A stretch of DNA of 64,000 bases, from contig JAJPIJ010000046.1 in NCBI GenBank assembly GCA_021324815.1, positions 94,734-158,733 on the forward strand, read 5' to 3'. This stretch comes from Gammaproteobacteria bacterium. Its GTDB lineage: Bacteria > Pseudomonadota > Gammaproteobacteria > JAJPIJ01. The first letter of the stretch is position 1. Each line of letters starts with the position of its first letter. Both the position numbers and the translations under genes were made by a program. The notes beneath the pieces are model-generated. The model was not told the DNA's origin and ran no database searches. It saw only the letters and a program-made list of their open reading frames with translations. This document shows, one piece after another, positions 1 to 64,000 of this stretch.

Positions 1-5
1 AGGAG

Positions 6-1358
6 ATGTTGAACACCCTGCGCCTCGTAATCGAACCGCGCAGCGTGGTCGATCACGAGGCCGTCGGTTGTTTCATCCTCAGCATGGCGCGGACCGTGGC
101 GGACGTGCTTGGCGTTTATCTGCTCGCCAGGTATGCGGGCCTGTTCGACAATCATGGCGGCGGCGATTACTGCCGCATCATGGTGGTGCCGCTGTTCGAA
201 ACGATCGCGGATCTGCACGCATCGCCGGCGATCATGCGCGAGCTGCTGGCCATGCCGCTCATCCGCAACACGGTGGAACAATTCGGCGGCGTGCAGGAAA
301 TCATGATTGGCTACTCCGATTCCAACAAGGATGGCGGTTATTTCGCCGCCAACTGGGAACTGGGCAGGGCCCAGGAGGGCCTCACGAGAGTCGGGAAGGA
401 ATCGGGCGTGCCGGTGAGCTTTTTCCACGGCCGCGGTGGCTCGGTCAGCCGCGGCGGGGCGCCACTCGGTCATGCCGTCGCGGCCCAGCCCGCCGGTTCG
501 GTGCAAGGCCGGATGCGGATCACCGAACAGGGCGAGGTGGCCTCCGCCAAGTATTCCAACAAGGGCACGGCGCTGTACTCCATGGAATTGCTCGCCGCCA
601 GCGTGTTCCAGCACAGCCTGATGTCGGAGCGAGAACGGGAGCTCAAACCACATCCAGAATTCGATGAAGTCATGGCATTGCTCTCCGAGCATTCGTGCAT
701 GGCCTACCGGCAGCTGGTCGATCAGCCGGGACTGGTGTCCTACTATGAGACCGCCAGTCCGGTGGAGGAGTTGTCCCTCCTCAACATCGGTTCGCGGCCG
801 GTGCGGCGCTTCGGCGCCAAGACGCTCGCGCAATTGCGCGCCATCCCCTGGGTGTTCGGCTGGACGCAGAACCGGCACATGATCACCGGCTGGTACGGCG
901 TGGGCTCCGGCCTGGCCAGATTCGCCGGCGGCCGGGGAAACATCAAGTTGCTGCGGACCATGTTCAGGGAATCAAGGTTGTTCCGGTTGATCATCGACGA
1001 GGTCGAAAAATCGCTGACCCAGGTGGATCTCATCATCGCGCGCAAGTACGCCGATCTGGTCGAGGACAGGAATGTTCGCGAGAGGGTGTACGGCCTGTTT
1101 GAGGAGGAATATCACCTGACCGTCAGGCAGATATTGCGCGTCGTCGAGGCGCGTACGCTCTGCGAGCGCTTCCCGCGTTTTCGCCGCCGCCTCACCCGAA
1201 GGCTCGCGGCGATCAACCAGGTGGGGCTGACGCAGGTCGATCTGATCCGCCGCTTCCGCGCCTTGAAGAAAAAGGATGAAAAGGCGGCCCGCGATTATCT
1301 TGTGCCGTTGCTCCTGTCCATCAACTGCATTGCCGCCGGCCTCGGCTGGACCGGCTAG
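6..1358 (+). CDS. ppc: Phosphoenolpyruvate carboxylase, C-terminal part (5' end outside window)
   Basis: 450 aa; GYSDSNKDGGY, FHGRGGSVSRGG and QGEVASAKYSN motifs of PEPC. Confidence 0.95.
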   Translation: MLNTLRLVIEPRSVVDHEAVGCFILSMARTVADVLGVYLLARYAGLFDNHGGGDYCRIMVVPLFETIADLHASPAIMRELLAMPLIRNTVEQFGGVQEIMIGYSDSNKDGGYFAANWELGRAQEGLTRVGKESGVPVSFFHGRGGSVSRGGAPLGHAVAAQPAGSVQGRMRITEQGEVASAKYSNKGTALYSMELLAASVFQHSLMSERERELKPHPEFDEVMALLSEHSCMAYRQLVDQPGLVSYYETASPVEELSLLNIGSRPVRRFGAKTLAQLRAIPWVFGWTQNRHMITGWYGVGSGLARFAGGRGNIKLLRTMFRESRLFRLIIDEVEKSLTQVDLIIARKYADLVEDRNVRERVYGLFEEEYHLTVRQILRVVEARTLCERFPRFRRRLTRRLAAINQVGLTQVDLIRRFRALKKKDEKAARDYLVPLLLSINCIAAGLGWTG

Positions 1359-1416
1359 TTATTACATCTGATTGAAATATATAAGGTAATTTACGCATTA
1401 TTATTTTATTGCAAAT

Positions 1417-1435
1417 AATAATGATTATCATTTAT
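1417..1435. promoter_or_regulatory. Putative Fur box
   Basis: AATAATGATTATCATTTAT matches 14/19 of GATAATGATAATCATTATC; lies just upstream of the small ORF/porin/FMN-binding/ApbE run. Confidence 0.65.
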
Positions 1436-1474
1436 ATTTATTAAAGGTAACTCTTCAAATCCCCCCAAGCCACC

Positions 1475-1792
1475 ATGCACCAACACGCAGATCCGGATTT
1501 GTTGCAGACAGCGCTGCTTTTCTTGATGACGCAGCACGTGATTCAAGGCGGACGACGCGAATTGGCGCTGGCGGTCATCGATCATCTCGATCAACTTTGC
1601 CTGCGCCTTGAAGCATTGCCGCCCAGGCTGGGCAGGGCGATGCCGCGCCTGCGGGAGCAATGGCGCGTGATTGCCGGCGGGCAAGGGCGGTTGGTTCCCG
1701 CAACCGGCGGAGACACGCCGAGAGCCTCCAACGCGGCTCGCAGCGCCAGGGTCCTTCGGTTTCCGCTGAACGGGAGGGGGCATGGGCGGTGA
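1475..1792 (+). CDS. Hypothetical protein, first ORF after the putative Fur box
   Basis: 105 aa ORF, no family recognised. Confidence 0.45.
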   Translation: MHQHADPDLLQTALLFLMTQHVIQGGRRELALAVIDHLDQLCLRLEALPPRLGRAMPRLREQWRVIAGGQGRLVPATGGDTPRASNAARSARVLRFPLNGRGHGR

Positions 1793-2006
1793 AAGGTGCC
1801 GGGTGGAGCACCTCGCCAGCGGCGACTACTGCGAAGTGAGTCGTTGCATGGATTGCGGCGGCCTGCATCTGACCATGGGCTCGCTCACGGTGCGTCTGCC
1901 GCTGCACGTCGTGAAAGACCTCGCCGTGTGCGTGACCGCCGCGTTGCGCACCCTGGAAGTGCCGGCGGAATGCATCGATCCACGCTTCCAATGCCTTAAG
2001 AACTGA
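1782..2006 (+). CDS. Small hypothetical protein with CxxC motif
   Basis: 74 aa ORF (CMDCGGLHLTMGSLTVRLPL) overlapping the previous ORF. Confidence 0.5.
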   Translation: MGGERCRVEHLASGDYCEVSRCMDCGGLHLTMGSLTVRLPLHVVKDLAVCVTAALRTLEVPAECIDPRFQCLKN

Positions 2007-2052
2007 CATTGCTCGAATGAATGACCCCACAAAATACCAGGAGGGAAAACGT

Positions 2053-3342
2053 ATGATGAGGCTCGTTTCTATAATGGCGACTGCTCTGCTGCTTGCCGCC
2101 CCGGCCTTTGCTGACAGCGATGCCAGCCTGGAAGCGCGCATCAATCAATTGCAAAAGCAACTGGAAGGCATGAAGCAACTGCAGAAGGAGGTCGAAGACC
2201 TGAAGGCCCAACTGGAGCAGGAGGCCAAAGAATGGCAATCGGCGAAAATGGCCGCCGCCCCTTCCAGTCAGCCCTACGTGGCGCCACCTTCGACGACGGA
2301 ATCATCGACATCACTCGGCGGCTATGGCGAGATGGCCTATTCCACATCCGGAATCGAACCCAAACCCTCCGACCCGCAGGCCGATCTGCTCAGGTTTGTG
2401 ATGTTTCTCGGTCATCGTTTCAACGATCAATTGTCGTTTCAATCCGAACTCGAGCTGGAGCACGCCGTGGCCAGCAAGGATGATAAGGGTGAGGTCGAAG
2501 TCGAGCAGGCATGGCTGGATTATCGCTTCAATGACGAGGCCAGCGTGAAGGCCGGCTTGCTTCTTATTCCATTGGGGTTTCTGAACGAGAGCCATGAACC
2601 GCCGAACTTCTACGGGGTATTCCGCAACTCCGTGGAAACCCGGATTATTCCAACCACTTGGCGTGAAGGCGGTTTGGGGTTGCACGGCACGCTTCACGGC
2701 GATTTTCTGTATGACGTTGGCATTACCACTGGTTTCGACGCCGGCAAGATTGATGACCCGGCGTTCGGCATTCGCAGTGCGCATCAGGAACTGCAACTGG
2801 CCAACGCAAGCGACTTCAGTGTCTACGGCAGTTTGAAATACATCGGCCATCCGGGATTATTGCTGGGTACCGGTATTTTTTCCGGCAATACCGGTCAGGA
2901 TGGCGCCAGCAATCCGCTGCTTAAGGGAGTGGATGCCAGAATGACCCTGGGTGAGGCACACGCGCGCTACGCGGCGCATCGGGTCGATCTGCAGGCGCTT
3001 TACGCCTTGGGGACGCTCGATGACGCAGCCCGGGTCACGGCGGCCATTCAACAGGCGGCGCCCAAACGCTTTGAGGGGTGGTTTCTACAGGCGGCCTATC
3101 ATTTGTGGAGCCAGGGGCAGATGGATTTCGCGCCGTTTGTGCGCTACGAGGAATATGACATCGCGCAAGCGGAAGACATCGTCAACGGTCTCCTGAAGGA
3201 CAGGGCTGCCCGCGACAGCATTGAAACCGTGGGCTTCAGCTTCAAACCGCATCCGGATGTGGTGCTGAAGATGGATTATCAAAACTTCGAAAGAATTACC
3301 GGCAGCAGCGGTTTCAACCTCGGTGTGGGGTACGAGTTTTAG
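2053..3342 (+). CDS. Outer-membrane porin-like beta-barrel protein with N-terminal coiled coil
   Basis: Signal peptide MMRLVSIMATALLLAAPAFA, coiled coil, C-terminal GVGYEF ending in aromatic F. Confidence 0.75.
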   Translation: MMRLVSIMATALLLAAPAFADSDASLEARINQLQKQLEGMKQLQKEVEDLKAQLEQEAKEWQSAKMAAAPSSQPYVAPPSTTESSTSLGGYGEMAYSTSGIEPKPSDPQADLLRFVMFLGHRFNDQLSFQSELELEHAVASKDDKGEVEVEQAWLDYRFNDEASVKAGLLLIPLGFLNESHEPPNFYGVFRNSVETRIIPTTWREGGLGLHGTLHGDFLYDVGITTGFDAGKIDDPAFGIRSAHQELQLANASDFSVYGSLKYIGHPGLLLGTGIFSGNTGQDGASNPLLKGVDARMTLGEAHARYAAHRVDLQALYALGTLDDAARVTAAIQQAAPKRFEGWFLQAAYHLWSQGQMDFAPFVRYEEYDIAQAEDIVNGLLKDRAARDSIETVGFSFKPHPDVVLKMDYQNFERITGSSGFNLGVGYEF

Positions 3343-3400
3343 CCCTGGGCGGGACCGCGCCGCCAAGGGAATGCAAGTGTTCAAAGATCAGACGTAATCC

Positions 3401-3934
3401 ATGCAACGATATATGAGGGCCGAGTTATTGATCCCGGCGGGGTTCATCGTGCTGGTCGCGCCGGCGCGGGCGGTGACGTATCTGAGCGTTGAGCAGGCCC
3501 AGCAGGCCATATTCCCCGGCGCGAAATTCACTCCCGATTTCAGGAAACTGACTGATGCGGAAGTGGCGCGGATCGAGAAGGAATCGGATACGACGGCCTA
3601 TTCCCGTGAAGTGAAATGCTGGAAGGTGGACGCCGGCGGGTGGTTCATTGTCGATGAAGTCATCGGCAAGCACGAGTTCATCACGTATGCGGTGGGGCTG
3701 GATGCCGGCGGCGCCGTTCAGGGTATAGAGATCATGGACTACCGGGAGACGCACGGCGGCGAGATTCGCCAGCCGTCCTGGCGCGCCCAGTTTCACGGCA
3801 GGAAGCATGGCGAGGCATTGAAGCTTGAGGATGACATCCAAAACATCAGTGGGGCGACGCTGTCGTGCAAGCACGTCACCGACGGCGTGCGGCGGCTGCT
3901 CACTTTTTATGACCTCGTGCTGAAAGGAAGGTAG
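3401..3934 (+). CDS. FMN-binding domain protein (periplasmic, covalent flavinylation target)
   Basis: DIQNISGATLSCKHVTDGV resembles the D..(S/T)GAT flavinylation motif; signal-like N-terminus. Confidence 0.85.
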   Translation: MQRYMRAELLIPAGFIVLVAPARAVTYLSVEQAQQAIFPGAKFTPDFRKLTDAEVARIEKESDTTAYSREVKCWKVDAGGWFIVDEVIGKHEFITYAVGLDAGGAVQGIEIMDYRETHGGEIRQPSWRAQFHGRKHGEALKLEDDIQNISGATLSCKHVTDGVRRLLTFYDLVLKGR

Positions 3935-3940
3935 AGGCGG

Positions 3941-4801
3941 ATGCTGATTCGCGCGCGTCCGCTGCTGGGCACCCTCGTCGAGATACGCGCGGCCGGGGGA
4001 AATGCCGCGTCGGTGTCACGCGCCATCACCGCCGCCTTTGACGTCATCGCGGAGGTGCACCGGCTGATGAGCTTTCATGAGCCGGACAGCGACGTCAGCC
4101 GCCTCAACCGGCTGGCGCATCGCGAGGCGGTTCAAGTCGACGCGCAAACCTGGGAGGTTCTGGCCTGTGCGCTGGAATTGAGCCGGGGATCGGGGGGGCT
4201 TTTCGATTGCGCGATCGCCCCTCGTCTCGTGCGGTTGGGGTATCTGCCCAGGACGCCGGGGGTGGAAAGCGGCGTTGATGCCTCGAGCGCCCACATCGAA
4301 TTGCTGGCCGGTCATCGCGTCCGCTTTCTAAAACCGCTGGCCATCGATCTGGGCGGCATTGCGAAGGGATACGCGGTCGATCAGGCCATCCGGCGGTTGC
4401 AAAACCACGGCATCGGAACGGCCTGTGTAAACGCGGGCGGCGATCTCCGTGTTTTGGGTGATCGAAATTGGCCTGTTCTCATCCGCCTGCCCGCGGCTCC
4501 CCGCCGGGCATTCCTGCCAGTCACGATACGCCAGCAAGCACTGGCCACCACCGCCCATTACTTCACCGCCAGGGTTGAAAACGATCGGGTCGTCACCCCA
4601 TTGATCGATCCGCGAACGGGCCGGTGCCGGACTGAGAACCACAACGTCTCCGTCGCAGCCCCCTCCTGCATGCTGGCCGACGCGCTGACGAAAGTTGTCT
4701 GGTTGAGCGGCGACGCCTGGCACCCGTTGCTGGCGCGCCATCGCGCCCGTGCGATCGTGCTGCCCGGGGAGAGGGAAGGGGGGTGCGCCGGTGCGGCATG
4801 A
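3941..4801 (+). CDS. apbE: FAD:protein FMN transferase (ApbE family)
   Basis: GGIAKGYAVDQA and NAGGDLRVLG motifs; adjacent to its likely substrate. Confidence 0.9.
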   Translation: MLIRARPLLGTLVEIRAAGGNAASVSRAITAAFDVIAEVHRLMSFHEPDSDVSRLNRLAHREAVQVDAQTWEVLACALELSRGSGGLFDCAIAPRLVRLGYLPRTPGVESGVDASSAHIELLAGHRVRFLKPLAIDLGGIAKGYAVDQAIRRLQNHGIGTACVNAGGDLRVLGDRNWPVLIRLPAAPRRAFLPVTIRQQALATTAHYFTARVENDRVVTPLIDPRTGRCRTENHNVSVAAPSCMLADALTKVVWLSGDAWHPLLARHRARAIVLPGEREGGCAGAA

Positions 4802-5258
4802 CATGCCGCGCATGTGTTTCGACCGCGTGTGCCTTGAACGCTGGCACCGGATTGCGATTTACGCGGTGACGGCGCTGACGACCGTTTCCGGGCTGGCATG
4901 GCTGTGGCTGCATTATTTTGTCACCACTCCCGGGCGGCCGGCGCGCGCTCCCCATCCGCTGGAGCCGCTGAGCCTGAAAATACACGGGGCCGCCGCCATG
5001 CTGATGCTGTTGTGCCTGGGGACGCTGCTTCTGCCCCACATGCTCGGGGCCTGGCGGCTTGGAAGGAACCGTTACCCGGGCGGGTTGCTTGCGATGGTCA
5101 ACCTGCTGCTGATTTTGACGGGATACGCGCTGTACTATGTCAGCACCGAGGAAAACCACGCATTCATCAGCGCCGTGCACTGGATCACCGGCCTGCTGCT
5201 TCCCGTCGTCATGGTCCTTCACATTGTCACCGGGCGGCGCGGAGGCCCGCGTGGCTGA
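4749..5258 (+). CDS. Multi-helix membrane protein, possibly DUF4405/cytochrome b-like
   Basis: Four hydrophobic segments with conserved-looking His; overlaps apbE end; true start probably downstream of 4749. Confidence 0.6.
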
Positions 5259-5313
5259 ACACTCCACGCCGGCTGTGGTAAGCTTGGACGATTCCATCGA
5301 TGGAGTCGCAGAG

Positions 5314-6114
5314 ATGTCCGGCAAAGATCGCGGGGGAAAGGTGCAGCCGCTGCTTGCCGAGGAGGCGCGGGCCAGGGCGGTGAAGAACACCGGGAAGGAT
5401 GAATTGTTTTCCGACCGGAATTCCGGCGCGGCGGATTTCCGCTTCGATCAAAAGACCGCGACCGTGTTCGATGACATGGTCAACCGCTCGGTGCCGTTTT
5501 ACGCCGAGATCCAGCGCATGACGGGCGAGATGGCAGCCGACTTCGCCGCCGCCGGCAGTAATTTGTTCGATCTCGGCTGCTCGACCGGCACCACGCTTTT
5601 GTACCTGGACCGCGCGGTCAATCAGGACGTCCGTTTCGTCGGCGTCGATAATTCGGCGGACATGCTGGCCAAGGCGCGGGAAAAGCTGAAGGCGCAGGGC
5701 GTGACCCGCGCCTGTGATCTCGTGCAGGCGGATTTGCACCAGGGCGTGCTGGTCGAGAACGCCTCGGTGGCGGTGATGAACCTGACGTTGCAGTTCATCC
5801 GTCCGCTGTACCGCGAGCGCGTCATCAAGCAGGTCTTCGAAGGCCTGAACGAGCACGGCTGCCTGCTGCTGGTGGAAAAACAGACGCTGTCGGACAGCCT
5901 GCTCAACCGCCTGTTCATCCGCTACTACTACGACATGAAGCGCCGCAACGGCTACTCCGAGGTCGAGATCGCGCAGAAGCGCGAGGCGCTGGAGAACGTG
6001 CTCATCCCCTACCGTCCCGAGGAGAACCGCGAGCTGCTGCGCTCGGTCGGTTTCCGCTACGTGGAGGAGTTTTTCCGCTGGTACAATTTCGCCGGCCTGA
6101 TCGCGGTGAAATAG
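5314..6114 (+). CDS. cmoA: Carboxy-S-adenosyl-L-methionine synthase
   Basis: [41 protein letters not shown] typical of CmoA. Confidence 0.9.
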
Positions 6115-6125
6115 CACCGATCTTC

Positions 6126-6875
6126 ATGCTGCAGAGAATTGCCCGCATGCCGTGGGTCATTGCCTACGGCAACTGGTTGTTCAAATACCGCAATGCCGTC
6201 TTCCCGCTGGTGATGGTGGCGCTGTTTCTGGGCTTCCGGCCGGTATTGTGGCGCGGCAGCCTGGCCGCGGACGCCTGGCTGGACGGGCTGGGACTCGTCG
6301 TCGCGCTGACGGGGCAGGGGCTGCGCGCCGCGGTGATCGGCTACGCCTACATCAAGCGCGGCGGGGTCAACAAGCGCATCCATGCCGATCAACTGGTGAC
6401 GGAGGGACTGTTCGCGCATGCGCGCAATCCGCTCTATGTCGGCAATCTGCTGATCCTCGCCGGCCTCTTCATCATCCACAACCATCCGGCGGTTTACATG
6501 CTGGGCGGCTTGTATTTCGTGAGCGCATACATCGCCATCGTCGCCGCCGAGGAGCGGTTCCTGTCGGACAAATTCGGCGGCGCCTACGATGACTATTGCC
6601 GGCGGGTGCCGCGCTGGCTGCCGGATCTGCGCGGTCTGCGCGACACCCTGGGCCAGATGGAATTCAACTGGCGCCGCGTGGTGATCAAGGACTACGCCAG
6701 CGCCTACACCTGGATGATGACCGCGCTGCTCATCTTCGCCTACGAAGGCATGGCTCCGGCCGGATGGAGGATGCGGCGCGGCTGCCTGGTGCTGGCACTG
6801 GCCGCCGCCCTGACACTGGTTTTTGTCGTGGTGCGCGTGTTGAAGAAACGCCGTTTGTTGCGCGAGGCTGCCTGA
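6126..6875 (+). CDS. Isoprenylcysteine carboxyl methyltransferase-like/PEMT-type membrane methyltransferase
   Basis: GLFAHARNPLYVGNLL and EERFLSDKFGGAYDDYCRRVPRWLP motif. Confidence 0.8.
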   Translation: MLQRIARMPWVIAYGNWLFKYRNAVFPLVMVALFLGFRPVLWRGSLAADAWLDGLGLVVALTGQGLRAAVIGYAYIKRGGVNKRIHADQLVTEGLFAHARNPLYVGNLLILAGLFIIHNHPAVYMLGGLYFVSAYIAIVAAEERFLSDKFGGAYDDYCRRVPRWLPDLRGLRDTLGQMEFNWRRVVIKDYASAYTWMMTALLIFAYEGMAPAGWRMRRGCLVLALAAALTLVFVVVRVLKKRRLLREAA

Positions 6876-6884
6876 GTTATGCTT

Positions 6885-7307
6885 TCAGCGGACTTCCATC
6901 ACGCCCTCCATCCCCTTGGAGCGGTGGCTGGGGAACATCAGCAACTTGTGGTCGCAGAAGTAAGCATACGTGCCGGCTTTTGCCGGCGTGAATCTGACCA
7001 CCGCGCTTTTGCCGGCATCGACGTTCTGCCTGACCTGCAAATCCGGATCGTCGATGACGAAACTGTGGGGTATGGCGGTGGCAACGTTGTTGAGCGTGAT
7101 CTCCACCGGTTTGCCGGCCCTGACGATGATATGCGCGGGTTTGAAGGTGTAACTGTCGAGGGTCATCGTGAGGTGCTGCACCCCGCCGGCGTCCGTCTCC
7201 AGGGTCACGGGCGGCGTTGCGGCGGGCGACGGCGGCGGCTCGTCGGCAATCACCGGATTCAGGACCGGAATCATGGCGAGTGCCAGGCCAATGGATGCAA
7301 GTCGCAT
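6885..7307 (-). CDS. Cupredoxin-like periplasmic protein
   Basis: Signal peptide; IPHSFVIDD and AGTYAYFCDHKLLMFPSH copper-site-like residues. Confidence 0.8.
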   Translation of the reverse strand: MRLASIGLALAMIPVLNPVIADEPPPSPAATPPVTLETDAGGVQHLTMTLDSYTFKPAHIIVRAGKPVEITLNNVATAIPHSFVIDDPDLQVRQNVDAGKSAVVRFTPAKAGTYAYFCDHKLLMFPSHRSKGMEGVMEVR

Positions 7308-7318
7308 GTGGGGCCTCC

Positions 7319-8559
7319 TTATTCGACTTCGGAAACAATCCGGGCGGGCAGGCGGATGTCGTCATCCGCGGGCATCGGCAGCAGATGCGTCTTGCCGCTG
7401 GCGTCCGCAAGCCACGTGAGCAGCGCGGGGAAACGCCTGAAAAGGGACAGGGCGGCGGCGGCGAGATGGGGGCGCATGGCCAGCTGCGCATAAAATGAAG
7501 AGCGGCGCATGCGCGCCGCGAAGTGGCGGCGCCAGGCGAGGTCATAGCGTCGCGCGGCGGCCGCCATCTCGCCGCGGCGGATTTCGGCGCGGTGCGTGAT
7601 CAGGCATTCCGCCAGCAGCCACGCGCTTTGCATGGCGAGACTGATGCCCTCGGCGATCACCGGATGCGCCTCGCCGGCGGCATTGCCCGCAAGCCAGATC
7701 CGTCCGCGGCGCAGGGCACGCCGACCCGGGCGGATGGGACCGGCGGCAAGCCATGCGCCCCGCACGCGTGCGGGGCGGAGGGCCTCGCGCACACCGCGGC
7801 AATGGGCCGTGATGTGCGCCAGCACCGCCTCGCCCGCGCGCCGTCCCGGCGCGCGTTCGCGGCAGGATTGCAGCACGTCGCGGCGCACGCAGCATGACAG
7901 GCTGACACGCCCGCCGTCGGTGTGCACCATGCCGCCGTACCCGCCGGGAAAGGCGAGCAGCGTCATCAAATCGGGCGGCAGACCGGCATCTGCGAAATGC
8001 GCCTTGAAACCCAGGAGCTCAGCGGGCGCCGGCGGCGGCGATCGCAGTTCCGGCAGCAGGCCGGCCTCCCAGGAGCCTTGCGCGACAATGGCGATCGGGG
8101 CGGAAATCTCCCCGCACCGCCGCGAGCGGCGATGCGACAGCTTGCATCGCACTTCATTGCCGTCCTGTTCCAGGGAAGTGACCGCCCAGGGTTGGTGAAC
8201 GGTGACGCCGGCGGCGGCCGCGCGCTGCAGCAGCAGGGTGTCCAGATGCTCGCGTCCCAGCGCCCGCCCCCACAAACAAGCACCGCCGGGCGGCGACGGC
8301 ATGAGCGCGATGACGGTGTCGTCGCTGCAGAAAATGCCAACGCGACGAATCTCGGGACCGGCCTGGACTTGAAAATTTCGATCCACGTCCAGCCGGCGCA
8401 GGAGCGGCAGGGTGGTCGCGGAGATGAATTCACCGCAGACCTTGCGGCGGGGGAAGGGCGATTTCTCCACCAGCGCCACGCTGAAACCCGCCTGCGCCAG
8501 GAGCAGGGCCGCCGTCGAACCCGCGGGTCCGCCGCCCACGACGATGACATCGCAACTCA
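7319..8559 (-). CDS. FAD-dependent oxidoreductase (geranylgeranyl-reductase/hydroxylase-like)
   Basis: DVIVVGGGPAGSTAALLLAQAG Rossmann motif, KVCGEFIS; probable GTG start at 8559 overlapping upstream gene. Confidence 0.85.
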
Positions 8560-9279
8560 CGCCGTATCCTCCAGTGAGGGATGGATCAGGCGCCGGGCGA
8601 TGAACAAATGCGTGAACAGACCGGCGCCGCGCTCGCTCAGCCGCCAGACATCGTCCGCGGGCCACAACGCCGACAACTCGCGATCCGTGAACCCCGCCCT
8701 CACGCTCGCCACCGCGTCGTGACGGGAAACCTCGTTGCAGCCGATGAGCACGAGCGCGCGGCTCCCGGCCAGCGCCGCCGCCGAGCGCCGCGGCTCGGTG
8801 GCGATGAACACGCGCGCCGCGCCGGCGATGCCGGCAAGGAGATCGCGCAACGCGCACTCATCGAAATGATGCAGCACCAGATTGGCCATCACCAGATCGG
8901 CGTCCCGGCGTTGATGGAACCACGTGAGGATGTCGGCGGTGACGCATTCGACGCGCCAGCCGAGCGCCGTGAACGCGTTCAATGTCGCCGGCGAAACGAC
9001 CGGCCGGCGATCGATCAGAACGGCGGAGACCCCGCTCCAGCGCGGGGCCAGGCTGCGGGCCAGGGACAGCATCAGCGAGCCGTCGCCGGCGCCGATCTCG
9101 ATGACGCGGCGGGGCGCGCGCGCGCCGAACAGCGCCGCCAGATTCCGTCGCAGGATGAACCGCTGACCCATCAGCACGTTGACCCGCTGCAAATCGCGTC
9201 GTGAACGCAGCGCACGGGGATCATCGGCCGGGAGCACGTCCAGCAGCTCCTCCTCCAGATGCCGCTCCGCCAGCGACAT
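8557..9279 (-). CDS. Class I SAM-dependent methyltransferase
   Basis: VIEIGAGDGSLMLSLAR, DLVMANLVLHHF. Confidence 0.8.
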   Translation of the reverse strand: MSLAERHLEEELLDVLPADDPRALRSRRDLQRVNVLMGQRFILRRNLAALFGARAPRRVIEIGAGDGSLMLSLARSLAPRWSGVSAVLIDRRPVVSPATLNAFTALGWRVECVTADILTWFHQRRDADLVMANLVLHHFDECALRDLLAGIAGAARVFIATEPRRSAAALAGSRALVLIGCNEVSRHDAVASVRAGFTDRELSALWPADDVWRLSERGAGLFTHLFIARRLIHPSLEDTA

Positions 9280-9285
9280 GAGCCG

Positions 9286-10410
9286 TCAGTTCACCTTGAG
9301 CAGCGCGCCGTAGCAGCTGAAACCGGCGCCGAAGCTGGACAGCCACCAGGCGCCCGGCGCTGCGCCGCCGGTGAGGGCCCGATCGAGGGCGAACAGCACG
9401 CTGGGACTGCTCATGTTGCCGTATTCGCTTAAGACTTCTGCGCTCCAGCGCGTGGCGTCGTCATCCAGGCCCAGCCGCTCGCGCAGGGCCGAGAGCACAT
9501 CGCGGCCGCCGGCGTGCCAGATCCATGTTTGAATGTCCTTGCGCGGCAGGCCCTGCTCCATCAACACTCTATCGAGCACGGTTTCGGCGTATTGCGCCGC
9601 CAGCCGCGGCACCGGCGGGGTCAGGATGTTGCGCAGCATGCCGCGGCGGTGCTCGAATCGCAGCAGTTCGCGATGCGCCGGCGCGGTCTCCGCGCCAAAC
9701 CCGATCCATTCGATGCGGCGGCCGCCGTTCACCGGCGGCTTGGGACCCAGCACCAGCGCCGCCGCGCCGTCGCCGAACAGGCAGGCGCTGACCAGCACGC
9801 CGGGGTCGTCGTCGAGGTAAAAGGCGGCGCTGCACACCTCCACGCACACCGACAGCACCCGCGCGCAGTCGCCGCCCGAGAGCAGCGCCTGGGCCATGCG
9901 CAGGTTGGGCAGCGCGGCGCCGCAGCCGTTGCCGACCAGGTCGAGGGCGATGACATCGGAGCGCAGTCCCAGCCGCTCGATGAGGTAGCTTGACAGCCCC
10001 GGGCAGAGATAGCCGGTGCAGGTGCTGACGAGAATGGCGTCGATGGCCTGGACGTCGACCGCCGCGTTGGTCAACGCCCGCAGCCCCGCCTGCGCGCCCA
10101 GCGCCGGCGCGTGCTGCTCAAAGCGCCGCTGCAGGGCGTCGGGGTTGAATTGATCGATCTCGGTGATCTGATCGAGCGCCAGATGGCGGCTGCGGATGCC
10201 GTTGCCGCCGGCCAGCAGCTTGCGCATGAGCGCCTGGGAGCGCGAATCGAGGCCGCGGTAGACCTCGGTCTGACGCAGCGCCTCGTAGCAGGCGGCCTGT
10301 GGATAATGGTGCGCAGGCACGGCCGTGCCGACGCCGTCGATGAACATCCGCGATGCGGACGCCGCGGCCGGCAGCGGAAAGGGGGTGGGGAAAAGCTCGG
10401 GCAGATTCAT
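9286..10410 (-). CDS. Type III polyketide synthase (chalcone/stilbene synthase family)
   Basis: GNGCGAALPNL active-site Cys region, CTGYLCPGLSSYL, GDGAAALVLG, SYGNMSSPSVLFALD; internal ATG at 10410 preferred over 10587. Confidence 0.9.
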   Translation of the reverse strand: MNLPELFPTPFPLPAAASASRMFIDGVGTAVPAHHYPQAACYEALRQTEVYRGLDSRSQALMRKLLAGGNGIRSRHLALDQITEIDQFNPDALQRRFEQHAPALGAQAGLRALTNAAVDVQAIDAILVSTCTGYLCPGLSSYLIERLGLRSDVIALDLVGNGCGAALPNLRMAQALLSGGDCARVLSVCVEVCSAAFYLDDDPGVLVSACLFGDGAAALVLGPKPPVNGGRRIEWIGFGAETAPAHRELLRFEHRRGMLRNILTPPVPRLAAQYAETVLDRVLMEQGLPRKDIQTWIWHAGGRDVLSALRERLGLDDDATRWSAEVLSEYGNMSSPSVLFALDRALTGGAAPGAWWLSSFGAGFSCYGALLKVN

Positions 10411-10614
10411 GCGCTCCTGCTCCCGGTGGCTGTGGTTGTCCGTACTTCGCAGTAGAATGATTTTTTCTTGATCGACCCGTCGTGCCGGCGGTTCAACCGC
10501 GGCGGCGGGAACGGTCCTCCTTCCGCGGCGCCGGGCCAAAAAGGCGCGCAAAAGACTTCGCGTGGCGGAATTCCCGTCACTGGTCACGTGTAAAAGGCGA
10601 CGGCAGCCGGCGCG

Positions 10615-11031
10615 TCAGCGCGCGCCAATGGCCTTGGCGGCCCGCCCGTAATCCCTGCGCTTCACCCACAGGATCATGCCGTAGCGGCCCCTGCCCGCGG
10701 CCACGGCATCGGCGGCGGTGACGTTGATATTCGCCTTCGCCAGCCGCGAGATGGGCCGCTCTATGGCGCCGACCTCGTCCCTGCCCTGGATCAGGAACCC
10801 CTTTTTGGGACGGCTCAGCTTCCAGCCATGCTGTTTGGCCAGCCGGCGGATGCCGCCGAGCCGCTCGGCGATCAAGTCCACCTGGGCCCTGCCGCCACCC
10901 GCGGGAAAGCCGGAGAAGGCGGTCAGACTGATGCCGGCGTTTTTGAGCGCCTTCAAAATGCCCGCCGCGGAACCGGCGCGGTGGGATACGGTGACATAGC
11001 AGTAATTTATTTTGCGTGCGGTGTATGCCAT
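10615..11031 (-). CDS. ACT-domain-like protein
   Basis: 138 aa, two ACT-like halves (SHRAGSAAGILKALKNAGISLTAFSG; GAIERPISRLAKANINVTAADAV). Confidence 0.65.
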   Translation of the reverse strand: MAYTARKINYCYVTVSHRAGSAAGILKALKNAGISLTAFSGFPAGGGRAQVDLIAERLGGIRRLAKQHGWKLSRPKKGFLIQGRDEVGAIERPISRLAKANINVTAADAVAAGRGRYGMILWVKRRDYGRAAKAIGAR

Positions 11032-11302
11032 GACGGCCCTCCTTTGTGTAAAGGACAGGCATCACATTACTCCCACTCCGCGGCAAATTCGACATGTGGC
11101 CGGATCCTCCGACATGGATGACGTCGGGGCCCTTTCCGGAAGACGCCAGGACCTTCACATCGTGTCATCCGCAAGATGAACGCCGTCTTAACGGCAGCCG
11201 TCACCATGATATGCCCGGCGCTGACCGGGCACCCATGGACCGCGGCGCATGGCGGGCCGCCGGAAACGGTTCCGCGGCGTCTCCGCCCGATGATTCTTAA
11301 AA

Positions 11303-12061
11303 TCAACCGCCGGCGGGTTTGTCAGTGGCTTGCAGCAGCGGCTTCAGCAGATCGATGGGCAGCGGGAAGGCGATGACGGAACTCCGCTCGCCGGCGATTT
11401 CGGTGAGCGTCTGCAGGAAGCGCAACTGCATGCTCTGCGGATTTTTCGCCAGCGTCTGCGCCGCCTGCAGCAGTTTTTCGGAGGCCTGCAACTCCCCCTC
11501 GGCGTGGATGACCTTGGCGCGCCGCTCGCGCTCGGCCTCGGCCTGTCTGGCGATGGCGCGGACCATGCTCTCGTTCAGATCGACGTGCTTGATCTCGACG
11601 TTGCTGACCTTGATGCCCCAGGCCGACGTCTGCTCATCGAGGATCTTCTGAATGTCGGCATTCAGCCGATCACGTTCGGCCAGCATCTCGTCCAGTTCAT
11701 GCTGGCCGAGCACCGAGCGCAGCGTGGTCTGCGCCAGCTGGCTGGTGGCGGCGTGAAAGTTCTCCACCTGGATGATCGCCTTCTCCGGGTCCATCACGCG
11801 GAAATAAATGACGGCGTTGACCTTCACCGAGACGTTGTCCCGGGAGATCACATCCTGCGTCGGCACGTCCATGACGACGGTGCGCAGATCCACGCGCACC
11901 ATCTTTTGGATTCCCGGGATGAGGATGATCAGCCCCGGACCCTTGATCGCCTGATAGCGTCCCAGAAAGAACACCACGCCGCGTTCGTATTCGATCAGCA
12001 CATTCAGCACCGTCCACAGGATCAGGAGCGCCAGAACAACCAGAATGGTCATGAAAGTCAT
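11303..12061 (-). CDS. Slipin/SPFH-band 7 family protein
   Basis: [13 protein letters not shown]...[20 protein letters not shown]; paired with NfeD. Confidence 0.9.
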
Positions 12062-12062
12062 G

Positions 12063-13469
12063 TCATTTCTCCTCGTTTACCGCCTCCACATTCAGGGTCA
12101 GGCCGTCGAGCGCGGTGACGCGCACCTTCTGCCCCGTCTTCAACGCCACCGGCGAGTGCGCGCGCCAGACCTCGCCCCGCGCCCGCACGCGACCGACGCC
12201 CTCGAAATCCTCCAGCACCTCCCCCAGGCTGCCGATCATCGCCTCGGCTCCGCTCACCGACCGGCGGCGATGGAACTTCACGGCCAGGCCGGCGACGCCC
12301 ATGAAAAATGCAGCGCTCAGGAGCGCGAAGCCGCCGATCAGTGGCAGTGATATGCGGTAGGCCTCGCCGCCCGCGTCGAAGAGGATGAATGAGCCGATCA
12401 AAAAGGCGGTGACGCCGCCCACGCCGAGCGCGCCGAAGCTCGGCACGAACATTTCGGCGATCATGAAGGCGATGCCGATCAGCATCAACGCCAGCCCCGC
12501 ATAGTTCACCGGCAGCACGTTGAGCGCGTAAAGCGCCAGCAGCAGGCTGATCGCGCCGGCCACGCCCGGCAGGACGTGGCCGGGATTGGCCAGCTCGAAG
12601 AACAAACCGTAAAAGCCGAGCAGCAGGAGCATGTAGGCGATATTCGGGTGGGTGATCGCGGCGAGCAGCCGGTCATGCCAGTCGGGTTCGACGGTTTCGA
12701 TGACGGCATCCTTGAGATCAAGCCGGCGCGATTGTCCGCTGACCCGGACCTCGCGGCCGTCGAGCGCGGTGAGCAGCGAATGGAGATCGGATGCAATCAG
12801 ATCGATTACATTCCGCTCCAGGGCCTCTTTGGCCGGCAGACTGGCCCCTGTGCGCACCGCCTGCTCCGCCCAGTCGACGTTGCGGCCGCGCATCTGCGCC
12901 AGGCCGCGCAGATAGGCCACGGCGTCGTTGACCACTTTTCTGCCCATGGCGTTTGCCGGCGCCGCCGCCGGCTCGTCCTGAACGCCGGGCCCAGGTTTCC
13001 CGGCCTCGCCGCCGCCGGCCTTCTCCTTTTTCTCATCGTTGCCGTCGCGGCTGCCGGCGGGTGGTTTGAAAATCGGGAGTTCGCCCAGCGGCACGGGCGT
13101 CGCCGCGCCGAGGTTGGTGGCCGGCGCCATCGCGGCGACATGGGCGGCGTAGGTGATGTAGGTGCCGGCGCTGGCGGCGCGCGCCCCCTCAGGCGCCACG
13201 TACACGGCCACCGGCACCGGCGAGGCGATGATGTCCTGCACGATCTCGCGCATCGATTCGTCCAGCCCGCCGGGCGTGTCCAGTTCGATGACGACCAGCG
13301 CCGCATCTTCCCGAGCGGCGCGATCAAGGTTGCGATGCACGTAATCGCTGACCGCCGGGCCGATGGCCTGGCGTACCTGGAGCACCATGACACTCCCGCG
13401 TTCATCGCCCCCGACGGCGGCGGACGTGAGCAGAAGCGCGGGCAGCATACCAATCCACCACCACATCAA
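12063..13469 (-). CDS. NfeD family membrane-bound ClpP-class serine protease homologue
   Basis: [45 protein letters not shown] plus C-terminal NfeD OB domain. Confidence 0.9.
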
Positions 13470-13500
13470 CGGCCTCCCGAGCCCCCATGACGGAGCTCAC

Positions 13501-13546
13501 TGATGAAAGCATAGTACAAACGGAGTGGCGGAGAGGGTGCTCATGC
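13501..13546. repeat. Left imperfect direct repeat flanking the CRISPR-Cas island
   Basis: tgatgaaagcatagtacaa (13501-13519) + tgctcatgc (13538-13546), matched at 21689-21707 and 21725-21733. Confidence 0.6.
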
Positions 13547-13731
13547 TCCGGGCTGGGCGTGAACCACCTCAAGGGGAAGGCACTTTGCCGGACTCTAAAG
13601 AATTTCTTGTCGGCACGCGACCACCATCGGAAAGCCTGATGTTACTTGGTCGCCCGTAGGTTATTGACCTTTTAGTGTTTTTTAAGTTGAGAGTTGTTCA
13701 AGCACATTCCACAGTGTGCCTGTAGGGGGGA

Positions 13732-14124
13732 TTGCCTCACGATTCCCGCAGTCGCGGCGACTGCGGCGCCCTCAATGCCGGTGCGCTCATACCGCCAGCT
13801 GCTGCCGCCTCACGATTCCCGCAGTCGCGGCGACTGCGGCCCCTTTGTGAATGATTGACCCCAAAGCTACGGTTTCCGCCTCACGATTCCCGCAGTCGCG
13901 GCGACTGCGGCTGAAGCTGAAGCCGTTGCTCACGCTGACCGAAGTGCCGCCTCACGATTCCCGCAGTCGCGGCGACTGCGGCTATAGTGCTTTTAGCACT
14001 TCTATCCATTGCCAACTTCCGCCTCACGATTCCCGCAGTCGCGGCGACTGCGGCGCCCGCGCGGTAAAAATTCTCGCCATGCAGGTTGCCGCCTCACGAT
14101 TCCCGCAGTCGCGGCGACTGCGGC
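13732..14124. CRISPR. CRISPR array: 6 repeats of 36 nt, 5 spacers of 37/35/35/36/34 nt
   Basis: Repeat CCGCCTCACGATTCCCGCAGTCGCGGCGACTGCGGC at 13732 (first two bases TT instead of CC), 13805, 13876, 13947, 14019, 14089; spacers all different. Confidence 0.98.
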
Positions 14125-14309
14125 CCCCCCCCTCCCAAACACCTTAAGAATCCAACGCCTGCCGCTGCATGTTGCGAGCACAAGGCGAGATGAGACGGGG
14201 GGACACTAGAGAACCGGAAGACGGTGGTCGCCATTCACCTGTTTCTCCAGGCAAAATCGAAGTGCGAGCGTCCATGAGGTTTTGGGCCAGCACTTCCGCA
14301 CTCGCAACG

Positions 14310-14443
14310 TCGCCGCATTGTTATAGAGCGCAGTCGTCGCGACTGCGGGAATCATGCCAACCCAATGGCGGAGGGTTGATGGTCGGTGGCCTGTGGCCAA
14401 AAAATCAGGCTAATACTTTGGGCAGGAAGTTTCAAGTTCAGAA
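14310..14443 (-). ncRNA. Candidate tracrRNA region
   Basis: Lies between cas2 and the array and contains a degenerate, inverted repeat copy (14329-14356); RNA ends not determinable from sequence. Confidence 0.45.
14329..14356. repeat. Degenerate inverted CRISPR-repeat copy (anti-repeat candidate)
   Basis: cGCAGTCGTCGCGACTGCGGGAATCATG matches 26/28 of the reverse-complemented repeat. Confidence 0.75.
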
Positions 14444-14734
14444 TCAGATGATGGTCACCCGTGAACGCACTTCGTAGGGCAACCCCATTGCGTCGATAAT
14501 CAGGCTGGCATCACTGCTGTTCGGGCCGAGCGAAACAAATAACACCTGATCCTCGTCGTGGTTAATCAAATCCCAAAGCTCGGCCTTCAGCTTCGCCAGG
14601 CGGAGGTCATCCAGCGGACATTCAAAGACCGAGTATTGCAGGCGCACGCCAAAACCCTCCAGTGAACGCGCCACCCGCCGCAGCCGTTTCGGGTCGCTGA
14701 TGTCGTAACTCACAAGGTAGCGAATCCGGCTCAT
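14444..14734 (-). CDS. cas2: CRISPR-associated endoribonuclease Cas2
   Basis: MSRIRYLVSYDISDPKRLRRVARSLEGFGVRLQYSVFECPLDD; start overlaps the cas1 stop. Confidence 0.95.
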   Translation of the reverse strand: MSRIRYLVSYDISDPKRLRRVARSLEGFGVRLQYSVFECPLDDLRLAKLKAELWDLINHDEDQVLFVSLGPNSSDASLIIDAMGLPYEVRSRVTII

Positions 14735-16534
14735 CGCGTGGTAAATCCGTGATAGGTCAATGCTTCTCCGCGCACAAAACGCCACAACTGCCGCGCCTGT
14801 ACTTCAAGCATCCGGCGATAAGCCATCTTGTAGCTAAACTCGGGGTGGCTGACCTCCGTATCCAGCCGCCGAAACCATGCCTCCCAGAACGGCCGCCGGC
14901 CTTTTTCTGTCAGGAAAGTCCCATTCGCGCTCTTGATGAAATCCTCGGGGCCAAGTTCACCACGATTAATGAGGCTGATGGCGACGCTGTCGGCGATGAG
15001 GGGTCGAAATTCCTCCATCAAATCCAGCGCCAGTGCGGGGCGGCCATAACGCGGCTGGTGCATGAACCCTAGAAATGGATCAAGCCCCACTGTATGGCAG
15101 ACGCCGGTCAGTTCCTTTGCCAACATCGAATAACCGAGAGAGAGCAGCGCGTTCACGGGATCGCGCGGCGGACGGCGGTTGCGCCCGCGCCAGTCAAACT
15201 TCCAGTCAGCCCTTTGTTTCAGCATGGCTTCAAACTGCTCAAAATAGAGTGCCGCGGCGCCGCCCTCAAAACCAATCAATTCCGTAATGTCTCCCGCTGA
15301 TTCCGTGGCGTCACGGAAACCAGCCATCAAACTCAGGACGCGATCCGATGCATCACTGTTACGCATGAGCAAGACGCGCTGGTTATGGATTTTGGCGCGG
15401 ATTACTTCGCGGGCCAATTGCAGCCGCAAGCCGGGCAGCTCAAACAGCCGATATTGCCCGCGTCGTGCGTCCACCCCGCTGGCGGGCAGGCCGCAGAGCA
15501 TTCCAAGAAAGCGCCCCGCCGGCGAAAAATAGGCAACCTCAATGCCCAATTCCAGACACGTCTCCATGGCCTGGGCCGTCAGTTGAATTGCACCATAGCA
15601 ATAGATCGCCCGCACCTGCTGGCCGGGAATTTTACGCACGCTTTCGCCTTTGACGCTGACGATCAATTCGTCGCCGCGCTGGCCGATTTGCGCGCCGGGC
15701 GTTTGTACCACCAGCACTTCGCCCTCATCCCCACCGGGGCGTGGTGGCTGCAATGTGGGTTCTTTACCCGTGGATTCCGCGGCAAAATCCAAGGCTTCCA
15801 AAATCCGGTCGCTAACTGCATCTTCAGGTTCTTCAGCAAATTCGAACCGTAGCTGGCCCTCTGGCTCGACATTCATGCGCCGTTTTGCCCACCAGAGTGA
15901 TTCGTTGGGCAGGCATATGGGGTAGGCGGAGCAATAAAGACAACGCGCGTCATTCTTCAGCGGAGGAGGACATTTCCCGCTGGCGGCAACTGCCCGTGCT
16001 TCCTCGATGGATTTGCGGACTTTGTCGAACAGCTCCTCAGTGAATTCTACCGGCACACGTCGCTTGTCTGCTGCGTAATAAATCCAGCCGCGCACGGCAT
16101 TGATCCCATGCTCACGCAATAGCAGTTCGTAGGCGGCGACCTGCACAGCGTCTGGTTCTTTCGCCACGCGGCCGCCTTCGTTATCACGGCGGGCGGAGCC
16201 TTTTTTGTAGTCAATGATTTCCGCGCCATCCGGCCCCCCCCTCGACCACATCCACGACGCCGACCAGACCGAGCGATTCGCTTTCCAGGCGCAGGCTGCG
16301 GAGCTTCGACCCTTCCGGCAAACCAAGTTCCCTGGGATCATCCAGTTTGGAAGGCGCGTCCACGTTGCGATGAACATGGCTGCCGGCCACCGTGTCGGCG
16401 TTTTCCTGAAAAATGTTTTCGACCCATTGGAAATAAAACAGCCGTGGGCAATAGACGAAATTGTTGAGCCGGCGCACGGGCATTGGCGGCTGGGGCTCCA
16501 GTGTGCCGCTGACTTGAAGCGGGGCGTCGCTCAT
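14731..16534 (-). CDS. cas4-cas1: Cas4-Cas1 fusion protein (about 600 aa if a 1-nt frameshift is corrected)
   Basis: ORFs 16211-16534 and 14731-16377 join if one G is removed from the G8 run at 16234-16241. Cas4: FVYCPRLFYF, GVVDVVEGG(P)DGAEIIDYKKG, CLYCSAYPIC. Cas1: GFEGGAAALYFEQF, GFMHQPRYGRPALALDLMEEFRP. Confidence 0.9.
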
Positions 16535-16540
16535 GGAGGC

Positions 16541-19500
16541 TCAAGTTCTCCTGCTCCACTCCTCTGGCGGCTCAATTCCCCATGCCTTCAATCGCGCGGC
16601 ATTGATGGCCATGCAGTGCCGCCAAGCTTCTTGGCTCACGTAGCCCCAAAGAGCTTTGCCAACGACCAGATGCTTGGGTTGCGGCACGCTAGTAGGTCCG
16701 CCTTTCAACGCGGCGGCGTGGTCGTGGATCCATGTGTGCAAATTGGCGATGTCAGCGAAAAAGTTCGGGTGACGGCTGTCACTTGCCTTGGGCACGCTCT
16801 TGACCGCTTGCTGCCGCAAGCGGCGCTTTTCCGCTTCGTCTGCGGCCTGCTTAGACTGTTTCATCGCTTCGTCCGCTGTCAGGATTCGGATCTGAATGCG
16901 ACTCTCCTTGGATTGTTCGCCGAACTTTCGCTTCTCCCTCTCGCTGACAAAGAACGTGTCCGGCTTGATGTCCTCCACGGGGATGACGGCAGCCTGGGTG
17001 GCTGCTTTTTTGCCCCGTCCGCGTCTTGGCTGGTGACTCGATAACATTTCCGGTTTCCGCTCGGAGCGAAGTCGCGAATGGATGCTCCAAACGCGCGGGT
17101 CGGCCACGGCGCGTAAGCCGAGGTTCACGGCAGCATTGATGTCGGCGTGAATCAGCTTCGGCTCCTTTTGTTGATTTTCCTCAAGCATGACCGGCTCAAA
17201 TCGAACGATTGGCTCGCCTTTAGTCCGTCGCTCGTGCCCGGCTAAAAGCCTGCTGATTGGTATGAAGATGCTGCCGCCCGCGTCGGGCGCGAGCAATGTG
17301 CGCGCGGGCAAGCCTTTGGATTTGGCATCGTCATTGGCGCTTTTCACCTGCTCAAAAAAGAGTTCCCACTGCTTGCGTCGTTTTTCCTGTTCCGTCCGTT
17401 CCTCTTTCCTTTCCTCCGGCTTGCAAACGCGCCATCGCCATTTCGGCTCTTGCATTGGATCGCCGGAAAGCTCCGTGGCGCGGAAACCGGCGACGCCGGT
17501 TCGCGAGCAGAAGCGCGACGAGTAGGCGGCGGGTGTCTCGACCAACGGCAAACCAAATGGCTCGCACATCTGCTTGAGCTTGTCGCGGATAGCCCGGTGA
17601 CACCATTTCATCAGGCGGCTGTTCTCCCGCGGCGCGCGACCCTGGCTGGTGCGGTAGCGGCTGAGGTCTTCGATGACGATGAAATCAACAATGCCGCACC
17701 ACTGGTTGCCTTTCTGGGGAGTGACGGGCTGGCCCTTGATATCCGCCTTCACGTATTCGCCGTGGGTGTCTTTAGCTTGGCGCAATTGGGCCTCGGCGTG
17801 GTCTTTCGGCTCGGTCGGCTTCTCGAGCGTCAAACCGAGCGCCTGCGTCAGAATCATGTGGGCCGTCTGATTCCGGCGCTGCTCCTTGATTTCGTCCAGT
17901 TTGCCGAGAATCGTCGGGCACGGATCGGGAATGCTTTCATCGCGAGAGGCTTTCGGCGCGCAGCCAATGTCGCGCCGCAACATTTGGTTGAGCGACTGGC
18001 AGCGTTTCCGCAGTTCCTCAAATTGCTCGATGCGTTCGATGGAAAGCCCGCGCTGGCCGGCGAGCCACTTTTCCTCCTCTGTCAGCCCGTCGCGTTCATC
18101 GGCTGATCGCAGAGTAAAATCCAGCAGGTGACAATCCGGCCTGTCCGGGTGCTTTCGCCAGACCAGCCGCCCGCGTCGAGAGCGGTAGATACGGTTTGCA
18201 ATCGTTTCCAACCAGTCTGGCAGCTTTTCGACCAGCGACTTCAACTGCGTTTTCAACGCCTGCACGATTTCCGGATGCTGCTCCGGTTCTTCTTCCGCTT
18301 TGTCCAGCTGCGTGTTCCTGGCCTTGGCTTTTTCGTGAGCGTCCTTGTTCAACCATTCGTGCGGATCGCTTTCAGCGATTTCCTTAATGGCGATGCGGCG
18401 GCGCTTCGCCTGATCCTCGCGCTTGACCTCATCCTGCGGATCGAGAAACCAAATCCAGCGGTGAAGTTTGCTGGCGAAGGACTGCGCGCGGCGGAGGGCG
18501 ATGAGCAGCTTCGTATTCTGATCCGGGAACGAGACCCGTTCTGACAGTGTCGCTGCATCCCTGATGCTGTCATCCAGCAATTCGAGTTGGTGGAACTCCT
18601 TGAGCAAATCCAATGTCTGCTGGCTCTCGGCCTTCGTTGCGTTTCGACCGGCGGACCCGGAAAGCTCCCGGCGGAAATCCTCGCTGCCGGGCACGGGTTT
18701 TCCGTCCTTGAAGTCCGGGCGATAGACCTTGGCATCTTCGCCGGGCAATCGTAGCAAGCCGGTCGTGAGCACCCGCGCATACCAGTCGCGGCGTTCTCCA
18801 TTGTGCTCGGTTCTGCCGATGAAGCGCGCGTTCTTCCGCTCGTCGTCCGACAGGCAGCAACTCACTTCGATGATGGCGTAAGCGCCGGCCTGTTTCTGCC
18901 CAAGGTCAACCGAGAGAAGACGGAATGATTTGAGGTCAGGATCGGCGAACCACTGGCGGGGGAATTCCTTATTCCCTTGCACTTTCGACCAGTCTTCGTG
19001 AGGCCACCGCAGCGTCGAATCGTGGTCGTCGCCGTTCCAGTTGAACTGCATCGCCCACGGCCATTTCTCGCGTCCCATTTCCTCCCGCACATGAGCGATG
19101 AACCTGTCCTCCTTCGGCGTGAGTACGAAGTTCAGCAGCAGTCGGTCGGGTTGGTCATTGCGGCTGCCCGGCTTCCAGTCTGGCATCAGCGAAACGGCGT
19201 GCTTCTTGAAGTCGTGCAAATCGTCGTCGGGAATTCCGAGCGCCCGCATCAGCGGCTGCGCCCAGTTCGCGGACTGCAAATCCTCGTTCTCAGACAGCGC
19301 GCGCGCCTCATCCCGCAAGAGCCGCGGCGCGGTGTAGTGAATGCGAACCTCCGCCGGGCGATAGAGCACACCAGCGTTGTCGCCGCACTTCACGGCAATT
19401 TGCGTGGTGAAGGAAAGGCCGTCGGGGCTGGCCTCGTGCGCGAAGCCGCCTTGCGACGCGCCTTTGAAATCGAACAATCGGCGTGAATCGCGCGCGTCCG

Positions 19501-21616
19501 CGGGGGTGTATTGCACGGGCCGCTTCTTCTTCTCCAAGTCCTCCAGCACGTCACAATACCGGAGGTAGTCGCGGACGATGTTTGTGGAATAGAGGTTTTT
19601 TACCCGCTCCTTCTCCTCGTCAGGAGTGGGCGCTTGCCAGACACACCAGTTGTCCTTCTTGACCAGTTCCTCGAACAGGCGACTGTCGCCCATATCATCG
19701 CGGTGTTGGCGCTGGTAGGCGGCGATGCAATGCTTCAGCTTTGTTTCCTTTCCCGCCGAATATGTCTCGCCCGGCGCGACCACTTTGTTCCATTCCTCGC
19801 GCAGTTCTTCGTAGCCGCGCAGAGCTGCTTGGCTGATGCCGTAGCGATAGATGGTCTTCGGGTCTGCCCCATCGGCTACGCCGAGCGATTCGTGAATCCG
19901 CCGCATCGCGGCGAAGCGCGGGTCGCCGCCGGTCTCGCTAAAGCCGCCGGGAATGAAATCCTCCTCCTCGCCATCATCGGCTTTGCCTTTCTCGCGGGCT
20001 TTGCCTTTCTCGCGGCCTTTGCCCTCGTAGAGTTTCTTAAGTTCCTCGAGTTTTTTCGCCTCATTGTCCCGCTCCTTCTGCTTTTGCCGGATTTGGTGCG
20101 GTGACTTGATCGCTTCCTCGTAGGCGGCATAGTCGAACTTCGTCCAGCCGAAGTAGCCAGGTTTGCAAGCGCCGCTTGGTTCAGCCGGGTCGCCTTCCTG
20201 CGCGAGAAATCCGCACATCGCTGTGAAGCTGGGGAAGATGTAGCCGAGCTTACGTTTGAGCCGGGGGATAAAATCTGTCCTAGCAACGGATGTGACCGTG
20301 GGTTGGTTGCCTGATTTGGCTGCGGCTTTGCGGGCTTTCTCCACTTTTTCAGCGGGTTCTTGGCCGTCGTCGCTTCCGCAGAGATCAAACTTGTCAACGA
20401 ACTCAACATAACGGCGCTTGTCATTCTTGAGCAGCCAACCCGCGTAACGGTCCTTCAATCTGGCCTTGAGCAGGGTCGCTGTGAACTCCGAGCCGCCGTC
20501 AAAATGGAACAGCACAAATAATTCGACACGAACATTGTCTTTGCCCGGCCCGCTCCGCTTCCAGTTTTGGATGCGAAAAGTGCTCGCGGATTCGGGATTT
20601 TCCTTCCGGCGTTGTTCTTCGTCGTGTCGCTTGGCTTGAATCAGCTCCTGCAGCCGCTTCAGTTCTTTGGTTACGTCAATATTGCTCCCACCAAATCGCT
20701 CGAACACAAAACAAAACGTCTTGTCCTTCAGCATTTTTTTCGCGGTGTTCAAACATTGCTCAAGCTGATTGATTGCGTCCTCGCCAACGAGATAGCCCGT
20801 GTCGTCGCTGTCTCCGGCCGCCTCGGCGGCCTCTTGTTCGCTGTTGGCTTCCGGCGCGTCGCCATTCTCACCTGAGGGCTCTCCGGCTTCTTCGCCCGCT
20901 TCTACACCGCTCAAACAACTGTCTTTGACCGATCGCGCTGATAATTGTCTGAGCGCCGCTGCGTCCGCTTGGAACAAGGCATCCATGAAATCGTAGATGC
21001 CCTGTTGGTTGCGGTAAGTTTTTTCGGCGGGAGGTTCGCCGCCCTTGTGTTTCCAGCAGAGCCAGCCAGGGTCTTCGTTCGCCAGCTTTTGGGGCGTGCC
21101 CCGGCTTTTCTCCGGGAACAGTTCGCCGATGACGCCGCGAAAAACATCGTGGAGCTTCCCGTCCGCCCGCTTTGGAAACTTCGCAAAGGCGTGGCCGAAA
21201 ATGCGATCAATGCACTGTTCCCGCGTGATGGATTTCGCGTCCAACCCAAGGGTGCGCGCCAGCGAGTGCTTCAATCCCGCTCGTTTGCCGCCTTTGTGAA
21301 CGAAGTCGTCCCACCGCCCCTCGATGCAGCCGTCAGCGGTCTTGGGCTTGCCGTTCCCGAACAACTGCTCGGCAAACTGGGCCATCGGTGTCGGTTTTTC
21401 CTTTCCGTCCTTATCTTTCTCAACCATCCCGTCCGCCATCGCCGCGAGCGCGAAGGCGTAGTAGTTCACCGCATCCTGAAACAGCGCGTGATGCTCCCAC
21501 AGCATTTGCTCGCCGAGTTTGCGCGCGGCTTTCGGATCGTCGGCGAGCGATTTGAATCCGCCGTGACCGTCTGCAATTTCGACTGCGCTGACGCGGCCTT
21601 GGTAGATGCGGTTCAT
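16541..21616 (-). CDS. cas12b: Type V-B-like effector (Cas12b family), unusually large at 1691 aa
   Basis: RuvC-I LLSVDLGQKQAGAYAIIEV, RuvC-II IVIEDLSRYRTSQGRAPRENSRLMKWCHR, SSRFCSRTGVAGFRA, RuvC-III HADINAAVNLGLRA; N-terminal LWEHHALFQDAVNYYAFAL and ALRGYEELREEWNK resemble AacCas12b segments; adjacent cas4-cas1 and cas2. Confidence 0.9.
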   Translation of the reverse strand: MNRIYQGRVSAVEIADGHGGFKSLADDPKAARKLGEQMLWEHHALFQDAVNYYAFALAAMADGMVEKDKDGKEKPTPMAQFAEQLFGNGKPKTADGCIEGRWDDFVHKGGKRAGLKHSLARTLGLDAKSITREQCIDRIFGHAFAKFPKRADGKLHDVFRGVIGELFPEKSRGTPQKLANEDPGWLCWKHKGGEPPAEKTYRNQQGIYDFMDALFQADAAALRQLSARSVKDSCLSGVEAGEEAGEPSGENGDAPEANSEQEAAEAAGDSDDTGYLVGEDAINQLEQCLNTAKKMLKDKTFCFVFERFGGSNIDVTKELKRLQELIQAKRHDEEQRRKENPESASTFRIQNWKRSGPGKDNVRVELFVLFHFDGGSEFTATLLKARLKDRYAGWLLKNDKRRYVEFVDKFDLCGSDDGQEPAEKVEKARKAAAKSGNQPTVTSVARTDFIPRLKRKLGYIFPSFTAMCGFLAQEGDPAEPSGACKPGYFGWTKFDYAAYEEAIKSPHQIRQKQKERDNEAKKLEELKKLYEGKGREKGKAREKGKADDGEEEDFIPGGFSETGGDPRFAAMRRIHESLGVADGADPKTIYRYGISQAALRGYEELREEWNKVVAPGETYSAGKETKLKHCIAAYQRQHRDDMGDSRLFEELVKKDNWCVWQAPTPDEEKERVKNLYSTNIVRDYLRYCDVLEDLEKKKRPVQYTPADARDSRRLFDFKGASQGGFAHEASPDGLSFTTQIAVKCGDNAGVLYRPAEVRIHYTAPRLLRDEARALSENEDLQSANWAQPLMRALGIPDDDLHDFKKHAVSLMPDWKPGSRNDQPDRLLLNFVLTPKEDRFIAHVREEMGREKWPWAMQFNWNGDDHDSTLRWPHEDWSKVQGNKEFPRQWFADPDLKSFRLLSVDLGQKQAGAYAIIEVSCCLSDDERKNARFIGRTEHNGERRDWYARVLTTGLLRLPGEDAKVYRPDFKDGKPVPGSEDFRRELSGSAGRNATKAESQQTLDLLKEFHQLELLDDSIRDAATLSERVSFPDQNTKLLIALRRAQSFASKLHRWIWFLDPQDEVKREDQAKRRRIAIKEIAESDPHEWLNKDAHEKAKARNTQLDKAEEEPEQHPEIVQALKTQLKSLVEKLPDWLETIANRIYRSRRGRLVWRKHPDRPDCHLLDFTLRSADERDGLTEEEKWLAGQRGLSIERIEQFEELRKRCQSLNQMLRRDIGCAPKASRDESIPDPCPTILGKLDEIKEQRRNQTAHMILTQALGLTLEKPTEPKDHAEAQLRQAKDTHGEYVKADIKGQPVTPQKGNQWCGIVDFIVIEDLSRYRTSQGRAPRENSRLMKWCHRAIRDKLKQMCEPFGLPLVETPAAYSSRFCSRTGVAGFRATELSGDPMQEPKWRWRVCKPEERKEERTEQEKRRKQWELFFEQVKSANDDAKSKGLPARTLLAPDAGGSIFIPISRLLAGHERRTKGEPIVRFEPVMLEENQQKEPKLIHADINAAVNLGLRAVADPRVWSIHSRLRSERKPEMLSSHQPRRGRGKKAATQAAVIPVEDIKPDTFFVSEREKRKFGEQSKESRIQIRILTADEAMKQSKQAADEAEKRRLRQQAVKSVPKASDSRHPNFFADIANLHTWIHDHAAALKGGPTSVPQPKHLVVGKALWGYVSQEAWRHCMAINAARLKAWGIEPPEEWSRRT

Positions 21617-21666
21617 GTGCCCCCCGTTTATGGAAACGGTTAACTCAGAACTCTAGTGACAGAATT

Positions 21667-21682
21667 ACCCCCTGGTGGGGGT
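21667..21682. repeat. Perfect hairpin ACCCCC-TGGT-GGGGGT next to the right island repeat
   Basis: Inverted repeat read directly. Confidence 0.6.
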
Positions 21683-21688
21683 GCGTTT

Positions 21689-21733
21689 TGATTAAAGCAT
21701 AGTACAAGCTACGTACGCAGAAAATGCTCATGC
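21689..21733. repeat. Right imperfect direct repeat flanking the CRISPR-Cas island
   Basis: tgattaaagcatagtacaa (18/19 to left copy) + tgctcatgc (9/9) at nearly the same spacing. Confidence 0.6.
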
Positions 21734-21841
21734 AGCATGTTTGGCGGGGGAGGGAGGGGCACAGCGCGGCAAAAGGCGCGGCGAAATGCGCCACGTGCCT
21801 CAACGCAGGGTGGTTGAGGGGGACAAATCGACAACCAGATG

Positions 21842-21873
21842 CTGACGGCCCCGACGCGGGGCCATGGCGTCAG
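21842..21873 (-). terminator. Candidate fhs transcription terminator hairpin
   Basis: Nested inverted repeats CTGACG/CGTCAG and GGCCCCG-ACG-CGGGGCC just after fhs stop; no clear U-tract. Confidence 0.35.
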
Positions 21874-21877
21874 ACTG

Positions 21878-23554
21878 TCAAAACAAGCCGACGATGTTGC
21901 CGTGCTCGTCGATGTCGATCTTTTCGGCGGCCGGCACCTTGGGCAGGCCGGGCATGGTCATCAAGTCGCCGCAGATGGCGACCACGAAACCGGCGCCGTT
22001 CGACAGCCGCACTTCGCGCACGTTCAGCGTGTGGCCAGTGGGGGCGCCACGCACGCTGGGATCGGCGGTGAATGACATTTGCGTCTTGGCCATGCAGATC
22101 GGGAAGTGGCCGTAATCCTTGTTCCATTCGTCGAGCTGTTTTTTCACCGCATCGGCGAAGGTCACCTGGCCGGCGCCGTAGATCTTGGTGGCGATGGTCT
22201 TGATCTTCTCGGTCAGCGGCAGGTGATCCTCATAGACGTAGGTGTGCTTTTTCTTCGATTTCTCGATGACATCGATCACCGCATGCGCCAGATCCTCCGC
22301 GCCGGCGCCGCCGTGCGCCCAGTGCCTGGCCACGACAAACCGGCCGCCCAGCGATTCGATCTTGTCCTTGAGCAGCTTGATCTCGGCGTCGGTGTCGAAG
22401 GTGAAATGATTCACCGACACGACGCACGGCAGGCCGTAGTGATCGCGGATGTTGGTCAGGTGTTTTTCGATGTTGACCATGCCCCTGGCGAGCGCGTCCA
22501 GGTTCTCCTTGTTGAGTTCCTCCTTCCTGACGCCGCCATGGAACTTGAGCGCGCGGATGGTGGCGACCAGCACTACCGCCGAGGGATTCAAGCCGGCCAT
22601 GCGGCATTTGATGTCGATGAATTTCTCCGCGCCCAGGTCGGCGCCGAAACCGGCCTCGGTGACGCAGTAATCGGCGAGCTTGAGCGCGGTGCGCGTGGCG
22701 GTGACGCTGTTGCAGCCGTGGGCGATGTTGGCGAACGGCCCGCCGTGGATGAACGCGGGGTTGTTCTCCAGCGTCTGCACCAGGTTCGGCTTGATGGCGT
22801 CCTTGAGCAGGACGGCCATGGCGCCGTGGGCCTTGAGGTCGCGCGCGTAGACCGGCCGCCGGTCGACCTGGGTGTAGCCGATGACGATGCGGCCGAGGCG
22901 CTCCTTCAAGTCCTTGAGCGAGGTGGCCAGACACAGGATGGCCATGATCTCGGAGGCCACCACGATGTCGTAGCCGTCCTCGCGCGCGAATCCGTTGGCG
23001 GTGCCGCCCAGGCCGATGACGATCTTGCGCAGCGCGCGGTCGTTCATGTCCACGACCCGCTTCCACTGGATGAGCCGCGGGTCGATGCGGAGTTCATTGC
23101 CGTGGTTGATGTGGTTGTCGATCATCGCGGCCAGCAGGTTGTGCGCGGCGCCGATGGCGTGAAAGTCGCCGGTGAAGTGCAGGTTGATGTCCTCCATCGG
23201 CACCACCTGGGCATGGCCGCCCCCGGCGGCGCCGCCCTTGACCCCGAAGACGGGGCCGAGCGAGGGCTCGCGCAAACAGATGATGGCCTTTTTGCCGATC
23301 CTGTTGAGGGCATCGCCCAGACCCACGGTGGTGGTGGTTTTGCCCTCGCCGGCGGGCGTCGGGCTGATGGCGGTGACCAGGATGAGCTTGCCGTCCGGCC
23401 GCTTCTCTATTTCCCGCAGGTAATCGAGCGAGAGCTTGGCCTTGTAGTGGCCGTAGGGCTCGAGATATTTGCTGTCGATGCCGAGTTTTGTTTTTGCCAG
23501 TTCGATGATGGGTTTCATCGTTGCCTTTTGGGCAATTTCGATGTCCGACTTCAT
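21878..23554 (-). CDS. fhs: Formate--tetrahydrofolate ligase
   Basis: [53 protein letters not shown]. Confidence 0.97.
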
Positions 23555-23583
23555 GGAAACTCCTCGCTTTTCATGTTGTTGTA

Positions 23584-23643
23584 GGTTCTATTTCTCCCCG
23601 GCAGGCGCCGGGGGCACGCTCAACCCCCACGGTGGAGAACCGT
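23584..23643 (-). promoter_or_regulatory. Structured 5' leader upstream of fhs
   Basis: ACGGT-ggaga-ACCGT, GGGGG..CCCCC and CCCCGGC..GCCGGGG stems, two sharing an arm; outer GGTTCT/AGAACC pairing. Confidence 0.35.
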
Positions 23644-23797
23644 GTTACATGGCAGGGGGCGGGCGGGTAGTCTACCCGGATCATCGCCGGGCGGAAACTC
23701 CACCGCCCGGTCGGGTCGATTAAGGTCCGGTACAGTCCGCATCAGCCGCCCGGCGCGCGGCCTCAAATATGGGGAATGAAACCGTTATACTAGGTCC

Positions 23798-24778
23798 ATG
23801 AGCGAGGAAGGGCTGATGATTGAAGAAGAAGATTTGACCGTCCGCGCACCGGAACGCACCGATGTCCAGATGGCGGTATTATTCGCGGATCTGGCCGGCA
23901 GCACCCGCATGTACGAGCTGCTCGGAGACGCCCAGGCCAAGTTCATCATCACCGATTCGCTCGGCAAATTGACGCAGGTGGTGAAGGAATTTGACGGCCG
24001 GGTGGTCAAGACCATCGGCGATGAATTGATGTGCGTGTTCAAGACCGCGCACGAGGCGGTCCTGGCCGGACGACAGATGATCAAGGTGGCCTCCGATCTG
24101 GAGGTGCCGCAGACGGCCGACGCCACGGGCCTGCTGCACCTGCGGGTGGGGGCGCACTACGGCCCGGTCATCGAGGAGCGCAACGATATTTTCGGCGACA
24201 CCGTCAACGTGGCCTCGCGGCTGGTGTCGCTGGCCAAATCCAACAGCTTCATGGCCAGCGAAACCATCGCCAAGGCGCTGCCCGAGGCCTTTCGCTATCT
24301 GGTCTCCTTTTATGACACCGTGGTGATACGCGGCAAGACGCGGCCCCTGGACGTGTTTGAAATCCTGACCGACGCCGTCAAGAGCGACGAAACGGCCAGT
24401 TTCGCCAGGACCACGGAGATCACCCATGGCCCGCTGGCCAAGGCCAGGCTCAAGCTCAAGGTGCGCAGCTCCAACCAGACGCTGGAGGTCTCCAAGCAGA
24501 AGCCCACGGTCACCATCGGCCGGGGGCGCAACAACGACATCGTCCTGGATCACAACATGGTGTCGCGGGAGCACGCGCGCATCGATTACAAACATGGCTC
24601 GTTTTACGTGTCCGACTTCAGCAGCAACGGCACCTACATCGAGCTGCAGGGCGGCACCCGCACGCTGCTCAAGAAGTCCGACTGCAACCTCGCCATGAAC
24701 GGGGTCATGTATTTCGGCGAGGAGCCCAGCCGTAAGGCCAAGACGGCGCTGGAGTTCGTGCTGACCGGCGCGTCGTGA
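23798..24778 (+). CDS. Class III adenylate/guanylate cyclase-like protein with C-terminal FHA domain
   Basis: FADLAGSTRMYELLGD, VVKTIGDELMCVF; FHA TIGRGRNNDIVLDHNMVSREHARI..FSSNGTYIEL. Confidence 0.9.
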   Translation: MSEEGLMIEEEDLTVRAPERTDVQMAVLFADLAGSTRMYELLGDAQAKFIITDSLGKLTQVVKEFDGRVVKTIGDELMCVFKTAHEAVLAGRQMIKVASDLEVPQTADATGLLHLRVGAHYGPVIEERNDIFGDTVNVASRLVSLAKSNSFMASETIAKALPEAFRYLVSFYDTVVIRGKTRPLDVFEILTDAVKSDETASFARTTEITHGPLAKARLKLKVRSSNQTLEVSKQKPTVTIGRGRNNDIVLDHNMVSREHARIDYKHGSFYVSDFSSNGTYIELQGGTRTLLKKSDCNLAMNGVMYFGEEPSRKAKTALEFVLTGAS

Positions 24779-24784
24779 TCGCGG

Positions 24785-25681
24785 CTAGTCCGCCTCGGGG
24801 GGCAGGGGCGGCCGCTTCGTCACCAGCATGCCGGCAGTGCCGATGAGCACCGCCCCGGCCGCGGACAGCCAGTCCGGACGTTCCCCCCACAGCAGCCAGC
24901 CAATCAGGGCCGCGAACACCACCGTCGAATAATTCAGGGTGCCCACCCGGGCCGCGGGCGCGGTCGAATAACTGTAGGTGAGCAGCAACTGGCCGGCGCT
25001 GGCCATCATGCCCGCGGCGGCCATCATGCCCAGCACGCGCAGGCTGGGCGTGCGCCAGGCCCATAACAGCGGCACGGCGGAGGTGGCCACGCTGATGAGG
25101 CTGAAATAAAACACGATGCGGAAAATGGGCTCGGTGTCGGCCATGCGGCGGATGTTGGCCATGGCCAGCGCCGCCAGCACCGCCGATATCGCCCCCACCC
25201 AGGCCGCCCCCGACCACGGCACGCCGCCGGGCTTGAGGATCAACCCCACGCCCAGCAGGCCCAGCCCGACGGCGACGAAGGTCTTGATCGAGGCCCGCTC
25301 GCCGAGCCAGGCCCAGGCGATGAGGGCGGTGAAGACCGGCGAACTGTAGTTCAGCAGCACGGCCTCCGCCAGCGGCATGTGGCCGATGGCGTAAAAGAAG
25401 CAGTACATGGCAAAGAGCCCGAACCAGGAGCGGGCGAGGTGGCCGCCGAACCGCCGCGTGGCCAGCACGCCGGCGCCCCGGCGCCACAGGCCGGGCAGGA
25501 GAAACAGCAGCCCGAAGCTGCTGCGCAGGAACACCACCATTTCGTTGCCGGTGAGCGGCGCGGTGAGCTTGATGAGGGCGCTCATGGCCGCCATCGCCAG
25601 CGAGGCGCCAAGGGCGGCGTAAACGCTTCTGGCCGCCGGACTGGCGGCCGAGAAGTGTGCATGCAGGGTCCGGGGTGTCAC
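24785..25681 (-). CDS. DMT-family (EamA) transporter
   Basis: Multiple TM segments in two EamA-like halves (MPLAEAVLLNYSSPVFTALIAW); likely GTG start near 25681. Confidence 0.8.
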   Translation of the reverse strand: MTPRTLHAHFSAASPAARSVYAALGASLAMAAMSALIKLTAPLTGNEMVVFLRSSFGLLFLLPGLWRRGAGVLATRRFGGHLARSWFGLFAMYCFFYAIGHMPLAEAVLLNYSSPVFTALIAWAWLGERASIKTFVAVGLGLLGVGLILKPGGVPWSGAAWVGAISAVLAALAMANIRRMADTEPIFRIVFYFSLISVATSAVPLLWAWRTPSLRVLGMMAAAGMMASAGQLLLTYSYSTAPAARVGTLNYSTVVFAALIGWLLWGERPDWLSAAGAVLIGTAGMLVTKRPPLPPEAD

Positions 25682-25864
25682 GTTACCGGGGCTTGGAAAA
25701 GGCGCGGATTGTACAGCGACCGTCCGCCGGTGACGAACGCGCCTTGCGGTGATTGAGAAAAACGGCGGCTTCTGGTAGCTTCGCCCCCCGATGGCAACCG
25801 GCTGCGCCGCAGGGTTTGTTCCCCGTCCGCTGCCTGCCCTTCGAGGCGGGAGGGTGTTGAACCC

Positions 25865-27547
25865 ATGACCTCTCCGCACTATGTCTTCATCACCGGCGGC
25901 GTGGTCAGCTCGCTCGGCAAGGGGATCGCCGCCGCCTCGCTCGCCGCCATCCTCGAATCGCGCGGCCTCAAGGTCACCAATCTCAAGCTCGACCCCTACA
26001 TCAACGTCGATCCGGGCACCATGAGCCCGTTTCAGCACGGCGAGGTATTCGTCACCGAGGACGGCGCCGAGACCGACCTCGACCTCGGCCACTACGAGCG
26101 CTTCTCGTCGGCCAGGATGCGGCGGGCCAACAATTTCACCGCCGGCCAGATCTACGAGAGCGTCATCAAAAAGGAGCGGCGCGGCGAATATCTGGGCCGC
26201 ACCGTGCAGGTCATCCCCCACATCACCGACGAGATCAAGGCCTTCATCCGTCGCGGCGCCGGCGACGCCGAGGTGGCCATCGTCGAGGTCGGCGGCACCG
26301 TCGGCGACATCGAGTCGCTGCCGTTCCTGGAGGCTATCCGCCAGATGGGCCTAGAGATGGGGCCGCAGGAGACCTGCTACATCCACCTGACGCTGGTGCC
26401 GTACCTGGGCGCGGCGGGCGAGATGAAGACCAAGCCCACGCAGCACAGCGTGAAAGAGCTGCGCTCCATCGGCATCCAGCCCGACGCGCTTTTGTGCCGC
26501 TCCGACCGGCCCATCCCGGAGGAGGAGCGCAAGAAAATCGCGTTGTTCACCAACGTGCGCCCGCGGGCGGTGATTTCGGTGTGGAACGTCGATTCGATTT
26601 ACAAGATACCGCGCATGCTGCACGAGCAGCTGCTGGACGAGATCGTCTGCCAGAAGCTGGGGCTGCTGGCGCGCGCCGCCGATCTCAGGCCCTGGAACGA
26701 TCTCATCGAGGCGCTGGAGCACCCGCAGGGCGACGTGACCGTGGCCATGGTCGGCAAGTACGTGGACCTCACCGACTCCTACAAGTCGCTGAACGAGGCC
26801 CTGACCCACGCCGGCATCCACAACCGCACGCGCGTCGGCATCGCCTACGTCGATTCCGAGGCGCTGGAGAGGGATGACGCGGCGGCCTTGAGCGCGCTGC
26901 GCGCCGCCGACGCCGTGCTGGTGCCCGGCGGCTTCGGCTCCCGCGGCACCGAGGGCAAGATGAAGGCCATCCGCCATGCGCGCGAAAACCGCATTCCCTA
27001 TCTCGGCATCTGCCTCGGCATGCAGCTCGCCGTCATCGAATACGCCCGCAACAAGGTGGGGCTCGCCGGCGCCAACAGCACCGAGTTCGATCCCGGCACG
27101 CCGCACCCGGTGGTGGCGCTGATCACCGAGTGGCAGAACCGCGACGGCACGGTCGAGCGACGCGACGCCGGTTCGGACTTGGGCGGCACGATGCGCCTCG
27201 GCGCGCAGCCCGCCGACGTCACGCCGGGCACGCAGGTCGAAAAGATTTACGGGAGCCGCACGGTGAACGAGCGCCACCGGCACCGCTACGAGGTCAACAA
27301 TCGCTACCTGCCGCAACTGGAGGCCGCCGGCCTCAAGGTCGCGGCGCGGGCGCGGGCGACGGTGAGCGGCGAAATCCTGACCGAAATGATCGAGCTGCCG
27401 GATCATCCGTGGTTCATCGGCTGCCAGTTCCATCCGGAATTTTCCTCGACCCCGCGCGCGGGACATCCCCTGTTCAAGGCCTTCATTGCCGCGGCCATGG
27501 CCCACCGCGCGGCGCGCAAACCGGCGCTCAAGCATGCGGCTGTGTGA
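25865..27547 (+). CDS. pyrG: CTP synthase
   Basis: [60 protein letters not shown]. Confidence 0.98.
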
Positions 27548-28355
27548 TTTTGAGGCCGGCCCGGATCAGCCGTTCTTCCTGATCGCCGGGCCGTGTGTCG
27601 TGGAGAGCGAGACGCTGGTCATGGAGGTGGCCGGCGCGCTCAAGGAGACCACGCGGCGGCTGCGCATCCCCTTTGTCTTCAAGGCCTCCTATGACAAGGC
27701 CAACCGCGCCTCGCAGGACAGCTTCCGCGGTCCGGGCCTGGAGGCGGGATTGAAGGTGCTGGAGAAGGTGAAACGGCAGTTGCAGCTTCCGGTGCTGACC
27801 GACGTGCACGAGGACACGCCGCTTGGCGAAGTCGCGGCGGTGGTGGACGTGTTGCAGACGCCGGCCTTCCTGTGCCGCCAGACCAATTTCATCCAGAACG
27901 TCGCCCGCCAGGGCCGGCCGGTCAACATCAAGAAGGGCCAATTCCTGGCGCCGTGGGACATGCAACATGTCGTCGCCAAGGCCAGGGCCACGGGCAACGA
28001 GCAGATCATGGTCTGCGAGCGCGGCGCGAGCTTCGGGTACAATTACCTGGTCTCCGACATGCGCGCGCTGGTCATCATGCGCGACACCGGCTGCCCGGTG
28101 GTGTTCGACGCGACGCACTCGGTGCAGATGCCGGGCGGGCAGGGGGGAACTTCCGGCGGCCAGCGCGAATTCGTGGCGCCACTGGCGCGCGCCGCCGTCG
28201 CCGTGGGCGTTTCAGGCGTGTTCATGGAAACCCATCCGCGACCGGAGCAGGCCTTGAGCGACGGCCCCAATTCCGTGCGGCTGAAGGACATGCCGGCGCT
28301 GCTGGCGATGCTCAAGGAATTGGATCAGGTGGCCAAGAAGAAATCAGCGGAATGA
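27534..28355 (+). CDS. kdsA: 3-deoxy-8-phosphooctulonate synthase
   Basis: [38 protein letters not shown]. Confidence 0.97.
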
Positions 28356-28379
28356 TTTCGAGGGCCCATATCGATAACC

Positions 28380-28479
28380 CGTTCGCCCTGAGGTATCGAA
28401 GGGCGATCGCCACGCGCTGAATGATTTGGTCGTGCTTCGATACCCCTCGATACCTCGGGACGGGCCTCGGCACGAACGG
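28380..28479. repeat. Dispersed-type palindromic element between kdsA and eno
   Basis: cgttcgccctgaggtatcgaagggc ... cctcgatacctcgggac...gaacgg inverted arms. Confidence 0.6.
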
Positions 28480-28487
28480 CTGTTTAA

Positions 28488-29801
<1,314 letters not shown>

Positions 29802-30146
29802 ATGCGGATTGCTGTTTTCCTGCTCATCATATTACTGGGCGCCTTGCAGTTCAGGCTGTGGTTCGGGGAGGGCGGCTGGCGGACGGTGTGGGCGCTCCGT
29901 GAGCAGATCGACAGCCAGCGCCAGGAAAATGCCAAGCTCAAGGAGCGCAACCAGGCGCTGGAGGCGGAGGTTCAGGATTTGAAACAGGGCCTGGAGGCGA
30001 TTGAAGAGCGCGCCCGCAGCGAGATGGGCATGATCAAGAAGGACGAAGTGTTCTACCAGATTATCGACCAGCCCGGCGTGGTGCTGCCGCCGGCGCAAAC
30101 GGGAACCAGGCCATCGCCGCTGGCAAAGAACAATACTGGGCGGTGA
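29802..30146 (+). CDS. ftsB: Cell division protein FtsB
   Basis: Short TM plus coiled coil, GALQFRLWFGEGG; eno-ftsB-ispD synteny. Confidence 0.9.
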   Translation: MRIAVFLLIILLGALQFRLWFGEGGWRTVWALREQIDSQRQENAKLKERNQALEAEVQDLKQGLEAIEERARSEMGMIKKDEVFYQIIDQPGVVLPPAQTGTRPSPLAKNNTGR

Positions 30147-30835
30147 TCCCGGCGGCGGGCCTGGGCCAGCGCATGGGCACGGAGGTGCCCAAGCAGTATC
30201 TCCCCTTGCGCGGGCGGGTGGTGCTTGAACACACCGTCGAACGGTTCGCATCACACCCGCGCATCGCCGGCGTCGTGGTCGCCATCGCCCCGCAGGACGC
30301 GTCATGGGACCACCTGCCGTGCGCGCGCGCGGCGAAAGTGCGGCGCGCGGAGGGCGGCGCGGAGCGCTGCCACTCCGTGTTGAACGCGTTGAAGCGGCTG
30401 GCGGAAACCGCCGCGCCCGGCGACTGGGTGCTGGTGCACGACGCGGCGCGGCCCTGCCTGCGCAAAAAGGACATCGACCGCATGCTGGACACGCTGGCTT
30501 CGCATCCGGTCGGCGGCATCCTCGCCGTGCCGGTGCGCGACACCATGAAGCGCGGCGGCGCCGGCAACGAAATCACCGCCACCGTGGATCGCAAAAATCT
30601 GTGGCACGCACTGACGCCGCAGATGTTTCATCTCGGCATGCTGACGCAGGCCATTGAGCAGGCGCTGGCGAAGGGGGTCATCGTGACCGATGAGGCGCAG
30701 GCCATCGAACTGGCCGGCCATCAACCCGTGCTGGTCGAGGGGCACGCCGACAACATCAAGATCACGCACCCGAAGGACTTGAAGCTGGCGGACATTTATC
30801 TGCGGTTGCAGGAGGAGGAGGGCGAATGCGCATAG
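30143..30835 (+). CDS. ispD: 2-C-methyl-D-erythritol 4-phosphate cytidylyltransferase
   Basis: [32 protein letters not shown]; likely alternative start. Confidence 0.95.
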
Positions 30836-31299
30836 GCCAGGGCTTCGACGCCCACCGCTTTCAAAAGGGCCGCCGGCTGGTGCTGGGCGGCGTCACCATT
30901 CCGCATGAATCCGGCATGGAGGCGCATTCCGACGGCGACGTGGTGATCCACGCGGTGTGCGACGCGCTGCTCGGCGCCGCGGGCCTGGGCGACATCGGCA
31001 AACACTTCCCCGACACCGATCAAAGCATCAAGGGCATCGACAGCCGCATCATGCTGAAGCACATCGTGAAGTTATTGCATGACAAGAATTACAAGATCGG
31101 CAACGTGGACGCCACCATCATCGCGCAGGCGCCGAAACTCGCGCCATTTATTCCGCAGATGTGCGAGAACCTGGCAGCGGACATGCAAATTGCCCGCGAC
31201 GCCGTCAACATCAAGGCCACCACCACCGAGAAAATGGGTTTCACCGGCCGCGGCGAAGGCATCGCCGCCCTCGCCGTCGCCCTGCTATTGTCTTCTTAG
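30826..31299 (+). CDS. ispF: 2-C-methyl-D-erythritol 2,4-cyclodiphosphate synthase
   Basis: [44 protein letters not shown]. Confidence 0.97.
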
Positions 31300-31838
31300 C
31301 TGCGTTTCAATAGAACATAGACGGCGCCGGTGCCGCCGTCGACGGGGCGCGTGGAGCTGAAGGCGAGCACCGCGTCGAGTTGTTGTAGCCAGTGGTTCAC
31401 CTTGCCCTTGAGCACCGGCATGCGGCCCTGCGAACGCATACCCTTGCCGTGCACGATGCGCACGCAGCGCCACCCGCGATCCCGCGCCTGGCTCAGAAAA
31501 TCCACCAGCGATTCCTTGGCTTCGGCGACGGTCTGGCCGTGCAGATCGAGTTCGCCCTCGATGCTCAACTGGCCGCGCCGCAGCTTGCGGGTCAGCGAGT
31601 GCTGTATGCCGGGACGGACGAACAGCAATTCATCGCCGGTCTCAATCTCGGCGCTGTCGTAAAGCCCCTGCGCCATCTCGCGGATGACTTCGCATTCATC
31701 TCGCAGGCGCTGCTCTGGTATGGGCGCGCGCTTTGGGCGATCCGGAACGATCCGATCTGATTTCAGGCGGCGGACCTTGCTCATGGCGTCGCGAAACAGG
31801 GCGACTTCGGATGGCGTGGGCCGTGGTTCCTTGCTCAT
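31296..31838 (-). CDS. Smr-domain protein
   Basis: [19 protein letters not shown]...[11 protein letters not shown]. Confidence 0.9.
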
Positions 31839-31958
31839 GCCGCCAAGATTACACGCAGGCGGCGGCGCAGAAAAGAAACCGGCGAATGTGAGTTGGCAGC
31901 CCTTTCGTTCGTCGCAACGAAGCGGTGAAATCCCCCGACCGCCGCTGCGCGTCTGTCC

Positions 31959-31981
31959 GCCCCCTTTGCAAAGGGGGCGGC
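31959..31981. repeat. GC-rich palindrome CCGCCCCCTTTGCAAAGGGGGCGG
   Basis: Perfect inverted repeat in the Smr-msrQ intergenic region; coordinates approximate by 1-2 nt. Confidence 0.6.
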
Positions 31982-32040
31982 GAGTGCCACGAGCAGGGGA
32001 TTTTAAGTCCCGATATGAGCCACTCGCCGGGGTGGGGAAA

Positions 32041-32691
32041 TCAGGTGGGCTGGGGGACGGTGCGGACGGGCGGCGGCGCGATGCGCCTGGAGGCCGGCAC
32101 GGGGATGCGCTTGAAGAAACCCGGCACGCGCGTAGCGAGCAATCCAATCAGGATCAGCCCGTAAATAATGGGCAGATGCCTGTCGGCCTTGACCAGCCAG
32201 AGGTAGTGCAGGATGACCAGGGTGCCGATGGGATAGACGAGGCTGTGCAGCTTGCGCCATTGCCTGCCGCCGAGCCGCTTCACCATTTTGTTGGTGGAGG
32301 TGATCGCCAGCGGCACCAGCAGCACAAACGCCGAGAAGCCGACCGTGACGTAGGGGCGCTTGGCGATGTCACGCGCGATGTCATGGATGTCGAGGCTGTT
32401 GTCGAACACGAGCCAGGTCAGGAAGTGCAGACAGGCGTAAAAGAAGACGTAAAGCCCGAACATGCGGCGCAGACGCATCATCGGCTGCCAGCCGGTCAGC
32501 CGGCGCAGCGGCGTGAAGGCGAGCGTCATGAGCAGGAAGCGCAGCCCCCAGTCGCCCAGCTCGTGCTCGATTTTCAGGATCGGATTGGCGCCGAGGCGGT
32601 GCGTGAATCCCTTCTGGATCAAGAGCGCGAGCGGCACCAGCATCAGCACGAACAGCGCCGGCTTGATGATCTTGATGGGATCCCTGATGGG
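32041..32691 (-). CDS. msrQ: Heme-binding membrane subunit MsrQ
   Basis: FTHRLGANPILKIEHELGDWGLRFLLMTLAFTPLRR; downstream of msrP; start approximate. Confidence 0.88.
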   Translation of the reverse strand, partial: PIRDPIKIIKPALFVLMLVPLALLIQKGFTHRLGANPILKIEHELGDWGLRFLLMTLAFTPLRRLTGWQPMMRLRRMFGLYVFFYACLHFLTWLVFDNSLDIHDIARDIAKRPYVTVGFSAFVLLVPLAITSTNKMVKRLGGRQWRKLHSLVYPIGTLVILHYLWLVKADRHLPIIYGLILIGLLATRVPGFFKRIPVPASRRIAPPPVRTVPQPT

Positions 32692-32753
32692 CACGGTTGT
32701 CAAGACCCGCGGAATTGCCGATATCGACCGTTGCCAGGCACGCCAGCTGCCAA

Positions 32754-32801
32754 TCCCCCCTCCCCCCATTTGTCAAAGGGGGGATAAGGGGGGATTTCAA
32801 C
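32754..32801. repeat. Palindromic element aatcccccctccccccatttgtcaaaggggggataaggggggattt-like
   Basis: Inverted repeat between msrP and msrQ. Confidence 0.6.
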
Positions 32802-32842
32802 CGGCGTCAGCAAATAGAGCGTGGGGGTCATTTTTGAAATCT

Positions 32843-33802
<960 letters not shown>

Positions 33803-33967
33803 GGGTCACCTGTCGTGGTTTCTGGCCGCCATAAACTTAGCTGACCAGTTAGATGGCTTTCCGGTTCACATGGTTACGGGATGTTTACGCGGTCAGGGTT
33901 AATTTATATACTGATTTCAAAGTCGAATTAACCACCACGGCTGTGGGACGGGATACAGGGGGCCAGG

Positions 33968-35431
33968 ATGAACGTACAAGGTATGGGTCGGCGTATCTCG
34001 TCATTGATTCTTGGATTGTTTTTTTCAGCCGCCGGAACACTTGTTCATGCCACTTCATCCGTGCCGGATGCGACCGGCTCCTATAGCGGCACGCTGACAG
34101 TCAACGAAACCTGCATCAATCAATCACCACCGCCGCCGACGTTCAATAGAACAGAACAAATTCAATTGTCGTTTGCCATCACCCAGTCAGGATCGAATAT
34201 CACGGGCACGGGCACATTTCTCAACCTCCGAAATGGAAATACAGGCACCATTCAGCTCACCGGCACCATCAGTTCGGGCGGCAACGTCAGCGGCAGCGTG
34301 AGCACTGCGCAAAGCGGAGGAGGTTCCTCCTTTTCCGGCAGTTTCAGCGGCACTTTGAGCGGCAATTCACTCGACCTCTCGGTATCCGGCGGCGACAGTT
34401 CGTGCCCCTCGCAGAATGGCAGCGGCATCATGACTCGCACCAGCGGCGGGAGCGGGGAATTGACCGTCAATCCGCAGGTCACGCCCAGCAACATCCTGAC
34501 CGCGCCGCTCTTGCTCGCGACCCAGGTGAGGTCCATCACCACGAACATCGGCACGCGCATCGGCGACGTCCTGCACGGCATCCAGCATCCCGGCCCGCGG
34601 GTGTCCAGCAACGGTCTCATGTACGAGAACTCCGCCGGCCTCAATGCCGGCGACCGGATGATCAACTACGGCGCCTGGGCAAGCTACGCCTACTCCGACT
34701 ACAACAACGACCTCTCCAGCACCGCCTTCGACGGCCACACCCACACCGTGCTGGCCGGGGTGGACGTGGCGCCGTGGGAGAAGGTGGTCATCGGGCTCTC
34801 GGCCGGCTATGAAAACAGCGACATCGACACCGGCTTCAACCGCGGCAACCAGCAGTCCGAAGGCTACACCATTGCGCCCTATTTCGGGGCGGTGCTGTCG
34901 GATGTCTGGAGCGTCGACTTCAGCGCCGGTTATTCCAACATCGACTACGACCAGTTCCGCCTCGCGCCGATCACGAACGCCAAGGTGACCAGCCATCCCA
35001 ACAGCGACCGCTGGTTCGGCGCCTTGAACGTCAACGGCCTGTGGACGTATGACAAGTGGATCCTGGGCGCCAAGATCGGCACCCTCTACACCAAGAGCGT
35101 GCAGAACAGCTTCACCGAGAGCGACGGCACGCAGGTGTCGCAGACCGACGACCGGCTCGGCCAGTGGCTGCTGGGCGGCAACGTGGCGTATTCGCTGGGC
35201 GAATTCGAACCCTTTGCCAGCGCGACCTACGAGCGCGACTACACCCGCACCACCATCACCGTCCTGACCGGTCCGCAGCCCGTCAACGACAACGACGACG
35301 TGCTGGTGGGCGCGGGCCTGCGTTATTTCGGCCCCAAGGGCATCACCGGCAACCTGGAGTGGAACAAGCGGGTCGGCCGCGCCAACTTCGACGAAGACGT
35401 CGTCACCGCCACCCTACGGCTTGATTTTTAG
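33968..35431 (+). CDS. Outer-membrane autotransporter beta-barrel domain protein
   Basis: Signal sequence, Ser/Gly-rich passenger, C-terminal barrel repeats, terminal ATLRLDF. Confidence 0.8.
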   Translation: MNVQGMGRRISSLILGLFFSAAGTLVHATSSVPDATGSYSGTLTVNETCINQSPPPPTFNRTEQIQLSFAITQSGSNITGTGTFLNLRNGNTGTIQLTGTISSGGNVSGSVSTAQSGGGSSFSGSFSGTLSGNSLDLSVSGGDSSCPSQNGSGIMTRTSGGSGELTVNPQVTPSNILTAPLLLATQVRSITTNIGTRIGDVLHGIQHPGPRVSSNGLMYENSAGLNAGDRMINYGAWASYAYSDYNNDLSSTAFDGHTHTVLAGVDVAPWEKVVIGLSAGYENSDIDTGFNRGNQQSEGYTIAPYFGAVLSDVWSVDFSAGYSNIDYDQFRLAPITNAKVTSHPNSDRWFGALNVNGLWTYDKWILGAKIGTLYTKSVQNSFTESDGTQVSQTDDRLGQWLLGGNVAYSLGEFEPFASATYERDYTRTTITVLTGPQPVNDNDDVLVGAGLRYFGPKGITGNLEWNKRVGRANFDEDVVTATLRLDF

Positions 35432-36301
35432 CGTTTCCGCCTGCAGCAGCAACCGCGGCCAGCGTTCCGGCCAGCAGCAGTGGTGGTCGTAGTCCGCAAT
35501 GATCGTGAGCGCCGCATGCGACGGCCGGCCCAGCCGGTCGAGATAGGACTCAATGACGGCCGGTGGCACGATTTGGTCGTGCGCCCCGAGGTAATGTTGC
35601 TGCGGCACTGATCGCAAAACCGCGGCGAAATCGACGGGATTGAGCGACCCGCGGAGCGGCGGCACGCCGTGCAGCCGGGTCCACAGCGCGTGGTCAAGAT
35701 TCGCCCCCACCGTGAGCAGCCAGGCCACGTCTTTACGCCGTGCCGCCACCAGCGCGGCAACGGTGCCGCCCCCCGAATATCCCACCAGGCCGATCCGGCG
35801 GGCCCCGATCCAGCGGGCCACCGACTCGATGGCGGCGTCGATGGCGGCGACCACGTCTGATGAATAGCGATCGCCGGCCCAATAACGCGAAGGACAGCCG
35901 CGCCGGGCTTCGACGTCCAGATACTGGCAGGGACGCGCCACCCACAGCACCGCGTCGGCGGGGTCCCGCAGCGCCATTTCGAGGGCGACCGGATCCTCCG
36001 GCGTGGGATCATCGGAAAGCCGGTAACGACTGCTGTAGGCCCGGCCGTCCCCCTCGATATAGACGTGCAGGGTGTCGGCCTGCGGCGGCAGACGCGCGAA
36101 GACGGCCAGATCGAAGGCGCCGGCGTGAACGCGGCCGCCGGTGAATTTCTCCTTTTGTGCCTGTTGCAATATCTCCCCGCTGATTCCCCGATCAGTCCCG
36201 GGACTGGAACATCCGGAGAGCAGCGCCAGCACGCAGCCGGCCAGGAGCAAGGCGGGGCGGGTGCGCGGTGATTTCGGGGGCTTGTGTGAACTATTCAGCA
36301 T
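35414..36301 (-). CDS. Alpha/beta hydrolase lipoprotein
   Basis: Lipobox LLSGCSS; nucleophile GYSGGG. Confidence 0.75.
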   Translation of the reverse strand: MLNSSHKPPKSPRTRPALLLAGCVLALLSGCSSPGTDRGISGEILQQAQKEKFTGGRVHAGAFDLAVFARLPPQADTLHVYIEGDGRAYSSRYRLSDDPTPEDPVALEMALRDPADAVLWVARPCQYLDVEARRGCPSRYWAGDRYSSDVVAAIDAAIESVARWIGARRIGLVGYSGGGTVAALVAARRKDVAWLLTVGANLDHALWTRLHGVPPLRGSLNPVDFAAVLRSVPQQHYLGAHDQIVPPAVIESYLDRLGRPSHAALTIIADYDHHCCWPERWPRLLLQAETLKIKP

Positions 36302-36357
36302 TCGTTGAGGCGGCCATGTGCTACTCTAATCGAAAACCGGGCATCAGCGAGGAAATC

Positions 36358-37059
36358 ATGCGATCCACGTTTCCCAGGACCTGCCTTTCCATTGTGGCGC
36401 TCTTGGTCGCCTCTATTTTATGCCTTGCGGCGCGGGCCGCCGAATCCGTCGGCCGCGCGGAGGTGGTGAACGGCACCGTCACCGCGACGCTGGACGCGCA
36501 GACCCGCACGCTGTCCAAGGGTGATCCCGTCTATCAGGGCGATCAACTTGCCACCGCCGCCGACGGCGCGCTGATGGTCATCTTCCGCGACGAGACCAAA
36601 TTCGTGCTTTGGCACAACACGCGCATGAACGTGGAGCAATTCGCCGACCGGCAGGGCGAGGAGGGATTCTCCGCCCGCATCGTCAAGGGCGCCTTCCGGT
36701 TTGTCAGCGGCCTGGTCGCCAAGCGCAAACCCTCGGCCATGCAGGTCAAGCTGGCGGCGACGGCGACCATCGGCATACGCGGCACCCACGTGGGCGGGGA
36801 GATTGAGGGTGAATCGGCAACGGTCGTGCTGCTGGAGCCGGAGGACGAACCCAGGGCCACGGCCATCACCGTCTTCAACGACTTCGGCCGCGTGGACATC
36901 ACCGAGCCGGGGTACGGCACCAACGTCCCCGATGCGCACAGTCCGCCCTCGCCGGTGCAGCGCATGCGCCTGCGCAACATCGAAAACCTGATGCACATCA
37001 TGCAGTCGATACAGAGAACAAACCTGCCGCATCCGGCGCCGCATCCAAACATCCGGTGA
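36358..37059 (+). CDS. Secreted FecR-domain protein
   Basis: Signal peptide; GDQLATAADGALMVIFRDETKF, AATATIGIRGTHVGGE. Confidence 0.85.
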   Translation: MRSTFPRTCLSIVALLVASILCLAARAAESVGRAEVVNGTVTATLDAQTRTLSKGDPVYQGDQLATAADGALMVIFRDETKFVLWHNTRMNVEQFADRQGEEGFSARIVKGAFRFVSGLVAKRKPSAMQVKLAATATIGIRGTHVGGEIEGESATVVLLEPEDEPRATAITVFNDFGRVDITEPGYGTNVPDAHSPPSPVQRMRLRNIENLMHIMQSIQRTNLPHPAPHPNIR

Positions 37060-37199
37060 CCGGCCGCGGGAGCGGCGGCGCCGGATGACCGCCGGGAACG
37101 CCGGTTCCCTTGATTTTTTTTACCTTTTGACGGGGGAACATGCTTATAATGCGAACCACAAGAACCGCTTATTGCGGCCGGCGATAAACTGGGGGTTGG

Positions 37200-38534
37200 G
37201 TGCTGAAGACATTCTGGCGGTGGTTCATGGGAATGTGGCTGGCCCTGGCCGTGGTCCCCGTGGGTATCGCGGCGCCGGCGGATGATGACGTCAGGCAGGC
37301 GCGGCAGTTGCTCAAGTCCGGCCAGGGCGCGCAGGCCTACGAACTTCTGAAAAAGCACGTCGACGCCAGGGCCGGCGATCCGGACTTCGATTTGCTGCTG
37401 GGCATGGCGGCGATCGACGCCGGCAAGCCCAATCAGGCGATCTTCGCGCTGGAGCGGGTCCTGGACGTCCAGCCCGGCAATGACCTGGCCCGCGCCGAAC
37501 TCGCCCGCGCCTATTACGAACTGGGCGAGAACGACACCGCCAAGGAGGAGTTCGAAGCCGTGCGCGGCAGGCAACTGCCGCCGTCCATCGCCACCACCAT
37601 CGATCAATATCTCTCCGGCATCGAGCAGCGGCTGGGCGCGACCCGCACCCGCTATGACGCCTTCATCGAAACCGGCCTCGGCTACGACAGCAACGTCAAC
37701 AGCGCCACCAGCGACAGCCAGGTGGCCGTGCCCGCGCTCGGGGGGCTGGTGTTCACCCTGAACAACGCCAGCACCGCGCTCGACAGCATGTTGTGGCTCA
37801 TCAACGCGGGCTTCAACTTCTATACGCCGGTGCGCGAGGACACCACGCTCTTCGGCGGCATCGAGTTCGACAACCGGCTGTCGGTGCATGAAGTCGACTT
37901 CACCCAGCACATGTACAACGGCAACCTGGGCGTCAACCTGCGTCGCGGCGCGGATCAATACCGCCTCGTCGGGCAGGCGCAGAAGTTCACCGTCGGCGGC
38001 AACCAGTTCCGCGACTACGGCGGCGGCGTCGCCCAATGGCAGCGCGAACTCGATCCCGACAACCAGATCACGGCCTTCATCCAGGGGGCGGTCGTGCGTT
38101 TCCCGGGCCAGCAGATTCGCGACGTGGATCGCGTGGCGGGCGGCGCGGGCTGGGGCCATGCCTTCAGCGGCGCCGGCAAGCCGATCATGTACCTCACCGC
38201 CTACGGCGGCAGCGAAATGGAGACCCATGACAACGCCTCGAACATCGGGCGCGATTTCGGCGGCCTCATGCTCGGCGGGCAGTACATGCTGGGCGAGCGT
38301 CTCTATGCCCTGGGCTCGTTTGCGTTCGAACACAGCGCCTACGGCGGCCCGGAGCCCTTTTTCCTCAAGACCCGCGACGACGACTTCTACAGCGTCAGCG
38401 CCGGGCTGCGTTACGCCGTGAACAAGAACGTGAGCATCCGCCCCGAGGTGCGCTACTCGCGCAATGACTCGCCCATCACCGTGTTTGGATTTGAACGCTG
38501 GGAGGCGATCACCACCCTGCGTTACGACTTTTAA
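37200..38534 (+). CDS. TPR plus outer-membrane beta-barrel protein (SLAM/DUF560-like)
   Basis: N-terminal TPR repeats, C-terminal barrel ending ITTLRYDF. Confidence 0.75.
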   Translation: MLKTFWRWFMGMWLALAVVPVGIAAPADDDVRQARQLLKSGQGAQAYELLKKHVDARAGDPDFDLLLGMAAIDAGKPNQAIFALERVLDVQPGNDLARAELARAYYELGENDTAKEEFEAVRGRQLPPSIATTIDQYLSGIEQRLGATRTRYDAFIETGLGYDSNVNSATSDSQVAVPALGGLVFTLNNASTALDSMLWLINAGFNFYTPVREDTTLFGGIEFDNRLSVHEVDFTQHMYNGNLGVNLRRGADQYRLVGQAQKFTVGGNQFRDYGGGVAQWQRELDPDNQITAFIQGAVVRFPGQQIRDVDRVAGGAGWGHAFSGAGKPIMYLTAYGGSEMETHDNASNIGRDFGGLMLGGQYMLGERLYALGSFAFEHSAYGGPEPFFLKTRDDDFYSVSAGLRYAVNKNVSIRPEVRYSRNDSPITVFGFERWEAITTLRYDF

Positions 38535-38547
38535 GGAGGTCAGGACC

Positions 38548-40035
38548 ATGCGCAGGACCATCCAGCTTGCATTGTTCTCCGGCATCGCGGCGTGCGCTTT
38601 GCTCCCGGCGCAGACCTGGGCCGCGGCCGCGGGCCAGGTCACCTATGCCTACGGCCAGGCGCAGGCGCTCAACGCCGCCGGCCAGGCCCGCCCGCTGGCC
38701 AGGGGCGCGGAGTTGCAGTCCGGCGACACCGTGCAGACCCAGCAGGGCCGCGCCCAGGTCACCTTCGCCGACGGCGGGTTCGTCGCCCTGCAACCCAACA
38801 CCACCTTCAAGATCGCCGACTACAACTATGCCGGGAAGGAGGACGGCAGCGAACACAGTTTCATGGAGCTGCTGAAGGGCGGCATGCGTTTCGTCACCGG
38901 CGCCATCGGCCACAAGAACAAGCAGAACTACAAGATCAAAACCGTGGTCGCCACCATCGGCATCCGCGGCAGCGGCGGGCTGGCCATCCTGTGCGTCGCC
39001 GGCAGCTGCCCCGGCAAGAAGGACGGGCTTTACCTCACCGGCAATCAGGACATCCTGACGCTCAGCAATGACAAGGACAGCAAGGACGTGCATCCAGGCG
39101 AAAGTTTTTACGTCGGCTGCGCCAATTGCGACATCGAGCCCGCCGAGGAGGTGCCCGTGGCGCACGTGGACATTCCCGCCCTCAAGGATTTCCTGGCCGG
39201 CGAACAGTGCGCGGGCAACAACTGCGACGCGGGCCTCATACAGAGCGGGTTCGCCAGGATTGTCGGCGCCGTCGGCAACGGCGACGGCATTGTCACCGCC
39301 CTGAATGGAACGGCGGGGGGGATCCCCACCAGCGTTCTTCTGCTGAACAATTCCTTCGCCGGCAACAGCAACATCCAGGCGGTGGCGTTCAACGGCGAGG
39401 TGGCCGATTCCTTCAGCTTCGCCGACGGCGCCTTCATGTTCCGCTGGACGAACGGCACGCTGACCAAGTTCGGTACGGGCGGAACCATCATCGGCACCGA
39501 AACCCTGGGTCCGAACTCCGGCGACAGCTTCATCGTCGGCACTGGCCCGCGCGATCCCCTGCCGGGCACCCTCACCGCGTTTTACGGGTTCCTCCAGGGC
39601 ACCAAATCCACCCAGGATTCCGGCGCCTTGCTGGGGCAGGGCATCCAATGGGGACAGGTCACGGTGAATTTCGGGAATCCCTCGGAGGTGGGTGTGGATT
39701 TCACCGTGCTGCACGGCCAGTATTATTTCGTCTCCGGCGGCGGCATTCCGCTTAACATGAGCAACGGCACATTCAGCAGCTTCAAAGGCGGCACGGTCAC
39801 CGCATCCACCTTCTGTGAGTGCTACCCTCAGCCACCTCCTGTCCCCACCGATATTGTCGGCAGTCTGGAAGGACACGGCGTGCCGTCGATGGGCAATGCG
39901 CCGCAGGCCGTCGGCCTCACCTACCGGATCCATGACAACTTTGGCGGGGGCGCAATGGTGCCGGGTCCGCAGAACTGGATTAAAGGCGCCGGCGTATTCG
40001 GCCTCAGTTGCGTGGGGCGGAATTGCCTTGATTAA
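38548..40035 (+). CDS. Secreted FecR-domain protein
   Basis: GDTVQTQQGRAQVTFADGGFVALQPNTTFKI, TVVATIGIRGSGG. Confidence 0.85.
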   Translation: MRRTIQLALFSGIAACALLPAQTWAAAAGQVTYAYGQAQALNAAGQARPLARGAELQSGDTVQTQQGRAQVTFADGGFVALQPNTTFKIADYNYAGKEDGSEHSFMELLKGGMRFVTGAIGHKNKQNYKIKTVVATIGIRGSGGLAILCVAGSCPGKKDGLYLTGNQDILTLSNDKDSKDVHPGESFYVGCANCDIEPAEEVPVAHVDIPALKDFLAGEQCAGNNCDAGLIQSGFARIVGAVGNGDGIVTALNGTAGGIPTSVLLLNNSFAGNSNIQAVAFNGEVADSFSFADGAFMFRWTNGTLTKFGTGGTIIGTETLGPNSGDSFIVGTGPRDPLPGTLTAFYGFLQGTKSTQDSGALLGQGIQWGQVTVNFGNPSEVGVDFTVLHGQYYFVSGGGIPLNMSNGTFSSFKGGTVTASTFCECYPQPPPVPTDIVGSLEGHGVPSMGNAPQAVGLTYRIHDNFGGGAMVPGPQNWIKGAGVFGLSCVGRNCLD

Positions 40036-40108
40036 TTTTGCCGGGGCTGGCGCGGGGGCCGGTCCGGTCCGTTGTCCCACGGGCGCACTGGTGGTTTCCC
40101 GGCAGGAT

Positions 40109-40139
40109 GCTGAAAAAGTCCGTCCAGGACTTTTTCAGC
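40109..40139. terminator. Hairpin GCTGAAAAAGTCC/GGACTTTTTCAGC, possibly bidirectional terminator
   Basis: 13-bp perfect stem between convergent genes. Confidence 0.6.
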
Positions 40140-40218
40140 CCGCCAAGCAAAAAGCGCGGTTTTTGCCTTGCTTCATTTGGCGCGATTGAACAATGGCGGT
40201 CGATCCCCCGACCGCACC

Positions 40219-40254
40219 GCAGGTTGCTGAAAAACGGGTTTTTCGGCAACCTGC
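40219..40254. terminator. Hairpin GCAGGTTGCTGAAAAAC/GTTTTTCGGCAACCTGC adjoining purL stop
   Basis: Long near-perfect stem with A/T tract. Confidence 0.6.
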
Positions 40255-43200
40255 TAGCCCAGCCACCGGCGGGCGTTCTGAAATAATCTGAACCATGGGC
40301 TTTCCTCCCGCCGCCATTCCGGCGGGAGCCAGGAAAACTGCCGGCGCAGGAACACCCGCTCAGGGTGCGGCATGACGATCATCACGCGGCCGTCGGCGTT
40401 GGTGAGCCCCGTGATCCCTAGCGGCGACCCGTTCGGATTGCCGGGATACATCGTCGCCGGTCTCCCTCGATTGTCGACAAAACGCAGGCACACGGCCTGC
40501 GCGTCCAGCGCCGCCCGCGCCGCCTGGTCATCTGCAAACAAGGCGCGGCCCTCGCCGTGGGCCACGACCACGGGCAGCCTCGATCCGGCCATGCCGGCGA
40601 GGAAGATCGATTTCGACTCCAGCACCTCCACCATGACGAGGCGCGCCTCGAACTGCTCGGAGGCGTTGCGCACGAAGCGCGGCCAGTGCGCCGCGCCGGG
40701 AATGATGGCCTTCAAGTGCGACATCATCTGGCAGCCGTTGCAGACGCCCAGCGCGAAGCGATCGCCGTGCTCGAAGAAGCGGCTGAACTGCTCGCGCGTG
40801 CGTCCGTGGAACAGGATGGACTTCGCCCAGCCACCGCCGGCGCCGAGCACGTCGCCGTAGGAGAACCCGCCGCCGGCGGCCACGCCGTGGAAATCGTCCA
40901 GCGTGACGGCGCCGCTGATGAGGTCGCTCATGTGCACGTCGACGGCGTCGAAGCCGGCGCGGTCGAAGGCCGCCGCCATCTCCACCTGGCCGTTCACGCC
41001 CTGCTCGCGCAGGATGGCGACCTTGGGCCGCGCGCCGGCGTTGATCGCGGGCGCCCGGGATTTCACCCCCTCCCCCGTCGGGGGAGGAGGGGGGGGTGAG
41101 GGGGAAAACGTGACGTGCAGCGACAGGCCGGGATCGGCGCGGTCGAGCAGGGCGTCGTATTCCTGCCGCGCGCATTCGGGATTGTCGCGCAGCGAGCGCA
41201 TGCGGTGGCTGGTTTCCGCCCAGATGCGCTGCAAGGCAAGCACATCTTCGCTGAAGATCATTTTGCCGTTGCGGGTGCAGGCAATCCTCAACTCGTCGTT
41301 GGGCCGTCCCAGACGGTGCACGCAGCCTTGAAGGCCGGCGGCATGGAATTGCGTGATGACCGCATCGGCGTCCGCGCTTCTCACCTGCACCACCACGCCC
41401 AGTTCCTCGCTGAAGAGCGCGGCCAGATCATCCACGGCAAGATCATCCAGCGCAATGGTGACACCCGCACGGCCGGCAAAAGCCATCTCGCAAATTGTGG
41501 TGATCAAGCCACCGTCGGAGCGGTCGTGATAGGCCAGCAGCAGCTCCGTCTCGTTCAGCACCTGCACCGTGGTGAAAAAGTTTTTGAGATCATCGGGATG
41601 GTCGGCATCAGGGGTTTCATTGCCGATCTGACCGTACACCTGCGCCAGCGCGCATCCGCCGAGCCGGTTTTTCCCGCGTCCCAGATCGATCAGCAGCAGT
41701 TCGGTGCCGCCGGCATCCGTGCGCAGTTGCGGCGTCAGCGACTTCCGCACGTCGACCACCGGCGCGAAGGCGGAGACGATCAGCGACACCGGCGCCGTCA
41801 CTGATCTTTCTTTGCCCTTCCCGGACCACACCGCGCGCATGGACAGCGAATCCTTGCCCACGGGTATGCTCAACCCCAGCGCCGGACAGAACGCCATGCC
41901 CACGGCGCGCACCGTGTCATACAGCGCCGCGTCGTCGTGCGCGTATCCGCAAGCAGCCATCCAGTTGGCCGACAGGGCGACGTCGGAGAGTTGCATGATG
42001 CGCGCCGCGGCGATGTTGGTGATCGCCTCGGCAATGGCCATGCGTCCGGAGGCTGGCGCGTCGATGACGGCGAGCGGCGTGCGCTCGCCCACCGCCATCG
42101 CCTCGCCGGTGGTGTCGAGCAGTGAAGCCGCGGTCACGGCGCAATCGGCGACCGGCACCTGCCACGGCCCCACCATCTGATCGCGCGCAGTCAGGCCGGA
42201 CACCGTGCGGTCGCCGATGGTGACGAGGAAGCCCTTGTCGGCGACGGCGGGCAGCCGCAGGACGCGCTCCACCGCCTCGCGCAAATCGATGCCGTCGGTT
42301 CGCAGCGGCGGCGGTTTTGTTGCGCCATGGCGGGCCTGCCGGTGCAGGCGCGGCGGCTTGCCGAGCAGCACGTCGAGCGGCATGTCGATGGGCGTATTGT
42401 CGAACAGCGCATCGGCGACCACGAGTTTCCCGTCCGCCGTCGTCCCGCCGATGACGGCAAAGGGGCACCGTTCGCGCGCGCACAATTCGGCGAACCGCTG
42501 CTCGTCCTTCGGCAGGATGGCCAGCACGTAGCGCTCCTGCGCCTCGTTGCACCAGATGGCGAGCGGCGACATGCCGGGCTCCGCGTTCGGAATCCTGCGC
42601 AGCTCGATCCGCCCGCCGCAACCGCCGCCGTGCAGAAGCTCGGGTATGGCGTTGGACAGGCCGCCGGCGCCGACATCGTGGATCGACAGAATCGGGTTGT
42701 CCTCGCCCAGCGCCCAGCAACGATCGATGACCTCCTGGCAGCGCCGCTGCATCTCGGCGTTGTCGCGCTGCACGGAGGCGAAATCGAGTTGCTCGCTGCC
42801 GTGGCCGGCGGCGATCGATGAGGCCGCGCCGCCGCCCAGCCCAATCAGCATCGCCGGACCGCCCAGCACGATCACCAGCGCCCCCTCGGGCAGCGGCGAT
42901 TTGTTCAGGTGCTCCGCGCGGATGTTGCCGATGCCGCCCGCCAGCATGATGGGCTTGTGATAGCCGCGGATTTCCGCGCCGGCATCGGTGGGAATGGCTT
43001 GCTCGTAGGTGCGGAAGTAGCCGCACAGCGCCGGCCGGCCGAATTCGTTGTTGAATGCCGCCGCGCCGATGGGGCCCTCGATCATGATGTCGAGCGCCGA
43101 GGCCATCCTTAATGGCCGGCCGTGATCTTCCTCCCACGGCTGCACGAAATCCGGTATGCGCAGGTTGGAGACGGAAAAGCCCGTCAGCCCCGCCTTGGAC

Positions 43201-44183
43201 TTGGCGCCGCGGCCGGTGGCGCCCTCATCGCGGATCTCGCCGCCGGCGCCGGTGGCGGCGCCGGGATGGGGCGAAATGCCGGTGGGGTGATTGTGCGTCT
43301 CCACTTTCATCACCAGATGCACGTCCTCGGCGTTGCTGCGGTAGCGGTACTCGTGATCGGGCAGGAAGCGGTGGCCGCGATAGCCGCGCGCCACGGCGGC
43401 GTTGTCGCGGTAGGCCAGCAGCACCCGGCCGGGATTTTTCTCGTGCGTGTTGCGGATCATTTGAAACAGCGTATGTGGCTGGGCCTCGCCGTCGATGGTC
43501 CATTGCGCGTTGAAGATCTTGTGGCGGCAGTGCTCGGAATTCGCCTGCGCGAACATCATCAGCTCCACGTCGGTCGGATTGCGCTTGAGCCGCTTGAAGC
43601 CGTCGAGCAGATATTCGATCTCGTCGTCTGACAGCGCCAGCCCCATGTCGCGGTTGGCCTGTTCCAGAGCGGCTCGACCGGCCTTGAGCAGATCGATCAC
43701 GCCGGATTTTTCCGGCCGGGCGTGCGCAAACAGGCGTTCGGCTTCACTCGGGTCGTGAATGACCGCCTCGGTCATGGGGTCGTGGAGCCGGCGCTCCAGC
43801 GTCTTTTGCGCATCGGCGGACAATGCAGTGCCGGCGGGCAATTCAATCCACCAGCAGGTGCCGCGCTCCAGACGCCGCACCTTGGAAAGCCCGCAGTTAT
43901 GCGCGATGTCGGTGGCCTTGCTCGACCAGGGCGAAATCGTGCCGAGGCGGGGAATGACGATGCACAGCGGGCCGCCAGGATCGCGCGCCGGCGCCGGCAG
44001 GCCGTAATCAAGCAGGGCGTTGAGGCGCCGTTGTTCGTCTCCGGTCAGCGGCGCTTCAAGATCGGCGAAATGCACGAACTCCGCGTGCAGCGCCCCGATG
44101 CCGGGGACCATGGCACGCAGCAGTTCACGCTTTTTTTGCAGGCGGAAGGCGGAGTGGGCAAGCGGGCCGCGATAAGTTTCCAT
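40254..44183 (-). CDS. purL: Phosphoribosylformylglycinamidine synthase
   Basis: 1309 aa; [35 protein letters not shown]-terminal glutaminase [10 protein letters not shown]. Confidence 0.98.
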
Positions 44184-44281
44184 GTCAACGACAGCGGACG
44201 GGCATCGTGGCCGTGATCATACTGGAAAACCGCACTTTTGTGCGGCACGCCGGCCATGCTGAATATGCGCCCTCGTTCCCT

Positions 44282-45148
44282 TCAGTCTGGAATTTCTTCG
44301 ACCTTTATTTGGATGTCGGTGGTGAGGCTGCTTTGGGTTTGTGCGCGGCTCAAGTTGGCGGCGTCGGTGCGTGATGTGCTCTCGTTGACACCGCCGAGCG
44401 CAATCCACTCGCCGAGCCGGCCGGTGACGAAACTCCCGGCCTGCTGCGTCTGGATGGCGCCGGTGCGGGGATCGAGGCGATTGCGCTGCGGTGAGATTTC
44501 CAGGGTGACCTGATCGTTGTTCAATCGCGGGATGACATAAAACCCCGAGGTGACATCGTGATATTCGGTGCCCTGCTGCACAACCGCGCCATTCGGGCCG
44601 ACGTACACGCTTTGCTCCGGCAGCGGCACGGCTTCGCCGGTGCTGATCCACGCGGGCTGGCCTTCCAGTCCCATGATGAAATGAACATCGGAATCACTGG
44701 TGTTGGATTCCGTGGCGCGGGTTGAATAACGCACGGCGCTGTTTTTGTCTCCCACGGCAACGCTCGCGCCCTCTTTTGAGTGGCCGCCGGAAAGTTTGGC
44801 GCTGACGTCGCCGGAGCGTACGCGCGCGGCGATGGCATCCCCGCTCGATGTCGATGATTCATGGCCGCCCTGACTGACGTAGATCTTCAACCGCCGCGGC
44901 GCGCGATCCAGCGTGGCGAGCACCTGCTTGATCTGCGCCAGATTCTCCGGCGTGGTCCTGATGATCAACTGGTTGTTCATGCCGGTGACCGTGCCTCCCG
45001 GCGCCACCAGTGGTTGCAGGATCGGAATGACGTCCTCGACGGGACGGTGCTGCATGGGGATGATTTCCAGCGGCATCTCCTGCGCCGGTGCCGCGATGGC
45101 GAGGCCGCCGCACCACAGGAAAACAGCAACCAGAAGTGGAAGCTTCAT
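44282..45148 (-). CDS. Secretin-family-related protein (secretin N-domain/short secretin-like)
   Basis: PLEIIPMQHRPVEDVIPILQPLVAPGGTVTGMNNQLIIRTTPENLAQIKQVLATLD; QVTLEISPQRN. Confidence 0.75.
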   Translation of the reverse strand: MKLPLLVAVFLWCGGLAIAAPAQEMPLEIIPMQHRPVEDVIPILQPLVAPGGTVTGMNNQLIIRTTPENLAQIKQVLATLDRAPRRLKIYVSQGGHESSTSSGDAIAARVRSGDVSAKLSGGHSKEGASVAVGDKNSAVRYSTRATESNTSDSDVHFIMGLEGQPAWISTGEAVPLPEQSVYVGPNGAVVQQGTEYHDVTSGFYVIPRLNNDQVTLEISPQRNRLDPRTGAIQTQQAGSFVTGRLGEWIALGGVNESTSRTDAANLSRAQTQSSLTTDIQIKVEEIPD

Positions 45149-45657
45149 ATCCTCAGGCGCTGAAAGTTGGGATCGACCTCGGCCTTCATCCACACCTCTT
45201 CGAAGCGCCGCATCAGTCCGCCGACGTAGGCCCGATTGTTGAAATTGGCCGTGCCCTCGTAGCGATCCGAGAGCTTGCGGTGCAGATAACCGGTTTCATC
45301 GGCCACCAGCATGGCCTCGTTGAGATCCTGGTGATCCGGCCCGGGAACGCGCACCTGGCAGAACGTGGAGAAGGTGCCGGCGAGGGAAATGAGCGCATGT
45401 CGGCGCCGGTACAGGGCCTCGGGTTGAATGACGAGCAGGCGCACGCGGCTGTGGCTGCCGCGCGCGATCAGCCTGCGCACGGCCTCGAGAAATTGCGGCC
45501 GTTCATATAAATCCGGATCGAGATGGCGGCCGACGATGTCGAGCGTATGCCGGCATTGTTGCGCCAGCGCCAGCGTGATGGCCTGCACGTCCTCGCGGCT
45601 GCCGAACACCAATTCCTCGTTGTTGTCCCCCAAGGTGTGTCTGCTCAGATCCAGCAT
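45145..45657 (-). CDS. Conserved hypothetical protein
   Basis: About 170 aa ORF overlapping the secretin-like gene; weak PLD-like look, no definite family. Confidence 0.6.
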   Translation of the reverse strand: MLDLSRHTLGDNNEELVFGSREDVQAITLALAQQCRHTLDIVGRHLDPDLYERPQFLEAVRRLIARGSHSRVRLLVIQPEALYRRRHALISLAGTFSTFCQVRVPGPDHQDLNEAMLVADETGYLHRKLSDRYEGTANFNNRAYVGGLMRRFEEVWMKAEVDPNFQRLRI

Positions 45658-45752
45658 GTTCAATCCTTTCTGCTTGTCCGGCCCTGCATGTGCGGTCAAC
45701 GCTTCGGAAGGCCCTCACCCCTCCCCTCTCCCGGAGGGAGAGGAGGCGAAAT

Positions 45753-49397
<3,645 letters not shown>

Positions 49398-49504
49398 TCA
49401 TCCCGACTCCCTCCCCTGGGCGGAGGAGGCCCACCTCAAACGCCATCCCTCGAAGGGGCAGGGGAGAAATCTGCTTTGTTTCCCCCTCACCCTGGCTCTC
49501 TCCC

Positions 49505-49717
49505 GCGAGGGGAGAGGGGATGAAATTTTGGATCTCCGGCGAGGGGAGAGGGGAATTCAACTGACGCGCTCGGCGCCTTCTCTCCGGCGAGGGGAGAGGG
49601 GATGAAATTTTGGATCTCCGGCGAGGGGAGAGGGGAATTCAACTGACGCCCTCGGCGCCTTCTCTCCGGCAAGGGGAGAGGGGATGAAATTGTGGATCTC
49701 CGGCGAGGGGAGAGGTG
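49505..49717. repeat. 82-bp tandem repeat, about 2.6 copies
   Basis: gcgaggggagaggggatgaaattttggatctccgg... begins at 49505, 49587, 49669. Confidence 0.9.
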
Positions 49718-49883
49718 GATGAAAAAGATGACTACAATCTCCCGCCCCTGCGCCATCGCCCTTGAGGGAGGGGGAACGAACATGGATCAAAATTCCCCGT
49801 TTTCACCCCCTCTCCCTTGAGGGGAGAGGGCGGGGGAGAGGGTGAAGGTTTTTATGCCCCGTCCCTCGCTTTCAAGTTTTTCG

Positions 49884-50924
49884 TCAAGGGCAGGGGTTGG
49901 GATGGCGTGTGTGGACCGCCTCGATTTCGTTGAGCAATTCCGCCGGCAGCGTCATGTCGATGGTGGCGACGTTGGCCTTGAGCTGCTCCATCTTGGTCGC
50001 GCCGATGATGGTCGAGGTCAGGAACGGCCGCGAGTTGACGTAGGCGATGGCCATCTGCGCTAGAGTGAGATCGTATTTCTTTGCCAGCGCGGCGTAGGCC
50101 TCGGTGGCCGCCAGCCCCGCGGGCGTCAAATAGCGCTTGAATTGATCGAACAGCGTGAGCCGCGCGCCGGCGGGACGCGCGCCGCCGATGTACTTGCCGG
50201 ACAGCACGCCGAATCCCAGCGGCGAGTAGGCCATCAGACCCACTTTTTCACGGTGCGCCACCTCGGCGAGCCCGATTTCAAAGGTGCGGTTGAGCAGGTT
50301 GTAGGGGTTTTGCACGGTGACCAGCCGCGGCCCGCCGGTGCGCCCCGCGATCTCCAGCAGTTTCATCACGCCCCACGGCGTGTCGTTGCACACGCCGATG
50401 TGGCGCACCTTGCCGCTCTTCACGCAGTCGCCCAGCACCGAAAGAGTCTCCTCAAGCGGTGTGGCGTCACTGTCGTCCTCGGGCGTGTAGCCGAGCCTGC
50501 CGAAGAAGTTCGTCTTGCGATCCGGCCAGTGGAGCAAATACAAATCCACGTAATCGGTTTGCAGGTGTTTGAGACTCCCGTTCAGCGCCGCCTCGATGTT
50601 AGCGCGATTGAGCCGCGCGCGGCCTTCGCGGATCCACGGCAGCCAGGTGCTCCTGCCCACCACCTTGGTCGCGAGCACGATCTTGTCGCGATCCCCGCGC
50701 CCCTTGAGCCAGCGGCCGATGAACTCCTCGGTGCGGCCACAAGTCTCCGCCCTGGGCGCGACCGGGTAGAGTTCGGCGGTGTCGATGAAGTTGATGCCCT
50801 GGGCCAGCGCGTAATCGAGTTGCTCGCGCGCCTCGGCCTCGGTGTTCTGCTCGCCGAAATTCATGGTGCCAAGGCACAGCCGGCTGACCTTGATGCCGGT
50901 GTCACCGAGCGGCGCGTATTTCAT
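49884..50924 (-). CDS. Aldo/keto reductase (Tas-like)
   Basis: MKYAPLGDTGIKVSRLCLGTMNFGEQN, DLYLLHWPDRKTN. Confidence 0.92.
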   Translation of the reverse strand: MKYAPLGDTGIKVSRLCLGTMNFGEQNTEAEAREQLDYALAQGINFIDTAELYPVAPRAETCGRTEEFIGRWLKGRGDRDKIVLATKVVGRSTWLPWIREGRARLNRANIEAALNGSLKHLQTDYVDLYLLHWPDRKTNFFGRLGYTPEDDSDATPLEETLSVLGDCVKSGKVRHIGVCNDTPWGVMKLLEIAGRTGGPRLVTVQNPYNLLNRTFEIGLAEVAHREKVGLMAYSPLGFGVLSGKYIGGARPAGARLTLFDQFKRYLTPAGLAATEAYAALAKKYDLTLAQMAIAYVNSRPFLTSTIIGATKMEQLKANVATIDMTLPAELLNEIEAVHTRHPNPCP

Positions 50925-51006
50925 GATCCCTCCGTTCAAAACGTTTGTGCGCATTATAACCATGCCGAGGCTTTCCTAATCCCCGCCCTGCCCCCACAAT
51001 AGCGGC

Positions 51007-52044
51007 ATGGAGACGCTGACGCTGACCCGGCCGGACGACATGCACGTGCATCTGCGCGACGGCGCGCTCATGGCGGGCGTGCTGGCGGACACGGCGGCGC
51101 GATTCGCGCGCGCCATCGTCATGCCGAATCTGAAGCCGCCGGTCGTGACCGTGGCGCAGGCCCGCGCCTACCGCGATCGGATCATGGCCGCTCTGCCCGG
51201 GGGCGCCGACTTCACGCCGCTGATGACCCTGTATCTCACCGACAGCACGCCGCCGTCGGAGATCAAGGCCGCGGCCGCCAGTGGCTTCGTACATGCGGTG
51301 AAATACTATCCGGCCGGCGCGACTACGAATTCCGACGAGGGCGTGACCGCGATGGCGAAGGTCACGCCGGCGCTGGAGGAGATGCAGCGCGCCGGGCTGC
51401 CGCTCCTGGTCCACGGCGAGGTGACGGATGCCCACGTCGACGTCTTCGATCGCGAGCGGGTTTTCATCGAGCACGTCCTGCAACCGCTGGTGCGCGATTT
51501 CCCGGCATTGAAAATCGTGTTCGAGCACGTCACCACGGGGGAGGCCGTGGATTTCGTGCTGGACGCGCCGGCGAATATCGCGGCCACCCTCACCGCGCAC
51601 CACCTGCTCCTGAATCGCAACGCCATGCTGGCCGGCGGCATGCGGCCGCATCATTATTGCGCGCCGGTGCCGAAGCGCGAGCGGGACCGCGAGGCGCTGG
51701 TGCGCGCCGCCGTGAGCGGCAATCCGAAGTTTTTTCTCGGCACCGACAGCGCGCCGCACGCGCGCCACGCCAAGGAATCCGCCTGCGGCTGCGCCGGCAT
51801 CTACACCGCGCACGCCGCCATCGAGCTGTACGCCGGGGTGTTCGAACAGGCCGGCGCGCTCGACAAACTGGAGGGTTTCGCCAGTTTTTACGGTGCCGGT
51901 TTCTATGGCCTGCCGCGCAACCAGGGCAAGATCACGCTGAAGCGCGAAAGCTGGCGCGTGCCGGATTCACTGCCGTTCGGCGAACATACGCTGGTGCCGT
52001 TCCGCGCCGGGGGAGAATGCACGTGGAAACTGTCGAAGACCTGA
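51007..52044 (+). CDS. pyrC: Dihydroorotase
   Basis: [25 protein letters not shown]. Confidence 0.96.
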
Positions 52045-52685
52045 TCGAACCCATCGAGCCGGCCAGCCCGCGCACGCCGGTGGCGCGCCGCTTCCGCGGC
52101 TTCCTGCCGGTGGTGGTGGACGTCGAGACCGCGGGTTTCGATCCGATCAAGAACGCCCTGCTCGAAATCGCCGCCGTGCTGCTGCGGATCAACGCCAAAG
52201 GCCGCTGGGAGCGCGGCGAGACGTTGCATTCGCATGTGCTGCCCTTCGAGGGCGCCAGGCTCGACCCCGAGGCGCTGAAATTCAACGGCATCGATCCGTA
52301 TCATCCCTTCCGCATGGCGCTGCCGGAGAAGGAGGCGCTGGAGAAGATTTTCAGGCCGGTGCGGCAGGAAATCGAGAAACAGGGGTGCAGCCGCGCCATC
52401 CTGGTCGGCCACAACGCCTTTTTCGATCTGGCGTTCGTGAAGGCGGCTGCGGAGCGCTGCAAGATCAAGCGCAGCCCGTTTCACTCCTTCACCACGCTGG
52501 ACACCGCCTCGCTCGCGGGGCTGGCCTACGGCCAGACCGTGCTGGCGCGGGCCGCCAAGGCGGCGGGGCTGGAGTGGAACTCAGGACGTGCGCATTCGGC
52601 GATCTACGACGCCGAGCTGACCGCCGATCTGTTCTGCGCCATCGTCAACCGCTGGGACGCCCTGACAGGTGATCCGAAGACGTAG
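52017..52685 (+). CDS. rnt: Ribonuclease T
   Basis: [36 protein letters not shown]. Confidence 0.94.
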
Positions 52686-52688
52686 TGT

Positions 52689-54014
52689 TTATGCTTTGCA
52701 GTAAAGACGGTCGCGCCAGAGATGGGCGGCGGCGGTGATGGCGGGCACGTCAAGAGTCAGAAGTTCGCGTTGTTTCAACAGTTGCCGCCCGGCGACCCAG
52801 ACGTCGGTGACCTGCTGGCGGGAGGCGGCATAGACGATCTGCGAGATCGGATCGTGCACGGGCTGCGTTTCCGGCGGACTTAAATCGACCGCGATCACGT
52901 CCGCCGCCTTGCCGGCCACGAGCGAGCCCGTGAGTTCGTCGATGCCGAGCGCGCGGGCGCCGTTGACCGTGGCCATGCGCAGGGCCTGCGCCGCCGGGAC
53001 AGTGGTGGCGTCGTTGGCCACGGCCTTGGCGAGCAGCGCGGCGGTGCGCATCTCGCCGAACAGGTCGAGGTCATTGTTGCTGGCGGCGCCGTCGGTGCCG
53101 AGCGCGACATTGACGCCGGCCTTGACGAGCGCGGACACGGGGCAGAAGCCGCTGGCGAGCTTGAGATTGGACTCCGGGCAGTGGATGACATGCGCGCCCT
53201 GCGCGGCAATCAGCGCGATCTCGTGCGGCTCCAGTTGCGTCATGTGCACGGCCAGCAACTGCGGCGAGATCAGACCGAGGCGCTCCAATCTTTTTAATGG
53301 ACGCTCGCCGGTTTCGGCCTGCGCCTCGCGGACCTCGCCGGGGGTCTCGTGCAGATGGATGCTGATCGGCACGTTGAGTTCGCCGGCCAGCGTGGCGATG
53401 CGCCGGAAGGCGTCGTCGCCGACGGTGTAGGGCGCATGCGGCGCGAAGGCCGTGCGGATGAGCGCATGATCGCGGTATTCATCGTGCAGCTTAAGGCCCT
53501 TTTTGAAATACTCGTCGACGTGCGCGGCGTAGGCGGAGGGGAGGTCGATGACGATCATGCCGATCGTGGCGCGCATGCCCGCCTCGGCGGCGGCGCGCGC
53601 GGTTTCCTCCGGGAAGAAATACATGTCGTTGAAGCAGGTGACCCCGCCGCGCAGCATCTCGGCGATGGCCAGCCGGCTGCCGTCGCGCACGAACTCCGGG
53701 CTCACCCATCTGGCCTCGGCGGGCCAGATGTGGTTGCGCAGCCAGTCCATGAGCGCCCGATCGTCGGCGTAGCCGCGCAACAGGTTCATGGCGGCGTGGG
53801 TGTGGGCATTGATGAGGCCGGGGAGCAGGGCGTGGCCGGGCAGGCGCACGGTTTCGCGCGCCTCAAAGCGCTCCGCGGCTTGGGCTTCGGGCAGCAGGGC
53901 GATGATGCGGCCTTGATCGACGGCCAGTGCGTGCTGCTCGAGGACGGCGCCCTCCGGTTCGACGGGGATGACCCAGCGTGCGGTCAGCAGGAGGTCGATG
54001 GAGTTGGGCGGCAT
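52689..54014 (-). CDS. mtaD: 5-methylthioadenosine/S-adenosylhomocysteine deaminase-like amidohydrolase
   Basis: LPGLINAHTHAAMNLLRG, IHLHETPGEV, LGTDGAASNNDLDLFGEMR; divergent from mtnA. Confidence 0.9.
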   Translation of the reverse strand: MPPNSIDLLLTARWVIPVEPEGAVLEQHALAVDQGRIIALLPEAQAAERFEARETVRLPGHALLPGLINAHTHAAMNLLRGYADDRALMDWLRNHIWPAEARWVSPEFVRDGSRLAIAEMLRGGVTCFNDMYFFPEETARAAAEAGMRATIGMIVIDLPSAYAAHVDEYFKKGLKLHDEYRDHALIRTAFAPHAPYTVGDDAFRRIATLAGELNVPISIHLHETPGEVREAQAETGERPLKRLERLGLISPQLLAVHMTQLEPHEIALIAAQGAHVIHCPESNLKLASGFCPVSALVKAGVNVALGTDGAASNNDLDLFGEMRTAALLAKAVANDATTVPAAQALRMATVNGARALGIDELTGSLVAGKAADVIAVDLSPPETQPVHDPISQIVYAASRQQVTDVWVAGRQLLKQRELLTLDVPAITAAAHLWRDRLYCKA

Positions 54015-54037
54015 GAGCGGGTATTGTACAGGCTGAA

Positions 54038-55111
54038 ATGAATCGCGGAGAGGTGCACGTGGAGCAGTCTTCTGCCGCTCAGGAATCCTTCCGTGCAGTG
54101 GAATGGCGTGATGGCGCCCTGCAACTGCTGGACCAGCGCCTGCTGCCGCAGCGCGAGGAATACCTCACCCTGAAAACCGCGCCGGACGTCGCCCAGGCCA
54201 TCCATGACATGGCGGTGCGGGGCGCACCGGCCATCGGCATCGCCGCGGCCTACGGCGTGGTGCTGGCCGCGCGCGCGGCCTGGCAGCGCGCCGGCAATGG
54301 CTGGCGGGAGGCCATCGAGGCGGATTTGGCGCATCTGGCCGCGGCGCGTCCCACGGCCGTCAATCTGCGCTGGGCCATCAAGCGCATGCGCGGCCGGTTC
54401 AACGCCATCCAGGGGGAACCGGAGGCGGCGCTGCTGGCGGAGGCACGCGCCATACACGATGAAGATCGCGCCGCCAATTTCAAAATGGCCCGCCTGGGCG
54501 CCGGCTGGCTGCCGCCCGATGCCGCGGTGCTCACGCATTGCAACGCCGGTGCGCTGGCGACCGGCGGTTACGGCACCGCGCTCGGCGTCATCCGCGCCGC
54601 CCATGCCCGCGGCGCGCTCAAGGCGGTGTATGTGAATGAAACGCGGCCGTGGCTGCAGGGCGCGCGGCTGACAGCTTGGGAGCTGTTGCGCGACGGCATA
54701 CCGGTGACGCTGCTGGCCGACGCCGCCGCCGCGCATCTGATGGCGACGAGGGGCATCGATTGCGTGATCGTGGGCGCCGATCGCATCGCCGCCAACGGCG
54801 ACACCGCGAACAAAATAGGCACCTACATGCTGGCGCTCTCGGCGCGCGCGCACGGCGTGAAATTCATGGTGGTGGCCCCTGGCTCGACCTTCGATCTGTC
54901 CCTCGACAGCGGCCGCGATATTCCGGTGGAGGCGCGCGACGCGGCGGAGGTGCTGCGCCACGGAGGCCGGCCCGTGGCGGCGGCCGGCGCGACGGCCTGG
55001 AACCCCGTTTTCGACGTGACGCCGGCGGGGCTTATCGACGTCATCGTGACCGAAAAAGGCCTCATTGAGCGGCCCGACGCCGCGCGCGTGGCGGCCGTGA
55101 TCGGAGGTTGA
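54038..55111 (+). CDS. mtnA: S-methyl-5-thioribose-1-phosphate isomerase
   Basis: [51 protein letters not shown]. Confidence 0.95.
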
Positions 55112-55173
55112 AAATCACGCAAATTTTCAGTGCACGGCGGCCTCGTGCGTGGTAGAATTTTCCCCTTGAAAAT

Positions 55174-55199
55174 GCGCCGTGGAACCCACGGCGCGTTTT
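55174..55199 (+). terminator. Rho-independent terminator after mtnA
   Basis: GCGCCGTGG-AAC-CCACGGCGC followed by GTTTTG. Confidence 0.7.
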
Positions 55200-55288
55200 G
55201 TTTGAAAGCTCTTTAAAATCATGCTGTTAAACTCTCTTACTGCGTTCAAAAATGACCCCCTTGAAATGGCGGGTTGAAAACGGCCCGC

Positions 55289-57883
55289 ATGACTGAGTTC
55301 GCCCGACAGCTTCTGCCGGTCAACATCGAAGACGAGATGCGGCAGTCCTACATGGACTACGCCATGAGCGTCATCGTCGGCCGCGCGCTGCCCGACGTGC
55401 GCGACGGTCTCAAGCCCGTGCACCGGCGCGTGCTCTATTCCATGCACGAACTCGGCAACGACTGGAACAAGCCCTACAAGAAATCGGCGCGCGTGGTCGG
55501 CGACGTGATCGGCAAATACCACCCCCACGGCGACACGGCGGTGTACGACACCATCGTGCGCATGGCGCAGGACTTCTCGCTGCGCTACCTGCTGGTGGAC
55601 GGGCAGGGCAATTTCGGCTCGGTGGACGGCGACAATCCCGCCGCCATGCGCTACACCGAGGTGCGCATGGCGCGCATCGCCCACGAGTTGCTGGCCGACC
55701 TCGACAAGGAAACCGTCAATTTCACGCCGAACTACGACGGCTCGGAGCAGGAGCCCGCCATCCTGCCGGCGAAATTCCCCAACCTGCTGGTCAATGGTTC
55801 CTCCGGCATCGCGGTCGGCATGGCCACCAACATTCCGCCGCACAACCTGCGCGAGATCGTCAGCGCCTGCATCGCGGTGATCGACCGGCCGGAGATCAGC
55901 ATCGAGGAACTGATGCAGCTCGTGCCGGGGCCGGACTTCCCCACCGCCGGCATCATCAGCGGCACGGCGGGCATCCGCGAGGCCTACCGCACCGGCCGCG
56001 GCCGCATCTTCGTGCGCGCCCGCACCGCCTTCGAGGCCTATGGCAGCGACGACGACAAGGAGCGCATCGTGGTCACCGAGCTGCCCTACATGGTCAACAA
56101 GGCCCGGCTGCTCGAACGCATCGCCGAGCTGGTCAAGGACAAGAAGATCGAGGGCATCCGCGAGCTGCGCGACGAGTCCGACAAGGACGGCATGCGCATG
56201 GTCATCGAGCTGAAGCGCGGCGAGGTAGCCGAGGTCGTGCTGAACAACCTCTACAAGCACACGCAGATGCAGGAGGTGTACGGCATCAACTGCGTGGCGT
56301 TGTCCGGCGGCCAGCCGAGGCTGCTCAACCTGAAGCAGATGATCGAGGCGTTCGTGAGCCACCGCCGCGAGGTGGTGACCCGCCGCACCGTTTACGATTT
56401 GCGCAAGGCCCGCGAACGCGCCCACAAGCTGGAGGGCCTGGCCATCGCGCTCGCCAATATCGACGCCGTCATCGCGCTGATCAAGGCCAGTCCGAATCCA
56501 GCGGAGGCCAGACAGGGACTGGTGGCCAGGGTGTGGCCGCCGGGCATGGTGGTGCAGATGCTGCAACGCGCCGGCGCCGATGCCTCGCGGCCCGAGGACC
56601 TGGCGCCGGAACTGGGACTGTCCGCCGACGGCTACCGGCTCTCCGAGGTGCAGGCCCAGGAGATCCTCGATCTCAAGCTGCACCGGCTGACCGGCCTCGA
56701 GCAGGACAAGATCCTGAAGGAATACGAGGAGGTGCTGGTCACGATTGCCGATCTGCGCGACATCCTCGGCCGGCCCGAGCGGCTGATGCAGGTGATCCGC
56801 GATGAATTGAACGACATGCGCGAGAAGTACGGCGACGACCGCCGCACCGAGATCGTCGACGATCATCAGGACTTGAACGATGAGGACCTGATCGCGCCGG
56901 AGGAGGTGGTGGTGACGCTGTCGCATGCCGGCTATGCCAAGTCGCAGCCGGTGGACGTGTACCGCTCGCAGCGCCGCGGCGGCAGGGGCCGCATCGCCGC
57001 CACCACGCGCGAGGAGGACTTCGTCGAGAAACTGTTCGTGGCCAACACCCACGACATGGTGTTGTGCTTCTCCAGCCGCGGCAAGATTTACTGGATCAAG
57101 GTGTGGCAGCTGCCGCAGGCGGGCCCGACGGCGCGCGGCAAGCCGATCGTGAACGTGCTGCCGCTCTCGGAAGGCGAGCGCATCACGGCGCTCTTGCCCA
57201 TCAAGGAATTCGCCGGGGATCGCTACGTGTTCATGGCGACCCAGCAGGGCACCGTGAAAAAAACGGCGCTTTCGGAGTATTCGCGGCCGCGGCCGTCGGG
57301 CATCATCGCCGTCGATCTGCCGGAGGACGACGCCCTCGTGGGCGTGGCGCTGACCGACGGCAAACAGGACATCATGCTGTTCAACAACGCCGGCAAAGCC
57401 ATCCGCTTCAGCGAGGACGACGTGCGGCCGATGGGCCGCACCGCCCGTGGCGTGCGCGGCATGCGTCTGGCGGAGGGCCAGCGGGTGATTGCGCTCATCA
57501 TCGCCGAGCCCTACAGCACCATCCTCACCACGACGCAGAACGGCTACGGCAAGCGCAGCCCGGTGGAGGACTACCCCGTGCACGGCCGCGGCGGCCAGGG
57601 CGTGATCTCCATCCAGACCACGGAGCGCAACGGCGAGGTGGTGGCGGCGGTCTCGGTCACCGATGACGACGAAGTCATGTTGATCAGCGATTCCGGCACG
57701 CTGGTGCGTACGCCGGCCGGCGGCATCTCGGTGATGGGCCGCAACACGAAGGGCGTGCGCCTCATCAACCTGGCCGAGGGCGAGAAGCTGGTGGGCGTGG
57801 AGCGCATCGTGGAGCGGATGGAAAACGGCAACGGCAACGGCGATGGCGGCGAACCCCCATCGAACGGGGACGTAAAATCCTGA
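55289..57883 (+). CDS. gyrA: DNA gyrase subunit A
   Basis: [39 protein letters not shown]. Confidence 0.98.
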
Positions 57884-57894
57884 GCGGACGCGCC

Positions 57895-59001
57895 ATGGGC
57901 AAAAATCGCGGCGGCAGCGGTGGTGAGAATCGCAAATTGGAGTCGCTCCGCGCCCAGATCGACGCGGTGGACGATCAACTGCTGGATTTGATTGCGCGGC
58001 GCGCGGCGCTGGCGCACCAGATCGCCGGCGTCAAGGCGGCGCAGGGCGAGGCCACGCGCTACCGGCCGGAGCGCGAGGCGCAGATCCTGCGGCGGATCAT
58101 CGCGCGCAACCGCGGGCCGCTGGCCGATGAGGAAATCGCCCGCCTGTTCCGCGAGATCATGTCGGCGTGCCTGGCGCTGGAGCAGCCGGTGCGCGTGGCC
58201 TATCTCGGCCCGGCGGGCACCTACACCCAGGCCGCCGCGCTCAAGCATTTCGGCCACTCGGTGCGGACCGCGCCGCACGCCTCCATCGAGGAGGTGTTCC
58301 GGGAGGTGGAGGCGGGCGCCTGCCACTACGGCCTGGTGCCGGTCGAGAACTCCATCGAGGGTGTCATTCATCACACGCTGGACAGCTTCATGCAGTCGCC
58401 GCTCACCATCTGCGGCGAGGTTGAATTGCGCATCCGCCATCACCTGCTGAGCCGGGGCAAAACGCTCCGCGCCGTGAAACGCGTGTACGCGCATGCGCAG
58501 GCGCTGGCCCAGTGCCGGCACTGGCTGGATCGGGAGCTGCCGCACGCCGGGCGCGAGGCGGTGTCCAGCAACGCCGAGGCCGCCCGCCGCGCGGCCGCCA
58601 AGGCCGGCACGGCCGCGATCGCCGGCGAGGCCGCGGCCGAACTCTACGGCCTGCGTTCGCTCGCCGCCGGCATCGAGGACGATCCCTCGAACACCACGCG
58701 CTTTCTGGTGATCGGGCATGACAGCGTGCCGCCCAGCGGCGATGACAAGACTTCGCTCCTGTTCTCCACGCCCAACAAGCCCGGCGCGCTGCACCACGTG
58801 CTGGGCGCCTTCGCCGAGAGCGGCATCAGCATGACGCGCATCGAGTCGCGCCCCTCGCGGCGCGGCATGTGGGATTACTATTTCTTCGTCGACATCGAGG
58901 GCCATGCCGGCACCCCGGCGGTGGCGGCGGCGATCGAGCGGCTGCGCGAACGCGCCGCGATGGTGAAGTTGCTGGGTTCCTATCCCCGCGCTGTTCTTTG
59001 A
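57895..59001 (+). CDS. pheA: Bifunctional chorismate mutase/prephenate dehydratase
   Basis: LRAQIDAVDDQLLDLIARRAAL, YLGPAGTYTQAAALKHFG, ESRPSRRGMWDYYFFVDIEGH. Confidence 0.97.
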   Translation: MGKNRGGSGGENRKLESLRAQIDAVDDQLLDLIARRAALAHQIAGVKAAQGEATRYRPEREAQILRRIIARNRGPLADEEIARLFREIMSACLALEQPVRVAYLGPAGTYTQAAALKHFGHSVRTAPHASIEEVFREVEAGACHYGLVPVENSIEGVIHHTLDSFMQSPLTICGEVELRIRHHLLSRGKTLRAVKRVYAHAQALAQCRHWLDRELPHAGREAVSSNAEAARRAAAKAGTAAIAGEAAAELYGLRSLAAGIEDDPSNTTRFLVIGHDSVPPSGDDKTSLLFSTPNKPGALHHVLGAFAESGISMTRIESRPSRRGMWDYYFFVDIEGHAGTPAVAAAIERLRERAAMVKLLGSYPRAVL

Positions 59002-59132
59002 GAACCTATTGCGCTCGGCATGACTGTGTTGCGCAAGGGCTCGAAATCCTCATTGACTAACGGGTCAACTCCGGTTTCTCGCCATTTCGCGCCTTGTCCT
59101 GCCTTCGCTCATCACGGTTCTCGATCCTCCGC

Positions 59133-60254
59133 ATGTATCCCAAAGTTACCTCAATGAATTGCGATTTCTTGGAACTGGCCGTGCCCGGCGTGCGCGAACT
59201 GCAGCCGTACCAGCCCGGCAAGCCGATCGAGGAACTGCAACGTGAATACGGCATCACCGACGTCATCAAGCTCGCCTCCAACGAAAACCCGCTGGGACCG
59301 AGCCCGAAGGCGCTCGCGGTCATTGAAGACGCGGCGCGGGATCTGCACCGCTATCCGGACGGCAGCGGTTTCGCGCTCAAGCAGGCGCTCTCGCGCCACC
59401 TGAAGGTCGACGCCGGCCAGATCACGCTCGGCAACGGCTCCAACGACGTGCTGGAGCTGGTGGCGCGCGCCTTCGTGTCGCCGGGCGACGAGGTGGTTTT
59501 CTCCGAGCACGCCTTCGCCGTGTATCCGCTGGTGACGCTGGCGGCCGGCGGCCGCGCCGTGGTGACGCCGGCGCGCGATTATGGCCATGATCTGGCGGCC
59601 ATGCACGCGGCGCTCACCGCGCAGACGCGCGTGGTATTCATCGCCAACCCGAACAATCCCACCGGCACCTGGATCAGGCGCGAGGCGCTGCATGCCTTCC
59701 TGCGCGCGCTGCCGGCGCACGTGATCGCGGTGGTGGACGAGGCCTATTTCGAGTACGCCGCCGATCCGGAATATCCCGACAGTCTGCGCTGGCTGGGTGA
59801 ATTTCCGAACCTGGTGGTCACGCGCACGTTCTCGAAGATTTACGGTCTGGCCGGCCTGCGCGCCGGCTACGGTGTGTCGCATCCGGAGCTCGCCGAACTG
59901 TTGAACCGCGTGCGCCAGCCCTTCAATGTCAACAGCCTGGCCCTGGCCTGCGCCGCCGCCGCGCTTGATGATCAGGAGCACGTGCGGAGGAGCACGGCCA
60001 TGAACGCACGCGGCATGCGGCAGTTGGAGGAGGGCTTCCGCAAGCTCGATCTCGAATTCATACCCTCCGCCGGCAATTTCATCTGCGTGCGCGTCGGCGA
60101 CGCCGCGGCGGTGTACGAGGCGCTGCTGCGGCAGGGCGTGATCGTGCGCCCCATCGCCAACTACGGCATGCCCGAACACTTGCGGATTACCGTGGGTCTT
60201 GAATCCGAAAATGCGCGCTTGCTCGCGGCGCTGCGCAGGGCGCTGGGGAAATAA
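59133..60254 (+). CDS. hisC: Histidinol-phosphate aminotransferase
   Basis: KLASNENPLGPSPKAL, RTFSKIYGLAGLRAGYG. Confidence 0.95.
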   Translation: MYPKVTSMNCDFLELAVPGVRELQPYQPGKPIEELQREYGITDVIKLASNENPLGPSPKALAVIEDAARDLHRYPDGSGFALKQALSRHLKVDAGQITLGNGSNDVLELVARAFVSPGDEVVFSEHAFAVYPLVTLAAGGRAVVTPARDYGHDLAAMHAALTAQTRVVFIANPNNPTGTWIRREALHAFLRALPAHVIAVVDEAYFEYAADPEYPDSLRWLGEFPNLVVTRTFSKIYGLAGLRAGYGVSHPELAELLNRVRQPFNVNSLALACAAAALDDQEHVRRSTAMNARGMRQLEEGFRKLDLEFIPSAGNFICVRVGDAAAVYEALLRQGVIVRPIANYGMPEHLRITVGLESENARLLAALRRALGK

Positions 60255-60258
60255 AGTC

Positions 60259-61134
60259 GTGAAGACGCCCTTCATATCGCGGCTTGCCATCATCGGCGTC
60301 GGCCTCATCGGGGGGTCGCTGGCGCTGGCCCTGAAGCGCGCCGGGGCGGTGGGCGAGGTCGTCGGCTGCGGCCGCAACGCCGCCGATCTGGAAAAGGGCG
60401 TGAAGCTCGGCGTCATCGATCGCTGCTCGACCGACCCGATCCAGGCAGTGCGCGATGCCGATGTCATCGTGCTGGCGACGCCCATCGGCGCCATGGGCGC
60501 CACGCTGGAAAAAATCCGTGATCATCTGGCGCCGCAGGCCGTCATTACGGACGCCGGCAGCGCCAAGGTGAGCGTGATTGCCGGTGCGCGCGCGGCGCTC
60601 GGCGCGCGGTTCGCCGATTTTGTGCCCGGCCATCCCATCGCCGGCACCGAGAAGAGCGGCATCGAGGCGGGATTTCCCGATTTGTACGTGCATCATCGCG
60701 TCATCCTCTGCCCGCAGCCCGAGACGCGCATGAGCGCGCTGTCGAAGGTGCAGCGCATGTGGGAACTCGTCGGCGCGCAGGTGGAGCAGATGGAAGCCGC
60801 GCGCCATGACGCCATCCTGGCCCGCACCAGCCACCTGCCGCACCTGGTGGCCTATGCGCTGGCGGATGTGCTGGCCGCCACCCGCCCGCAGAGCGAGGTG
60901 CTGCGCTTCGCCGCCGGCGGCTTTCGCGATCTCACGCGGGTGGCCTCGAGCCCGCCGGTGATGTGGCGCGACATCGCGCTCGCCAATCGCGAGGCGCTGC
61001 TCCCGGCGCTCGATGAATATCTCGCCGCCCTGAACGCCATTCGCACCGCGGTCGCGGCGCGGGATGCCGTGGCGCTGGAGGCCATCTTCGCGCGCGCGAA
61101 GGCGCTGCGCGATGCTTTGCCGCCGCGTCAATGA
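60259..61134 (+). CDS. tyrA: Prephenate dehydrogenase
   Basis: LAIIGVGLIGGSLALAL, GHPIAGTEKSGIEA; GTG start. Confidence 0.94.
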   Translation: MKTPFISRLAIIGVGLIGGSLALALKRAGAVGEVVGCGRNAADLEKGVKLGVIDRCSTDPIQAVRDADVIVLATPIGAMGATLEKIRDHLAPQAVITDAGSAKVSVIAGARAALGARFADFVPGHPIAGTEKSGIEAGFPDLYVHHRVILCPQPETRMSALSKVQRMWELVGAQVEQMEAARHDAILARTSHLPHLVAYALADVLAATRPQSEVLRFAAGGFRDLTRVASSPPVMWRDIALANREALLPALDEYLAALNAIRTAVAARDAVALEAIFARAKALRDALPPRQ

Positions 61135-62459
61135 ATTCGAAGGTTTACGCGCAGTTCGAAGTTCAGCCGGGTGGAAAATTGCGCGGCATGCTGCGCGTGC
61201 CGGGCGACAAGTCCATCTCGCACCGCGCCTTGATGCTGGGCGCCATCGCCGCGGGCGACACCGACATCACGGGATTTCTCGAAGGCGGGGACACGCTGGC
61301 GACCCTGGCCGCCTTCCAGGCGATGGGCGTGCAAATCGATCGCGCCGGCGGACACGTGACCGTGCGCGGCGCCGGCCTGCACGGCCTGAAGCCACCCCCC
61401 GGCGCGCTTGACCTCGGAAATTCCGGCACCTCGATGCGCCTGCTGGCGGGACTGCTGGCGGGGCAGGCGTTCGACACCACGCTCATCGGCGATGAATCGC
61501 TGTCCCGGCGGCCGATGCGGCGCGTGGTCGAGCCGTTGACGCGAATGGGCGCGCGCATTGACACCACGCCGGGCGGCACGGCGCCGCTCCGCATCCACGG
61601 CGGCCGGCGGCTGGCCGGCATCGAGTACGCGATGCCGGTCGCCAGCGCGCAGGTGAAGTCCTGCCTCCTCCTGGCGGGCCTCTACGCCGCCGGCGCGACC
61701 ACGATCATCGAGCCGGCGCCCTCGCGCGATCACACCGAGCGCATGCTGGGGACCTTCGGCGCGGCGATTGATACCGACGGCGCGCGCGTGTCGTTGCGCG
61801 GCGGCCAACGGTTGCGCGCGACTTCCATTGCCGTCCCGGGTGACATCTCCTCGGCGGCATTTCTCATGGTCGGCGCCGCCATCGCGCCCGGCTCCGATCT
61901 GACGCTGCAAAACGTGGGCGTCAATCCGACGCGCACGGGCATCATCGACATCCTGAAGGCCATGGGCGCCGATCTGCAATTGCTGAATGAGCGCCAGGCA
62001 GGAGCCGAACCGGTCGCCGACATCCGCGTGCGCGGCGGCACCCTGCGCGGCATCCGCATCGACGGGCGTCTCGTGCCGCTCGCCATCGACGAATTTCCCG
62101 TCGTCTTCATCGCCGCCGTTGCGGCCTCCGGCGAAACCGTGCTGACCGGCGCGGAGGAGTTGCGCGTGAAGGAGAGTGATCGCATCGCCGTGATGGTGGA
62201 GGGCCTGCGGCGGCTGGGCGTGCGCGCCGAGCCGGCGGCGGACGGCGTGCGCATCAGCGGCGGCGGCGAGGGGGCGGTTTTCAGCGGCGGCGAAATCGAC
62301 AGCCGCGGCGATCACCGCGTCGCGATGGCGTTTGCCATCGCCGCCCTGCGTGCATCCGCGCCGATCAAGATCCTCGATTGCACCAATGTCGCCACCTCGT
62401 TTCCCGGCTTTGTCGAATGCGCGCGGGCCGCAGGTCTGGCGATCGTGGGGAAGCCCTGA
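61131..62459 (+). CDS. aroA: 3-phosphoshikimate 1-carboxyvinyltransferase
   Basis: LRVPGDKSISHRALMLGAIA, LGNSGTSMRLLAG. Confidence 0.97.
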   Translation: MNSKVYAQFEVQPGGKLRGMLRVPGDKSISHRALMLGAIAAGDTDITGFLEGGDTLATLAAFQAMGVQIDRAGGHVTVRGAGLHGLKPPPGALDLGNSGTSMRLLAGLLAGQAFDTTLIGDESLSRRPMRRVVEPLTRMGARIDTTPGGTAPLRIHGGRRLAGIEYAMPVASAQVKSCLLLAGLYAAGATTIIEPAPSRDHTERMLGTFGAAIDTDGARVSLRGGQRLRATSIAVPGDISSAAFLMVGAAIAPGSDLTLQNVGVNPTRTGIIDILKAMGADLQLLNERQAGAEPVADIRVRGGTLRGIRIDGRLVPLAIDEFPVVFIAAVAASGETVLTGAEELRVKESDRIAVMVEGLRRLGVRAEPAADGVRISGGGEGAVFSGGEIDSRGDHRVAMAFAIAALRASAPIKILDCTNVATSFPGFVECARAAGLAIVGKP

Positions 62460-62461
62460 AG

Positions 62462-63151
62462 ATGGACGCCGGGGCGCCGGTCATCGCGGTGGACGGCCCC
62501 AGCGGCACGGGCAAGGGCACCGTATGCCGGCGGCTGGCGCAGGCACTGGGCTGGCACTTCCTGGACAGCGGGGTGTTGTACCGGGCGGTGGGGCTGGCGG
62601 CGCAGCGTGCCGGGGTGCCGCTGAACGCCGAGCAGCCGGTGGCGGCGCTGGCCGCAAACATCGATCTGCGCTTTGTGCCGGATCCCCATGCCGAATATGG
62701 CATGACCGTGTTGCTGGATGGCGAGGACATCAGCGCCGCCATCCGCACCGAGGAGGCGGGCGGGGCGGCCTCTCAAGTCGCGGCCTTTCCCGCCGTGCGG
62801 GCGGCGTTGTTGAAACGCCAGCGCGCCTTCCGGCGGCGCCCGGGGCTCATCGCCGACGGCCGCGACATGGGCACCGTGGTCTTCCCCGACGCGGCGCTCA
62901 AACTGTTCCTGACCGCAAGTCCGGAGGAGCGCGCCCGGCGCCGTCATAACCAGTTGAAAGAAAAAGGGATTGATGTTAGTCTGCGCGCCCTTCTTGAGGA
63001 CATCCGCGCCCGCGACGAACGCGATCGGGGACGGGCCATATCGCCGCTCGTCCCGGCCGCCGACGCCAGGCTCATCGACACGACGGCGATGGACGTCGAG
63101 GCGGTGGTGAACGAGGCGATGCGGCATGTCCGGGAGCAGGGATTGGCCTGA
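62462..63151 (+). CDS. cmk: Cytidylate kinase
   Basis: [37 protein letters not shown]. Confidence 0.96.
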
Positions 63152-63279
63152 ATCGACAGCGGGCCATCGGGGATTCCGGGGCGCGAAGCGCGCCGGGGTC
63201 ATGGTTCAACCAACCCGCGGATAACGCGGTTTACAGAGCACAGGACGGGGGCAATGCTCCCGTAATCGAGGTTTTTTGC

Positions 63280-64000
63280 ATGACGGAAAGTTTCGCGGAA
63301 TTATTCGAGCAAAGCATCAGTGGCGCCAAGATGCGGCCCGGCGCCATCGTCACCGGCACCGTGGTGGCCATCGATGATGAATGGGTCACCGTCAACGCCG
63401 GCCTGAAGTCCGAAGGTCTCATCCCCGCTGCGCAGTTTCGCACCGAGAACGGCGGCCTGGAAATCAACGTCGGTGATCACGTGGACGTCGCGCTGGACGC
63501 CGTCGAGGACGGCACCGGCGCGACCAAGCTGTCCCGCGAGAAGGCCAAGCGGGCCATGGCCTGGACGCGGCTGGAGAAGGCCGCCGAGGCCGCCGAAACC
63601 GTGACCGGCGTGATTACGGAAAAGGTCAAGGGCGGCTTCACCGTGGACATCGAGGGCGTGCGCGCCTTTCTCCCCGGTTCGCTGGTGGACGTGCGGCCGG
63701 TGCGCGACACGAGCTATCTCGAAGGCAAGCCGCTGGAGTTCAAGATCATCAAGGTCGATCGCAAGCGCAACAACGTGGTCGTCTCCCGCCGCGCCGTGGT
63801 CGAGAGCGAAGGCAGCGCCGAGCGCGAGACTCTGATCAACAGCCTGAAGGAGGGCGCCACCGTCAAGGGCATCGTCAAGAACCTGACCGACTACGGCGCC
63901 TTCATCGATCTGGGCGGCATCGACGGCCTGCTGCACATCACCGACATGGCCTGGAAGCGCGTCAAGCATCCCTCCGAGGTGGTGCAGATCGGCCAGGAGA
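63280..64000 (+). CDS. rpsA: 30S ribosomal protein S1, N-terminal part (runs off window)
   Basis: [13 protein letters not shown]1 repeats [60 protein letters not shown]. Confidence 0.96.

What the first reader, a model, noticed from the sequence alone, without database searches (positions are those of the whole stretch)
16541..21616. Giant Cas12b-like type V effector (1691 aa) in a complete V-B-like locus
Seen: RuvC-I (VDLG, D at about residue 904), RuvC-II (VIEDLSRY, E at about 1316) and RuvC-III (HADINAA, D at about 1491). Known: AacCas12b is about 1129 aa with catalytic D570/E848/D977, and Cas4-Cas1 fusions are a hallmark of V-B. Comparing spacings, this protein carries roughly 330 extra residues before RuvC-I, about 130 between RuvC-I and -II and about 45 between RuvC-II and -III, while keeping N-terminal anchors (LWEHHALFQDAVNYY; ALRGYEELREEWNK). 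Inference: a deeply diverged, expanded V-B variant or new subtype, in an apparently gammaproteobacterial host where V-B is unusual.
Basis: partly seen in the sequence, partly recalled or inferred. Interest (0 to 1): 0.92.

Follow-up and report, generated by a model that had tools for sequence, protein, structure and literature searches.

The report
Unusually large Cas12b CRISPR nuclease locus
This is a type V-B CRISPR-Cas immune system whose DNA-cutting protein, Cas12b, is about 50% longer than the well-studied ones; it belongs to a known family, and a relative of the same size is already in public databases, so it is an unusual member rather than a new kind of system.

Summary
ORF 16541-21616(-) is one open frame of 1691 aa with RuvC residues D904, E1316 and D1492. 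NCBIfam's Cas12b equivalog NF033949 matches it over positions 1-1252 of 1253 with 1172.8 bits (cut-off 150). It is a type V-B effector, not a new subtype. It is expanded by about 560 residues over AacCas12b, in many separate inserts and with no recognisable extra domain. A 1668-aa relative (79% identity) lies on a GenBank contig and scores higher on the same model (1325 bits); a 1496-aa Cas12b has a solved structure (9kln). The enlarged protein is under purifying selection (dN/dS 0.12).

Everything lies on one strand: cas12b, cas4-cas1, cas2, tracrRNA, array. The locus sits in a lower-GC block that the sister genome lacks at this site.

Caveats: the Cas4 domain is split by a frameshift at a G8 run, no spacer target was found, and the AlphaFold model was uninformative. 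V-B is rare in this class (1 of 369 genomes sampled).

The parts
16541..21616 (-). cas12b, 1691 aa, giant type V-B effector; RuvC D904/E1316/D1492 intact
   Evidence: NF033949 1172.8 bits; PADLOC Cas12b 484 bits; invariant catalytic residues
16211..16534 (-). cas4 N-terminal half (107 aa frame), first part of the Cas4-Cas1 fusion
   Evidence: NF049935 cas4g_cas1g profile positions 2-85; frames read
14731..16377 (-). cas4 C-terminal half + cas1 (548 aa frame); the coding part starts near 16235
   Evidence: NF049935 profile positions 91-546, 516 bits; Cas_Cas1 299.8 bits
16230..16245 (-). G8 homopolymer (GAGGGGGGGGCC) where the Cas4 frame shifts (position approximate)
   Evidence: sequence and frames
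14444..14785 (-). cas2, 113 aa frame
   Evidence: PF09827 72.4 bits; PADLOC Cas2g 89 bits
14329..14430 (-). putative tracrRNA: hairpin, then stem CAACCC/GGGTTG (14378-14358) enclosing the short anti-repeat CCGCC (14371-14367), then the long anti-repeat (14356-14329)
   Evidence: 25/27 anti-repeat, 0 in shuffles; duplex and fold; only such site in the genome; same layout as the A. dauci tracrRNA
13732..14124 (-). CRISPR array: 6 repeats of 36 nt (minus-strand form GCCGCAGTCGCCGCGACTGCGGGAATCGTGAGGCGG) and 5 spacers of 34-37 nt; the terminal repeat at 13732-13767 is degenerate at its crRNA-sense 3' end
11093..21879 (.). block absent from the same locus in a genome of the same genus: slipin, nfeD, CRISPR array and cas genes
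   Evidence: blastn against sister genome L019: matches end at 11092 and resume at 21880

Best explanation
This is a type V-B CRISPR-Cas adaptive immune system with an enlarged Cas12b. Shown by sequence: the effector has the Cas12b framework with an intact RuvC triad; cas4-cas1 and cas2 lie downstream on the same strand, followed by a tracrRNA-like element and a 6-repeat array. Inferred: the tracrRNA pairs with each crRNA repeat through a long anti-repeat duplex and a 5-bp short anti-repeat pseudoknot next to the spacer, RNase III trims the duplex, and the Cas12b-dual-RNA complex recognises a 5' T-rich PAM, opens the target DNA and cuts both strands with its single RuvC site. The roughly 560 extra residues are many inserts across the N-terminal REC/WED half, the RuvC-I to RuvC-II stretch and the C-terminal Nuc part, probably enlarging the existing lobes rather than adding a new activity. 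Spacer capture by Cas4-Cas1/Cas2 may be impaired in this strain if the Cas4 frameshift is real.
For: NF033949 Cas12b equivalog: 1172.8 bits against a cut-off of 150, positions 1-1252 of 1253. The first 544 residues alone match it with 177 bits and the last 181 with 51 bits. PADLOC Cas12b profiles give 376-484 bits, Cas12i only 22. PDB Cas12b chains are the best matches. D904/E1316/D1492 are invariant. Cas4-Cas1 and Cas2 families match. Six 36-nt repeats plus one anti-repeat are the only such sites in 2.37 Mb. The A. dauci V-B locus, used as a control, has the same cas2-tracrRNA-array order, strand and stem-enclosed short anti-repeat; Cas12b duplexes are described as a long R/AR stem plus a pseudoknot with a 5-7 bp short R/AR stem (PMC11246509). 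dN/dS against L001 is 0.124 overall and 0.09-0.32 across expanded stretches.
Against: No expression, cleavage or PAM data exist. No spacer target was found. The Cas4 domain is split by a frameshift. The N-terminal ~580 residues did not align independently to shorter Cas12b in my two-sequence profile comparison, except 585-662, and part of the NF033949 score may come from giant sequences in its seed. The AlphaFold model of residues 700-1691 was uninformative, mean pLDDT 31.
Confidence: 0.93

Rival explanations
1. A new type V subtype, related to but outside V-B.
For: Only 21-28% identity to the shorter Cas12b proteins over the alignable length, about 35% even in the RuvC-II segment, and 1691 aa.
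Against: The full-length equivalog match is over the curated cut-off by more than 1000 bits; locus architecture and tracrRNA layout are those of V-B; other Cas12 profiles match only through RuvC-II. L004 and A. dauci Cas12b, both undisputed, are themselves only 27% identical.
Confidence: 0.05
2. A decaying system: the effector is intact but the adaptation module is broken, so the locus is no longer updated.
For: The Cas4 domain is split at a G8 run; the array is short, 5 spacers; no spacer matches were found.
Against: A one-base change in a G8 run is also a common sequencing or assembly error. Cas1, Cas2 and the effector frames are open, and the effector lineage is under purifying selection. 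Five of the six repeats are identical.
Confidence: 0.3
3. A nuclease-inactive, binding-only V-B variant such as V-B3/Cas12b3.
For: Inactivated V-B effectors exist (Cas12b3, PMC12669027).
Against: D904, E1316 and D1492 are all present and conserved, whereas Cas12b3 has substituted RuvC-I and RuvC-II residues.
Confidence: 0.02
4. The great length is an assembly or frame artefact (read-through into a neighbouring sequence).
For: The genome is a 54-contig draft.
Against: An independently assembled contig carries a 1668-aa homologue, 79% identical end to end, with dN/dS 0.12.
Confidence: 0.01

Closest known systems
Uncharacterised Cas12b on GenBank contig RFJA01000163.1 (Alphaproteobacteria MAG J090), locus L001
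   Same: 1668 aa, 79% identical over the whole length, same expansions, followed by a Cas4 start on the same strand.
   Different: Different upstream neighbour (its flank does not match the window), no array on the short contig, Cas4 cut by the contig end.
1496-aa Cas12b with solved structures (PDB 9kln, 9klo, 9klp, 9klq) and its relative L004 (1397 aa)
   Same: Enlarged Cas12b; the same three RuvC motifs; profile of A1 matches 9kln with 605 bits.
   Different: 28% identity between the window protein and L004; about 200-300 residues shorter. The literature for 9kln was not found in the held library.
Type V-B of Alicyclobacillus / Bacillus (AacCas12b, BthCas12b; A. dauci plasmid locus L007)
   Same: Family, RuvC triad, gene order cas12b ... 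cas2 - tracrRNA - array, stem-enclosed short anti-repeat followed by long anti-repeat.
   Different: 1108-1137 aa rather than 1691; about 21% identity to A. dauci Cas12b; the window tracrRNA lacks the inner hairpin inside the pseudoknot stem.
V-B3 (Cas12b3)
   Same: A V-B variant (PMC12669027).
   Different: Cas12b3 is inactivated and shown on an Actinomyces conjugative plasmid; this protein keeps all catalytic residues.
Type I-G adaptation module (Cas4g/Cas1g)
   Same: Closest NCBIfam model of the Cas4-Cas1 fusion and closest PADLOC models of Cas1 and Cas2.
   Different: The effector is Cas12b; the fusion is split by a frameshift and its longer frame scores 516 bits against a cut-off of 560.

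Membership tests
Type V-B / Cas12b | Full-length match to the Cas12b family above its curated cut-off | tested here: met
   NF033949 1172.8 bits, positions 1-1252/1253
Type V-B / Cas12b | Split RuvC with D/E/D catalytic residues and no HNH domain | tested here: met
   D904, E1316, D1492 invariant; no HNH hit in Pfam
Type V-B / Cas12b | Cas4-Cas1 fusion plus Cas2 next to the effector | tested here: met
   Cas4 and Cas1 joined as in the fusion, but split by a frameshift inside Cas4; Cas2 next
Type V-B / Cas12b | CRISPR array next to the cas genes | tested here: met
   6 x 36-nt repeats at 13732-14124
Type V-B / Cas12b | tracrRNA with long anti-repeat plus short anti-repeat pseudoknot | tested here: met
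   sequence-level only: anti-repeat 25/27 and stem-enclosed CCGCC complementary to repeat 3' GGCGG; control locus L007 has the same layout
Type V-B / Cas12b | Length near 1100-1500 aa | tested here: not met
   1691 aa; not a defining feature, since NF033949 also covers the 1668-aa relative with 1325 bits
Type V-B / Cas12b | WED-REC-RuvC-Nuc fold | tested here: inconclusive
   AlphaFold model of residues 700-1691 had mean pLDDT 31
Type V-B / Cas12b | RNA-guided dsDNA cleavage with a 5' T-rich PAM | not testable with these tools
   needs a bench assay; no protospacer found to infer a PAM
V-B3 (Cas12b3) | Substituted RuvC-I and RuvC-II catalytic residues | tested here: not met
   catalytic residues present; definition from PMC12669027
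Type V-I (Cas12i) | Full-length match to Cas12i profiles | tested here: not met
   only 60 residues around RuvC-II, 22 bits

The most novel reading that the evidence does not exclude
The two giants (1691 and 1668 aa) form a distinct, undescribed V-B variant, the largest Cas12b proteins seen here, in which conserved enlargements of the REC and Nuc lobes change function, for example guide-RNA handling (the tracrRNA lacks the inner hairpin of the pseudoknot stem), target specificity or a protein partner.
Probability: 0.25. Interest if true: 0.55.

Novelty: new member of a known kind. Interest (0 to 1): 0.35.

Why it matters
[quoted passage not shown] A lineage that keeps about 560 extra residues under purifying selection asks what those residues do. 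With tracrRNA, repeat and effector all identified here, the system can be reconstituted directly. Otherwise the locus is an ordinary V-B system by family, mechanism and architecture.

Tried and rejected
Searches for relatives in viral contigs with the protein, the 3-sequence alignment and the RuvC-II alignment found none. Phage records: none; plasmids: only A. dauci Cas12b through RuvC-II. Spacer targets: array against phages none, plasmids one 35-nt match at E=0.03 spanning repeat and spacer, taken as chance, 22-nt spacer cores in viral contigs none. Rfam: only spurious matches far below gathering score. Plus-strand reading of crRNA and tracrRNA considered: long duplex equally good (-63 against -61 kcal/mol), and GCCGCA upstream of the anti-repeat could pair with the repeat end TGCGGC. 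Disfavoured, though not excluded, because the degenerate terminal repeat, the strand of the cas genes and the control locus all favour the minus strand. 16S in the draft genome: none found. Paper search for 9kln: no relevant hit.

Full report
The open frame at 16541-21616 on the minus strand is real: 1691 aa, ATG start, no internal stop, recovered as one frame in the whole genome. Against AacCas12b (D570/E848/D977, 1129 aa, own knowledge) the excess is +334, +134, +47 and +47 residues, 562 in all.

Family. NCBIfam's Cas12b equivalog NF033949 matches residues 39-1670 to model positions 1-1252 of 1253 with 1172.8 bits against a cut-off of 150. Three PADLOC Cas12b profiles give 376-484 bits; Cas12i gives 22 bits, only around RuvC-II. 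The N-terminal 544 residues alone give 177 bits and the C-terminal 181 residues 51 bits on NF033949, so the length is not a foreign domain fused to a Cas12b. For comparison, the 1668-aa relative scores 1325 bits, the 1397-aa one 1032, and the two pieces of the broken Alicyclobacillus dauci gene 390 + 483. That the relative scores highest suggests (inference) that such giants are in, or near, the model's seed; part of the N-terminal score may therefore be circular. In an independent two-sequence profile comparison the N-terminal half aligned to shorter Cas12b only at residues 585-662 (E 1.7e-4), the C-terminal half over 268 columns (E 1.4e-19). A 1496-aa Cas12b has solved structures (9kln and three more), and a profile of the three sequences matches it with 605 bits.

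Where the extra length lies. Aligned with the 1397-aa and A. dauci proteins, the extra residues are many inserts of 13-54 aa (17-32, 55-83, 87-99, 294-307, 323-354, 395-416, 665-678, 1457-1480, 1554-1570, 1615-1668); the alignment at 21-28% identity makes exact borders uncertain. Between the window gene and L001, dN/dS is 0.124 overall; stretches rich in extra residues have 0.10-0.18, and an acidic linker (230-300) 0.32. The enlarged protein is thus maintained, not decaying.

Locus. Downstream on the same strand are cas4-cas1 (closest to the Cas4g/Cas1g fusion model) and cas2. The Cas4 domain is split: the first frame covers model positions 2-85, the second 91-546, and the shift lies in a run of eight G. 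A real mutation, a programmed shift and a sequencing error cannot be told apart here; L001 ends too early to help.

Six 36-nt repeats with five 34-37-nt spacers lie at 13732-14124. A single anti-repeat (25 of 27) lies at 14329-14356, between cas2 and the array. In the entire 2.37-Mb genome the pattern with up to two mismatches occurs at the six repeats and this one site only, with none for the control. On the minus strand the anti-repeat is preceded by a stem CAACCC/GGGTTG that encloses CCGCC, complementary to the last five bases (GGCGG) of the repeat. As a control, the A. dauci V-B locus has, between cas2 and its array and on the same strand, a stem CAACGG/CCGTTG enclosing GTGCCA, complementary to its repeat end TGGCAC, followed by its long anti-repeat. 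Published work describes Cas12b duplexes as a long repeat/anti-repeat stem plus a 5-7-bp short one in a pseudoknot (PMC11246509). The degenerate terminal repeat lies at the far end with its damaged bases at the crRNA-sense 3' end, which fits transcription from cas2 leftwards. The plus strand is energetically as good for the long duplex, so the strand is well supported but not proven.

Setting. A genome of the same genus has formate-tetrahydrofolate ligase directly next to the ACT-domain gene; sequence similarity stops at window 11092 and resumes at 21880. The block between (slipin, nfeD, array, cas genes) was gained here or lost there. The CRISPR-cas part has 58-59% G+C against 62-66% around it. 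L001's upstream flank does not match the window. This fits horizontal movement, as reported for V-B in general (PMC6342934). Cas12b over the cut-off was found in 1 of 369 genomes of the class, 0 of 385 of a second class, 1 of 48 of a third and 2 of 398 of the phylum. The pyrG-kdsA-enolase-ftsB order (enolase by Pfam; the others by reading the translations) is consistent with a gammaproteobacterium; no 16S gene was found in the draft.

Mechanism. Shown by sequence: effector, intact catalytic triad, adaptation genes, array, tracrRNA-like element. Inferred from the family: dual-RNA-guided binding at a 5' T-rich PAM and double-strand cleavage by the single RuvC site. Not shown: expression, PAM, targets (none found), fold (model of no use).

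Verdict. A true, strongly diverged and unusually large Cas12b in a V-B locus, in a family and size class that public annotation already covers. It is not a new subtype on this evidence; whether the giants deserve a variant name needs a broad tree that could not be built here.

Noticed in passing
11093-21879: A 10.8-kb block (slipin/Band 7 gene, nfeD, CRISPR-cas) is absent from the same locus in a genome of the same genus; nfeD has homologues elsewhere in two genomes of another genus of the family, so gain of the whole block or partial loss in the sister are both possible.
   Followed up: partly
16230-16245: Run of eight G at which the Cas4 domain changes frame; mutation, programmed shift or assembly error.
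   Followed up: partly
9286-10587: Type III polyketide synthase-like (chalcone synthase family) gene next to an ACT-domain gene; both also next to each other in the sister genome.
   Followed up: no
23798-24778: Adenylate/guanylate cyclase domain fused to an FHA domain, conserved in the sister genome.
   Followed up: no
L007:2407-5771: The Alicyclobacillus dauci plasmid cas12b is annotated as two overlapping pieces (a broken or frameshifted gene) beside an intact cas2, tracrRNA and array.
   Followed up: no
L010, L012 (G619), L005 (G102), L006 (G421): Weak sub-threshold matches to the RuvC-II part of the Cas12b model in other Pseudomonadota, probably TnpB-like proteins.
   Followed up: no
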